Shown here piece after piece: positions 1-64,000 of a DNA stretch of 64,000 nt. The notes beneath the pieces are model-generated. The model was not told the origin of the DNA. It searched no databases and saw only the letters and a program-made list of their open reading frames with translations. Position 1 is the first letter of the stretch. Every line of letters begins with the position of its first letter. The stretch spans positions 81,868,270-81,932,269 of the forward strand of contig JAKGHH010000004.1 in the NCBI GenBank assembly GCA_022828595.1, written 5' to 3'. The position numbers and the translations under genes are program-made. Origin of the DNA: Nelumbo lutea. Taxonomy: Eukaryota > Streptophyta > Magnoliopsida > Proteales > Nelumbonaceae.

Positions 1-790
1 TGTGAATGCTGCACTTCACTTAGGTCCTTAGTTCCCGGGGACTAGCTGCTTAGCATTTGGCTCGTGTTTTTAATTCAGATCATATATTATCTCCTTCGTT
101 GGGGTGTCAATTGGACTGGATTTGGTCCAATCCGATAAGATTCAATGTTAGTCTATTACAGATGGACCAGGTCCAATCTAATCCAATAAAAACTTTGAAC
201 ATTTTGAGTTGGTCCAATTCAATGTCTGGAACGTCCTATCTGTTCAAATAGATTTTAATTTAGGCCTCGCTTATTTACTGACATTTTGTGGGGGTAAGTT
301 GGTCAATTGGGTGATTGATTAATTTCTCCACGTTCAAGCACCGGAATAATGGGTCCCACGCAAAGATCATTTTCCAGAGAGCATTGGTTCCATGGGTAAC
401 CGATACTCTCATGGGATGGGTAAATTGTTTATCCACCCGTGGAAAATGTTAGAATATCCCGCCTCTGTGGCTGTGTCTTTACCCGAGTAAGTGGAAAAGA
501 AACACGATCTAATATGAGCACTGCAATTCGCCCAGGTAAGCACATTTCCAGGTGCTGAGAAACGAATGAGGCTTTGGATTGGAGCAGGTCCATTTCAATC
601 TATAAATCTATTTTAGATGGACCAGGTCCATTTCAATCTAACCCGTCCATTGACCCCCTTATTTCCCAGGGACACATGCTGATCTCTGTACGAGAAGAGG
701 AACAATCAGTAATAACTGAATAGAATGTCTGTTCAAAAACTTTGTTGAAAGAAAAAGGAAAAAGAAAATGGAGCATCAATGGGTTTAAAT
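1..790. other. Intergenic, MITE debris, no gene seen
   Basis: No coding region is recognisable here. The stretch contains scattered remnants of a low-complexity MITE family rich in the words TTGGACTGG and GGACCAGGTCCA (around 110-240 and again at 585-645). The second patch is a short direct duplication of a segment containing CAGGTCCATTTCAATCTA. Short open frames show no protein motif. Confidence 0.5.
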
Positions 791-1265
791 TTAAGGGAAA
801 GTTCTTAAACAGTACATTAAACATTGGGATTGTGTATACATTAAACATTGGGATTGTGTCAACTCACTCTCTAAACATTAAAACACGTCTTTGCAGTATC
901 CTAAACTTTCAAATTGTGTCAAATAGGTTCCTACTTTAGTTGACACTTGGCAGTTAGTCAACACCACCACATGACATTAGGTGCACATTAAATAAATTCA
1001 AAATGGTAAAATTATCCTTTATAGCACTCAGAGGAAATGGGTAAAATGGTTAAAAAAAATCATAAAGGGTAATTTTTGCCATTTTAAAATTATTTAATGC
1101 ACACCTGATGTCACGTGATGGTATTGACTAACGTTCAACTAATGGTAGGGACCTATTAGACACAATTTGAAAGTTTAGGGTACTGCATAGACATGTTTTG
1201 AAGTTCAAGGACTGACTTGACACGACCCCCAAGGTTTAGGGTACAGTTCATGAATTTTCCCTAAA
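791..1265. repeat. Fold-back (long-TIR) MITE, possibly MULE-type
   Basis: The left arm (TTAAGGGAAAG followed by the AAACATTGGG and CTTTCAAATTGTGTC words) reappears as an imperfect reverse complement in the right arm, which ends TTTCCCTAAA. The two arms cover almost the whole element, so a transcript would form a long hairpin. The element is bracketed by TTTAAAT on both sides (784-790 and 1266-1272), a plausible but AT-rich target duplication. The left arm also has an internal duplication of ACATTAAACATTGGGATTGT. There is no coding capacity. The superfamily is inferred only from the long inverted repeats. Confidence 0.65.
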
Positions 1266-1932
1266 TTTAAATATTTAATGAATTGCTTTAATGATGTAAC
1301 CCGATTTGTTCTATGAACTACTAAATTTTTGTAATTGACTGATGGACTGATCCGTTTTAGTAGTTGTTTACCTATTTAACACACATCAAATTATAGTTGG
1401 TTCCACAGCCTCCAATTCATTTAGAAGTCCCCAAAAAGTATTGCCAAGTAAACTCTTTCTTCAATCTCCATGTCCGTTCTTTGTACTTTTGATTCATATA
1501 GACTTTGCATGTGTCTTGTTTCATGGACGTTTTGTGATATGTGTTTATTAAAATGCCACCAAGTCATCACCACATCAACAATTTTCTCATTATGTTCATC
1601 TGTATGCATTGGTTTTTACAAAAGCGGGTTTTGATTTATGTGTGCACCAACCATTAGGGGAAACTTCATTTTAACGCATCCCCAATGATAGAGCATTTAT
1701 TTACTCAACCGTTGATGTGGTGCCTAATTATCAATAAATGATTTATCAAGTATTTTTCTCGATTTTAAAGACAAATCAAATAAACAAAAGCTATACTAAA
1801 TACATACTTTGTTTAATGTTAGGGCGGCAATCGCCACTAGTCTTAATGTCTATGTGCTAACCTTATGGTCCAAAGGAGCGACCCATGTAAAATTTGGGCA
1901 AGGTCAACCACCCTAATATGGATCTACCCATC

Positions 1933-2333
1933 TAGGGCTGTCAATGGGTTGGGTCTAGTTTGGGATACTCTGCACCAGCCCTGAATCATTTATTAATCAA
2001 GATAATTGGGTCCGACTGGATTATACTGATATTTATAATTGTTTATGTAAATAACAACTTAAGATTTAATTTTTGATAATATAACAATAAAGTTGACAAT
2101 AAAATAGTCAAGTGTTTTTAACCATAGTTGTCTTATATATTATTTATCAAATTTATCTAAATAATGAAAATTAGGAAATCTTTATATATTATTATCAAAA
2201 TAATCGGTTTTGGGTCTTAATTGATTTGAAACAAACAAGAAAAAGCACCAATCCAATTATTAATCGGGACAAATCACAAAATTAGAACCAATATAACCAG
2301 TTCGGTTAGTAGAACTGACCACTAACAGCCCTA
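1933..2333. repeat. Degenerate hAT-type MITE
   Basis: The ends are TAGGGCTGTCAATGGG on the left and CTAACAGCCCTA on the right, a short terminal inverted repeat of the hAT type (TAGGG...CCCTA). The flanking octamers TACCCATC (1925-1932) and TGCCAATC (2334-2341) match at six of eight positions, fitting an old 8-bp target duplication. The interior is AT-rich and non-coding. Confidence 0.55.
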
Positions 2334-2540
2334 TGCCAATCTCTTGTGAACTCTTTGACGTGGAATATTTTCTTTTGGGTAAAGGAATTTTAATTTCATT
2401 GCTAAGAAAGACAAGGGTCATTCAGAAGTATGTAAGTTGAAATTGAGATTGGTTTCAGCCCTCACACGATCGTATTCACACCATATTTACAAAGACATGC
2501 AACCGTGTATTAGGAATATCTTCATACTTGTATGTTTTTA

Positions 2541-3080
2541 GGGAAAATTCTCGATTAGTACCCTATACTTTGGGTCTAATGCCACTTTGGTCTTTGAACT
2601 TTAAAACGTAAAAATTCAGTATCTAAACTTTCAAAATGTGTCAATCCAATACTTGTCATTAACTAATTTGTTAATTAATTATCAAGTGGCATTTGAAAAG
2701 ACACAAATGTCTTTCGAGTGTCACATAATTTTCTTTATCAACCATCCAAACATTAATAAAAAATGAATAGTCCCAAATCTTTAACTCTTCTATTCAAGAA
2801 AGTTGGTGTCATGCCTTAGTGGGCATTTCGGTGACCCCAACTTTTTTGAATAGAAGAGGTAAGAATTTGGAACTGTTTATTTTTTATCGAAGTTTGAATG
2901 TTTGATAAAGAAAATTAGATGACACTTAAAGGGCTTCTCAAATGCCACTTAACAGCTAATTAATGATAGGTAATGGATTGATATGTTTTGAAAATTTGGA
3001 TATTAAATTATCGCATTTTAAAGTTCAGGGACCAAAGTAATACTAAGCCCAAAGTACAGGGTACTAATAGAAAATTTTTC
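2541..3080. repeat. Long fold-back element (near-palindrome)
   Basis: The left half begins GGGAAAATTCTCGATTAGTA and the right half ends with its imperfect reverse complement (GGTACTAATAGAAAATTTTTC). Pairing continues almost to the middle near 2815, where CTATTCAAGAAAGTTGG faces CCAACTTTTTTGAATAG. Arms of roughly 260 bases make this a strong potential hairpin and small-RNA source. No ORF and no convincing target duplication is visible. Confidence 0.65.
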
Positions 3081-3215
3081 TATTTTATTGAACCGGTTCA
3101 ATACAAATTTCTGATTTTCATTACAGAACTATAAACATTCAAAATGTCAACAACTTACATTCTATGCATCAAGGCCCCCTATGAATTAGCATTAATTCCA
3201 AGCTGACACTGGGCC

Positions 3216-3223
3216 TATAAATT
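3216..3223 (+). promoter_or_regulatory. Putative TATA box of the DCD-domain gene
   Basis: TATAAATT lies upstream of a stretch that ends in a good splice donor (GAG/gtacct, exon end 3583). The first coding exon is preceded by a pyrimidine-rich acceptor (CATATAG/, exon start 5849). The simplest model is a non-coding first exon ending at 3583, a 2.3-kb 5'UTR intron (3584-5848) and the start codon at 5886. This is inferred from motifs only; no transcript evidence was available. Confidence 0.35.
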
Positions 3224-4536
3224 CTAACCCTATGCTGAACCGTCATTCTCACAATTTTTTATTCATGAGAAAATATTCGCTGTGAAGATGGTTTAAGGAC
3301 GGTATTGTGACGACTGAAATCGAGTTCGTTGAATACAGAATTCCATAAGCGATACATAACTGCAATTTGGGGGCCGGGTCGGGTTTGTAAAACTGTTGAG
3401 TGCTAAGGGAGTTTTTGGGGTTTTTGTACTTCCACACCTGAGCTAGACTTGGTTTTGGGTCTTCTGGTCTCGCGTTGTTTCTCTCGTCCTTCATTTTTCT
3501 TCGTTTCTTCAAATATTACCTTTATCACTGGTTCCCTGCTGTTAAGTCAAAATCTCGAGATCGAAATCTGAGCTTCTCGAGAGGTACCTTCTTTTCTTCT
3601 CTTTCTTCCAAACAGAAAGCTAATTAGTATGCTATACAGTTATAGTTGAAGTTAGGGTTTCGTAGAGAGTGAGTCTTCCAAGTTTCATTTCTTGAATTTG
3701 ATGACCTTTCCTCGCTTGATCTTTATTGAAACGAAATTCGATTACAGTAATGATGGTCTGGTGCTAGTACCATAATAGGTTGCTGTGTGTGTGCTTGAAA
3801 ATTGTTGTTTAGTTGAGATTTTTGGAGACTGGAATTCTATAAATATAATTGATTTTCGAGGAAGTGTTTAACTATTTTCCGTTCATGAATTTCGTTGAGT
3901 TTAATTGCTTAAGGCTTATTGTCCATTTCTGCTTCGTGTGTTCTAATATAATAACTGTGTAACGCATACAATTTGTTTGACTTTGTCTAGATGTTCCGTT
4001 TTTTAGTTTTCTAGGAGACGTTCAGATTACATCCTCCTTGGAATGATGGAGCTGTTAATTACAAACTCGTCCGAGTCATTCATAATATATGTAAATAAAA
4101 AGGGAAAACAACTGAAGGCAGTTTTTGCAAGTGATTGCGAAATATTTGAGAGTAACCCAAAGTTAAATGAAATCTTGTATTTCCTGGACCATTGTGATTT
4201 CAGAAAACAGAAATGCAAACCTTCAGAAGTCCAGTTAACATTGTTGTTGCCTTGATTTTATAATTTAAATAATTAAATTATTAGTTGATACTGTTATGAG
4301 AATACTGCAATTTTAAGCCATAACTTGAAGAAGTGCAGTGCCTGATGACCTAATCTATTGTAGAAGTGTAGTATGCTAAAACTTAGGATTCTTGATTGTC
4401 ATGTCGCAAGTTTGTTATTGCATTTTTTATTGATGAAAATTCTCTATCCTATAACTATGGAATGCAGCTAGATGGATAAATATAACCTGTAGCAATTTAT
4501 TTATTATTCTGCATACAACCTACTTGTACCCATAGG

Positions 4537-4898
4537 TAGGAGTGTAAACAGATTGAATTTGAATCGAATCAGGCAATATCCGAATTCAAATTTGATTAGA
4601 ATTCGACCGATTAATTATTTTAGGTAATTAATAAATATATAAAATAAATATTTTATTTATATAAAGTATATAAATATATAAATTATATAAAATGTTTAAA
4701 TATTTTATGTATTATATAAGAATTAAATAATCAGCCAAATTTGGATATTTATCGAATCGAATTAGGTCATATCTAAATTTGATTCGATTATGTCGAATCA
4801 CGAATCAGGTCATATCCAGTACGGCATATGCCATACTGGTCAGATATGCTCAGTATGGCATATGACACATCTCTAGACATCATCTGTTGACACTCCTA
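4537..4898. repeat. hAT MITE with perfect 8-bp target duplication
   Basis: The element begins TAGGAGTGTAAACAG and ends CTGTTGACACTCCTA. It is flanked on both sides by CCCATAGG (4529-4536 and 4899-4906), a perfect 8-bp duplication typical of hAT transposons. It lies in the inferred 5'UTR intron of the DCD gene. The interior is AT-rich and non-coding, except that its right quarter shares two segments with DNA just downstream (see findings). Confidence 0.85.
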
Positions 4899-5885
4899 CC
4901 CATAGGTGTATCCATGTTTCATGATTTTAGCATTTCACAGGTCTGGATCCTAGATACATACTGCATCCCCAAGAGTATTGTACTGACAATATTTGGCAGA
5001 TGATCTCTAGACATCATCTGTTGAACTCTGCTCTATGGAATTGCCAGTGTCAGATATGCTCAGTATGGCATATGACATCACAGCCACACCATGCTTTGGG
5101 GCTTTATTTTGTGATACGACTTCCTTGAGAATAGAATTCTTTAGGATTCTTATAACCCTAAAATTTACCATATTTCTTTTTATTACTATATGTTGGAATG
5201 AAAAGTTTATTTGTTCCACATGTTTTAGATCTTAGAAACAAGAATTCCACCATGTTTGCAATTTGTGGAGAACATCAAGATGGGGATTATTGACATTGTA
5301 ATGAATTTTGGGGGTAGTGAATTCACTAGATTCTAAGAGACTAGAACCTGGAAGGCTGACATGATCTTAGAAGATACAAAGAAACCTATGTCCTTTGAAA
5401 CATAGAAAAGTCTTCTGGATGGCAGTTGCAAGTCTATTATGATCTTTTTGAATACCAAGCCATGCTTGGATAGAGAAGTTCTTGAGTTCTATAGGGTTGT
5501 TCACTTTCTTGGGTTCGTTGGAAGTTACAAAACAATCACTTTGTTTCTAAGGTAAAAGAAAATGATCATAGATGGCTTTTATTGACAAATTTCATAATGA
5601 TATCTTGGAGTAGCCAAATGTTTGCCATATGGATCGAACCAAAAAAAATCTTTGTCTAGATGAGTGGGTATGTTGGAATCTATTTATATTTGTGACCCTT
5701 TTCACTCTCATTTCTCTCTTTGGTGAGTTTCCTGTTTATACCAGATTTCTTTGTGCTGGTCACATGCTTGTTAGTTTCTCATCTTTTTTCTGAAACTTGA
5801 AATAACAGCTAATGAGGTTAACCAAAACTACATTTTTCTTGCATATAGCTATACTCGTTTTGGAGATTGGTGGCACTGATAGACC

Positions 5886-7572
5886 ATGGCACGTGGGCAA
5901 AAAAAGAAGAAAAACCAGCATGTTGCTGAAGCCCCATCAACATCATTGCCATCTGAAAAGGAAACTTCAAAGACTTTGAAGCCTAAACCTAAAATCATGA
6001 AGAATCCTCCCAACCAGAACTCTGCAAAGATAAAAGAATCCAAGGGCACTTCACAGGATCAAGAGAAAATGAAGAAGAAAGACATGCAGGAGAGCAAGGA
6101 GAAAGTTAACACCAAGCCACAGAAGGATGAAAAGAAGCCACATTTACAAGAAGGAAAGAAAGAGGGGAATGTTAACAATGAAAAACGTGGTGAAAATAGC
6201 CATGGAGACCAAAAGGACAAGGAAGAACTTGGTGGCTTGATCTTCATGTGTAATGCAAAGACCAAGCCAGATTGTTTCCGCTACCAGGTCATGGGTGTCC
6301 CAGCAAGCAAGCAAGAGCTTGTCATGGGAATCAAGCCAGGTCTAAAACTCTTCCTCTATGATTTTGATCTGAAGCTTCTGTATGGAATCTACAAGGCAGC
6401 TTCTGCTGGTGGCAAAAAACTTGAGCCAGCTGCTTTTGGTGGTGAATTCCCTATTCAGGTTTTATTTCATCAATCTCCTTCGTGCATGAGATGCCATTTC
6501 TTTTACCGCACATATAGTTGATAATCGGGTACATTTTTTATGACTCTTTCCTGCAGGTGCGGTTCAAGATTCACAAGGATTGCATTCCACTACCAGAGAA
6601 TGTTTTTAAGAAGGCAATCCAGGACAACTACAATGAAAAGAACAAGTTTAAGACAGAGCTTTCATTCCAAAAAGTAATAAACACACCTGATTGCCCAGCT
6701 ATCAACTGATCACCCTTTTTTAATTCCAAAGAGCTCAGTGATTATTCTTTCCCCATAATTTAGACTTTGGTGCCACCAATATCCTCTTTCAGGTAAAGAA
6801 GCTCATGGAACTGTTCCGCCCTGCACCAGAAATCCAATCAAATGCTCAATCTTTTCTTTCATCCCAGTCAGCAACCCTCCCATGGGTGCCACCAATGGCA
6901 ACCGTACATGCAGAGGATTTTCAGGGAAGAAGAGAGCTTCCATCTGATCATGAAGAGGGCAGAAGAGAGCCTCCATCTGATCCACTTTTTCCGAGTGAGA
7001 AGGAATACCGGCTCTATGGTCTTGTCAGGCGCCCCTCAAATCCTCCTGATATTTCCTATCCTACTGCTCCTGCACACTATGGAAGGGGGCAGTGCATGGG
7101 GCAACCTGCCCCTTTAGATGGAGAAACAGGTCGTGATGCACTCTTCCTAAGTGAGAGAGAGTATCGAACCTACGGTCTTGCACGAGAACCACCTACTTCA
7201 ACACTGCCTGCTACTGGTACTTCAGTCCCTCACACAAAGGAGTCATGCTATCCTGTTGGTTATGGACCTTATGGTGCTGTACACTCTAGTGTGTATCCTC
7301 CCCTACCAAGGAGAGAGACAGCTTCTTCAGAGCATTATCCTTTGGTCCCAAGGAGAGAGAGTTATTGCACTGACTCTGATTACCAAGAAAGAGGCACCGC
7401 TGATTACTTGGGAAGGAGAAGACCTGATGAAGTGGAAGGTTCATATTCAACGTATGCTTCCAATGTTCTATCGGATTACAACCAGAGACACCATTTGGGT
7501 GGCAGAGCTGATCTTACATCCCAATCAGTCTCATCTCGGTACTCATTTGCTGGCCCACCATCTTACCGCTGA
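5886..7572 (+). CDS. DCD (Development and Cell Death) domain protein
   Basis: Three coding exons, join(5886..6458, 6557..6673, 6793..7572), all phase 0 with GT-AG introns, give a protein of 489 residues. Residues 1-115 are a charged, lysine-rich and probably disordered tail with a KKKK patch near the start. Residues about 116-243 are the DCD domain: it starts [11 protein letters not shown] and contains the hallmark FLYDFD..LLYGIY segment and a [14 protein letters not shown] block that is split by intron 1. The C-terminal 245 residues are low-complexity (P, S, Y, R) and hold two copies of a motif like [13 protein letters not shown] (about 293-307 and 345-359). DCD proteins are plant-specific and are linked to stress, development and cell-death signalling; the N-rich proteins are the best-known members. 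The ATG was chosen because the frame is open and an acceptor lies just upstream at 5848. Domain call is firm; exact role is unknown. Confidence 0.9.
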
Positions 7573-8079
7573 GCTGAGTTTCATTCCCTGCCCTTAAAAA
7601 AGGGGATAAAAAGGAAAAGAATTCGCCACATCAACCCTTTGGTCTCACTGGCTGCTGCTTACAAATATGTGGACGTTCACGTTTGCAGGCGGTCTGTTTC
7701 TACAGTTGTGGAATTACATGTTTATGTGGACGTTGGCATTCTTTTTCTCTCATTGAATCGTAAATGAGATCATATTGGGGTATTTTATGTTTGGGCTTCG
7801 TTAGCCCGAATTTGACAGTGTACCTTAGACCTTACCTTAGTCCATGGAGGCTGGAGCTCTTTGCTCTGGACGCCTCTTTAGAAATCCTCGTCTGGGTTCA
7901 GGGAAAATTATTTGGAAATATGGTTCACTGACACACACTTTCCGTTTTCGTTTTAACGCTTGTGTTCCTTTGACAAAGCATTTTGCCCACCGATGCCAAA
8001 TGCAATGCATGTTGCAGAATTGGGGATCCATATTTCATCCATTTACAAATGGATCAAATTCGAATTGTTTTGACCAGAT

Positions 8080-8081
<2 letters not shown>

Positions 8082-8112
<31 letters not shown>
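8082..8112. repeat. (TA)n microsatellite
   Basis: About fifteen TA dinucleotides. This is simple sequence just downstream of the DCD gene; open reading frames across it encode only Tyr-Ile runs. Confidence 0.9.
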
Positions 8113-8117
<5 letters not shown>

Positions 8118-8279
8118 GGATTGGGATGCTCTTTCCGTGCACGAAATGGAATCTACTCGTGCCTGTAGATTCTCACGTGAGAGCAACCCATTTCCTAATT
8201 GTTAGATAATTATATAATTATATAAATATATAATAGTTATTATATCGAACCTTTCAAACAGTTATGTCAGAATGATCGA

Positions 8280-9198
8280 CCATTTGACCTGATAATTGGA
8301 CCCCTGACCGGTTTGGTCTTCGGGTCGGTTTTAAAAGCCATGATGTTATGTTATTCAAGCGTGTGACTCATATGACTCGAAAATGGAATTGTTCTAGCTA
8401 TCGATTTTCAGGTCAATGATTCAACCATCCGATTCAAATAGTTAGACCGTTCAACCTAATAACCGGACTCCTGACCGGTTTGGTCTTTAGGTCAATTTTA
8501 AAAACTATGATGTTATGTCATTCGAGCGTGTGACTCATATGACCCAAAAATGGAACCATTTTGGCCATTGGTTTTTGAGTCGACAGTTTGATCGTCTAGT
8601 TTGAACAAACAGCCCGTTATGACAACAAAAATAATAAAAAAAGTCCAAAAACCATTGAATGGGTCAACGGGTTGACGATTCGACCACTCGGGTCAATGGG
8701 TCATTGACCAATTCAATGATTTTTGGCTAGGGACTGGGATTGGGGTAAAACGGAACTGGTTGCTTAGACGGTTCTGAATTCAAAAAATAAAAAAAGAACA
8801 ACTCGTTTTGACAACAAAAATTACAAGCAAAAAATTGAGTGTGAGGTTCATTAAGTAGTATCATATGTGTTATGCCATTCAAGCATGTGACTCATACGAC
8901 ATAAAAACGGAACGTTCTAGCCACCAATTTTTGGGTCGACGGTTCGATTGTTCGGTTCGAACAGATGACCCGTTTTGACAACAAAAATTAACAAATAAAA
9001 AAAATGACAAAAAACCATTGAACGAGTCAATGATTTGACTGTTCGGGTCAATGGGTCGTTGACCGATTCAACGATTTTTTTCCAGGGATCGAAATTAGGA
9101 TAAAACGGAACCAGCTGCCTGGATGGTTCCCAATTAAAAATAAATAAATGACCGAAAACCATTTTACGGGTGAATGGGTCAATGGTTTGATCGCTTGG
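8280..9198. repeat. Degenerate tandem repeat array (GGTCAATGGGTC family)
   Basis: Blocks containing GTGACTCATATGAC, CCGTTTTGACAACAAAAAT and GGGTCAATGGGTC recur with about 160-360 base spacing (for example 8365, 8529 and 8889), with many substitutions. They look like several overlapping decayed copies of one non-coding element. The array is interrupted by the solo LTR at 9199 and resumes at 11081 with GATCAATGGATCATTGACC. A related unit lies at 11439-11683. No coding capacity. Confidence 0.6.
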
Positions 9199-11080
9199 TG
9201 AAGGGAGGGAGAGATTCATTGTATGGACGGCAAGAAAGCAGTGGAATAGGGTGGGTGAATTTCAAAATTTCTCTCCTCCCTTCCAATTGGGAATCATATT
9301 CCCTGATTTTAGAATACAATATTCAAAAATCTAATCGAACCAAAACCGAACCAAATCTGAACCAAAGAGAAAGGGAAGGGTTGTACCTGATACAGAGAGT
9401 CGGTATCTCCCAACGTCGGTGTTCACACCCAAAGAATACTCCCAAGATCTGCTCCCACTGAAGATGACGCAGTGATACTGGAACAAAACCAGCAGCGTTT
9501 GTCCTACGAACCAAATTCTTCACAAGAATTCGATGAAAGCGAAGAGCACCGTACATAATCAGCCTTTCAGCAATGACTGATATCAAGAACACCTTCTTGA
9601 TCTTTCCCTCTCAGGGAGATCGAACCAGGTAGTGAATGGCGACGGCTGGAGGAGAACTCTAGAGCTGAAGTTGGCGTATTTGCTTTTTTTCTCTCTAGGG
9701 TTTCTAAGATCCTATCTCAAGTTGTAGGAGAATGTATTTGTTAAACCCCTGGTTCAAATTCTTGTAATTCAAGATTAAGGTTTTTCCTCTTTCTTAGTGA
9801 TTAAGAAACCTCCTAATCCTATTAGGAGTTATCCCAATCTAAATCTGTATTTGGATAGGGAATTATCTTAATCCTATCTGCAGATTAGGTTAGCCCACTC
9901 TTGATTTTATTAGGAGGTTACCAGATTCAAATCTTTATTTGAATCTCAGATCCGCCCCTTTAAGTGGATAATTAAATCAGCCAGTTCTAAATGGGCTTTA
10001 GGCCTAATATGTATTAAGTGCTCAATAGGCTTTCAAACTACTGCCCAATTGGGTTTATTTGTATGACGTGGGACCCAAGCATTGATCTATAGCCACATGG
10101 GTTCTGCCCAGCCTTTGTTACAAGGCCTAGCCGAATTCACTAGAGAACTCAGTGAACCCCTTGAGCACATCACATGGACTCTATGCGCCCAACACTTTCA
10201 CTAAGTGATCCTTCGGCCAAGCCATCTTATAAACACCTAGGGACTGTGGGCAGATGCAAGATTAGCCCATCAGGTATAACCCTAAATGGCCTTACACTTA
10301 ACCTCTCAGCCCATAATGATCAAACACTGTCCGATAATAGAGGACATCTCCCTCGGCTGCAAGGAACAGTATTGCATTCTCTGCTCATATGGATCCCGGG
10401 AATTAAAACCATTTGCAAACATTTTGAAACCGTATATATCTATATATCTTATATATAAATTTTGCAAAACAAAATTCCAACGATTGAAATCAACTACCCG
10501 CAGTTTGGTTTCCATCATAGAGTGCATCCCCGATCATTACCTTTGTCCGACAAATGGGTTGATCCTGTCACTATGATCACCCACTCAAATGAATTCTTAG
10601 ATTGTCCCAACATACCCAGGTTTTGACCCTTGCCTTTGATCTCATCGATTGGCATATCAAAGACAACCCAATTCGACACCTAGTGCAGTATCATAATCGA
10701 GTCTAGGGGTCAGGTGTAACTTTCCAGTTTTGCCCATCAATCACCAAGGTCCAGGGCAATACTGGAAATCTGGTCCGGTTCAAAGATTCAAGTAATCCTA
10801 CACTGCATGTGCTTTGGGTCTCACCCTGACAGCTGAGACAGGCCACCCCAACACTTGACAGCACACCAATGTCAACCTTGGTAGGATAAATCTCCCCAGA
10901 CTTATCCAACAGCTATGAACATTCTAAACTAACACGAGTCTCATTAAGTGTCCAGTTTAAGGGTCTTACACAGAAACATACCACACAACATGAATCAAAC
11001 ATGCACTTTATTCATTTACATTAAATGTCAAAAGTACATTAAAACTAATTGAAGTTAAGGGCATACAAAACTGTCTAACA
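9199..11080 (-). mobile_element. Solo LTR, family S, copy A
   Basis: A 1882-base element that begins TGAAGGGAGGG and ends CTGTCTAACA on the + strand. It is flanked by CTTGG on both sides (9194-9198 and 11081-11085), a perfect 5-bp target duplication. The same sequence occurs at 27038-28896 and 44781-46736. No gag or pol lies between its ends, so it is an isolated LTR. The minus strand is the probable sense strand because copy B has a TATAAAAGGAGG box in that orientation. It was inserted in the degenerate repeat array. Confidence 0.85.
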
Positions 11081-11438
11081 CTTGGATCAATGGATCATTG
11101 ACCGATTCAACAGTTCCATTCCAGCCCCTGCAAAGCAGGGCCCCTTCCGCTAGTTAGATTAGAATTCGAGTTTGGATAGTGGATAGTGTTACAGACTTGC
11201 ACAGCAAACTCCATTGGCTTAGTCGAGAGTTGAGACAGAATTCAAGGTTCAAGAAAGCTAGTTGGCTACTCGCCCCCTATACGTACAGAATCCAAAACCA
11301 ACTATGTGTTTGGCATGGCTTCCATTTATTTGATAAATGGTGTCATGTCATCGCTAAATCAGCATTTGTCTCATCATATTGATTCATACATATAGTTATT
11401 GATAAAGTTGTCTTGATTTACGTGCATATTAACTATTG

Positions 11439-11683
11439 GGCATGGTTTTTAAAACCGACCCGGAGACCGGACCGGTCAGGGGTCCGATTACCGAGTTCAG
11501 CCCATTCTGACAAAAAAAATAAAAAAAACGGCCAAAACCGTTCGAATGGTTAACTGCCCGGTTCAGCGGTTTGCTTACCAAAATCAACGTTTTTTTGAGA
11601 AAATCTGGTTTTGGGGGGAAACAGAACTGGTTACCTGACCGGTTCTTAGTTTTTCCAATCCGGTCCGTTTTGAAAACCATGCC
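11439..11683. repeat. MITE-like element with GGCATGGTTTT inverted ends
   Basis: The left end GGCATGGTTTTTAAAAC is mirrored by GTTTTGAAAACCATGCC at the right end. The interior carries the ACCGGTCAGG and CGGTTCAGCGG words shared with the array at 8280-9198. Non-coding. No clear target duplication was found. Confidence 0.55.
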
Positions 11684-11801
11684 GTTAGGGGAAGCCTCAT
11701 TTTAATGCTTCCTTCAATGGTTAAGTGTTTATTTACTGCTGATATGGTTAAGTGGTGTCTAATTGTCAAGAAATCCCAAAAAAACGTTTATCAATCACTT
11801 T

Positions 11802-11887
11802 TTCTCAATTTTGAAAACAAATCAAGTATTGGAAGCTATACCAATTCTCAATTTTGAAAACAAATCAAGTATTGGAAGCTATACCAA
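11802..11887. repeat. 43-bp tandem duplication (two copies)
   Basis: A 43-base unit containing TTGAAAACAAATCAAGTATT is repeated head to tail with no visible change apart from the first base or two. It is non-coding. Confidence 0.85.
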
Positions 11888-12017
11888 GCACAACCCATGT
11901 CTAACAATCCATCGGGATATGCATAGAAGTTCGTGATATCTCCAAATTTCATTAGCACTTACGACAATGGATGACCTATTTTCAAAGGAAAAGTATCGTT
12001 AGGGAAAGATTACTATA

Positions 12018-12191
12018 GTTGCTTTTGCTTAGTTATCAGGATGGGCTACCCACTAGTTGTTCCCACATCCCTATACATGGGACATTACAGTTGCACATGA
12101 AGGATTGCGTTGCTTTTGCTTAGTTATCAGGGTGGGGCTATCCACGAATTGTTCCCACATCCCTACACATGGGACATTACAGCTGCACATG
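12018..12191. repeat. 91-bp tandem duplication (two copies)
   Basis: A unit starting GTTGCTTTTGCTTAGTTATC and containing CATGGGACATTACAG is repeated with a 91-base spacing and a few substitutions. The open frame across it (12057-12386) is a by-product of the duplication and shows no domain. Confidence 0.85.
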
Positions 12192-12488
12192 GCATTGGTG
12201 TTTTGTGGTACAAATTGGAAACAGTTTGTGGGTAGAAGATCTAGAATGATCAGGAATCCAAATCTGGTCCCAACTCACAATCCCAACAATGTCCCAACAA
12301 GCCATTGCAGCCATACATTGGGTGCATGCCATGGAGGGCAAGGGAGATGTTCCCTATACTTGGCTTCAGTGGCTTGTTGGGACTAAATCCAAACTCTCAA
12401 TTAAGTTATAACACAAGAAAGAAATAACAGGGTTCAATAGCACTAATTGAAGGAACAAAAGTCAATCATAAAGTGGGTCAGTCTCAAT

Positions 12489-12892
12489 TAAGGGCGTCAA
12501 TGGACTGGTGATTGGACCCTGTTCAAATCAAAATCAAATTGGATGGATTGGATGGACCAATAAGACATATTGAATTGGACTAGTCCAAATTATTTATTGG
12601 ATTCGATTGGACCTGATCTATCCGTAATATATTTATATCGGATTGAGTCAGATTGAACCAAAATCTGATCCATTGATAGAAGATAAGAATATAAGTGTCC
12701 ATAAACTAGGTTTGAGTTAGAACAAATCTAAATTAAAACCAATTTGAACAGATTGGACAGTCCAGACACTGAATTGGACTTGTCCTAAATGGTCTAAAGT
12801 ATTTGTTAATTGGATTGAACCTGGTCCATGTGTAATGGATTCACATTGGATTGGATCAGATTGGACCAAAACTGGTCTAATTGACACCCCTA
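12489..12892. repeat. Degenerate hAT-like MITE (TTGGACTGG family)
   Basis: The left end TAAGGGCGTCAATGG and the right end TTGACACCCCTA form a short imperfect terminal inverted repeat. The interior is full of the words GATTGGA and GGTCCAA, as also seen at the start of the window. The flanking octamers do not match, so the boundary is approximate. Confidence 0.45.
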
Positions 12893-13350
12893 CTCACCCC
12901 AAACCCAAAGTATTAAAAAAAACCTTACATAAACACGAGGTTCAAGTTCAGGCTTGAACTCGATTTGAAATAGAAATATGAGCTCAAATTTGGCATGACT
13001 GAAAAAACTTAGATGCTTGAGCTCAGTTGGCTGGAACTCGACAATGAGCCAAGCTTCATATAAAAAAATAAAAGATACTTATTATGCATAAAAAAATTTA
13101 AAATATTATATATAATATGAATTTGGTTAGGCTTGCAAATTTCATGAGTTGAGCTTCATTTGGGCTCAAGCTCAGCCCAAAACTCAGTTTAAATTGAGTC
13201 AATTCGAGCTTTTCATGAGCTGAACTCAAATAGCTTATGAAAAACATGGTTTGTATTCATTCAAAGCAATGAAAAAGGAAACTCCATTCACATCCTTCAA
13301 TAAAACCATCAAGCCCCATAACATATTTAGGAGACTCCATCCATCCCCAT

Positions 13351-13633
13351 TAGGGATGTAAATGGATCAAATTCGAATCAAATAAGGCAACATCCAAATT
13401 CAAATTTGGCCAGAAAATCCAATATCCAAATTTGATTCAACATTCAACGGATATTGAAAATCAATGTTTGAATTTGAATTCAATTACATATTCGTATTCG
13501 ATTTGATTACTTAAACAGCATGGATAAAATCTCCAAATTTGATCAATTATGATATTCAAATGATCTAAATTTGATTCGATTATATCAAATCTCGAATTCA
13601 AAGTCGAATTTTCAAATACCATTAACACTCATA
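13351..13633. repeat. hAT MITE with perfect 8-bp target duplication
   Basis: The element begins TAGGGATGTAAATGG and ends CCATTAACACTCATA. It is flanked on both sides by ATCCCCAT (13343-13350 and 13634-13641). The interior is AT-rich, with ATTCGAATC-type words like those in the MITE at 4537-4898, so the two probably belong to related families. Confidence 0.85.
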
Positions 13634-14584
13634 ATCCCCATGCAACATCTCATACATTTTTTTTTTCTTTCCAACCTCCAATTAATGACAGCCGAAGAAT
13701 ATATATATATATAGCAAAAGAAAAAAAAAAAAAAAGAGAAAGTAAAAGACTGCGGCCTTGATAATAAAACTTTGCTAAAAAAAATTAAGAATGTTAGGAC
13801 AAACCCATATAAGACAGAAAGATGAAAAAATGGGATGTTTAAGCAATTTACCTAAAGAAATATTAAAAATATCTCGATCAACTTTGTATGACGATGAGAT
13901 TACCTTTATCGATAATGTCTAACACCTCTGATTACTTTTAGATACCACAAAAAAATATTGTAAGAACTAAGAAGGTTTCATGAATGATGTAATTCTCTTA
14001 TATTATGTTTTCTTTCTTAAATAAGCATGATACCATCTATTTTTTTAATATATTTAATATATTTAAAAACAGTACATATTTAAATGATAAGCATGATTCT
14101 AACCCACTTGATACCATCTATTTTTTTAATATATACCATTGACATGTTTTAATCATGTCTCCATCTTAAAAGGTGCCAATGTGTATTGGGGTACATCGGG
14201 GTTTGGGATTGATTACCGCCTACATCCGGGTTTGGGGGTTATGGGTATTGGGGTTGGATTATTCCCATTTTGTAACCCTATGGAGGAAAAAAAGCTTCCA
14301 TTTTTTCTCACCCCTCCACCCCATGAAAAAAATGTTCTATAATATTATAGATTCTCTATCCTTGGGGTCACATAACAACATTCAATCCATACTACTATAA
14401 AATGTTCTCATAGAATTTCTAAAATTTTGGTTGGACAAAAATTATTCTTCTATTTGACATTTTCTGTGGTCTAAATAAGGATAAAAGAGGTATTCCACAA
14501 CATGTTGATAAAATCTATTTAAAGACTGAAACTAATGATTGTAATTGCCCAACACGTATTTAACGATAATCAAAAGTTCCCAAG

Positions 14585-14709
14585 GCTCGGTTTGGAAGAA
14601 GTACAAATATACAAATACAAATATGTACACTGCAAAACCTTTTATTTTGAACTATTTTATGTGTATTTACACTATACATATTTGTATTTGTATTCCTTCC
14701 AAACTGAGA
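14585..14709. repeat. Short hairpin MITE
   Basis: GCTCGGTTTGGAAGAAGTAC at the left is mirrored by TTCCTTCCAAACTGAGAC at the right. Pairing continues inward through ACAAATACAAATATGTA. The whole 125-base unit can fold into one stem. No clear target duplication and no ORF. Confidence 0.55.
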
Positions 14710-15506
14710 CTAAAGTATATTTAATTCTTCACTCCTCTTTTGCGTTTGGCCATTGCGTATTTCTATTTCATGTATTATTCTCTTGAATTGTTATCAGGTC
14801 CATGTGTTTCAATTGGCCCTTGTGTTGAATTAATAATTTTTTTTATTAAATGGGTAGTGCTAAAGTATTGATCAATATCCATATATTAATGTCTAACGAT
14901 AACAATTTAATTACGGTTTGATTGTTCTTCCACCTCCCAGAAGGGCAAAAAAAATAAACAGCAGTGATACCAAATTAATTGGGAAATGACATGCTTGTAG
15001 GATTGTAGCATTTTTAGTTAATAGTTTTCATGATCAACTTTCTTTGTATATAGCATACATTACAATGACCCATTTCATTACTTAGCTTTACAGATGTGGA
15101 TTTGGGTATATGCAGGTTCACCACCCAACCCACTAACATCCTTCTTGGGATGAAAGTAGGTTCAAACCTATGAGAGAGTTCCACTATGCATTTAAGTCCA
15201 CACTTGAATTTCCTTTCTTTCTTTTGATAGTTTATGATTTTTAGTTTGAAAATTTTGAAAGAAAATTACAAATTATAAAATTGTGTGAAGGAAAGACATG
15301 TTGGATGTGTTTACCATTAACAATTATGTTTGAAATGGTTTCCATTAGAAATTGTGCCAATATGAATTTTTTGCATAAAAAAACTTGAAACTTAATATCA
15401 AAGTCCAAAAATAAATAAATAAACTAGATGTAGAAAGGTCACTAATTCAATCATTTTAACAAATCCCAACCTAACAAAATAATAGAAATGCAAGGAAAAA
15501 ACATTG
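14710..15506. other. AT-rich intergenic DNA, nothing recognised
   Basis: I see no gene, RNA or repeat boundary in this stretch, which leads into the AAT microsatellite. Confidence 0.4.
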
Positions 15507-15574
<68 letters not shown>

Positions 15575-15598
15575 CATAATAATAATAATAATAATAAT
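15507..15598. repeat. (AAT)n microsatellite
   Basis: About thirty AAT/ATA units with one CAT interruption near 15575. The Tat element inserted into this tract; a short AATAAT piece continues on the other side at 25729. An open frame on the minus strand across it is only a run of Tyr codons. Confidence 0.95.
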
Positions 15599-16530
15599 TG
15601 ATGCGGCACGATCCGGACACTCCTAGCTGGCTGCTGACTGGCTCCTTATTGGCAACGAACGGCACCTGAGAAGATGAAGAAGAAGGATTCCCGGGGATTT
15701 GCCCGGCAGGAATACTCCGAATCTTAAGTTAGAATGCTGGGGAGGAATGAGAGAGAGAGTATAAAAGGCTAAGAGTGCAGATCACGCTAGATCACTATGT
15801 CTCAAGATTAGCTCGTGAGCGAGTAAAAGTGCAAATTCAGATCTCAATCCGAGAGAGAGAGAGAGAGAGAGCCTGTCTCTCCACTTTAAGGGCTTTTATA
15901 GGGGCATTCTTATCAAATCCAGCGTAACCGCCACTGGGCTCCTGTCATAGCCGTTATCTACTAGGGCTGCGCAGGTGATCGTTACAACGTACTGCCTACG
16001 CAACCGAGTGACACATCTCCGAAGGGACAGGCACGCCACCATTTGTTGAGAGACGTGGGGCAAACTATCAATCGGGCAGGGACTACGCAGTCAATTGAGA
16101 GACGTGGCACAGTCTGACGGGTATGGTCTTGTCAGATGGAAGCTTCCTGAGAGCGTCGCATCACAGTCTCAAGTTACTTCGTAGCGGGCCATCCTTGCCG
16201 CGAGCTACCTTATAGCAAGCCCTTAGGGGTACTTCAAGGTGACCCTCATCAAGGTTGGTCTTTGGGGCAGTTCTTCTGCCTAGGTGCTGAGCGAGCTGGT
16301 TTCCCTAGCTCGTGAGCTAAAATAATCTTGGAGTATTCCCTTCTCAGTAGCTCGAGGGATCTAGAGCTTGCGTTGTAGCGAGCTCCCCCTACAGAGAGCT
16401 ATGATGTAGCGAGTTGTTCTACAAACTTGTTACCTGGTCGCGGTCAAGCCAGGCTACGGAGTTGTTGCTCATGTTGAGTTAGGTCCATGTGTCATCATCT
16501 CAATAGGTTGGGTCAAATCATCTTCCATCA
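15599..16530 (-). repeat. Tat element 3' LTR
   Basis: Near-identical partner of 24801-25728, with the same TGATG...CATCA ends. It contains a minus-strand TATA box (CCTATAAAAGCC, about 15893-15903) in the sense direction of the element, a GA-rich microsatellite, and a second TATAAAAGG box on the opposite strand near 15761. The two LTRs differ by scattered, mostly transition-type changes. Confidence 0.9.
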
Positions 16531-16852
16531 GTTGCCCCCCACTCTTCGAGCTAAGAGTGTTTCCTTAGCGCGAGGAGTTCATGGAGTGTGACGGATTGAT
16601 TTGACCGAAATTCAAACTTGATTGACTGCTCATATTAAATGCCTACGCGGAAATCAGGGGATTTTATGACTTTTTGAATACCGAAAACGTGTTGAAGTGG
16701 CTCTTAACTCCGGATGTCGTGCAACCGTCACTACCCCAATCATGGGATACGTGCAGCCAGTCACATTTCAGTTTCAGAAGACGTGCGGTTAATTTGACTG
16801 CAAGCCGTCAAATCTGCTTCGATCTGGGCCGTTGATTCGAGGGTATGGTGGC

Positions 16853-16860
16853 TATAAATA
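16853..16860 (+). promoter_or_regulatory. TATA box of the antisense gene in the Tat element
   Basis: TATAAATA lies 37 bases upstream of the first ATG of the antisense reading frame (16890), a spacing compatible with a short 5' leader. It points away from the LTR and is separate from the LTR promoter. Confidence 0.5.
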
Positions 16861-16889
16861 GGAGGACCCCTTGGGCCTCATTTTCTTTC

Positions 16890-18893
16890 ATGCCATCTTG
16901 CTGCCTTCGGGTTCTGAGGTCGCACATTCATCTAGTTTACCCTAGTTTCTCAGTTTACTCCGTTTCGTCTTCTCCGGTGAGTCCCAATCACTGTCAACCA
17001 AGTCTGGGTACCCATACCACACCTACTAGCAGGACGATAACCAAAACGACGATGCTCCCTCGAGCTCGGGGGGAGCTTGGGAGCAGGTTCCGGAGGCTCG
17101 GGAGACCTCCAGTGATGTAGCATCTACTTCCCGAGGGAGGGAGCCTGACACTTTCGGCCCTTCCTCCATGACGGCGGTGAGGCTAAAGTCTCTAATGCGC
17201 AATTTTCACCTCCCTGGGGACCTAGTCTACAGCCTCCCACTGGAAACTTCCCTTGGGAGCATGGTCCTAATGACATAGTTATCTTCCAGGAACATATCGA
17301 GGCTGGCCTACGTCTCCCTTTGCACCCCTTAATAGTGGAAGTGCTAAACCATTTTAACGTCACCATCGATCAACTCCATCCCAACACTATTCGGAACATG
17401 GTTGGGACTATATCTTTGTGTTATGAGTACTATCTTCCTTTGAACCTTGACATCTTTGCCTCCATTCTTTGTATAAAAAATGCCACTCCTGGGGTTCCAT
17501 CGAAGAGGCGCTTTTACTACCTCTCTCCCCACCGCGGTTATAAGCTCTTGCATGAGCTACCGAATAAGATTCCTGCCTGGAAGGGGGATTATTTCATGGT
17601 CCATAACCCCGAGGGGTGGCCCTTCCCTACTTCTTGGAGGGGCGCCATCCAGGACCCCAGGGCTGAGCTGGACCCCGAAACTCAAAAAACGATGTTGTCC
17701 TGGGCATTGATAGGCTTCCTTTGTTCAGACTACTTGACCGAGGAGAAGCTTGTGCAAGCCGGCCTAAGTCCGGGTAGGTTGTTTTTTTAGGTCGCGTAGT
17801 GTCTTGTAGTAATATTGCATGTATACATGCTCTGTTCTTTACCAAACTAATATCTTGTGGTTTCTTTTTTGGTAGCCATCATGTCTGGAGTTGATTCGTG
17901 CTACCTCCTCTCGAGCAACCAGAGGTGCAAAGTGAAGAGGTCGCGCCCCAACCAGACTCCCCCCTCTAGGGGTACCGAGTTTGGGTCTGTTGAGCCAGAC
18001 TTTACCTCTCTGCCGCCTGAAGTTCCACCGCCTTCATCCGAAGAAGGTGCTGGCGGGGTCAGCCTCGAGGAGGGCGAGCTCCTGCAGCAAGGGGTAGTCC
18101 CTCCAGGTCCTTCCCATCTGATTCCCTACCCGCGGTTCCTAGTGGGGAACTGGGAGGGCGTGAATGACTTCGTCGTGGCTCATTGGAGGAGCCAGAGAGC
18201 GATCTATAACAAAGAGGTCGCTAAGTGGGGGGCGACCTCTCACTGCATGGTGGTAAGTGGTCCTTCTCTTCTCCTTCGTCTTTCACTTCCTTTTGCTATC
18301 CTTTGACTCCAGTCTCTTGTTGGCAGGTGAACATCGCCATACACGCCATGGCCCTCCAGACGCACATCCACTCCCGTGATGCTCGTAACCAGAAGGTCAA
18401 CATTCAGAAGCTCCAGGGCGAGCTCGACCGGACTCGGGGCGAGCTCCTTCACACTCGCAAGGGGAGCGAGTCCCAGGAGCTGCTCATCTGAGACCATGAG
18501 GCGCAGATTGTCAGGCTTTCTGGAGAGAGCATGCGCTACAGGGAGGAGTCATCAAGGGTAGCGGCAGAGAGGGAGCTCCTTCGCCAACAGGTTCGAGACT
18601 TGGAGTCCACTCTTCTGAACCGGACTTGGAACTTCGACAACATGGTGGAGGCCGAGCGAGAGAGAGTGGTCTAGGACTTCAAGGACTCTCAGGAGTATCA
18701 CGACCTCCAGATGGAGTATGGCTCGAGCTCGTACCGCTCCAGATTCAAGCTCTGCCGCTGGTTGGTCCGAAAGAAATTTTCCGGGCTCAACCTTGATAGC
18801 ATCACTATGAAGGGTTTGTTTCCCGAGACGGCAAACCGGGCGGAGGAGGAAGAGCCTGACTCCCCGGAGGACGAGGACGAGGTGGACCCCTAA
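16890..18893 (+). pseudogene. Antisense ORF (aORF) of Tat element, gypsy-type transposon domain, broken
   Basis: It runs opposite to pol and lies between integrase and the 3' LTR. A spliced model fits well: exons 16890-16976, 17033-17773, 17876-18252 and 18327-18893, all with GT-AG introns and matching phases. The second exon encodes a core with the words EAGLRLPLHP and QLHPNTIRN, typical of the 'putative gypsy type transposon' domain (PF04195) found in such extra ORFs. The last exon is a Gln/Glu/Arg-rich coiled coil ending in an acidic tail (EDEDEVDP). Damage: a one-base frameshift near 17238, TGA at 18489 and TAG at 18672. Function of these proteins is unknown. The exon 1 start is the weakest part of the model. 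Confidence 0.7.
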
Positions 18894-19360
18894 GGCTAGC
18901 GGCATTAGTTTTCTGCTTCTGATTTCTGGTGGCTCCCGGGTGCCATAAACCCGGTCTTGAAAATATCATTGTTGGGCGGTTGTGCCCTTTTTTCCTGCTA
19001 CTAAACTTTCTCGAGCTGTCTTGCTTGGGTTTTTTTTTTTTTGAGATAGTAATGAAATCTCTTTTCTTCTTCTAAGTATGGTGTGCTCTTTTATTTTTGC
19101 TAAAGCGATCTCGTCACTTTGAGCTATTAGGGCTACACACCCGAAATATGACCTTTCGGCAGTTACGTTTAAGGCATCCCTATAGTATACCGCGGAGTGG
19201 TTACCATGTATGCTCGAACTATACGTTTGTTGCTTATACCTTAGTTCAACCAATGTGTCGAGACGAATCGTGCTTCTTGGGGTTTGAACCCGAGCTGCCT
19301 ATGCCTCTAATATTCCATATTTTGCCTTCGCCACTGAAGCGGCTAAGTCTTTCCTGATGC

Positions 19361-19640
19361 CGAGGTCTTTGTTAGCTCGGTGTTTTAGCCCTTCGGCTGA
19401 GGGGGTGACATAGTCTGCCATTGAAGTCTGCCCATGCCATGGAGGCGACTGGGTCTTGTTGTGCCAAGGTTGTGTTAGCTCGGCATTTTGGCCCTTGGGC
19501 TCCGGGAGTGACTCATGGTCTACTCAGTAGTTTGCCCATGCCATAGAGGCGACTAGGTCTTATTGCATCGAGGTCGTGTTAGCTCGGCATTTTGGCCCTT
19601 AGGCTCCAGGAGTGACTCATGGTTTACTTAGTAGTTATAG
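19361..19640. repeat. 104-bp tandem repeat in the Tat 3' region
   Basis: Three diverged units are set 103-104 bases apart (GTTAGCTCGG at 19371, 19474 and 19578). Each contains a GGAGGCGACT-like block and a GAGTGACTCATGG-like block. The array lies between the integrase end and the antisense gene. Tat-lineage elements are known to carry tandem repeats in this interval. Confidence 0.75.
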
Positions 19641-19649
19641 GTAATATTG

Positions 19650-20594
19650 CCTTAAGTTGACAATATTCCATGCCCAAGGTACTTGTTTCCCTTCAAGGGT
19701 TTCGAGCTCGTACATTCCTTCCTAGATAACTCATTTTACTCGGTAAGGTCTTTCCCAATTCGTTTCGAACTTACCAACGTCGAGCTCAGGTACCATAATT
19801 TTTTGAAGGACCAGGTTGCCAATACGGAGGTTTCGCTTCTTGACCCTGGCGTTATAGTACCGAGCTACTCTTTGTTCATAAGCCGCCATCCAGATATATG
19901 CAAGGTCCCTTACTTTGTCGAGTAGGTCGAGGTTGGCATGTAGCTTGTCTTCGTTTGCCTTGTCATCGTACGCTTTTAGTTGTAGTGAGGGAACCTCAAT
20001 CTCAGCTGGGATGACTGCTTCGGTGCCGTAGGTGAGGTTGAAGGGAGTTTCTCCTGTGAAGGTCTTCTCTGTGGTTCGGTAAGCCCATAGGACGCTGGGT
20101 AGCTCGTCTGCCCATAGTCCATTAGCTCGGTCTAGGCGTGCTTTGAGTCCACAAAGAATAGCTCTGTTCGTGACCTCTGCTTGACCGTTTGCTTGAGAAT
20201 GTGCGACCGAGGTGATATTTTATCAGATCCCCATGTCTTGGCACCAGTTATGGAATTTAATGTCCTCGAACTGCTTGCCGTTGTCAGAAATTAGCACCCG
20301 AGGTAACCCAAAGCGGCATACGATGTTCTTCCAAAAGAAGTTATGGATGTTTCAGGTTGTGATTGTTATGAGAGGTTCGGATTCTACCCACTTGGTGAAA
20401 TAATCCACTGCTACCACTAAGAAACTCCTCTGGCATGTCGTTGGTGGAAATGGCCCAAGTATGTCGATGCCCCATTGTGCGAAAAGCCACAGGCTGGTGA
20501 GGTATTTGAGGTCGGCAACGAGCTGATGGTGGATGTTGGTGTGCTTCTGGAATTTTTCACACTTTCTTACGAGCTCAATGGCGTCTGCTTTCAT
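19650..20594 (-). pseudogene. Tat integrase, decayed
   Basis: The minus strand reads an integrase zinc-region remnant (CEKFQKHTNIHH) followed by the catalytic core with WGIDILGPFP and VAVDYFTKWVE. A second catalytic block (RVLISDNGKQF) is followed by a C-terminal part with YGTEAVIPAEIE. Stops and frameshifts break it into pieces of 80 codons or fewer. The domain order after RNase H fits Ty3/gypsy. Confidence 0.85.
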
Positions 20595-21060
20595 TGTCGG
20601 CCAATAGTATCCCTGTCATAGTGCTTTTTAGGCGAGGGCCCTGCCCCCCAAGCTGATTGACCTGATTGACCACGAGCTGGGAGTCGCTGCAGATGATGAT
20701 GTGCTTAGCTTTCATTTCTTTAGCTAGAGCTAGCCTAGCTATCAACGCTTCGTATTCCGCTTCATTGTTGGATGCTGCAAACTCGAAGCACAGTGCGTAC
20801 TCCAACTTTGTGCCACTTGGGCTGTGCACGACTATTTTGGCTTCACTGCCTTTTGCTGGTTCGAGGAGCCATCTACGTGGAGGATCCAGGGCTCTTCATC
20901 CCAGTTCACGCTTGGCCTCACTAGGAGAGATGCCGCACTGGTAGCAACTTCATGGTGCTCAGACTCGACCGGCCTAGGAGCTTCGGGCTCGCCCGAACTG
21001 GGGGCCTCATGCTCAACCGGCCTGGGGACTTCAGAGCCAAAAGTGCATTCAGCAATGAAA
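20575..21060 (-). pseudogene. Tat second (archaeal-type) RNase H
   Basis: The words ILHVDGSS, ASNNEAEYEAL and IICSDSQLVVNQV mark an RNase H of the type that plant Tat elements carry in addition to the standard domain. It is preceded by a Pro/Glu-rich linker with repeated PRPVE words and interrupted by a frameshift near 20830. Its presence is the main lineage marker. Confidence 0.8.
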
Positions 21061-21101
21061 TCTGCTAAGGCTTGGGCTTTAATAGAAGTCTGCGGCTTAT
21101 A

Positions 21102-22280
21102 TTAGAGATCGTACTCGCTGAGCTCAATGGACCACTTCGTCGATCGACCAGAGACCTCGGGCTTGAGTAAAACCTGCCTCAAAGGTTTGTCGGTGAGGAT
21201 GATAACAGTGTGAGCTTGGAAGTACGGACGGAGCTTTCGGGCTGCAATAACCAATGTGTAGGCTAGTTTTTCTATCTCCGGGTATCTTATCTCTACTCCC
21301 TGTAGCACTTTACTAACATAATAGATAGGTCATCGGACCTGATCTACTTCTTTTATTAGTACCGAGCTGACCACTTCGTTGTTGACTGAGAGGTACAACT
21401 CTAAAACATTGCCATCTTCGGGCCGAGATAAGACCGATATACTAGCGAGGTGTTTTTTGAGCTTGTCGAATGCAAGCTGACAGTCTTGGGTCCATTCGAA
21501 CCCTTTGTTTTTAATTGCCTTAAAGAAAGGCAGGCAACGATTTGCCGATTTGGACATGAAGCAGCTCAGGGCGGCTATTCGGCCATTCAGCCTCTGAACC
21601 TCCTTCATTTTTCGGGGTGGTTGCATGTCTAGAATGGCCTTTATTTTGTCTGGGTTGGCCTCAATGCCGCACCGATTCACGATGTACCCCGGGAATTTAC
21701 CCGATGTGACTCCAAAGGCACACTTGTTCGACTTCAGCTTCATATTGAATTTATGCAGAATTTCAAAAACTAAGTCCAAGTCTTGTATTAAGTTGCAAGA
21801 AAGCTGGGTTTTGACGACCATGTCGTCTACATAACATTCCACCTTTTGGCCAATCAATGGCTCAAATAATTTATTTACAAGTCTCTGGAAGGTCACCCCA
21901 ACATTTTTTAAACCGAAGGGCATGACCTTGTAACAGTACAATTCGAGCTCAGTTATGAAGGCAATTTTCTCTTCATCGGTTGGGTCCATCCTGGTCTGAT
22001 TGTAGCCTGAGTAGGTGTCTGGAAAGCTCAACAACTCATGCCTCGAGGTCGCGTCCACTAGGCGATCAATCCTGGGGAGTGGGAAGCAGTCCTTTGGGCA
22101 AGCTCAATTTAAGTCGGTGTAGTCGATGCACATGCACCATTTACTGTTAGCCTTTTTTACCAGAACGGGGTTGGCCACCCAGCTCGGGTAATGGACTTCC
22201 CTGGTAAAATTGGCTACAAGGAGCTTCTCGACCTCCTCGTCGACTGCCCTCCACCACTCCGAGGCTAGGTTGCATTTCTT
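21102..22280 (-). pseudogene. Tat reverse transcriptase and first RNase H
   Basis: The 22058-21330 frame is a long intact RT fragment with KVMPFGLKN, the catalytic YVDDMVVKT and a thumb region (EANPDKIKAIL). The 21308-21102 frame continues with RNase H (YPEIEKLAYTLV). A stop separates the N-terminal finger (a remnant of the YTDLN..CPKDCFPLPRID block) from the rest. This is the best-preserved part of the element. Confidence 0.9.
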
Positions 22281-23200
22281 CTATCTAATGGGCCTAACTA
22301 TAGAATCAGTATTAAGCTTATGAGTTATGATGCCGGGGTCTATGCTGGGCATTTCTGCTACGGGCCAAGCAAAAACATCTAAATTCTTAACTAAAAAGCG
22401 TACCAGTTTGGATCGTAGGGGCTCCTTGATGGAAGCACCAATCTTAAGTGTTCGGGCAGGGTCCTCTACTAAAGTTGGGATAGAGACGGTCTCCTCCGTA
22501 GGCGCAGCTCGCTCCTCGCTCTGCTCCGTAGGTCGCTCCAACTCGAGGTTGTCGGCCACCTTGGCTTTTCCCTTGAGGGCAGCGACATAGCATTTGTGAG
22601 ACTCTAGCTGGTCACCTCGCGCTACCCCGATGCCAAAGTTCGTGGGGAACTTCATGGCCAAGTAGTAGGTAGACACCACAGCCCGTAAAGCATGGGTAAC
22701 CGGCCAACCTACTATGTTGTTGTACGGGAGGGGGTTGCGACCACCAAGAAGTCATGGTTGAGCCTCACAATGCTAGGCCAGGTGTTGACTTCCACGGGTA
22801 CTGTCACCCTTCCTAGGGGCCGAACTTCCTCTCCACTGAAGCCCACTAGGGGAGTGTCCGCGGGCTTTAAGTCGCTCTCCCGAAGCTGAAGTTTGTCGAA
22901 AGCCATTTTGAAGAGGATGCCCGCAGAGCTGCCCGAATCGACGAGGACTTGCTTGACTTCGAAGTCATTGATCTTCACTTTTATGACGAGCGCGTCGTCA
23001 TGGGGGTAATGGACCCCACATGCATCATCCTCTGTGAAGAAGATGGGGTCTTTTGTCCTTTGTCGCTTTAGAGGGTTATGTCCTTCCCTACCGGTCTCGC
23101 GAGCTGATGCGCGAGTTGCTGCTGAGGTGCAGCTTTTGCGGTTGCTCTGCTTGCCTGCTGGACTCGAGAGCGTCTCTACTTTGCTCCCCTTGTCGACCTG
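22281..23200 (-). pseudogene. Tat aspartic protease and linker
   Basis: The frame 23200-22712 includes a basic N-terminal part and the aspartic protease signature VLVDSGSSAGILF. It is followed by a linker frame (22679-22281) that leads into RT and contains LVRFLVKNLDVFAW. An ATT microsatellite lies directly upstream and reads as a run of Ile codons. Confidence 0.85.
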
Positions 23201-23201
23201 C

Positions 23202-23202
<1 letters not shown>

Positions 23203-23249
<47 letters not shown>

Positions 23250-23250
23250 T
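23203..23250. repeat. (ATT)n microsatellite inside the Tat gag-pol region
   Basis: About fifteen ATT units between the gag and protease coding parts. On the minus strand they read as poly-Ile in the protease frame. Simple sequence expansion after insertion is the likeliest origin. Confidence 0.9.
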
Positions 23251-23479
23251 TGTACAAAATTTCATAAATATCCGTGACGGATGAGCTCTTCTATCTCATC
23301 GTGGAGGTTTTTACAACTCTTGGTACTATGACCGTGATCTTTATGAAAACTGCAATATAAATTTTTATTATGGGTGCTAGGGTCGGCCTTCAATCGAGGT
23401 GGCCACTTCACATATGGAGCGTCATTGATCGCCATGGGGATCTCAGCCCGTTTTGTGTTGAGGGGTGTGTAGTCCCTTT

Positions 23480-24717
23480 CTGCTGCAGGGGCTCAGGTGG
23501 GCTGAACTGGCCTCGCCCCCCGAGCTATGTCCTTCTTCTTCCTGTGATCACCCTGAGATGGGGGTTCTGGCTCCCTCTTTCTTTCTTCTGGGGCCTGCTC
23601 ACCCTTCTGGTTGATCTCTTCCTCAGTCCTGATGAACCGATCCACGAGCTTAAGGAACTCAGTTACGGTCTTGGGTTGGTTGACAACTACGTGCCACTTG
23701 AATTCCTTATGGGTGATACCTCGCTTGGTTGTTGTGAGGTGAACTGCGGGATCCAGGTCGGGTATCTACAAACAAGCGTCATTGAACCACTTGATGTAGC
23801 TCCGGATGGATTCCCTTCCTTTTGCACTATGCCGATGAGGCTTTCCTGAGTTCACAGACAGCTCTTGCCGGTGACGAAGTGGGAGGTGAAAACTTGCACG
23901 AACTATGCCCAACTTCTTACCGAGTCGGGTGTGAGGTTTTGGTACCAGGTGCTGGCCACTCCTTTGAAGGTAGTGGAAAAGGCCACGCAAATGCAGGACT
24001 CGCTGGCCTGTGTCAGGTGCATTTGGGACTGGAAGGCGTCCACATGGTCATTTGGATCGAAAGACCCATCATACTTGTCTAGAGGAGGGAGCTTGAAATC
24101 CTTTGGCATGGGGACAACCAGGAGTTCTGGAGATAGCGGGGAAGAAACTGAGAGGAGGGGGGTAGTTTTTACTTCAGCTGAGCATACCTCCTCCTTTCCT
24201 TTAAGCTCAGGAGAGGCTCTGGAAGCAGTTTGGCGAGCTCATCGGTGTCTTCGCTACTGCTTTGCTGGTTCAGCATTGGTGCTCAACGCCTCGATGTTGC
24301 CGAGCTCGATAGGCTCGGACTGCTGGTGATGACTATGGACCGAAGGGCCCTATCTATAGCCCACTGCTGGTGCTGGTACTGGTACTAGGAAACCTGGTGC
24401 AACACTTGTTGTTGGTAGAGTTGAAACTATTGGAATTGTTGCATCTGAGCCTGCATGGCCCACATGCATTGCACTAAGTACTCCAGTTGGTTTGGGTTGG
24501 CCATTGGGGGCACGACCGAGGGCTCAACAGAGGCTGCTTCTATTGTAGAAGGGAGCGAGGCAATGGCGGGTGCCATTGTAAGAGGCAAATTCAAATTAGG
24601 GACTCCGTCCATGGTGAGGGGGATGGTAAACTGTCCAATGCAGACAGTAGGAAGCTGGGGCTGCTCCCCATAAGCATTCTGGTTGTTGCCACGTCTGGCA
24701 TTGCTGGAAGAAGCCAT
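23480..24717 (-). pseudogene. Tat gag, frameshifted
   Basis: The N-terminal frame starts at 24717 (MASSSNARRG) and is Pro/Gln/Met-rich. The conserved gag core follows in another frame (LDKYDGSFDPNDHVDAF, TFKGVASTWY). Further frames show IRSYIKWFND, LQIPDLDPAV and a KTVTEFLKLVDRFI segment. At least three breaks separate these pieces. It is the structural protein of the element's particle. Confidence 0.8.
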
Positions 24718-24800
24718 GAAGAATGCTAAGTTTTTGGAAGAAAGTGTTGTAAAAGCTTGGAGGAAGGCTTTTAGAAGCGTTTCCCATAGACGACGTCAGA

Positions 24801-25728
24801 TGATGCGGCACGATCCAGGCACTCCTAGCTTGCTGCTGACTGGCTCCTTGTTGGCAACGAACGGCACCTGTGAGAAGATGAAGAAGAAGGATTCCCAAGG
24901 ATTTGCCCAGCGGGAATACTCTGATGCTTAAGTTAGAACGCTGGGGAGGATGGAGAGAGAGAGAGTATAAAAGGCTAAGAGTGTAGATCGCGCTAGATCA
25001 CTGCCTCAAAATTAGCTCGTGAGCGAGTAAGAGTGCAAGTTCATATCTCAATTCGAGAGAGAGAGAGAGTCTGTCTCTCCGATTTAAGGGCTTTTATAGG
25101 GGCGTTCTTGTCAAATCCAGTGTAACCGCCACTGGGCTTCTGCCGCAGCCGTTACCTGCCAGGGCTGCGTAGTTGATCGTTACAACATACTGCCTGTGCA
25201 GCTGAGTGACACGCTTCCGAAGGGACAGGCACGCCACCATCTATTGAGAGACGTGGGGCAGACTGTCAATCGGGCAAGGACTGCGCCGTCAATTGAGAGA
25301 CGTGGCACAGTCTGACGGGTACGGTCTTGTGAGATGGAAGCTTCCTGAGAGTGTCGCATCACAGTCGCAAGTTACTTCATAGCGGGCCATCCTTGCCGCG
25401 AACTACCTTATAGCAAACCCTTAGGGTTATTTCGAGGTGACCCTCATCAAGGTTGGTCTTTAGGGCAGTTCTTCTGCACAGGTGCTGAGCGAGCTGGTTT
25501 CCCTAGCTCGCGAGCTGAAATAATCTTGGAGTATTCCCTTCTCAGTAGCTCGGGGGATCTGGAGTTCGCGTTGTAGCGAGCTCCCCCTACAAAGAGCTAT
25601 GACGTAGCGAGTTGTTCTATAGACTTATTACCTGGTCGCGATCAAGGCAGGCTGCGGAGCTGTTGCTCGTGCTGAGTCAGGTCCATGTGTCATAATCTCA
25701 GTAGGTTGAGTCAAATCATCCTCCATCA
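24801..25728 (-). repeat. Tat element 5' LTR
   Basis: Partner of 15599-16530. It starts TGATGCGGCACG and ends CTCCATCA, followed by ATAAT. The minus-strand TATA box lies near 25090-25101. The primer-binding-like stretch is immediately inside at about 24780-24799. Confidence 0.9.
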
Positions 25729-26179
25729 ATAATAATAGTAATAAAGGGAATGAAGATAAACATGCCTTTAACATTATATTCATCATATTTAACAAAAATA
25801 TGTGTGAAAAGTAAAATTGTGGTTATTAATGATGAAAATGGCTAAAATACGAAAGCAAAAGGAACAAGAAAAATTAATAATAATAATAATAACATTATTA
25901 TTATTATTATCAATAATAGTATTTTAAATTACCACGTACAACGCACATAAACATCTACTAGTATTATAGAAATAAGGAGACAAAGAAACACATTGGGTTG
26001 GTTGTTGATTAGTATGCCAAAGTCTAAATATTAAATTTAGCATATTGGCATTTTAATGCACCAAAGGCTATTGACCTGCCCTCCTCTCTTACAATTTGTT
26101 TGTTTGCGTGTGATTTTTCATGGACATGTTGATTTTGATGACTAGAGTTGCAACTTGGGTATTTGGTGATACATTCCAC

Positions 26180-26843
26180 TAACTGTTCATGGGCCGGGTA
26201 GCCCAATGGGCTGGCTTGGCCCAGCCCTCGGACGGCCTTGAACACAAATTTGAGCCCATAGGCTTAACCTCGGGCCTAAAAGCTCGAGCCTAACTATTTT
26301 ATGGGCGGGGCTTGGGATTTGTTAAAAAAGCCTAGCCCGGATTGACTTTTAGGTTAAATAAAAAACCCTAAATATCCTAAGTTCCTAACTCCTCTCTTCT
26401 CATTCTTCTCTTTCTAGCTGAACCTCTCATCTCAATAGTGGAACACTCACCGGCGCAACCTCACATTCTTAGGTAGACAGAACCGGCAAACTATCACCGA
26501 CGCAACCAGCTAATTCCAACAGATCGGGGGTGAGTCCTCTCTCTCTCTCTTACTTCTTCTCTCTCAGAATCTCAGACACGAACTCAGGCACCGACGAGGT
26601 AGCGAACATAGGCATTAGTGGCGGCGATGAATCCTCTCTCTCTCACACAGATGCAAACTCAACACCAGCGAACACTGTCACCGGCGGTGAGTTCTTTCTT
26701 CTGTTAGGTTAGGCTTTAAGCTCGGGTTCGAGCCCATGTTGTAGGCCCATCAGTCGAGCCGGGCTCAGGCTTGGGCCTAACAAAATCATGTTTATAAAGA
26801 ATAAAAGCCTGGCCCGAGCCAGCCCAACCCATAAACAAATCTA
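26180..26843. repeat. hAT MITE (CTGTTCATGGGC family), copy 1
   Basis: It is flanked on both sides by CATTCCAC (26172-26179 and 26844-26851), a perfect 8-bp duplication. The ends are TAACTGTTCATGGGC and CCCATAAACAAATCTA, a decayed version of the perfect ends of the copy at 37404-37946. The arms are rich in GGCCCAGCCC- and GGGCTCGGG-type words. The middle is CT-rich with a TCTCTC tract. No transposase is present. Confidence 0.85.
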
Positions 26844-27037
26844 CATTCCACTAATAACTCATTTTCCAAAGACAGTAATTGCAATAATTGAATCCATGTT
26901 TATGCTAAACCAAACCAGCTAACATACCAATTAATTGCTGACTCACCACTCAATTCAACTTGGAATCTAGGAATGCAACTTGGGGTTGGACCTATTCAAA
27001 ATTTGACAAAACCCCAATCAGAACCCGCCTAAGTTGC

Positions 27038-28245
27038 TGAAGGGATAGGATATTCATCACATGGATGCCCAAATCTTGCGGAATGGGCTGGGCGAATTTC
27101 AAAAATTTCTCCCATCTTTGCAGGGAATCGAATTCCCTATTTTAGAAAAACATATTTTTCAATGATCAATCTTGAACCATTAACCAAACCAGATCTGAAC
27201 CAAAAGGAGTAGGAGGGAGGATGTACCTGATACGGAGAAATAATATCTCCCAATGGAGGTGTTCACGCCTAAGGAAGGATTCAAAGACTGCTCCCACTGA
27301 AGATGGTGCAGTGCAGGATGGAGCAGAATCAACAATGTTCTTCAAAAGAACTTGACCCTTCGCAAGAATCAACTGGATGGCTGGAGATAATGGCGGCGGC
27401 AGGAAGGAGGCGGCAAGAGAGATTTCATAGGGTGTAGAATTTCTCTCTTCTTGTGATTTCAACTTTGAGGACAATAGTTTTTGGGGTTGCCTGTCTAAAG
27501 GCTGCCGCCCCTTCCTCCTTTTATAGATTTAAAGGGATTAGCTACTAATCCTATTAGGAGTTGCTAATCCAAATTATATTTGGATTAGAAGTCCCTTTAA
27601 GTGATAAGGAAGAACCCTTATCTTATCTACAGATCAGATCAACCATCTCCTAATCTAATTAGGAGGCTTCCAGATCTAAATCTTATTAAGATCTTGGACT
27701 CTCTAAGTGGATAAGGTCTAGGCCCAATCCTATGAGCTGATCCACCTCAGAATTCGCCCATTTTAATTGACTGATCAAATCAACCAAGTTCGAAATGGGC
27801 TTAAGGCCCAATTAAGGTAATGTACTCACTTAGTCTTCCAAACTGCTGTCTAGTCGGGCTTCCTTGTATGGCATGGGACCCAAACATTGATGTACACACC
27901 AACCACATGGGTTCAGCCCAGCCTTTGTTACAAGGCCTGGCCAAATACACTGTTATGGACAGTACACCCCATAAAACCCATTTTATGGGCTCTATGGGCC
28001 CAATACTTACCCTAAGTGGTCCCTGGGCCAAGCCACCTTGTAACACCCAGGGACTGTGGGTAGATGCAAGATTAGCCCATCAAGTATTATCCTCAATTGT
28101 CTTACACTTAACCTCTCAGCCCATAATGATCATACACTGCCCGACAAAAGATGACCTCTCCCTCGGCTGCAATGAACAGTGTTGCACTCTCTGTTTACAT
28201 GGATCCCGGGAATTAAAACCTTTTGCAAATCATTTCGAAACCATA

Positions 28246-28295
<50 letters not shown>

Positions 28296-28896
28296 CAAAA
28301 CAAAATCTCAACAATTGAAAATCGGCTACCGGCTTCTTGGTTTCCATCAGAGAGAGTGCATCCCCGATCATTACCTTTGTCTGACAAAGGGGCTGATCCT
28401 GTCACTATGATCACCCACTCAGATGAATTCTCAGGCTGTCCCAATATACCCAGGTTTTGACCTCCGCTAAGGATCTCACTGATTGGTATATCAAAGACAA
28501 TCCAATTCGACACCTAGTGCAGTATCATAATTGAGTCTAGGGGTCGGGTGTAACTTTTTAGTTTTGCCCATCAATCTCCAAGGTCTAGGGCAATACTGGA
28601 AATCTGGTCCAGTTCAAAGATTCAATTAATCCTACACTGTATGTGCCTAGGGTCTCACCCTGGCAGTTGAGACAGCCCACCCCAACCGACTTGGTGGCAC
28701 CACAGTGTCAGCCTTGTCAGGATAGGCCTCCCCAGACCGACCCACTGGCTTTGAACATTCCAAACTAACTCGAGTCTCATTAAGTGTCTGGTTTAAGGGT
28801 ATTACACAGAAACATACCAAGGGAACATGAATCAAATATGCACTTTTATTCATTTTCATTCTGATTGAAGCTAAGGGCATACAAAACTGTCTAACA
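27038..28896 (-). mobile_element. Solo LTR, family S, copy B
   Basis: 1859 bases, starting TGAAGGGATAGG and ending CTGTCTAACA on the + strand. The flanks are GTTGC and ATTGC (27033-27037 and 28897-28901), a 5-bp duplication with one change. On the minus strand a TATAAAAGGAGG box (about 27516-27527) is followed by a leader with a donor-like CAGGTACAT, which sets the sense direction. A (TA)n tract at 28249-28292 lies in the U3 part. Short open frames here are non-coding. Confidence 0.85.
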
Positions 28897-29356
28897 ATTG
28901 CGCCCTACCCAATTATGATAAATGGGACACATGTATCATGAAAAATACCAAAGTACCTCCCTTTATAGTGAAAGGCTGTTATCTCCATGATAAAACATGA
29001 AAGTGCAAAGCTGTAAAGGTTGTACAATCAACATCACTTTTAATTATCATAATGGGACTCCTCAGTTTGATCACAAACCTGTTATATACTATGTAATCGG
29101 TCCTAAGCCCAATCCGAAAAATAGAGAGTCAAAGTTTTGGCTCAGGGGCCAAAAAGCCCAGCCTAGTGCATGTAAAATTGCAAGCTTGATCAATCCGGTC
29201 TGAGGTTGGACTCGCCCAAGTTGCTAGGTCATTTTTAATATATTTATATTTATTGAAAAGGGAAAATCTATGATAAGTGAAAGATATGGTATCCAAAGAG
29301 TTTTCGCCAATTAAAATCCACCCATTAATTTTGATAAATAACACTTAATTTGCTAT

Positions 29357-29603
29357 TAGGGTTGTTTACGGGTCGAGTTGGGTCGGTTTATTGAGGTTTT
29401 TCCAATCGACCCAATCTGGTCGGGTTACCTAAGATGGAAATCGAAACCAACCCAGTGTTAAGTAAAACCGACCTGATCAGTTTGAATCGTGTTGGGTCGG
29501 TTTGGGTCGGTTTCGGTTTAAAGTTCATCCATGCCCCCCACAGCCACCTAGTTTTTTGGAAATATATTTAAAATTGAAATATGTATTTTAGAAATATATA
29601 TAC

Positions 29604-29677
<74 letters not shown>

Positions 29678-29991
29678 CAAAAATATACATACAAATATAT
29701 TGGAATATATATTTTTTGGAAATATATATCTGACATATTTCATAATATATATTTTTTAGATATAGATATTGGAATATATATTTTCAGATATTTCAGTTTT
29801 TAGTTAAGTAGGAACTAAGTGGGTTTGGTTTGGGTCGGTTTTGGTTTTCACACAAGAAAACTGATACCGACCCGAACCATCGGTTTATGAATTTGTACAA
29901 CCCGAAACCAACCAGTGCTAATGAAAACCCGACCGACTCGGGTTGGGTCGGTCCGGGTTGGTCGGGTTGGGCCTTCTTATGAACAACCCTA
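29357..29991. repeat. hAT MITE with large (TA)n core
   Basis: It is flanked on both sides by TTTGCTAT (29349-29356 and 29992-29999), a perfect 8-bp duplication. The ends TAGGGTTGTTTACGGG and CTTATGAACAACCCTA form the terminal inverted repeat. The arms are rich in GGTTGGGTCGG words. The centre is a long TA microsatellite (about 29616-29676). No coding sequence. Confidence 0.88.
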
Positions 29992-30144
29992 TTTGCTATT
30001 TAGTTTATGATTCTAGTTAATTGGTAAGATATTTTTCATATATATCATATATTTCCCATATTATAGTAGAACCCTTTATTAAAAATGTAGAAGTATAAGA
30101 TTCAGTTGGATTTAAAAAATAAATGAATCAATTTGGATCAAGTG

Positions 30145-30580
30145 TAGGGATGACAATTTTCTCCATTTTCAACGGAGACCCAACTTCCCTGACCCCATCG
30201 AGTCGAGGATGGGGATTGTTTTGGTGGAAAAGGAACGGGAATGGGGATTAATAGGAATCCTCAATCGGGGCCAGGGTCGGGGATGGGGATTATATATATA
30301 TTTAAATATTATTTATATTAAATATATATTATTTATATTATATATATATATCAAAACATATCTAAAACATTATTTATAATTTAAAATTTTTATTTATTTT
30401 AAGTAAATTTATTTTTAAAAAAAATACTATTATCTAAAAATAATTGAGGATTCCCGAATGTAAGGATCGGGGATGGAAGACAAATTTTATCCCAACAGGG
30501 ATGAGTTAATTTCAGAATCAGTCAGGAGCGGAAACGGAAAATATAATCCCCGTCCCAAACCCGCCCCGTTACCATTCCTA
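30145..30580. repeat. Probable hAT MITE (TAGGGATGACAAT family)
   Basis: The left end TAGGGATGACAAT and the right end ACCATTCCTA are imperfect inverted repeats. The interior has GGGGATGGGGATT words and an AT-rich core. The flanking octamers do not match cleanly, so the exact ends are uncertain. Confidence 0.5.
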
Positions 30581-30588
30581 CCAGTGCG

Positions 30589-31683
30589 TGAGTTGCAGCG
30601 TCACACTACCTCTGCCCACAATAACTCTTCCCACGTTTACCTATCACACACTACCTCTGCCCAGATGAGCTCTGTCCACAGGTGCGATGTTATGTGGGCA
30701 GGAGATCCGGACTCCAATATCTTGCTGTTTATCCTCAACGGCGTTATCTTGTTTGAACGTGGATGTCGGAAAGACGTCACCCAACTAGACCCCTCACCGC
30801 TGGGCGCTGGCATATATATATATATCATCTCCTTCGTCGCTAACCAGAGGACGGAGCCACTGATCACGGGGGCGGCTGAGTTGTCGCCTTGTCGGGAGCG
30901 TTGGGAGAAGTAGTGGGCCTGTGATTTGCAATGGTCACGTTTGATCAAATGCTTCTTTTAAGAGGGGATTGGTGATCTTTGGTGCTTGTGGTTGAGCTTC
31001 TGCCTTGACGATAGGAACCAAATGTTACAGAACTTTGCTCCCAGGATGTTTGAATGAGTTTCGAGCCAAAAATGATTCACAGAATCCGTGGAGGACGATG
31101 GGACTGGCCCGACTGGGAAGGATGTTGGAAGTTGTATATCAGAGTTCCCCTTCTTTGAAGCATGATCTGTATTTACGTGTAGAATGAATTCTAGGTGTAC
31201 CTACCATCTCTAATCAACCGAAATTTCTTTCGAAGTTGGTTTGCTCAATCTCAGAGATGAAACTCATCAGCATCTGCTTCCATGACTTGAAGTCTGCGCT
31301 TGCGTCAGCTTTGTTTATTAGAATAAAGTTATTGTAATTTGATTTGAATTGTTATTCTACATATCTGTCCAAGTCTCCCATTATACTAGAGTTCAATTTT
31401 AAACGTTCCCGCTAAGGAAACTGGAGGAACTTCCGCCTCTGTTCGACGAATTGAATCAATCAATTTATTGCACCTGCCGATTAATAAAATATTCCTATCA
31501 AAGACTCAACTCAGAAAGTAGAGCTTTTTAAACCCGGGAATCCTTTCTCCTCCATTTTGGTCATTTCTCGACTATCATCGTTAACGGCTTAGCGAACACA
31601 TCGAGGGGGAGAGGAAAATAGTTATCGACTTATCGTTTATTCGTTTTCATCATCAAAGAAAGTGAGAAACGTGCAAGACAGAA
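30589..31683 (+). promoter_or_regulatory. Upstream region of the BON3-like gene
   Basis: No coding region is seen between the MITE at 30145-30580 and the start codon at 31684. A 17-base segment CACACTACCTCTGCCCA occurs twice, 46 bases apart (about 30603 and 30649). A short TATATATATAT run lies near 30812. The last hundred bases before the ATG are likely 5'UTR. The transcription start cannot be fixed from sequence alone. Confidence 0.35.
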
Positions 31684-34600
31684 ATGGGTGGATGCTTTTC
31701 GGACATTAAGGGAGGACAACAAGCTGTAGGAGGCAACCAGCCTAGGCCTAGCGCCATGAACAGCGATCAGGGGGATGAGCACAATGATGCTGTTGATTAT
31801 TTCTACCGTTCTCGCGGTTTGTACGCTCTTTTCACGCAACTCGAGGTATATTACAGTCACCATTGATCCTACATAAACCCTAATTTTAAGTTACTTCTCT
31901 GCTCCTTCCCCGGTTTCTCCGCCCCATGACCTCTATACATAAATTATTTTTGATTTAGACATTTTTACATGTGCGTGTGTTTGTCTGTGCCTGTGTTCGT
32001 TTGTACATCGCATGTGGGTTTTCTACCTTCGATTTTCTTCTCGGTCCTTTTTGATAAGTGTATGCTCATGTGTTTGTTTGTGGCGCCGAGAGTCTGTTTT
32101 GGTGTTTTTTTTTTGGCTGTCTATGTTGATATATGTGCTTTTGAGCCTCCATTTTTTACTCTGTTTCAGAGAGAGGAAACCATGTTTGTGTCTGTTGACT
32201 TCGTTGATCTTTCTGTGTGTGTTTCTGTAACATTGATTTTTGTGGTCCTTTTTTTTGTTTGTATATGCGTGTATTTGTGTGTGTGGGATAGATGGATAGA
32301 TAGATAGACGGTGTTGGGAGAAATAGACTAACTTCTGAAGGAAAAGTAAGCTTGTTCTTTCGAGCTAAATAAAACCGTGGTCTGTTTAAGGATGTAATTC
32401 ACTCATCCATGTAGTGTGGGTCCGCATTCCTCTTGCAGGTCATGGTGTGCTGATCAAAGGGGGGCACAATTGAAAACTACTGGAGAATTTTTCTGATCGG
32501 GGGATCACATTCAAAAAACAGTAGAAGAGTTTGGGGCTTAATCAATGGACGATGGTGTGAGCACAGTTGTGCTCAGACCGTTCTAACAACCCTTTTCAGC
32601 TGTGTATTGGGAACATCTCCATGAATAAAAAGATACTAAGTATGGAGTTGTTCCCAATGCACGGTTGAAAAGAGTTGTGAGAATGGTGTGAGCACAGTTT
32701 TGTGACTACTGAATCCGCCCCCGTACTGCATGGCAGTGGGAGTTTTGTACCATGATGAGGCTAAAGTTAACCACAAAAAAAAAAAAAAGGTTTTAGACAT
32801 GATACATCTTTGATGACCATTCAAAGAATTCAGACAAATGACCAAAAAGAACCCATGGATTTAAAAATAAGAAAATTGAATAGCCTAAATTATTTCGAGT
32901 TAATTCCTACTTTGTAAATGGTAACTTCTTTTGCCCACCATAAATGACAAGCTTCCTTGATCAATAGCCTAAATTATGTTGATTTTTTATGCCTGTGAGC
33001 CAACTTGATTCAACTAAGGAATATTTAGTTCACCACTTATGTGGCATTATTAGATCATGGACTAAATGCTGGGGAACATCAAGTAGTACCATCGCAGTTG
33101 ATGTGTTCAAATTTGAGATGAGGCTTTGTCGTGTGAAGCAGTACTCCATATTGTCACCAGAAATGAGCTTTAGCCCTTGCAATTTATTGGAGTTGCATAT
33201 GGCTTTTGCCAAATTGAGAATATCAAATCTCAGAGGCAGCAATGATGGCTGTGGATGTGATCATAACACTCGAATTGGCAAAATGGGACATGTAGCTTTG
33301 TTTTTATTCCCCATTACTTCCCCTTATTCCCATGGCCTTGGCATATACTGTAGTTTTACTGGGAATGGTCTTACCTTCTACTCTGTTAGTTATGATCCAT
33401 AGTGTAGAATGGTTGATGTTAAGATCAATAGAATGCTTTGGGTGGGACTTTCAATCGACTTTGAAAGTTTGTTACATAGTTTGACTATGAATTCGATTGT
33501 CCCAGATTTGGATGTTAGAACTTGCATCAGATTAATAATAGAATTGGATGTGGATTTAATCCCATCCAATCTGATTAAAAAACCTCAGTCCAATAAAACA
33601 TTATTATTTTATATATGTACGTAGTATAATTATTTATATAAAGTTTATCATTTATAAATTTAATACTTTATATTTATATACATATATTGTGCATGTATAA
33701 GTTAAAAATTATTAATTTCTAAAACTTCTCTAACTTTTTTGTCATTTTAAACACAATAGCATGGGTGCAGATTAAATCCGAAATCCTATATGAAATTTGA
33801 CATGTTGGATTCAGATGTAAGGTTTGATAATTAGATGTAGATGTGGATTGAGGTGATCTGAAATTCTGAATCTGTATCCAATCTGATTACAGCCCTATCT
33901 ATGGGATCAAATTAATAGAATGTTGTATGTGATCTTAAGAATTGACAACTTCATTTAGGGCATCTAATGTGCTATATGCACTAAAGAGGGAGAAAAGGGA
34001 ATATATAAACTAGCAAAGTTGAGAGAAAGGAAAGACAGATTTAAATCATCTTAGGTGCATTAAAGAGGAACATCAAAGAGTATTGGTAAAAGATGGGAAA
34101 ATCAAGCAAAAATGGGAAAACTATTTTGAAAAATTATTAAATGAACACGTAGAGGATGCTAATGGAGGAGAGACTAGTAATACAAATTGTGTTAAAAACA
34201 ATATATACTTTTGTAAAACAAGAACTACTAAAGTTAAAGAGGTGCTAAATAAGATGAAAGGAAAAACGTTAGGACCCAATGAAAAGATATGAGAGAGGTA
34301 GGCTTATTATGAGTAAGTATGCTTTTCAACAAGTTAATGAAGGAAAGAAGATGTTTGATGATTGAAGAAATAGTAGTACAATGCCTAAATTTAAAAATAA
34401 AGGTGATATACAAAGTTTTTTTAAGGTGATATACAAAGTTGTAATGACTATTGGGGGATTAAGCTCTTGAGCCAAAGTATGAAACTTTGGGAGAGAAAAT
34501 TGATCATAGAGTATGTTTGATCAATTTGGGCTTATGCCAAGGAGATCAACAATGGAAGTTATCTTTCTTTTGAGAAGGTTGATAAAAAAGTTTAGAGAGA

Positions 34601-37600
34601 AAAAGAAAGATCTCCTAGAGAAATCATATGGTAAAGTTCCTAAAGAGATAATATGGTGGGTCTTGGAAAGAAAGGGTTTCAAAATAGGTATATAGACCTA
34701 ATTAAGGATATATATTATGGTGCAATAACCAATGTTAGAACTCCTGTGGGAAAGACATCAGATTTTACAATTACAATGGGTCTTCGCCAAGGTTCATCAC
34801 TTAGCCCTTATTTATTTCCACTAATCATGGATGAATTGACTAAACATATTCAGGAGGAGGTCCCATGGTGCGTGTTATTTGTTGATGACATCGTTTTAAT
34901 TGATGACACTAATGAAGGATTAAATGCAAAGTTAAACTTATGAAAAATGCTTTAGAAATAAGAGGTTTTAATGTAAGTTGAATTAAAACAGAATATATGA
35001 CATGTAAATTTAATAACAAAGGGAGTGCAGATCAGGGTACACTGTTAGAGGCACAAGGGGGGCAGGAACTACAAGTATATTCTAGAAGGAGAAGAAGGCC
35101 ACCTCAGCATAAGGAAGCCAGTACAAAGACAGCTGGAGTTAATTGAATCAAACAAGTTGGCAAGCTATAATTCTGTTGTAAATCAGTTAAGGCCACCTCA
35201 ACATAGCCAGTACAAAGACAACTGGAGTTAACTGAACCAAACAAGTTGGCAAGTTATAATTCTGTTGTAAATCAGTTACACCGAAGGCAAGATTGAATAT
35301 AAATACAGAGGTGTACTTACAATAAGGGAATGATAAGAAGATTTGAAATCTTTCTCTTTTCATTCTCACTTTCCCCTATTCTGGAGGTTATCCTCCCTCG
35401 AAGAGGAATTGAGTTGGGCTGCTATCCAACAATTGGTATTAGAGCTTGCAACAAGCAACACCATGCTGAGTACAAGGTCAGAAACATTGGATGATTGGAT
35501 GGATCGCATGGAAGTCCATTTGCACAAGACCATAGGAGACTTACAAGAAATCAAGCAGACACTAGCCATGTTGATGATGCAGATGGAGAAAAATTCAATG
35601 GAATAAAACCATGATGGCTACAAAGAAGGAAACAACAGAGATCAAGGAGGCGGTCAGCGTGGTTGGGCCTCAACTCGTTCAGCAAAACTGGATTTCCCAA
35701 AATATTCAGGTGAGGATCCCATACCTTGGATCTATAGGGCAAAAAGGTATTTTGAATACCATGATACACCTAGCCATCAAAGAGTTCTTGTCGCTTCATT
35801 CAACCTTGAAAGAGAAGCAATGTTGTGGTTCCAATGGTTCTGGCGAACCCATCCACAAGTTTCTTGGTCTGAATTCATAGAAGCTCTGTGCATCTGTTTT
35901 GGACTCACTGGATTTGAAAGCTATGATGAGAATCTCTCGAAACTCAGACAAATTGGATCTATGAGAGATTACCAAGTCGAGTTTGAAAGATTGTCGACAA
36001 GGGTTTGGTGGCAATGGGTTTGGCAAGAATGCAAGAAGAAGTGAAGTCCCTCCAACCCACCTTCCTATTGGTGGCAATGGGTTTGGCAAGAATGCAAGAA
36101 GAAGGGTTTAATCGACTGAAAACATTGGTTGACCGAACACATTCAACTCTAGACCATAGTCTTGGAACTGACAACTAAACCAACCAGGTAATCCTTCTAT
36201 CCTGGGATCCAGCCCAACAGTCACAAGAAATCAGACCCATGGGCAGGCTGAAAATCCTCAACCTAAGGCCCAAACCATTATACCTGCCCTAGTGCCATTA
36301 AGAAGATTCTCTTGGGCCAAGACACAAGCCTGAAGAGATCACAGTTTTTGTTATAACTGCACTGATAAGTTTGGTCCAGGCCATAAATGTAAGAATCCCC
36401 AACTATTCTTACTATAGGCAGATGAAGCTGAACCTTGGGAGGAAATCCCTTACACACCCATTGTGATACCTACTGAATTAGAATCTGAGGTTGGGCTAGA
36501 CCCACCCGAGATATCCTTTCATGCATTGATAGGACTTACCTCCACCCAGACAAATTGGATCTATGATGAGAATCTCTCGAAACTCAGAGAAATTGGATCT
36601 ATGAGAGATTACCAAGTCGAGTTTGAAAGACTGTCGACAAGGGTTCATGGGTGGCCTGAAACTGCATTGCCTGGCTGCTTTATTGGCGACTTGAAGGAAG
36701 AAATAAGAATAGAAGTGAAGTCCCTCCAACCCACCTCCCTATTGGTGGCAATGGGTTTGGCAAGAATGCAAGAAGAAAGGTTTAATCGACTGAAAACATT
36801 GGTTGACCGAACACATTCAACTCTAGACCATAGTCTTGGAACCGACAACTAAACCAACCAGGTAATCCTTCTATCCTGGGGTCCAGCCCAACAGTCACAA
36901 GAAATCAGACCCATGGGCAGGCTGAAAATCCTCAGCCTAAGGCCTAAACCATTGTACCTGCCCTAGTGCCATTAAGAAGATTATCTTGGGCCGAGACACA
37001 AGCCCGAAGAGATCGCAGTTTTTGCTATAACTGCGATGATAAGTTCAGTCCAAGCCATAAATGTAAGAATCCCCAACTATTCTTACTATAGACAGATAAA
37101 GCTGAACTTTAGGAGGAAATCCCTTACACACCCATTGTGATACCTACTGAATTAGAATCTGAGGATGGGCTAGACCCACCCGAGATATCCTTTCATGCAT
37201 TGATAGGAGTATAGGACTTCCTCCACCCAGACAATGAGATGGCTGGGTTAGTAAAGGGCCGGGCAATTTTAGTTCTAATTGGCAGCAAGTCATTTCTCAA
37301 CTTTGTGAGCCAAATGGTAGCCAAACAATTAGGCCTAACACAAGAACAGTTGTTACCATTCAATGTACATGTAGCGGATGGCAACAACATTAGTTGTGAT
37401 AGCTAGACCTGTTCATGGGCGGGGTAGCCCGATGGCCCGGCCCGCACCCCGGTCAGGCTTGGTCATGTAATTAGACCCGTGGGCCTGACCTCGGGCCTAA
37501 CACAGTAAGCCCGACTGTGTTACGGGCCGGGCTCGGGATTTGTCAAAAAAGCCCGACCCGAGCCCAGCCCGGCCCGATTCAGCATTATATGTTTTATAAA

Positions 37601-40600
37601 ATACATAACATGTATTTTATATATTATATAAAATATATAAATAATATAATATTTATTAAAATATATATATATATATTTGTAATTTAATATATACATTTTT
37701 TTTCTTTATAATTTATCCTCCATTCTCTCTCTCTCTATTCAGCCACTTCAGCAGTAGTAACAACATGGGCTAAATTTCGGGCTCGGGCCTAGGCCTGGGC
37801 TTCAGGCTTTTTATGAGGGCCAGGTCAGGCCCAAGTTGTAGGCCCGATGGTCGGGCTGGGATCGGGCTCGGGCCTTAGAAAAATCTGTTAATACAGAGTG
37901 AAAGCCCGGCCCGAGCCCGGCCCGGCCCGACCCATGAACAGGTCTAGTGATAGCATATGCAGAGGGGTCCACCTAATGTTACAACAACATTCATTTCTAG
38001 TGAACTTCCATCCATTGGACATGAGCAGAGTGGATGTGATGTTAGGCATACAGTGGCTACAGCAGTTGGGATCGGTTGTATGTGATTAGTCAAGACTAAC
38101 AATGGATTTCTCCATTAATGGACAAAAGTATCATCTAAACGGGGTGTCTAAGGGTGTGCCACAACAGGAAGGATTGAGAGCCATCCTCAAGACTAATTGT
38201 AGTGAAGGGCAACCCCTTCTATTGCATATGGAATTGAATACCAGCCCGGTTTTAACAAGTCCAGAGGAAGCAGCCACGCCACTGGAAAACCAACAAGCAC
38301 TCCAGCAATTACTCAACACCTATTTAGATGTCTTTCAAGAACCCAATGAGCCACCTCCTTCCAGACCCATGGACCATAGAATTGAGATAATCTTGGGGGT
38401 AGCTCCATTAAATGTTAGACCTTAGCACTACCCCAGATTTTAGAGGGAAGAGATGGAGAAAATTGTTCAAGAATTAGTAGAGAAAATTCATACAGCACAG
38501 TTCAAGCCCATATTCAGCACCCGTCTTTTTAGTCAAGAAAAAAGATGAACATAGAGGTTTTGTGTAGACTATTGGGCTCTAAATCAGATTACAGTAAAGG
38601 ATCGGTTCCCCATTCCAATCATTGATAAACTATTGGATGATTTACATGCTGCTACCATATTCTCTAATCTTGATCTATGAGCTGACTATCATAAAATTCG
38701 AATGCATCCAGCATATGTACCTAAAACGACTTTCCGTACACATGATGGTCACTGTGAGTTTCTTGTCATGCTTTTCGGATTGACAAGTGCACCAACAACC
38801 TTTCAAGCCATCATGAATGAGGTATTCCGTCCCCACTTGCACCACTTTATTCTAGTCTTCTTTGATGATATCTTGGTATATAGCGTTGATTGGGCTTCTC
38901 ATCTACAACATTTATTTATCACGTTGGAACTTCTAAGAAAACATTAACTATATGCAAAGGCTTCTAAATGCGTTTTTGGACAAAAACAAGTCCAATACTT
39001 AGGCCATGTGGTCAAAGAAGGGAAGGTCATGCTGATCCAGAGAAAGTTGCTTACATTCAACAATGGACAACACCTACATCAATCAAGGTCTTGTGGGCTT
39101 TTCTAGGCTTCACAGGCTACTACAGACACTTTATACCACATTATGCAAGGCTGATAGCGCCACTGACCCAATTATTAAGGAAAAACGCATTTCAATGGAG
39201 TAAGCAAGCCCGACAAGCCTTCACTAACCTAAAGCAAGCAATTTCCACACCACCAATTCTGTCATTATCTGACTCCGTAAAGTAGTTCATACTTGAGTGT
39301 GACACTTTGGGAAGAGCTGTTTTAATGCAAGAGGGGAAACCATTGGCCTATTTCAGCAAAGTACTCTCACCACAAAATCAAGCTAAATCAACATATGAGA
39401 AGGAGCTCATGGCCGTTGTACTTGCAGTCCAGAAGTGGTGGGCTTACCTATTGGACTGCTGATTCGTCATCAAAATAGACCACAAGAGTCTGAAATTCCT
39501 GCTTGATCTATGACTACAGCTAAACAACAGCAGTGGGCCCACAAACTCATGGTCTATGACTACATTATAGAATATAAACCTGGTACAACTAATCGAGTAG
39601 TTGATGCTCTATCCAGGCTACCTTGGCACATCTCACTGTCTTCAGGCCCAATTATCCATTACTTGAGCAGCTCAAAGCTGAAGCCTTTCAAGATGCAAAA
39701 TTTGCCCAATTACGGGCCAAATGGGCCTAGAATCCAGCCTTGACCTAAGGTTATTCAGTTCGTGACTCAACACTCTATTACAAGGGTCGATTGGTTATCT
39801 CATCCAAGTCAGCCCACATAGCAGAATTACTACGACTCTTTTATGATTCAGCTATAGGGGGTCATTCAGGCATATTCAAAACCTACAAGCGTCTGCCAGC
39901 ACATTATTATTGGAATGGCATGATGAAAACTGTAAGGAGTTATGTCACCTCTTGTGATGTCTGCCAAAGACAAAAGTATGAAGCCCAACAACCAGTCGGC
40001 CTCCTACAGCCCTTGAGCATCCTGGATCAAGTATGGGATGAAATCTCAATGGATTTTATTGTGAGCCTACCTGTTTCAAAAGGCAAATCAGTTCTGCTTG
40101 TGGTGGTCGACCAACTATCAAAGTACAACCACCTTATACCTCTAACACACCCTTACACAACCGCTACAGTAGCAGAAGCATATTTGTTAGAGAAATCACC
40201 AGATTACATGGGACAATGAAGGCAATCGTCTCAAACAGAGACCCAACCTTCCTCAGCAGTTTTTGGAGAGAATATTTCAAGTTACAAGGCACTTTACACA
40301 ACACCTCTACTAGCTATCATCCTCGGATGGATGGACAGACTGAAGTTGTCAACAGATGCATCGAGACATATTTACGATGCTTTGTGGGGGATAGACCAAA
40401 GCAATGGATACAATGGCTGGCTTGGGCAGAGTTTTGGTACAACTCCTCATTCTATGTCTCAGCAGGTATGACACCATTTAAAGCATTATGCGACAAAGAC
40501 CCACCATCAGTTCTACCCTATGAAAAGGGGTCTTCAGCTAATGTAGCGGTTGATGAGTGTCTTTCATCCCGAGATGAAATCATTCGTGAATTGAAGGTCA

Positions 40601-43600
40601 CTTGACACATGCTCAAGAACTGATGAAGCACTATTATGATGCAAAACACAAGCCCGTTGAGTTCCAGGAAAGCGAGTTTGTCTACCTAAAACTCAAACCA
40701 TATAGACAGGCCTCAGTGGCCTCCCACCCCTACAACAAGCTTTTCCCTATGTTCTATGGACCATTCAAAATTCTACAACGGATAGGACCATTAGCCTACA
40801 AGTTGGAACTTCCAGTAGACTCCAAAGTACACCTGGTTTTCCATGTCTCCGTCCTTAAGAAAGCTGTCAATCCACAAATGGATGAAACAAGGTTGAGCCT
40901 TTATTAAAGAGGCATTAGTCTGCTAGGAAGGGTTACCAAATGAAGAAGCCACATGGGAGCCCAGCACTGAGTTGATACAACACTTTCCACACTATGGCCA
41001 CGAGGACGAGTGCTAGCTTGAGGAGGGGGGAGATGTTAGAGGCACAAGGGGGCAGGGACTATGTTATGGACGCATTCGTGGGGAAGAAGTACCGCCGCCG
41101 GCAGAAGCAGTAACGTGGGACCCTCATCAGATTATCTAGCTAGCCACAGTTCATTTTACCTTATCTTTATCTTATCTGCTTTCTTACTCTTATCTTATCT
41201 GTTCCAATAAGGATTAGTATAGAGTCTGATTTATCTTAGGGAGTTTTTATCCTTCTTGAGTAGGGAGTCTTATCTAGGAGTCTTATCTATCTTATCTGTA
41301 AGCAGTTTAGTTAGTCTTATCTAGGAGTCTTATCTATCTTATCTGTAAGCAGTTTAGTTATCAAGGAGTCTTCCTACAAGGAGGACTCTTACCTCTTGTA
41401 ATCTCCTATTTAAGGAGCTGAAATTATTGAATAAAGATATCAAATTTCCAGTCAAGAAAGAGAGTAAAAGGAGAGTTCAGTGATCTCTTGGACAAATCAC
41501 CCTCTAGGACGCCAAGATAGGTTCAGCTAGGAAGGGGAGGAACAAGGGAAAACAAGAGCTTTTCCCCGGGGACCGACCCGTGACGAGATCCTATTCCCGG
41601 GCCCATAACAATTTGCTATCAGAGCTTATCGTCATGGGAGATCTGGAGCAGCTATCATCCAAGGTCCACGAACTGGAGCATAGGCTCGTGGAAACTAGCG
41701 TGGAGGTTCGTGAGGTCAAAGACGATGTCTGGGAGCTGCGATGCTTGCTGGAATCGTATTTCTTTAACAAGGAGAGGAATCCAGAAGGGGCTGTAACCAC
41801 AAACAGCCGCCGACCAGACTTGATGGAGTTGTCCGATGAACAGCAGGTCGTCCCCTCGGTAGCCCCGGTCGTTCCCAAGTACAGCAGGCTGGAGTTCCCT
41901 TCATACAACGGCGCCAGAGATCCTTTGGGATGGCTGTACAGATGCGAGCAGTTCTTCCGCAACCAACGGACAGGGGACAACGATAAGGTAAGCTTGGCCG
42001 CATTCCACGTGACAGAGGAGGCGCAACTCTGGTTTTATAAATTGGAGCAGGAGGAACCCGGGCTTAGTTGGACCCAATTCAAATCCTATTGCCTCCTCAG
42101 GTTTGGGCCCCCATTGACGAGCAACTCATTGAGTGAACTGATCAACCTCAAACAGGCGGGAATGGTGGTTGAATACCAGTGCCATTTCCAGACCCTCCTT
42201 GCCAAAGCAGCTTCGGTACGACCGGACCAGCAGGTAGACATGTTCACGTAGGGTTAGTAGAACCCTTAAGGGTGAATGTGGAGATGCAACACCCCCCCAA
42301 AGCAGCTTCGGTACGACCGGACCAGCAGGTAGACATGTTCACGCAAGGTTAGTAGAACCCTTGAGGGTGGATGTGGAGATGCAACACCCGAACGAAAGAT
42401 GCAGCTCAGTCGCGGAACCTTCAGTATGGGGCGGCTTCCAACCGCATGGGCATCCCTGGAACCACTCGGAATGGCTCCATCTTCAGTAGCCAGCCAAGAA
42501 CGGAAACCACAGACGAGCCACAATTCCAGATCAGCATCCAGTGAGGGGAGCAGCGTTGTTGCACCCCCTATTAAGCACTTGTCCAAGGCTGAGATGGCGG
42601 AACGCAGGGTGAGGGGACAGTGTTTTAATTGTGATGAACTCTACTCAGCAGGGCACAAGTGCAAGAGACTTTTCTACCTCCTGGTGGAACAAGAGGACGA
42701 TGAGGATGAACTCCCTTCATTTGAACCCAATCCAGGAGGGCTAAATCATTCCACCTATCTTGGATTCCCTTGACTGAACTCCAAGACACATATCCAGATT
42801 TTGAGCTTGAGGACAAGCTCGTAGTCCAGGAGGGGAGTAATGTTATGGACGCATTCGTGGGGAAGAAGTACCGCCGCCGGCAGCAGTAGTAACGTGGCAC
42901 CCTCATCAGATTATCTAGCTAGCCACAGTTCATCTTACCTTATCTTTATCTTATTTGCTTTTTTACTCTTATCTTATCTGTTCCAATAAGGATTAGTATA
43001 GAGTCTGATTTATCTTAGGGAGTTTTTATCCTTCTTGAGTAGGGAGTCTTATCTAGGAGTCTTATCTATCTTATCTGTAAGCAGTTTAGTTAGTCTTATC
43101 TAGGAGTCTTATCTATCTTATCTGTAAGTAGTTTAGTTATCAAGGAGTCTTCCTACAAGGAGGACTCTTACCTCTTGTAATCTCCTATTTAAGGAGCTGA
43201 AATTATTGAATAAAGATATCAAATTTCTAGTCAAGAAAGAGAGTAAAAGGAGAGTTCGGTGGTCTCTTGGACAAATCACCCTCTAGGACGCCAAGATAGG
43301 TTCAGCTAGGAAGGGGAGGAACAAGGGAAAACAGGAGCTTTTCCCCGGGGACCGACCCGTGACGAGATCCTATTCCCAAGCCCATAAGTCTAACCTTGTC
43401 CTCAAGGTTAAAATGAGGAAATTGGTCTCGAAGCAAGTCAAAAGGCTAACCTTGTCCTCAAGGTTACCCGCCGCCCAAAGTCTAACCTTGTCCTCAAGGT
43501 TGAAATGAGGAAATTGGTCTCGAAGCAAGTCAAAAGGCTCCCAAGAATCTTCAAAATCAGGTAGGCCCTGCCAATGAATAAGCACTTCCAAACCAGTAAC

Positions 43601-46600
43601 TCCAGGCATAGTGGATGGATGCGCACCGCGCACTGATATGTCCCTGCACAGGCCAAGCAGCAGCATCACCCAATGCACAGATGGTGTGTCTGCTTTGTCA
43701 CCTCTTGAAGCATGTCTATTTCCTCCAGCTTCGCGTTTCCAACCTTCAACTCTCCATGATCATCCACAACCATCCTATCCCCTCCTTGCATGGTGTACAC
43801 TGCCCACAACTTTCATGCTTATAGAAGTAAGAGAGCCTAGCAATTGCATCCACAATATCAGTTGACTTGTCCATCACAATTACATCAGTTGTCCCTAAAC
43901 CCGTTTGGACAGCCTTGAGTGCATCATAATCCATCAACACATCATCACATATGTGCTTTGGAATCAGTGGAACAAAAGAACCCCCTAGTATCACTGTAAG
44001 CAAATTATCCCATCCACCTCTAACTCCTCCATAGTGCCTCTCTATCAGCTCTTTCAATGGAATACTCATCTCCCCTTCAACTGTACAAGGCTTATTCACG
44101 TGGCCTGAGACACAGAATAGCTTTGTCCCAGAATTGTTCTTCCTGTCAAAACTAGCAAACCATTCAGGACCACGCCTTAAAATTGTGGGGGAAACAACCA
44201 CAGTTTCAACATTTGTAACAGTTGTTGGACATCCATATAGCCCTGTATTAGCTGGAAAAGGAGGCTTCAACCTTGGTTTTCCTTGTTTTCCTTCAAGCTT
44301 TCCAACAACGCCATCTCTTCTCCACAAATGTAAGCATCAGCTCCATAGTGGATATGAACATCAAAATCTTATCCAGATCCACAAGCATTTTTTCCCAAAA
44401 GTCCAGCTTGATAAGCTTCCCTCCTTGCCTTCTCAAGGTTTTTCCGCTCATTTACCTACTCTCCCCTTATGTAGATATAAGTAGTAGTGGCCTGCATACC
44501 AACCCCTGCAATCAGGCAACCCTCTAGTAGTTTATGTGGGTTGTTGACAGGTGTATTATATGTTCGGTACGCAGGTTTAGTGCCTGTAGGGGTATTTTTG
44601 TAATTTTGTAGACCTCTTGTGTTGTACTGCTAGTATAGTATAAATACAAATGCTTCACTCGACTGAAGCAGTTCTTTTGAGGCCTTAACTCAGTAGCCTC
44701 TTCTTCCTTCTTCTTCTTCTTCTTCTTCTTCCTTCTTTCCTTTCTTCTTCTCCTGCTCAACATGGTATCAGAGCAGGACCCGAAGGGATGAGAGATCCAT
44801 CGTGTGGACGCCCAAATCTTGCGGAATAAGGTGGGTGAATTTAAAAAAAAAATTCTCTCCCTTCAACTGGGAATCGCATTCCCTATTTAGAAAATCATAT
44901 TTTCAATGATCAATCTTGAATCATAAACCGAACCAGATCTGAACAAAAGTAGTAGGAGAGGATTATACCTGATACGGAGAAATAATATCTCCCAACGAAG
45001 GTGCTCATGCCCAAGGAAGGATATCCAAAGACTGCTCCCACTGAAGATGGCATGCAGAATCAGCAGTGTTCTTCTCCAATAACCAAGTCCTTCGCAAGAA
45101 ATAGCAGGATGGCACGTGAGCACAACTTTCTATCAGTCCCTTCACAAGGAACTGATATCAAGATCGAATCTTGATTTCTCCCACTGAAAAGGAGGTCGAA
45201 CTGGCAGGTGAGGCGGCGACAGGAAGGAGGCGGCATGAGAGAATTTTCGCAGGTATGCTGAATTCTCTCTTTTGTGATTTCAGCTCTAAAGACTTGCAGT
45301 GATCTGATGATCTTGTGATATCTAAAGGTTGCCGCCCCTTCCTTCTTTTGTAACCTTAAAGGATCAGCTCGTAATCCCATTAGGAGTTGCTGATCCAAAT
45401 CATATTTGGATCAAACATCCATTTAGGTGATAAGGATAAACCCTTATCTTATCTGCATATTAGATCAGCCTTCTCCTAATCGCATTAGGAGGTTTCCAGA
45501 TCTGAATCACATTCAGATCTAAACTCTCTGAGTAGATAGGGTTAAGACCCTATCCTATCTGCTAATCCATCCTAGAATTCACCCCATATTTAACTAATTA
45601 AAACAACCCAGTTCGAAATGGGCTTTAGGCCCACTAAGGTCAAGTGCTCACTTAGCTTTCCTAACTGCTGCCCAATTGGGCTTCCTTGTATGGCGTGAGA
45701 CCCAAGCATTGATCTACACATCAGCCACATGGGTTCAGCCCAGCCTTTGCTACAAGGCCTGGCCGAATACACTGTTATGGACAGTGCACCCCTGAAACCC
45801 ATCACATGGGCTTTATGGGCCCAACACTTACCCTAAGTGGTCCCTGGGCCAAGCCACCTTGTAACACCCAGGGACTGTGGGAAAATGTAAGATTAGCCCA
45901 TCAGGTATTATCCTCAATGGTCTTACACTCAACCTCTCAGCCCATAATGATCAAACATTGCCCGACAAGAGAGGACCTCTCCCTCGGCTGCAAGGAACAG
46001 TGCTGCACTCTCTACTTATATGGATCCCGGGAATTAAAACCTTCTTGCAAACATTTTGGAAACCATAATATATATACTTTTATATCTCATATAAAATATA
46101 TTTTGCAAAACAAATCTCAACGATCGAAATCGGCTGCCGACAGTCTTGGTTTCCATTAGTGAGAGTGCATCCCCGATCATTACCTTTGTCCGACGAAGGG
46201 GCTGATCCTGTCACTATGATCACCCACTCAGATGAATTCTCAGACTGTCCCAACATACCCAGGTTTTGATCCCCGCTAAGGATCTCACTGATTGGTACAT
46301 CAAAGACAGCCCAATCCGACACCTAGTATAGTATCATAATCGAGTCTAGGGGTCGGGTGTAACTTTTCAGTTTTGCCCATTAATCTCCAAGGTCCAGGGC
46401 AATACTGAAAATCTGGTCCGGTTCAAAGATTCAATTAATCATACACTGCATGTGCCTTGGGTCTCACCCTGGCGGCTGAGACAGGCCATCCCAACCGACT
46501 TAGTGACACATCAGTGTTAGCCTTATCAGGATAGGTCTCCTCAGACCGACCCACTGGCTGTGAACATTCTAAACTAACACGAGTCTCATTAAGTGTCCAG

Positions 46601-49600
46601 TTTAAGGGTATTACACAGAAACATACCAAAGGAACATGAACCAAATATGTACTTTATTCATTTACAATAAACTCATAATGTACATCATTCTGATTGAAGC
46701 TAAGGGTATACAAAAACTGTCTAACAGGACCGTCCAAGCCTGGAAAACAACCAGTTGAGGTCTCTCTCTGTTGCTGTGTAGAAGCTATAGTCCTGATGCT
46801 CGAAGACAAGGAAAAGGAAGCTTTCTCTAGTGTTGCGATTAGTCTCCACTGCCGAGTAGGGCTCTGCTACAAGAAAGCTGACTGTTCAACTTCCTAGCGC
46901 AGAAAAAGGTTCTGCTACAAGTTTTTTCTTCTTCATCCTTCATCCTTCAGCCCAAGGTGATGGTAACTGGAGTTGCTCGACTAAGAAGCCTGTAGAAAAC
47001 CATCCCAAATGTACGAAGGAGGGTTCTGACCTGAAGAGAAGTTTGAGTCCATGACTGTACTGCCTATTCACAGTTCGGGTGACCTAGGTATTGAACTGAA
47101 TTTTTTTCTATTTGTGGTTCTATTCTTGCCTCCTTCGATGGACTGTTAATGTCCCAAAATTTGAGTAGGGACTGTTCCCCTTCCTCCGATTGTGTGTTGC
47201 TCTATTCAACTCTCTAAGGGACTGTTGATGAATCCTAAACCCTAAGTGACTGTTCAGCTGCCCTGGAAAGTGGATATCAACCAATTAGGTGTGGTGAACC
47301 ACCACTCGTATTGTTGTTCCTACTGAGTTTTTTTCAGCTGAGAAGTTGCATTAAAGTTGTAAAACTGTAGGTCATTCAGACCTGGTTACACTGCAAGTGC
47401 AGTTCGTATATTGTTCTGTGGACTCCTACACAGTGTAGGTCATACAATCTAGTACTGCAGCTGCAGTGTTTGTGCTTGGTTCTTTGTGAAACCGAAAATC
47501 AGCAAGTGCCTAGTTATGGACTGTAGTAGCTCTGTAAGCCAGTGTTCTGAACCTAGAAGTATGAATAGTGAAGATTCAACTACATCCGGAATCTCTACAA
47601 TGCTGAATGGAATGAGTGAGAGTAGTGACCTATCCTTCCCTATGGCTGCGGTTCCTCTTGATGGGTTAAACTACCTAGAGTGGTCAAGGGGGATCAAACT
47701 ATACATAACTACAAGGGGAAAAATAGGCTACATAAATGGAAGAATCAAAGAACCACCTTCTGGAAATGCAGAACATGATAGATGGGATCAGGAGAACAGT
47801 ATGGTTATGTCATGGCTTTTGATCTCCATGCAACCACAAATAAGGAAGAACTTCATGCGGGCTGAAACTGCAAATGAGATATGGGAACATGCAAAATCCA
47901 CATTCTGAATTTCGACACTGCCAAGATTTATCAACTGCAAGCAACTTCATCTACTTGTAAACAGGGGGAGAGGAGTTTATCAGTTTATTACTCTGATTTG
48001 TCCACTGTTTGGAAGGAGTTGGAGCATTACCAGAATATTGATTGGAAGTGTGATGAGGATGCAAAATTGTATAAGAAACTTGTCTCACTGCAAAGAGTGT
48101 TTGCTTTTTTACATGGTCTCAATCCTATCTATGAATCCATCGGGTACAAATTCTAAGTTCTAAGGATCTTCCTTCAATTCAGGAGGTCTATGCTCTTGTC
48201 CAATTTGAAGAGAGCAGGAGGAACTTGATGAACAACACCGGAGGGGATGCAATTGTGTTGGCGGCAAAGGGGGTACCTCTTCTAGTGGTGGACCTTTTTC
48301 CAAGAGAGGGGATCTCCAGAAGAAAGCAGAGGGTAAGGAAAAATTGTGGTGCACTAATTGTCAGAAGCCCAGACACACCAAAGATACTTATTGGGATCTC
48401 CATGGGAAACCAAAGTGGGCTCAGGATTTACCTAAGAAGCAAGGCTCAGATGTAATTAGAAGACCCGGGCAACAAGGTACCAAGAAACACCACATGGCCA
48501 ACATGGTTACTCAGGAGAATCAGCCCTCCACTTCTATGGTGACTCAAACACCACATAGCCAACATATCTACTCTAGATCTGACCCAAGGGAGGATATTGT
48601 AAACTCCTTTCGTGACCATTTAGAGCTTTATGGTAGAGCTATTCGCCAGATGGATGCTCCTTCCACCACCTCTTTTGCATCCACATCAGGTAATCCTGCC
48701 ACAACTTTCCATGTTGCTTCTCACGACCTTGACTCTCCATGGATCATTGATTCTGGATCGTCAAAACATATGACTGGTATGTCCTCTTACTTTCAAACTT
48801 ATCACCCTCTTTCCGGAAGAGATAAAGTGAGACTAGATGATGGATCATACACTTCCATAGCTGGTCAAGGAACTCTCTCTCTTACCCTCGGCCTTACTCT
48901 TTCTAATGTTCTTCATGTTCCAAAATTCCCTATGAATTTGTTTTCAATCAGTAGTGTTACAAATTCCTTAAACTGTTCTGCGACTTTTTTCCCTTCCTAT
49001 TGTGTGATTTAGGATCTGGCCTCGAGGAGGACGATTGGTAGGGGATGTATGGTTCATGGACTCTATATGCTGGAGAATACGACTGGCCTTCATGTTACAG
49101 AGTCTATGAGTCAGTTCAGAAAGAGTAAAATGTATTTGTGGCATTGTCGTTTGGGTCATTTGTCTTTTGAGTCCTTGAAAGTTGTTTTCCCTTAACTGTG
49201 TAAGTCAGTGTTTGTTTCTAATTTTTCTTATCAAACGTGTCAGTTAAGCAAGCATTGTAGAACTCAATTCTCTCAAAGAAATAGTAAATCTGAGTTTCCT
49301 TTTCACATTGTGCATTCTGATGTGTGGGGCCCTGTTACTTTACCTTCTGAGAGTGTCTACAAGTACTTCATTACATTCATTGACGATTATTCCAGATACA
49401 CTTGGGTATATCCAATGCGAACCCGTGAGGAAGTACCAAAAATTATCCAAGATTTTTAGCGGATGGTCTTCACCCAATTTCAGACCGAAATTCAAATATT
49501 TCAATCAGACAATGCAAAAGAGTTTTTTCATAGTGACCTCACGGAGTTCTTTGCTTCACATGTCTCACTTCACCGGAGCTCTTGTGCCCGCACGGCACAA

Positions 49601-52600
49601 CAAAATAGTGTGGCTGAACGGAAGAACCGACACCTTCTTGAAGTGGCACGGGGTTTACTACTCCACATGAATGTTCCCAAACGATTTTGGTTTGAGGTCG
49701 TCCTTTGTTCTACATACCTCATTAACCGAATGTCCTCTCGTTGGTTTGAGTACAAAGCCCCACATCAACTTCTCTTTCCTAAGGCCCCTCTTCTTTCTAT
49801 TCCTCGTGTTTTTGGTTGTCAGTGCTTTGTCCAAAACCTATCTCCCACCCGGGGAAATTGGACTCTCGTGCTATCTCATGCATATTTCTTGGCTACTCAT
49901 TCTCTCAGAAAGGGTATCGTTGCTTTGGTCCTATTTCTCAGAAATTCTATGTCTCCATGGATGTTACCTTCTTTGAAGATGAGTGTAGGCATGAGGAGAA
50001 GCTGGTTCAACTTCCTCCTCTTCCTACTACTTCTCCTTCTCCCCCTTCTCATTCTGATCCTCCACCTTTCCGCATTTTTTCTCGTCGTTGTAAAGGCCAA
50101 CCAGGTTCAAGAGCTGTGGAGAATCCAAAAGCCGTACCTCAAGTGCCATCAAATTCCTTGGGGGAAGATCATATTCACTCAGGTAACTTGACTCCCAACC
50201 TCCCTGTTGCTAATGATCTTGACCTTCCCATTGCCCACAGGAAAGGTGTTAGGTCGTGCACCACTAAACACCCCATTTCAAACTTTGTTTCCTATGAGAA
50301 CATCTCACCTTCATTTTGTGCTTTTCTTACATTCATTGACAATATCCTTATTCCCAAGAATGTGACAGAAGCTCTCTCAGTACCAGAATGGACAAAGGCC
50401 ATGAAGGAAGAAATCGATGCCCTTCATAAGAATGCATGTAGGAACTTTGTTGATCTCCTTAAGGGAAAGGATCTAGTGGGATGTAAATGGGTGTTCATTG
50501 TTAAGCATGGGGCTGATGGAACCGTGAAGAGGTATAAAGCTCGTTTAGTGGCAAAGGGTTTTACTCAAGTATATGGAGTTGATTATGCAGAAACCTTTGT
50601 CCCTGTTGCCAAAATGAACTCTATTAAAGTCATTTTCTCTCTTGCTGCCAATCTGAATTGGGATCTACATCAGCTCGACATCAAGAATGCCTTCTTAAAT
50701 GGTGACCTTGAAGAGGAAGTTTATATGGTTCAACCTCTCGGTTTTTTGGCTCAAGGAAGTGAACAAAAGTGTGCAAGTTAAAGAAGTCTTTATACGGGTT
50801 GAAGCAATCACCAAGAGCTTGGTTCAGTAGATTTCATATTGCAGTTCAGCAGAAGGGATACAAGCAATGCCAGTCAGATCACATGCTGTTTGTAAAAAGA
50901 GTAGAGGGTAAAATGGCTGCCCTAATAGTATATGTGGATGACATAATTGTTACTGGTGACTGGAAGGATGAAATTCAAAGTTTGAAGGGCTTCCTTGCCA
51001 CTCAGTTCGAAGTGAAAGATCTAGGACCCGCCAAATACTTCCTTGGAATTGAGGTTGCCCGATCAAAAAAGGGTATCTTCATCTCTCAAAGGAAATATGT
51101 CCTAGATTTGCTTAAGGACACTGAAAAGATTGGGGTTAAACCAGCTGACTCTCCCATTGACCCCAACCATAAGTTAAGTGATAGCCAAGGTGAACCTCTT
51201 AAGGATGTGAAGCAATTTCAGAGGCTTGTAGGGAGATTGTTGTACCTCTCTATGACACATCCAGACATAGCATATGCTGTTGGTGTCCTCAACCAGTTCA
51301 TGCATGCACCTAGGTCCACTCATCTTGAAGCAGCGGAGAGAATACTGCGGTATCTTAAGAAGTTCCCGGGTGCTGGCTTATTATTCTAGAAACATGAACA
51401 TTTGAGAGTTGAAATTTACACAGATGCGGATTGGGCTGGATCTCAAAGTGACAGAAGGTCTACTAGTGGCTATTGCACCTTTGTAGGAGGGAACCTTGTT
51501 ACTTGGAGGAGTAAGAAGCAAACCGTGGTAGCTAGATCCAGTGCTGAAGCTGAGTACCGTGCAATGGCACACGGAGTAGCCGAAGGTATGTGGATAAAGA
51601 ATCTATTGGGAGAGTTGGGCTTTCTAGTTGACAAACCCATGACTCTACTTTGTGACAACAAGGCAACTATAAGTATCGCTGTCAACCCGGTACTACATGA
51701 TAGAACAAAGCACATTGAGGTTGACAAGCACTTTATTAGAGAGAAAATCATCACAGGCGAAGTATGCACTCCATACATCAGCTTTGAAGACCAACTAGCA
51801 TACATCTTTACAAAAGGGCTAAACCATTCCAGACATCAAGGTCTCTGTGACAAGTTGGGCATGGTTGATATCTATGCCCCCACTTGAGGGGGAGTGTTGA
51901 CAGGTGTATTATATGTATTGTACGTAGGTTTAGTGCCCGTAGGGGTATTTTTGTAATTTTGTAGACCTCTTGTGTTGTACGGCTAGTATAGTATAAATAC
52001 AAATGCTTCACTCGACTAAAGCAGTTCTTTGAGGCCTTAACTCAGTAGCCTCTTCCTTCTTCTTCTTCGTTCTTTCCTTTCTTCTTCTCCTACTCAACAT
52101 GGGTCATGGCGCATAATTTTTCTGTCCTTACATGTTCCTAGCTCACTCTCATCAACATTGACAACAAGATAAGAAGGATGACCATCGGATACTTTTGGCA
52201 TGAAAGACCACTTCAGGCCAGATGGAAAACCAGCTCCACCACGGCCTCGAAGACCAGATTTCTTCATTTCATTGACAATCCAATCAGAGCCCTTAGGTAC
52301 CAAGTCTTTGGTTCTATACCAGTCACCCCGCTTCATGGCACCGTTCAAGAAAGGGTCGTGCAACCCATTAACAAATGCTGCTTCAAGGACTGATTTCGAC
52401 AAGTCACGTAAGGGAGCGAAGATCACCTCGAATTGGCGACGATATCCCTTAATAGTAGAAGACTGATGTAACGAGAAGAGCTGCTCCTTTAAATTACCCT
52501 CTTGAGTCGATCGAAAACGTTCAAGGAGAAGCTCTTTGAATTCTGTCCAACCACGAAAAGGTCGCTGACCAACTTCCCGGTAATACCACGCCAATGCATC

Positions 52601-55600
52601 GCCCTCTAGACAGACAACTGCAGCTCGCAGACGCTTTGCCAGAAACAATCCATTAATCTCCAAATAGCGCTCTGCACGAAAAAGCCAGCCGTCTGGATTT
52701 TCCCCATCAAAAATAGGTAGCTCCAACCTCCGAGGAAGTGGATCAGAAGTATGTTTCAGCACTGACATTGAAGAAGACGTCAGGAAAGCTGCACTTTTCC
52801 CTTTGTCAGCCGCACGACTTGATGCGACTAAAGGAGGAGCAATGTCAGTTGCAGACAAAGGAGGTGAATAGGCCTATTGCTGAAGCAACAAATCAAATTG
52901 TCTCACCAGATCTTGAACACCTCCTTCCAGAGATTGTACCGAGTTCTCTAGGGACGAGATCTTCGAAAGTCCAACAGCTACCTTATTTGGATCAAGTTGC
53001 TGAAACTCATCGCGTAAGCTATCCATCTCCAAACGAAATCCAGAATGCAGAGAAGACAGGCGTTCTTCGAAACCCTCCAACTGCGATGCCACTTCCTTAG
53101 CTGTCACCATGGCCGAGGAAAGACATGCTCTGATACCACTGATAGGTCCCAGAAACTTGACACACAATTCTCAGACTCACAACAGAATTCACACAACTAG
53201 AACATCAACAAAGGAACTGGTATTCATTCAGAAGAAAAGAAGAACATTAACAGTTGGTCGGTTCTTCGAGAGACCGCCGGCTCTCCCAATCACTCACAGT
53301 ATTCTTCACTCAACAAAAGCCTATCTCCCCCATCCCCCAAAGCCCCTTCTTATACTCTTCTCACAGCATAACTGACTCCCTCAATAAATGCCCAGCTGGC
53401 CAAGTTATAAATGCCCATACTCTTCTTATTCCTAACTGACATAGCTATAAATGCCTCAAGACTCTCCTTATTCCCTCCAACTATAATTGCCCCCATGTTC
53501 AATTATTTCCCCCCTTAGCCGAAAGCTAGCCTTTCCCCTTCTTGGCATACGTAAAGTTAATTGGGGGCCTATCACAAACAAGTTGGCAAGTTGTTATAAT
53601 TTTGTTGTAAATTAGTTAAGGCCACCTCCAGCATAAGGAAGCTAGTACAAAGACAGTTGGAGTTAATTGAATCAAGCAAGTTGGAAAGTTTTTTTTTTTT
53701 TTTTTTTATCATCAAAGGAAACTTTTATTTGAAATTAGATTTAAGAGGTTTTTACAATTTTGTGTATGGAACTAGAAGTCCCATACGATTACATATTTCC
53801 GTCCCTTTTACAATGCAGCCCAAAACAATAGTTGCCTCAAAGCCCCTTGTTTAGCAAGATGATCAGCTAGCCCATTTGCACTCCTTCTAACCCATTTGAA
53901 TTCTGCCACTACCTCCCTTGCAACCTTTTCCACTTCCCTTATCACTTGTTTGAAGGTCCGTGGAGTAGTTCTATTGTTATTAGCCCAAGAGATGATCACC
54001 TTGGAATCCCCTTCAACCTCAATTTGCCTCATTCCAAGTTTCTTAGCTATCTTCAATCCTTGTAGCAAAGCCATTACCTCAACTTCTAGAGTGTTGCCCA
54101 TGCCAATAGGTCCAGAGAATAATGCTAATATCCTCCCTTCAGAATTTCTGATTACTCCCCCGATACCTGACAATCCCAGATTTCCAAATGAACTTCCATC
54201 AATGTTCAGTTTAATTCTGTTACCATCTGGGGGTTTACTTTCCGTCCTTACTCTCTCTTTCACTCTTGAAGATTGTGCTACTTCTGTCCAGGATCTTATA
54301 ATGTCAATCAAACAAGTTGGCAAGCTGTTATAATTCTGTTGTAAATCAGTTACATTAAAGGCAAGATTCAATATAAATACAAAGGTGTACTTATAATAAG
54401 GGAATAATAAGAAGATTTGATCTCTTTCTCTCTTCATTCTGACTTTCCCCTATTCTAGAGGTTATCCTCCCTCGAAGAGGATCTGAGTTGGGCAGCTACC
54501 CAACAAAAGCTTGAGATTGACGACCAAGAGTGCAAATCAAGGTCACTCAATAGGATGTTGCATATTGAATTAGAGCAAGATGGAAAATGTAAGGGTGCAT
54601 CTAGAGTTTTATATGTTAGGCAAATACTACTTCAATTAAAAGGAAAATTCTATAAAATAGTTGTAAGGCCAATTATGTTGCATGTATAGATTGTTGGGCA
54701 GTCAAGAAACAACATGTTAGAAATTGAATGTGGCAATGCATATGTTGAGATTGATATATGGTAAAAGTAGAAAGGATATGATAAAAAATGAAGTAATTCA
54801 TAGGAACTTGGTAGTGGCTCCAATTGGTGATAAATTAAAAAAAAGTAGACTAAGATGGTTTGGTAATGTTCATAGAAGACTACCAACAACACTCATATGA
54901 AAAAGTAATTTGTTACGAGTTGAAGGGGCTAGAAGGGAAATGGGTACCAGTAGACCAAAAAGGACATGGGTAAAAGTAGTAAGAAATTATTAAGTGCCAA
55001 TAATTTAACAATGATATGCATTAAATAGAGCAATTGGTGAAACAAGATTCATGTGGTTGACCTCATATAGTTGGGATGAGGCTTGGATGATGAAGAATTA
55101 TAAACTCATAAAGTAAGCGTAAACAAACAAATAGTAGAAACAAACAAGGCTGAAGATCAAGATCCATGCTTTATAACTGGCTCTAGATTTCTTATGTTAA
55201 TCCTTGGTGCAATACAGTACACTGTACACGAGAGAAGTAATTAATAGAAATGGAGTAACAATAATAGTAGACAGGGATCCAAAACAAGAAATTGTAAATG
55301 CTAAAGGAATTGGAGATAGAATAATTTTAATTAGACTTGTTTTAGGTAAGGAAATCATTAACATAATTAGTGCTTATACATCTCAAATGGGTTTAGAAAA
55401 AAATTAAAGAAAATTAAAAGACAATTTTGGGAAAACTCAGAGGGGTTAATCTAAGCAATTCCAAATGATAGAAGATTTTATAGGAGGAGATCTAAATGTG
55501 CATGTGGGAAAAAAGAAGTGCAAGATATGATATGGTGCATGGAGGATTCTGGTTTGAGAAGAAGAGTGAAATATGAGATATAATTTTAGAATTTACAATA

Positions 55601-58600
55601 GTTCATGACATGAGAGTAATAAAAACATATTTTGAAAAGAATCATGAATGTTTAATAACATTTAAAAGTGGATGAAGCATAAAATTTTTTTCCTTAATAA
55701 CATTTAAAGATCATGGAAATTGATGTGTAAGGATTGCAAAGCTATTTAAGGTGAAATATTAACCAAAAACCATAGATTAATGGTACTAGATGTGTGCACT
55801 AGGGATGTCTTCAAGAATTAGCAGATTGATAGAGAAAGAAGATGGAATTCAGATGGAAAGATTAATTATACATGGCTTAAAATGGCTAACTATGTAAAGA
55901 AAGTTGCAAAGGACATTTTAGAAGAATGGAAATAGAAATGACAAAATGCTAAAAGACCTTGGTGGTGGAATGAAGTGGTTTAAAATATAATTAGTATAAA
56001 ATTAACATACTATAAAGATTGGCAAAATACTAAAAATGCAGAAAACTTTGAAAAATATAAAATCACAAGAAAGAAAGTTAAAAGAAAAAGTGTAGTTAAA
56101 TTTGAGGCATGAAAGATAGAGAAAATGGAACTTATAAAGTAGGAGAGACAAACGAAAGGAACTTATAAAGTATGAAATTTGCAAGTTGAATATATGCAAA
56201 AAATAAGCCTCCTGGTAAGATGTTTTATAAATATGACTGATTATATTAAAATTATGATGAGCTAAACTCTAAGAAGGATGGTTGCGAAAACTAGAAGCTG
56301 AAGTAAACATATTTATGGGATACTAAATCTGATTTTTTTGCAAGCCTTGACCCTAATCGTATATCACTTTTGTATGCCTTTCTTTTTTTGCATCCTTTTC
56401 TGTGAATCTTAAATTTTTTATATCAAATTGTGATTCTGTTTGCATAATAGAATTTGGGCAGAGGTTTAATTTTCTATATGCATCTTTTCCTTTCATCTTG
56501 GATCCATTTTTTCTGCATTTAGTTTTAGCTATCCAATTCTCTTTGTTAAGCATAACAATGCAGTTACTTGTAATCATGCCTGCAGTTATCGCTCTCTGCT
56601 GCAAAACTGCGTGATCTTGACATCTTTTCAAAGGTACAGTTTTCCTCTCAAGTTTCAATAGAGTTATTATTATTATTTCCAATTGCATTGAGAATCTACG
56701 ACTATTATTATATTGTGGTCAAAACATCCTGCTTTTTTCTTGTTAATAAAGCTTCATGATCTGTTCCTGATAAAAAAATCATGCCTTCTATCTCTTCACT
56801 ATATATTGTTCAGTCCAATTTAGTTGTAAATCACACCTGCAATAATCTGAATTAAAAGAAAAGAAATAGGAGAAAAGAAGGAGATTGAAGAGAGAGAAGT
56901 GATGGAGGAAGAAAAGGAAGAAGAAGAGAGAGTTGTTCTAAAACCTCTCTTCAGCCCCCAATGATCTCTTTTATTCTTTTGTTGTAAAAAATGAAGACAA
57001 TTACGTGAGTGCCCTTAGTAGGGCATCCATCACTAAAAGACAACAATTAAAAGCAAGAAAACAGGCCCATAACTAAGGCCCACTACCTAGTACCTACTAA
57101 CACAAGTCATAAACATAGTTTAAAGAAAAACAAAGAAACTAAGGCCCATTCGGCCCATTATCTCTACAAATTTAATTGCTTGCTTAAATTACCTTGAATA
57201 TCAGTAAGTATAATGACAATCATACACTTCCATATATAAATTATGTTCATTGTTCTTGTTAGTATATTATGATGATATTAAAGCTTTTATTTTATTTTTT
57301 AATTCTATTCTGCATCTGCTTTGTGAATCTTTTTCACTACCTAGATGGACATATTTAGCTGCTTTTATGAACACCTTTTATATTGCAGAGTGACCCTATG
57401 GCTGTGGTGTTTGCAAAGAAAAGTGATGGAACACTTGAGGAACTTGGTCGCACAGAAGTAATACTGAACACATTGGATCCTGTTTGGATTGGAAAAATTC
57501 CTATTGCTTATCAGTTTGAGATTATTCAACCATTAGTGTAAGATTTTCTCATTCCTGTATTTAACTTGTTTCTCTGTAGTCATTCATATGAGTTTACATT
57601 ATCCAGCCATTAGTGTAAGATTTTCTGATTGAAATGGAGCTTCATGTGTTTCAGATTCCATGTCTTTGATGTTGACACCAAATATCACAATATACCTGTG
57701 AAGGTATGTTACATTTTTTTGTGATTGGTTTTCTTGTGTCATCTTAGACCACAGTAAGATGCGTTTGACTTAGATTATTCTATGTCCTTATCAAATTACA
57801 AAGTGGCAATGTTTGACATTGTGAACAGTGGAAATACCAAATTATCCACTTTGGACTTAGATGTCAACATTTTCAAAGAAAAATAAATAGGAGAAAGGAC
57901 AAGTCTTTAAAGTTTCTATTTTTGGAATAAAAAGGAGAAAAATGGTTTTATTTAATATAGTACTAAAGGTTAATTGGTTGCTACTTGTATTAATACAAAA
58001 AACGCGTGCCATAGTTGAAGGTAAATGATATGTCAATTTTGTATTTTGTGGAGCCATAGTGTCAGCAGTTTATACACACACACATTCTGTCTGTTATTCT
58101 GTACCATAGTTGGAGGTTACCTTATCCTCCATTCTATATCATATTTATGCTAATAAAACTTTTTGTTATTTGATAAAAAGAACAGCAATAGCTAATACTG
58201 CCTGGAAGTGGCATGTGAGAGCAATAATATTCAATTATCGGTTAATTATTGAATTTGCTTTATGCTGGAGGTCTTAAGAGGGTACATCAGTTTCAGTTTT
58301 CAACTTGGCTATGAGTCTATGACATTAGTAAGTTTCAGTGACAAGCCCGATTACTAACATTGAATTTCTAGGCCTCGTATTGCAGGCTTGCAGCAAGATG
58401 ATTAGTGTAACCATCTAGTATGCTCATACTAAGTAGCGATTATGCTTATTCATAATAAAATTGAAATGTTTTTTTTTTTCTAAAAAAGGATCAACATGTC
58501 ATACCCAATTGGATCTCCTTGTGCAGTTCTATGTATGGGATTTCAGATGATGAATTTATGGCATTATTTTAACTGTACCAGCATTTGGAATAGTTAAATG

Positions 58601-61600
58601 CCAGAGTCCATTATCCAATTTTGGTCCTGGCATATATCTAGATCATTGGGAGGGGACTGGATATTCAATTATTGCAAGCAATTAAGGAACCTGAATTTTC
58701 CTGACAAACAGACATGGGGCAGTGGAGCAAATTTATGGATATGGAGACTTTCTGCAGTTAAAGTGCCTTACATTGATGTTGGCATCATACACTTTTCTTT
58801 GTCAATTTGAAAGAGGATTTTTATGATACTCACTTCACAGACAGATAAAAAATCTTGCAGATACTAAATTTTAAAAAATAAAAATTTTGTTCCTTTCTCT
58901 TTAGATGACATAATTAGTATATGCCAAGTTGTGGCTTGTTCCCCCTTATATAGGATCATTATTCATTAGTCACTCTTGCCGAACTCCTAAATTAACTTTG
59001 ATGGGTGTAACTTGGGTAACCTGAGCCTTTCAGTCACTGATGATGCCTTCAAGAATAGTTGTGTAAGTGCTATAGCTATTTTCTGTAGGCCTATAGGTTT
59101 TGGAAACTCTACATGGGTTAAAATACTACTTTATTGCATGGGTTGAAAATGTCTATATCTCTTAGCTACAGAGATGTAATGGTGGAAGGCCGCTCAAAGG
59201 TAATTGTGGGGTGTCTCAATAATGGCACTACTGGATCTTGGACCTACAAATGCATAGATAAAGATGGCAAGGGAATTAAGTACAACATTAGTATTGTAAA
59301 CAGTCTTAAAAAATTAAAAGGAAAAGAAGTGTGGTGGATTCTATTTGGGATTGGTTCTCCTCTCTTTTTGGGTGCAGGTGAATTCCTCCAATCGTGGTGG
59401 AAATTTTTGAATCTAGCTTTTTCCGTCAACCAAAGAAAAGAGGAAGGGTGATGTGGAGAACAAAGAGGGCAGCAGTTATTTGGGCAGTGTGGGAAGAGAG
59501 AAACGACAGAATCTTCAAAGGCAAGAAAAAACAGCACATGAACTCATAGAAGGGATTACCATCAAGGCTATACATTGGCTGAAATCGTTGGACCTGCTCA
59601 AGGACTTCTCTGTAGATGCTTTGGTTAGATGTTGGAGCACAATAGTGAGTTCATCCTGCTCCTCTATAGCAATTCAAGAAGAACGGTCCCCTCCTTTAGC
59701 TGTTGGTCTTAAGCTGAATTTTGACGGCAGCTCTGTAGGTAATCCAGGCCCCTCTGGAATTGGGGGTGTTTTAGTGATGGGGAAGGAAGAGGCCTGACCC
59801 TGTTTCCTGGCCTGATAGGTTTGTGGGACTCTCTTAGAACAAAAATGTTAGCACTCCTACAAGGACTGAAATTGGCTAAACAACTGGGTTTTCAGCATTT
59901 GGAAGTGGAGGGTGATTCGAAATTGGTAGTAGGCTGGATGCAAGCTAACAGTTTGGGCGTCTGGTCCCTTAGACAACCAGTAAGGGAAGTTATGCACCTA
60001 ACAAAGGAGCTTGAAGTACACTTTAAATGAACTGGGAGGTCAGCCAATGCAATGGCTGATACCTTAGCAAAGCAAGGAGTTAGTAGGGAAAATCTATTCT
60101 AGGCGTGTTTGTAATCTATTTAATGATGCTTATGAAGGTGACAGTTGTGCTAGTTTCCTTAAAGTTTAATGGAAGTTACCGTGAGAAGAGAGAAGAAGAG
60201 AGTTGGGAGAGAACTAGGGCTGTAGCAGAGAGAAGAGAATTAACCTCATCTAACTGCTGCCTCTCTTATATTATAATAATAATGCTGAGTACACAGATTA
60301 AACTACCCCAACTTAAATAACAGTTAAAAAAAATAGACAAAAGAAAAGGTAACAGGACAATTATACCCTGCTGCCAATAACAATAAACAAACTAAACTAT
60401 TCTAGCAAGTATGGAGACAAACATCAGTCAATAACCTAGCTAATGAGTTGGCTAGGCAGGGGGTGAACGGAAGTAATCTGTTTTGGGGGATTATCCCCCA
60501 AGAGGATTGAATGTCACAATGTAAGCAATAGTTGGTTTTTGGGGTTAGGTAGTCAGTGCTAGCCCAGCATTAAAAATGGGATGCCTGGCACATTTTCTTG
60601 TAATTCATTCTTCCTAACAAATTAATAAAGCTTCTTGTCAATTTTTTAAGTTCATAATGTATGCTTGCAGATGTTGAAGTTAAACGAGCAAGAATTCCTT
60701 GGAGAAGCTACTTGTGTTCTATCAGAGGTAAGTTGCCACAGATTCCATAATAGTACTGCTTAAAATTCATCTCTGGAATTTCTCTTTTGTGATTACATTT
60801 AGCTCAAGGAGACCTTAATAACATAATTTGGTCAAATCCTATAGAAGCTATTTTCTAAATAGTCTGCTCTTAGTTGGCCACGGTATAGCAATTCAAATTG
60901 ATAGAAATATCTTGTACTCTGAGATTCAGAGCATATGTATTGAGTTTTCCATATATTTTCTCTTGAGAATTATTTGGAAATTATCATACTCATAATGGTA
61001 CATTTCTTTGTCTAAATGACAGATAGTGACTAAAAGTACCAGGAGTCTGACACTTAATCTTCAAAGCAAAAACGGACATGCAGGCATTAAAAAATTTGGG
61101 ACACTTGCAGTCCATGCAGAGGAAACCGTTGCTTCAAGGCAGGCTGTAGAAATTATACTGCGTTGTTCCCACTTGGAAAACAAGGACCTCTTTTCTAAAA
61201 GTGTATGCATTCTTAAGATAGCTAATTTGAAATTAATGGGCATAATTTACATGGATATAAATGTGTTTGGTTGTTCTTATTCCTTTTTTCCCATGTTTAT
61301 ATTACCATACAGGATCCTTTCTTAAGAATATCTAGAGTAATTGAAAGTGGAGGTTCTGTTCCAATTTGCAAGACAGAAGTGGTGAATAACAACTTGAATC
61401 CAACTTGGAAGCCCATCCACCTGACTATGCAGCAATATGGAAGCAAGGCAAGCTTCTCACATTTCTATGACTATCAGATAAACTATACAGTGGTTGCTGG
61501 TGATTTTCATATACTGGGAAAGCCAAACAACTTATGGGCTACCTTAATAGGTCTTTGGTTTCAACACCATGGTTCTCTATCATGGTGTAATAAACCAATG

Positions 61601-63357
61601 ACTGACTTATGTTTTTTGAGCATAATGTGAATATGCATGGAAGTTATCATTGCCTTTGGAGCCTGTTAGATCTGATCTCTGTTTTAGTTTCTCACTTTAA
61701 CAAATGAGAGAATTATGTTTTATTTTTTGAGCATAATGTGACTGGATATCATGCTGTTGGACCCGATCTGATCTTTAACATTTTCTATTCGTAATTGATA
61801 TCACTTCACTTCCTCTTTTTACTGTTCTAAAATATTTACAATGTTTGAGCCTGTTGAAACTGATCTCTGTTTTTATTACTCATTTTTAACAATCTTCCAA
61901 TGTTTTGCAGGATAACCCACTAATTATAGAATGTTTCGATTTCAACAGCAGTGGAAAACATGAAATTATAGGGTAAATGGGTAACTGATGAATTCTTTGG
62001 GCTCATGTGTTGTTATGTAATTTTCTTCATTATTCTTCTTTATATTTGACATAGTTTAACTTCTCATTGGTTTTCTCCCTCATCAGGAAGCTTCAGAAGT
62101 CAGTTGCAGACCTGGAAAGACTTCACAAGGAAAAGATTGGAGCAAATTTTCACTTACCATCTTCTGGTCGACAAGGCCATGAGAAGGTGGTTGTTTGGTT
62201 TTGAATTGAAAAACAATTTTGCTATATATTATTATATCTTGATTGATTTTGTTGGTCAGTAAAAATCACAATGATTTTAAGTGTGCAAATACCGTAAAAA
62301 TAAAAACTCCCAATGTGATTTTATCATCCCAATACATTCAACCTTTTGGCCTAAGCCTTTCAAGGAGGACCCTAATATATAGCTCACTCCTCCCTACCCA
62401 CCCCTTCTCTGGCTGGGGAATCAACTATAGTTGTTAGTACTTAAAAACAAGGATCTTGCCTCTAATAATTTGACATTGTGTTCATCATCCCCCTGCATCT
62501 TGAATGTTGCCATGTTTAACTACCCTTGCCTTCACTGCTTTTTTCTACAGATTCTGAAGGGTCAGCTTTTTGTAGATGGGTTTTGTGAGAAATTGCTGTA
62601 CAGTTTTTTGGATTACATCTCTAGTGGATTTGAACTTAACTTTATGGTTGCTGTTGATTTCACAGGTATGTTGCCTCCAGTTGGTGGTGTAATGTTTTAG
62701 TTGGTGTCTTGGTGCTGTCATTGCAATTGAACCTGTTCAGATGATGATTTAAAGTTTTTTTTTTTCCTTTTTCAGCTTCAAATGGAAATCCTCGACTCCC
62801 GGAATCTTTGCACTATATTGATCCATCAGGAAGACTGAATGCTTACCAGCAGGTTACAGATTACACTTTCTATCTTTTTTTTCCTTTTCCACAGGAAATG
62901 AAGCAAATTGTTTTCTTGGTGTTGAATATCATAGTTTGTCTGTGGAATTAGTAGTTTTACACATGATAGGACTGTAGGCCTTACTCCATGGATAGGTGTA
63001 CAGTTACTTTCATCTTGTGGGGGACATTTACTTTTCTCTGTTCTGCAGGACCTTGACATGCAAGCAACATGTAAATTTCAATTATTTATTGACCATTTCT
63101 TGTACTTATAGGATTCCGAATGTTGATTTGGGCTTGTAACAAGTTTTACAGTAATATGCATTTTTCTGTCCAAATATATTGTGTCCAGGTAGATGTCGTA
63201 ACTGTCAACTCCTGTGCAGGCTATACTTGAGGTTGGAGAGGTCATTCAAGTCTATGATTCTGATAAACAATTTCCTGCTTGGGGTTTTGGAGGAAGGTCA
63301 ATTGATGGTACAATCTCTCATTGTTTCAACTTGAATGGAAGTGTTAGAGAGTGCGAG
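31684..63357 (+). CDS. BON3: BONZAI/copine family protein, BON3-like (partial at 3' end)
   Basis: Twelve exons lie in the window: 31684-31845, 56586-56633, 57389-57537, 57655-57703, 60671-60727, 61023-61202, 61313-61447, 61911-61972, 62087-62186, 62551-62665, 62776-62852, 63220-63357. All phases join. They give 424 residues; the rest of the vWA domain lies past the window edge. The protein starts MGGC (N-myristoylation glycine, possible acylation cysteine). It has C2A (about 54-190, with SKSDPM and FDVDT), C2B (about 190-330, with SKSDPF and FDFN) and the start of the copine/vWA domain with the MIDAS-like DFTAS at 350-354. Copines bind phospholipids through Ca2+ and act at the plasma membrane; plant BON proteins restrain NLR immunity. 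The MGGC..KGG start and DPFLRISRV favour BON3 over BON1/2. Intron 1 is about 24.7 kb and full of transposons. Intron 7 is GC-AG. Confidence 0.93.
31846..33959 (+). other. BON3 intron 1, proximal part
   Basis: No exon candidate is seen here. 31960-32320 is T- and GT-rich with a GATA run near 32290. Around 33480-33890 there is AT-rich MITE-like debris ending in a CAGCCCTA word, without a matching left end. Confidence 0.5.
33960..35042 (+). pseudogene. RTE-type LINE reverse transcriptase, 5' part of split copy
   Basis: The frames read a linker ([18 protein letters not shown]), [19 protein letters not shown], and then [20 protein letters not shown] with the catalytic block [12 protein letters not shown]. 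These words belong to the plant LINE type that is often misannotated as 'craniofacial development protein 2-like'. Stops and frameshifts are frequent. The reading continues toward a KTEYM.CKF block and is then cut by the chromovirus at 35043; its continuation is at 54506. Confidence 0.88.
35043..35431 (+). repeat. G2 5' LTR with internal tandem repeat
   Basis: 389 bases. It has a tandem duplication of about 90 bases (35096-35189 and 35190-35277) around ACAAGTTGGCAAGCTATAAT. A TATAAATACAGAGG box near 35298 marks the promoter. The same two-unit layout is found in the broken 3' LTR. Confidence 0.85.
35463..37180 (+). pseudogene. G2 gag with internal duplication
   Basis: It starts [12 protein letters not shown]. 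The gag core is visible in pieces: [40 protein letters not shown] and [21 protein letters not shown] knuckle (CYNC....FGPGHKCK) occurs twice because a segment of about 640-670 bases is duplicated (35920-36530 against 36560-37200). Stops occur in every frame. Confidence 0.8.
37190..38420 (+). pseudogene. G2 protease and linker, split by a MITE
   Basis: The protease remnant reads [20 protein letters not shown] before the MITE at 37404-37946, and [21 protein letters not shown] after it. The linker ([20 protein letters not shown], 38300-38370) leads to RT. The usual catalytic triad is altered in this copy. Confidence 0.75.
37404..37946. repeat. hAT MITE (CTGTTCATGGGC family), copy 2, in G2 protease
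   Basis: It has perfect 16-base terminal inverted repeats (TAGACCTGTTCATGGG and its complement). The same octamer GTGATAGC lies on both sides (37396-37403 and 37947-37954). The arms are GC-rich with GGCCCGGCCCG words; the core has an AT-rich stretch and CT repeats. The host reading frame continues across it when it is skipped. Same family as 26180-26843 but much better preserved. Confidence 0.95.
38430..39620 (+). pseudogene. G2 reverse transcriptase and RNase H
   Basis: Frames read [40 protein letters not shown] and the catalytic FFDDILVYS. The thumb and connection follow ([18 protein letters not shown]). The RNase H part has [14 protein letters not shown] and [15 protein letters not shown], ending with [17 protein letters not shown]. 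Multiple stops and shifts are present. Confidence 0.9.
39740..41020 (+). pseudogene. G2 integrase and chromodomain remnant
   Basis: It has the zinc-binding HHCC region ([12 protein letters not shown] and [10 protein letters not shown]), then the catalytic core ([43 protein letters not shown]). A C-terminal [19 protein letters not shown] block follows. A chromodomain tail ([20 protein letters not shown]) can be read near 40930-41010. The chromodomain assigns G2 to the chromovirus branch. Three frames are needed to read it through. Confidence 0.9.
41062..43387 (+). mobile_element. TR-GAG: short LTR element with gag only
   Basis: The LTRs are 41062-41610 and 42841-43387, with TGTTATGGACGC at the start and CCCATAACA at the end (the right LTR lacks its last bases). 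They are nearly identical, so the insertion looks young. A primer site close to tRNA-Met (TGCTATCAGAGC) lies at 41614, and a purine tract (GGAGGGGAG) before the right LTR. Only about 1.2 kb lies between the LTRs and it contains gag alone. The left flank GACTA is in the 3' LTR of G2; the right flank is lost at a deletion junction. It must have moved with enzymes from another element. Confidence 0.85.
41634..42773 (+). pseudogene. gag of the TR-GAG element
   Basis: It starts [20 protein letters not shown] (coiled coil). The gag core follows ([40 protein letters not shown]), then a 95-base tandem duplication (42204-42393) that introduces a stop at 42249. After this comes a basic, Ser-rich stretch and a CCHC knuckle [14 protein letters not shown]. 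The frame ends in an acidic stretch ([11 protein letters not shown]). There is no protease or RT downstream. Confidence 0.8.
43388..43545 (-). repeat. Duplicated tail of the chromodomain region
   Basis: A segment with CTTGTCCTCAAGGTT and GAAATTGGTCTCGAAGCAAG occurs twice (about 43388-43448 and 43481-43542). A third partial copy of CTTGTCCTCAAGGTT lies between them. On the minus strand the copies repeat the NLEDKV end of the chromodomain. Confidence 0.8.
43490..43632 (-). pseudogene. Chromodomain of the NDUFV1-carrying element
   Basis: The minus strand reads [20 protein letters not shown] followed by [15 protein letters not shown]. This is the aromatic and acidic pattern of the integrase-linked chromodomain of chromoviruses. 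It comes directly after the NDUFV1 sequence, so the catalytic part of pol is missing. Confidence 0.85.
43641..44541 (-). pseudogene. NDUFV1: Captured NDUFV1 (complex I 51-kDa subunit), downstream part
   Basis: The minus strand reads [74 protein letters not shown], the iron-sulfur motif [11 protein letters not shown] and [12 protein letters not shown], ending near DAAAWPVQG. These are collinear with plant NDUFV1, the flavoprotein that binds FMN and NADH in mitochondrial complex I. No introns are visible. Damage: two stops (at the positions of EYVNE and GYDFD), one-base losses near 44300 and 43746, and a short deletion before the HTICALG region. It continues 52360-52100 across the copia insertion. 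It is a fragment inside a retroelement, not the functional gene. Confidence 0.92.
44542..44762 (+). repeat. Ty1/copia 5' LTR
   Basis: 221 bases, with a TATAAATACAAATG promoter box near 44639 and a CTT/TTC microsatellite (about 44700-44758) that is shorter in the 3' copy, explaining most of the length difference. Confidence 0.93.
44781..46736 (-). mobile_element. Solo LTR, family S, copy C
   Basis: 1956 bases, starting CGAAGGGATG (first base changed from the TG of copies A and B) and ending CTGTCTAACA. GGACC lies on both sides (44776-44780 and 46737-46741), a perfect 5-bp duplication. It landed six bases after the primer-binding site of the copia element. The same GTGGACGCCCAAATC, CGCCCCTTCC and CATTACCTTTGTC landmarks occur in the other two copies. 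Confidence 0.9.
47516..48470 (+). pseudogene. Copia gag, frameshifted
   Basis: From the ATG at 47516 the frame reads [20 protein letters not shown] and [16 protein letters not shown], typical of copia gag. It shifts near 47905 and continues with [16 protein letters not shown] and [11 protein letters not shown]. The zinc knuckle near 48350 reads [15 protein letters not shown]: its last cysteine is replaced by tyrosine. Confidence 0.85.
48700..49016 (+). pseudogene. Copia aspartic protease
   Basis: [13 protein letters not shown] is the catalytic motif, followed by [19 protein letters not shown] and [20 protein letters not shown]. It shares the frame with the end of gag and closes at a stop at 49010-49012. 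Confidence 0.88.
49050..50000 (+). pseudogene. Copia integrase
   Basis: A pre-integrase HHCC region is seen ([16 protein letters not shown], then TCQLSKHCR). The catalytic core follows with [38 protein letters not shown] and the [20 protein letters not shown] block. Stops lie at 49195 and 49457, and a frameshift near 49820. Confidence 0.9.
50001..51390 (+). pseudogene. Copia reverse transcriptase (RVT_2)
   Basis: A Pro/Ser-rich linker leads to [35 protein letters not shown] and [21 protein letters not shown] one-base shift near 50775 separates it from [14 protein letters not shown] and the catalytic [12 protein letters not shown]. The C-terminal part has [20 protein letters not shown] and [15 protein letters not shown]. 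Well preserved, with few breaks. Confidence 0.92.
51402..51887 (+). pseudogene. Copia RNase H
   Basis: [59 protein letters not shown] and [13 protein letters not shown] are the classical copia RNase H blocks. The frame is open to its natural end just before the purine tract; a stop separates it from RT. Confidence 0.93.
51895..52099 (+). repeat. Ty1/copia 3' LTR
   Basis: 205 bases, starting TGTTGACAGG and ending TACTCAACA, followed by the target duplication TGGGT. It differs from the 5' LTR by a few substitutions and the shorter CTT tract. Confidence 0.93.
52100..52360 (-). pseudogene. NDUFV1: Captured NDUFV1, upstream part, fused in frame to gag
   Basis: Directly after the gag words LEAAFVNGL the minus strand continues in the same frame with [40 protein letters not shown] and [20 protein letters not shown]. 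These are the N-terminal core of plant NDUFV1, including the glycine-rich NADH/FMN segment. The mitochondrial targeting region is absent. The frame runs to the copia target site and resumes at 44541. Confidence 0.93.
52361..53110 (-). pseudogene. gag of the NDUFV1-carrying chromovirus
   Basis: It starts at the ATG at 53110 ([18 protein letters not shown]), just after the primer site. A coiled-coil N-terminal part is followed by one stop (52876-52874), then the gag core [34 protein letters not shown] and [20 protein letters not shown]. It ends in [17 protein letters not shown], where the reading passes into NDUFV1 without a shift. The C-terminal gag part with the zinc knuckle, and protease, are missing. 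Confidence 0.88.
53140..53574 (-). repeat. 5' LTR of the NDUFV1-carrying chromovirus
   Basis: 435 bases with TGATAGG...CCTATCA ends. A minus-strand AGTATAAGAAGGGG box near 53351-53365 is a likely promoter. The primer site is one base inside. No second copy of this LTR is seen in the window. Confidence 0.85.
53575..54505 (+). repeat. G2 3' LTR, distal pieces
   Basis: 53575-53688 and 54306-54505 continue the LTR that starts at 41034. The LTR stretch between about TACAAGTATATTC and GAATC of the 5' copy is missing at the left break. The end CTACCCAACA at 54505 corresponds to CTATCCAACA at 35431. Confidence 0.85.
53689..54305 (-). mobile_element. 5'-truncated L1-type LINE, RNase H end with poly(A)
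   Basis: On the minus strand an RNase H (RVT_3 type) reads [38 protein letters not shown] and [17 protein letters not shown], ending [21 protein letters not shown] 3' non-coding part and a poly(A) tail follow (T run at 53689-53707). It is flanked by a 19-base direct repeat, 53670-53688 and 54306-54324, with two mismatches, so the insertion is a classical target-primed event. Only the 3' end of the LINE was inserted. Confidence 0.9.
54506..55125 (+). pseudogene. RTE-type LINE, 3' part of the split copy
   Basis: It continues the LINE cut at 35042. The words [35 protein letters not shown] and [12 protein letters not shown] match the C-terminal region of the same plant LINE type, in several frames. 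It ends in an A-rich stretch (AAACAAACAAATAG near 55120). Confidence 0.82.
55205..56110 (+). pseudogene. RTE-type LINE endonuclease half
   Basis: The frame reads [20 protein letters not shown] and [20 protein letters not shown], the endonuclease of the same LINE type. Decayed frames follow up to [20 protein letters not shown]. It stops about where the other half (33960-35042) begins in the protein order. Orientation is the same (+). Confidence 0.8.
56111..56585 (+). other. BON3 intron 1, distal part
   Basis: No TE boundary or exon is recognised here. The stretch is AT-rich and becomes pyrimidine-rich before the acceptor TGCAG at 56581-56585. Confidence 0.5.
56634..57388 (+). other. BON3 intron 2
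   Basis: It contains a GA/AAG-rich stretch (56855-56945) followed by GGCCCATAACTAAGGCCC-type sequence (57064-57160), possibly a decayed LTR fragment. No coding sequence is recognised. Confidence 0.45.
57704..59370 (+). other. BON3 intron 4, first part
   Basis: AT-rich intron sequence. Short frames at 58598-58810 and 59134-59370 show no recognised domain, but the second leads into the L1 fragment and may be its upstream part. Confidence 0.4.
59371..60105 (+). pseudogene. L1-type LINE fragment with RNase H, in BON3 intron 4
   Basis: The region reads [33 protein letters not shown] and then RNase H words [40 protein letters not shown] and [17 protein letters not shown]. It is homologous to the L1 fragment at 53689-54305 but diverged and in the opposite orientation. 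Frames are broken at about 59797 and 60030. Confidence 0.85.
60420..60515 (+). pseudogene. Second L1 RNase H tail in BON3 intron 4
   Basis: This short piece reads [20 protein letters not shown], the same RNase H end as at 60035-60105 but diverged. It may be a second insertion, or the true tail of the first LINE separated from it by 300 bases of inserted DNA (60106-60419). Confidence 0.6.
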
Positions 63358-64000
63358 GTGAGGTTTCTAATGCTGTTCTTGTGCCTTTTTTTATCTCATG
63401 TTATTTGTTGATTATTGGGTTCTATATTATCAGCTGAATATTTTTAAATGTGAATTATTTGTGACCTATATGCATGTTGATATGTAATTTCATAATTGGT
63501 CATGTGGACTCAATTGAGAGTTTAGTCGATCAAATAAAGTATTAAAGGAAACTCATAAAATATACAGTATAACTCAATTTAACTAAGCTCTATATCAGCT
63601 TAAAAAAACTATGGCATAAGGTGAAGGAAAATTAACTAGTCATGTACTGCTTGTTTGTAACTTTTTATACTAATGATGCATTATTTCTCTATATGGAGAC
63701 TGTGGCTGAAACAGCTTCAGTTTATGAAGAGATTGTGCTGTTACAGTATTACTTATTCACCTCTGCCCAATTTGTACATCAAAAGGGGACCTTACTAAAG
63801 TGGTTGGCCATGAGTGTAGATGTACAGTTTGGTAACCAGTTTATGAAAAGAGTTTGGATAATTGTTTGACACATTGTTCATTTAGCAAATAATACAAATA
63901 AATACTAACAACATCATTAAGCATCTCATGAAGTTTTTAGTTGGATTTGTCGGATTAGATGGTGAACAAACCTGATTTTCTATGTGCCTACATGTTCTAT
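63358..64000 (+). other. BON3 intron 12, unfinished
   Basis: After the donor GTGAGG no further exon is recognised up to the window edge. The open frame at 63642-63869 shows no vWA match. The remaining exons, about 150 codons if the length is like other plant copines, must lie beyond position 64000. Confidence 0.6.

Follow-up and report, generated by a model that had tools for sequence, protein, structure and literature searches.

The window, the whole 64-kb stretch of Nelumbo lutea DNA analysed here, contains on its minus strand an LTR element with most of the NDUFV1 coding sequence lying between gag and a chromodomain. The 5' LTR (53140..53574), read as TGATAGG...CTATCA, agrees with the paired LTRs seen in sister copies. 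One base past it lies the primer binding site TGGTATCAGAGC (53127..53138), which is found by reading at the same place, with some variants, in sister copies and which is probably of the initiator tRNA-Met type. The gag region (52369..53110; PF03732, E 3.5e-12) has one in-frame stop at 52876-52874. It meets the captured gene at a 5' junction placed by sequence comparison at 52360..52368, and the passage from gag into NDUFV1 is in frame (VNGL|HDPFL). The first part of the captured NDUFV1 (52100..52368; PF01512, E 2.3e-15) has 91 aa that align to the plant NDUFV1 6x89_V1.

The second part (43640..44541) was found by reading to resume at 44541. Its longest open piece, 44336-43746, has 186 aa that align to plant NDUFV1 with an E-value of 9.8e-114, and the NDUFV1 reading frame is interrupted in this copy. 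The 3' capture junction, also placed by sequence comparison, lies at 43628..43640, its exact base being ambiguous. From about 43640 NDUFV1 is followed by the element's own chromodomain, the end of pol (43466..43630), which scores 24.9 bits with PF00385, just below the cut-off of 25.1, at the expected place. Part of the chromodomain tail is repeated at 43386..43447 (other copy 43478-43539), past the position where sister copies begin their 3' LTR; a 3' LTR belonging to the window copy was not found within the 64 kb. All the parts named in the earlier note, from the LTR, primer site and gag through the in-frame join to the chromodomain, are present.

The two parts of NDUFV1 are separated by a Ty1/copia element on the plus strand (44542..52099), with LTRs at 44542-44762 and 51895-52099 that differ by a K2P distance of 0.045. 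Its target duplication, ACCCA on the minus strand, is found at 52100..52104 and 44537..44541. This insertion split the captured NDUFV1 of the window copy in two.

Copies elsewhere in the genome

A search of the same genome gave 60 FMN-domain matches at 51 sites, merged by hand. These comprise 2 host genes, 22 elements that were read, 22 sites identified by a junction-query match and 5 with an NDUFV1 match only. Among the 49 non-host sites, 22 were thus read through, and the other 27 are known from matches, 5 of them without a junction match. NDUFV1 was joined to the chromodomain and LTR in 18 of 20 loci, the remaining two being the host genes, and gag with the 5' LTR was also present in 17 of those 18. 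Nineteen read copies have two LTRs; perfect 5-bp target duplications flank 14 of them, two have one mismatch and three have none. The earlier note had proposed a genome search for copies with the same junctions and for LTR pairs, and dozens of sites and target duplications were obtained in this way. The window copy is one member of a family with dozens of sites; the E-values, and its repeated occurrence elsewhere in this genome, rule out chance.

The extent of NDUFV1 was scored for 40 of 65 candidates, corresponding to 38 non-host sites and the 2 host genes. At the non-host sites NDUFV1 starts at host position 12 in 22 of 38, at 441-444 in 11 and elsewhere in 5, and in none does it extend beyond host position 1194, whereas both host genes reach 1272. 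The placement of NDUFV1 where pol would be, as claimed earlier, holds up, with breakpoints common to many copies. In the form A loci among the 18 joined ones, the arrangement of gag, NDUFV1 and chromodomain leaves no room for a reverse transcriptase. Taken together, these data make it very probable that this is a non-autonomous, gypsy-type LTR family in which most of the NDUFV1 coding sequence replaces pol, and which was likely spread by the enzymes of pol-bearing relatives. A one-off rearrangement at the window site is ruled out by the recurrence, and a LINE-type processed pseudogene was rejected because the host 3' end is absent at all 38 scored non-host sites and, in the copies read, element sequence follows at that point.

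Pol-bearing relatives

Using a gag-protease query, 40 of 143 candidate places were scored, and in 30 of the 40 the match ends short of the NDUFV1 junction. Reading onward from three of the 30 showed a chromodomain and LTR in each. Pieces of two of the three score as reverse transcriptase, RNase H and integrase, with an RVT_1 match in the relative L033, whose chromodomain has a PF00385 score of 22.1 bits, below the cut-off of 25.1, at the expected place. In their type of LTR, in the end of gag and in the chromodomain, the pol-bearing relatives resemble the NDUFV1 family, and their enzymes are the likely means by which the NDUFV1 elements were mobilised in trans. The pol frames are interrupted in all three relatives read, so no working partner was identified among them.

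Other architectures and a second host gene

The family occurs in several forms. A second architecture, form B, retains the protease, and a third, form C, contains a portion of another host gene, that for a C-type lectin receptor kinase. The several architectures and the second gene, like the dozens of copies, had escaped the earlier note. Form B adjoins a subgroup of form A in the NDUFV1 tree with moderate support (92/87) and has the same 3' junction. Both observations speak against an independent NDUFV1 capture in each of the two forms.

Gag and NDUFV1 trees were compared with groups chosen after viewing them. On the gag tree, the NDUFV1 group L015/L017/L021 is rejected (p 3e-7); on the NDUFV1 tree, the gag group L021/L022/L024 is not (p 0.30). 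The evidence for recombination of gag against NDUFV1 is accordingly mixed. The family probably acts as a cassette for serial gene capture, in which the slot that lies between gag and the chromodomain would have taken at least two unrelated host genes, NDUFV1 and the C-type lectin receptor kinase. Recombination of the gene-carrying copies, among themselves and with pol-bearing relatives, would bring host domains together in new frames, for example gag-lectin-membrane span-NDUFV1.

Source gene and route of capture

The closest gene to the captured copies is a decayed NDUFV1 paralogue, L016, with an apparent frame break close to its presequence. In the tree it groups as sister to the whole set of 22 element rows with moderate support (91/81), a position that suits a single NDUFV1 capture. 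The captured region is a single exon in both host NDUFV1 genes. Therefore, the absence of introns from the copies does not separate capture from RNA from capture from DNA, and intron loss was dropped as proof of an RNA origin. The earlier note had suggested an intron comparison and had named an intronless source as a point against its reading; across the captured stretch the source is indeed one exon.

At the 5' junction, nine bases, ATGGGTTGC, are identical in host NDUFV1 and native gag; at the 3' junction some bases match neither the host nor any of the three pol-bearing relatives compared. From the nine-base match we infer template switching as the route of capture. A reverse transcriptase at work on element RNA would have jumped at ATGGGTTGC to an NDUFV1 transcript packaged alongside, returning to the element RNA near the chromodomain. 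The resulting chimera retained the LTRs, primer site and start of gag, which could have allowed its packaging, copying and integration in trans. Forms B and C likely came from later switches, with pol-bearing relatives and with the lectin receptor kinase element. The short match proposed in the earlier note is found at the 5' junction; the origin from host mRNA that it also proposed may be right, although missing introns do not bear on it, the host region being one exon.

Alternatively, the first chimera may have arisen by DNA rearrangement, through end joining or ectopic recombination into a resident element, with retrotransposition following only later. The nine shared bases would equally suit microhomology end joining, and the one-exon host stretch holds no spliced intron that would mark an RNA step. 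Against this, two breakpoints inside coding sequence with entry between gag and chromodomain, the uptake by this family of another host gene within the same stretch and the signs of further switches among copies all suit template switching, none of them being proof. DNA rearrangement is considered unlikely as the origin of the chimera, and template switching is preferred.

The gag-NDUFV1 frame and selection

Fused gag-NDUFV1 open frames of 613 aa (L010) and 617 aa (L014) exist, and one such fusion protein, annotated as mitochondrial-like NDUFV1, is predicted in Nelumbo. Five database proteins match the junction stretch, the only one spanning the junction being a Nelumbo nucifera prediction. 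These frames would be expected if the fusion protein were functional and kept by selection, and the near-fixation changes, 4 silent to 1 replacement against an expected 1.6 to 3.4, lean the same way, although they are too few and possibly precede capture. In contrast, private substitutions in the captured NDUFV1 (S56:N188:stop9) match the neutral expectation of 54.4:188.5:10.1, as do shared ones (22:90:3 against 26.4:84.1:4.5). A similar test on gag found an excess of silent shared changes (75 against 51.3 expected). A deletion of 8 nt close to the end of NDUFV1 is also widespread: of the 19 element loci displayed there, 17 have it. Judged from these substitution patterns, the captured NDUFV1 evolves neutrally. 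Therefore, there is no support for a selected fusion protein, which is highly improbable; the fusion product envisaged in the earlier note has its frames but does not stand as a maintained protein.

Significance and comparison with known systems

Dozens of datable copies with common breakpoints, the closest host gene, pol-bearing relatives, several forms and a second captured gene occur in one genome, so that the steps of capture, amplification and reshuffling can be read. The lectin receptor kinase insert offers a test of RNA-level capture through its host introns. For annotation, NDUFV1 entries in Nelumbo include transposon copies, among them the gag fusion predicted as a mitochondrial-like NDUFV1.

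Host-gene capture by plant LTR elements is already known, and the NDUFV1 family adds to that kind. Among non-autonomous elements, BARE-2 and Veju are moved in trans, and TRIMs are without gag. The chimeric structure of the LTR elements BARE-2 and Veju has been attributed to abnormal template switching (PMC13317346); their donors, as described there, are another element or unknown DNA, whereas the donor of the NDUFV1 family is an identified host gene. In soybean and Medicago, 30 TRIMs of 7 subfamilies carry intronless exons inside LTR ends (PMC4717578). Unlike these, the NDUFV1 family retains gag and, in form B, also the protease. In maize, 425 LTR elements with gene fragments were reported, with at least 189 captures in 81 families (PMC2774510), and a survey of rice and sorghum found host fragments inside LTR elements (PMC3726574). 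Passages describing these families mention neither NDUFV1 nor a pol-replacing capture between gag and chromodomain (PMC2774510, PMC3726574). Among the open-licence literature matches listed, those for NDUFV1 and for lectin receptors in LTR elements included, no title or abstract start describes the present family.

The closest known system is Bs1 of maize, an LTR retrotransposon with segments of three host genes (PMC13317346), namely plasma membrane ATPase, xylan endohydrolase and glucanase, present in low copy (PMC2774510). In both Bs1 and the NDUFV1 family, host coding sequence lies inside the LTRs and is mobile with the element. As described, Bs1 is low in copy and carries other genes, whereas the NDUFV1 family carries NDUFV1 and a lectin receptor kinase, has dozens of NDUFV1 sites and includes likely recombinants between its gene-carrying forms.

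The NDUFV1 element of the window

The NDUFV1-carrying element lies on the minus strand, where an LTR (53574-53140), a primer site (53138-53127) and the gag start (53110) were identified by reading. An earlier note had claimed that gag passes in frame into NDUFV1 at VNGL|HDPFL, and this junction was borne out by reading. One 259-aa frame of the window holds both Retrotrans_gag and Complex1_51K (Pfam), the second NDUFV1 part carries SLBB and NADH_4Fe-4S (Pfam), and plant complex I NDUFV1 chains are the closest solved sequences to both captured parts. NDUFV1 is split by a copia element (44542-52099), a later insertion because ACCCA is duplicated and the copia LTR divergence is 0.045. About 1.9 kb between the copia LTR/primer site and the copia gag (44763-46700) may be a further insert.

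A 3' LTR of the NDUFV1 copy was not found within the window. The 3' end of this copy is directly adjoined by a second LTR element (41061-43391), whose terminal repeats agree at 97.6% over 548 bp, and the chromodomain tail of the NDUFV1 element is partly duplicated where the two meet. Just upstream of the 5' LTR lies an RNase H-type frame (RVT_3; 53808-54449) of a LINE-like element, with which a poly-A run near 53700 belongs; a 44-nt repeat occurs at 53575-53618 and 54309-54352.

Family size and insertion age

The same genome (G000; 843.7 Mb, 63 contigs) was searched with the FMN-domain profile PF01512, which matched 60 stretches, merged by hand into 51 sites. Two of these are host genes; the remaining 49 include the window. 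All 22 non-host sites read (18, three more and the window) are elements. The other 27 are known by matches alone: 19 have a nearby match to an NDUFV1-chromodomain junction query (40 of 151 candidates scored), three span the junction of form B, which keeps a protease, and five have NDUFV1 matches only. The search for further copies with both junctions, as the earlier note had proposed, succeeded: NDUFV1 is joined to chromodomain and LTR in 18 of the 20 loci first read, the remaining two being the host genes L009 and L016, and 17 of these 18 extend to gag and a 5' LTR as well, with deletions in the gag of some. Element L013 retains 29 bases of gag, without a 5' LTR. The junction query led to five more copies that are not on the FMN-domain list and were read at L035-L038: L035 has only the tail of NDUFV1 followed by chromodomain and LTR; both L036 and L037 belong to form C, with a lectin receptor kinase piece; and L038 contains a short, internally deleted form twice. 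The L038 copies (1815-3402 and 7065-8601) are very similar, lie ~5.2 kb apart and are likely a local duplication.

Target duplications were assessed in 19 copies, the 21 element loci minus L013 (one LTR) and L020 (tandem). A perfect 5-bp duplication was found in 14 of 19, its chance per copy being above 1 in 1024 because alternative candidate ends were considered; L019 and L029 have one mismatch, and among the same 19 no match was found at L017 and L023, nor an LTR start at L027. LTR-pair K2P is 0.017-0.065 (median 0.044) in 13 copies with cleaner ends; the six left out include L017 and L026, with rougher estimates of 0.099 and 0.112. At a substitution rate of 1.3 × 10−8 per site and year, the 13 insertions date to 0.7-2.5 My. 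At 4.2 × 10−9, derived here from the Ks of 0.5428 and 65 My stated for the lotus duplication in the genome paper (PMC4053705), they date to 2.0-7.7 My.

Host source and constraint

In a tree of 24 NDUFV1 rows, host gene L016 (3740-5155 of its locus; G000:C3:5741832-5743247) is sister to all 22 elements with moderate support (91/81). The form B group (100/100) adjoins rows L023, L026 and L027 of form A (gag, NDUFV1, chromodomain) at 92/87. The frame of L009 is open throughout; that of L016 breaks near the presequence, and its FMN loop and other motifs are changed where L009 keeps them. L016 may be a recent pseudogene, or may contain an assembly error. We infer that both genes have an intron immediately behind the start codon, because their alignable frame begins after an acceptor-like site, at the point where other plants' proteins begin (MAPIK in P0006, MGSIK in P0022).

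Substitutions in the captured NDUFV1 frame fit an absence of constraint, in a test of 22 element rows at codons within positions 12-1125 where L009 equals L016 and at least 10 elements are present; the five near-fixed changes comprise four silent and one replacement. A similar test of gag, on those 17 of the 22 rows whose gag is long, gave neutral singletons (43 silent and 125 replacement vs 46 and 118 expected) and an excess of silent ones among the shared changes (75 silent and 93 replacement vs 51 and 116 expected), and the method is therefore able to detect constraint. The rows are related to one another, so the counts are given without p-values.

Junctions and pol-bearing relatives

A breakpoint scan with L016 as query scored 40 of 65 candidates, namely the two host genes and 38 other sites. 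These 38 start at host position 12 (22 sites), at 441-444 (11) or elsewhere (5, including the window's second part; the first part of the window copy starts at 12); none ends beyond 1194, and both host genes reach 1272. At C4:11802242, one of the 11 and known by matches alone, the FMN domain is matched separately, 6 kb further upstream. At the 5' junction, ATGGGTTGC is common to native gag, as in form B, and host NDUFV1. In form B, gag, a zinc knuckle (by reading) and protease run on to ...GGGGTTTT, followed by NDUFV1. Because host GGTTTTCCATCTGG sits further upstream within NDUFV1 than this junction, form B possibly arose by a switch at GGTTTT and a subsequent deletion inside the element, from one TCTGG repeat to another. 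Forms A, B and C have one common 3' junction, where ~13 bases match exactly neither the host nor the pol-bearing relatives read.

Such relatives were sought with an element query (L029:2500-3700; 40 of 143 candidates scored), and 30 of the 40 places end at query position 1049 or earlier, before the form B junction. Three (L032, L033, L034) were read from protease to LTR; compared with the window pieces, their chromodomain is ~92% and their LTR 74-87% identical. A domain scan of L033 and L034 identified RVT_1, RNase H, SH3_Tf2-1, Integrase_p58_C and a weak chromodomain in pieces of L033, and Integrase_H2C2 in a piece of L034. The pol frames are interrupted in all three.

A second captured host gene

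The form C copies L036 and L037 have an insert of ~620 bases between gag and NDUFV1, 96% alike in the two. The L037 insert frame contains Lectin_C (E 3.5e-10), and its best 120 of 7515 matches include plant C-type lectin receptor-like kinases. Two Nelumbo proteins, P0125 and P0127, consist of a lectin and membrane span and then a kinase start that passes directly into chromodomain-LTR readout (by reading, supported by pairwise alignments). This structure indicates that a lectin-kinase capture exists separately from NDUFV1, and makes form C a likely recombinant. L036 groups with form B in the 3' part of NDUFV1, and L037 does not.

Database proteins and comparison with known elements

Five proteins match the junction stretch and P0003 alone spans it, one of these comparisons covering the best 120 of 7993 matches. 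P0003 is named Nelumbo nucifera NDUFV1-like, and two gag relatives are also named Nelumbo nucifera. The entries P0003, P0125 and P0127 read out transposon copies of this kind; one bears the name mitochondrial NDUFV1-like, another that of a C-type lectin protein. The family was compared with accounts in a review (PMC13317346) and in work on maize (PMC2774510), TRIM elements (PMC4717578), rice and sorghum (PMC3726574) and the lotus genome (PMC4053705). On this evidence, the NDUFV1-carrying family belongs with the gene-transducing LTR retrotransposons, as a previously undescribed variety.
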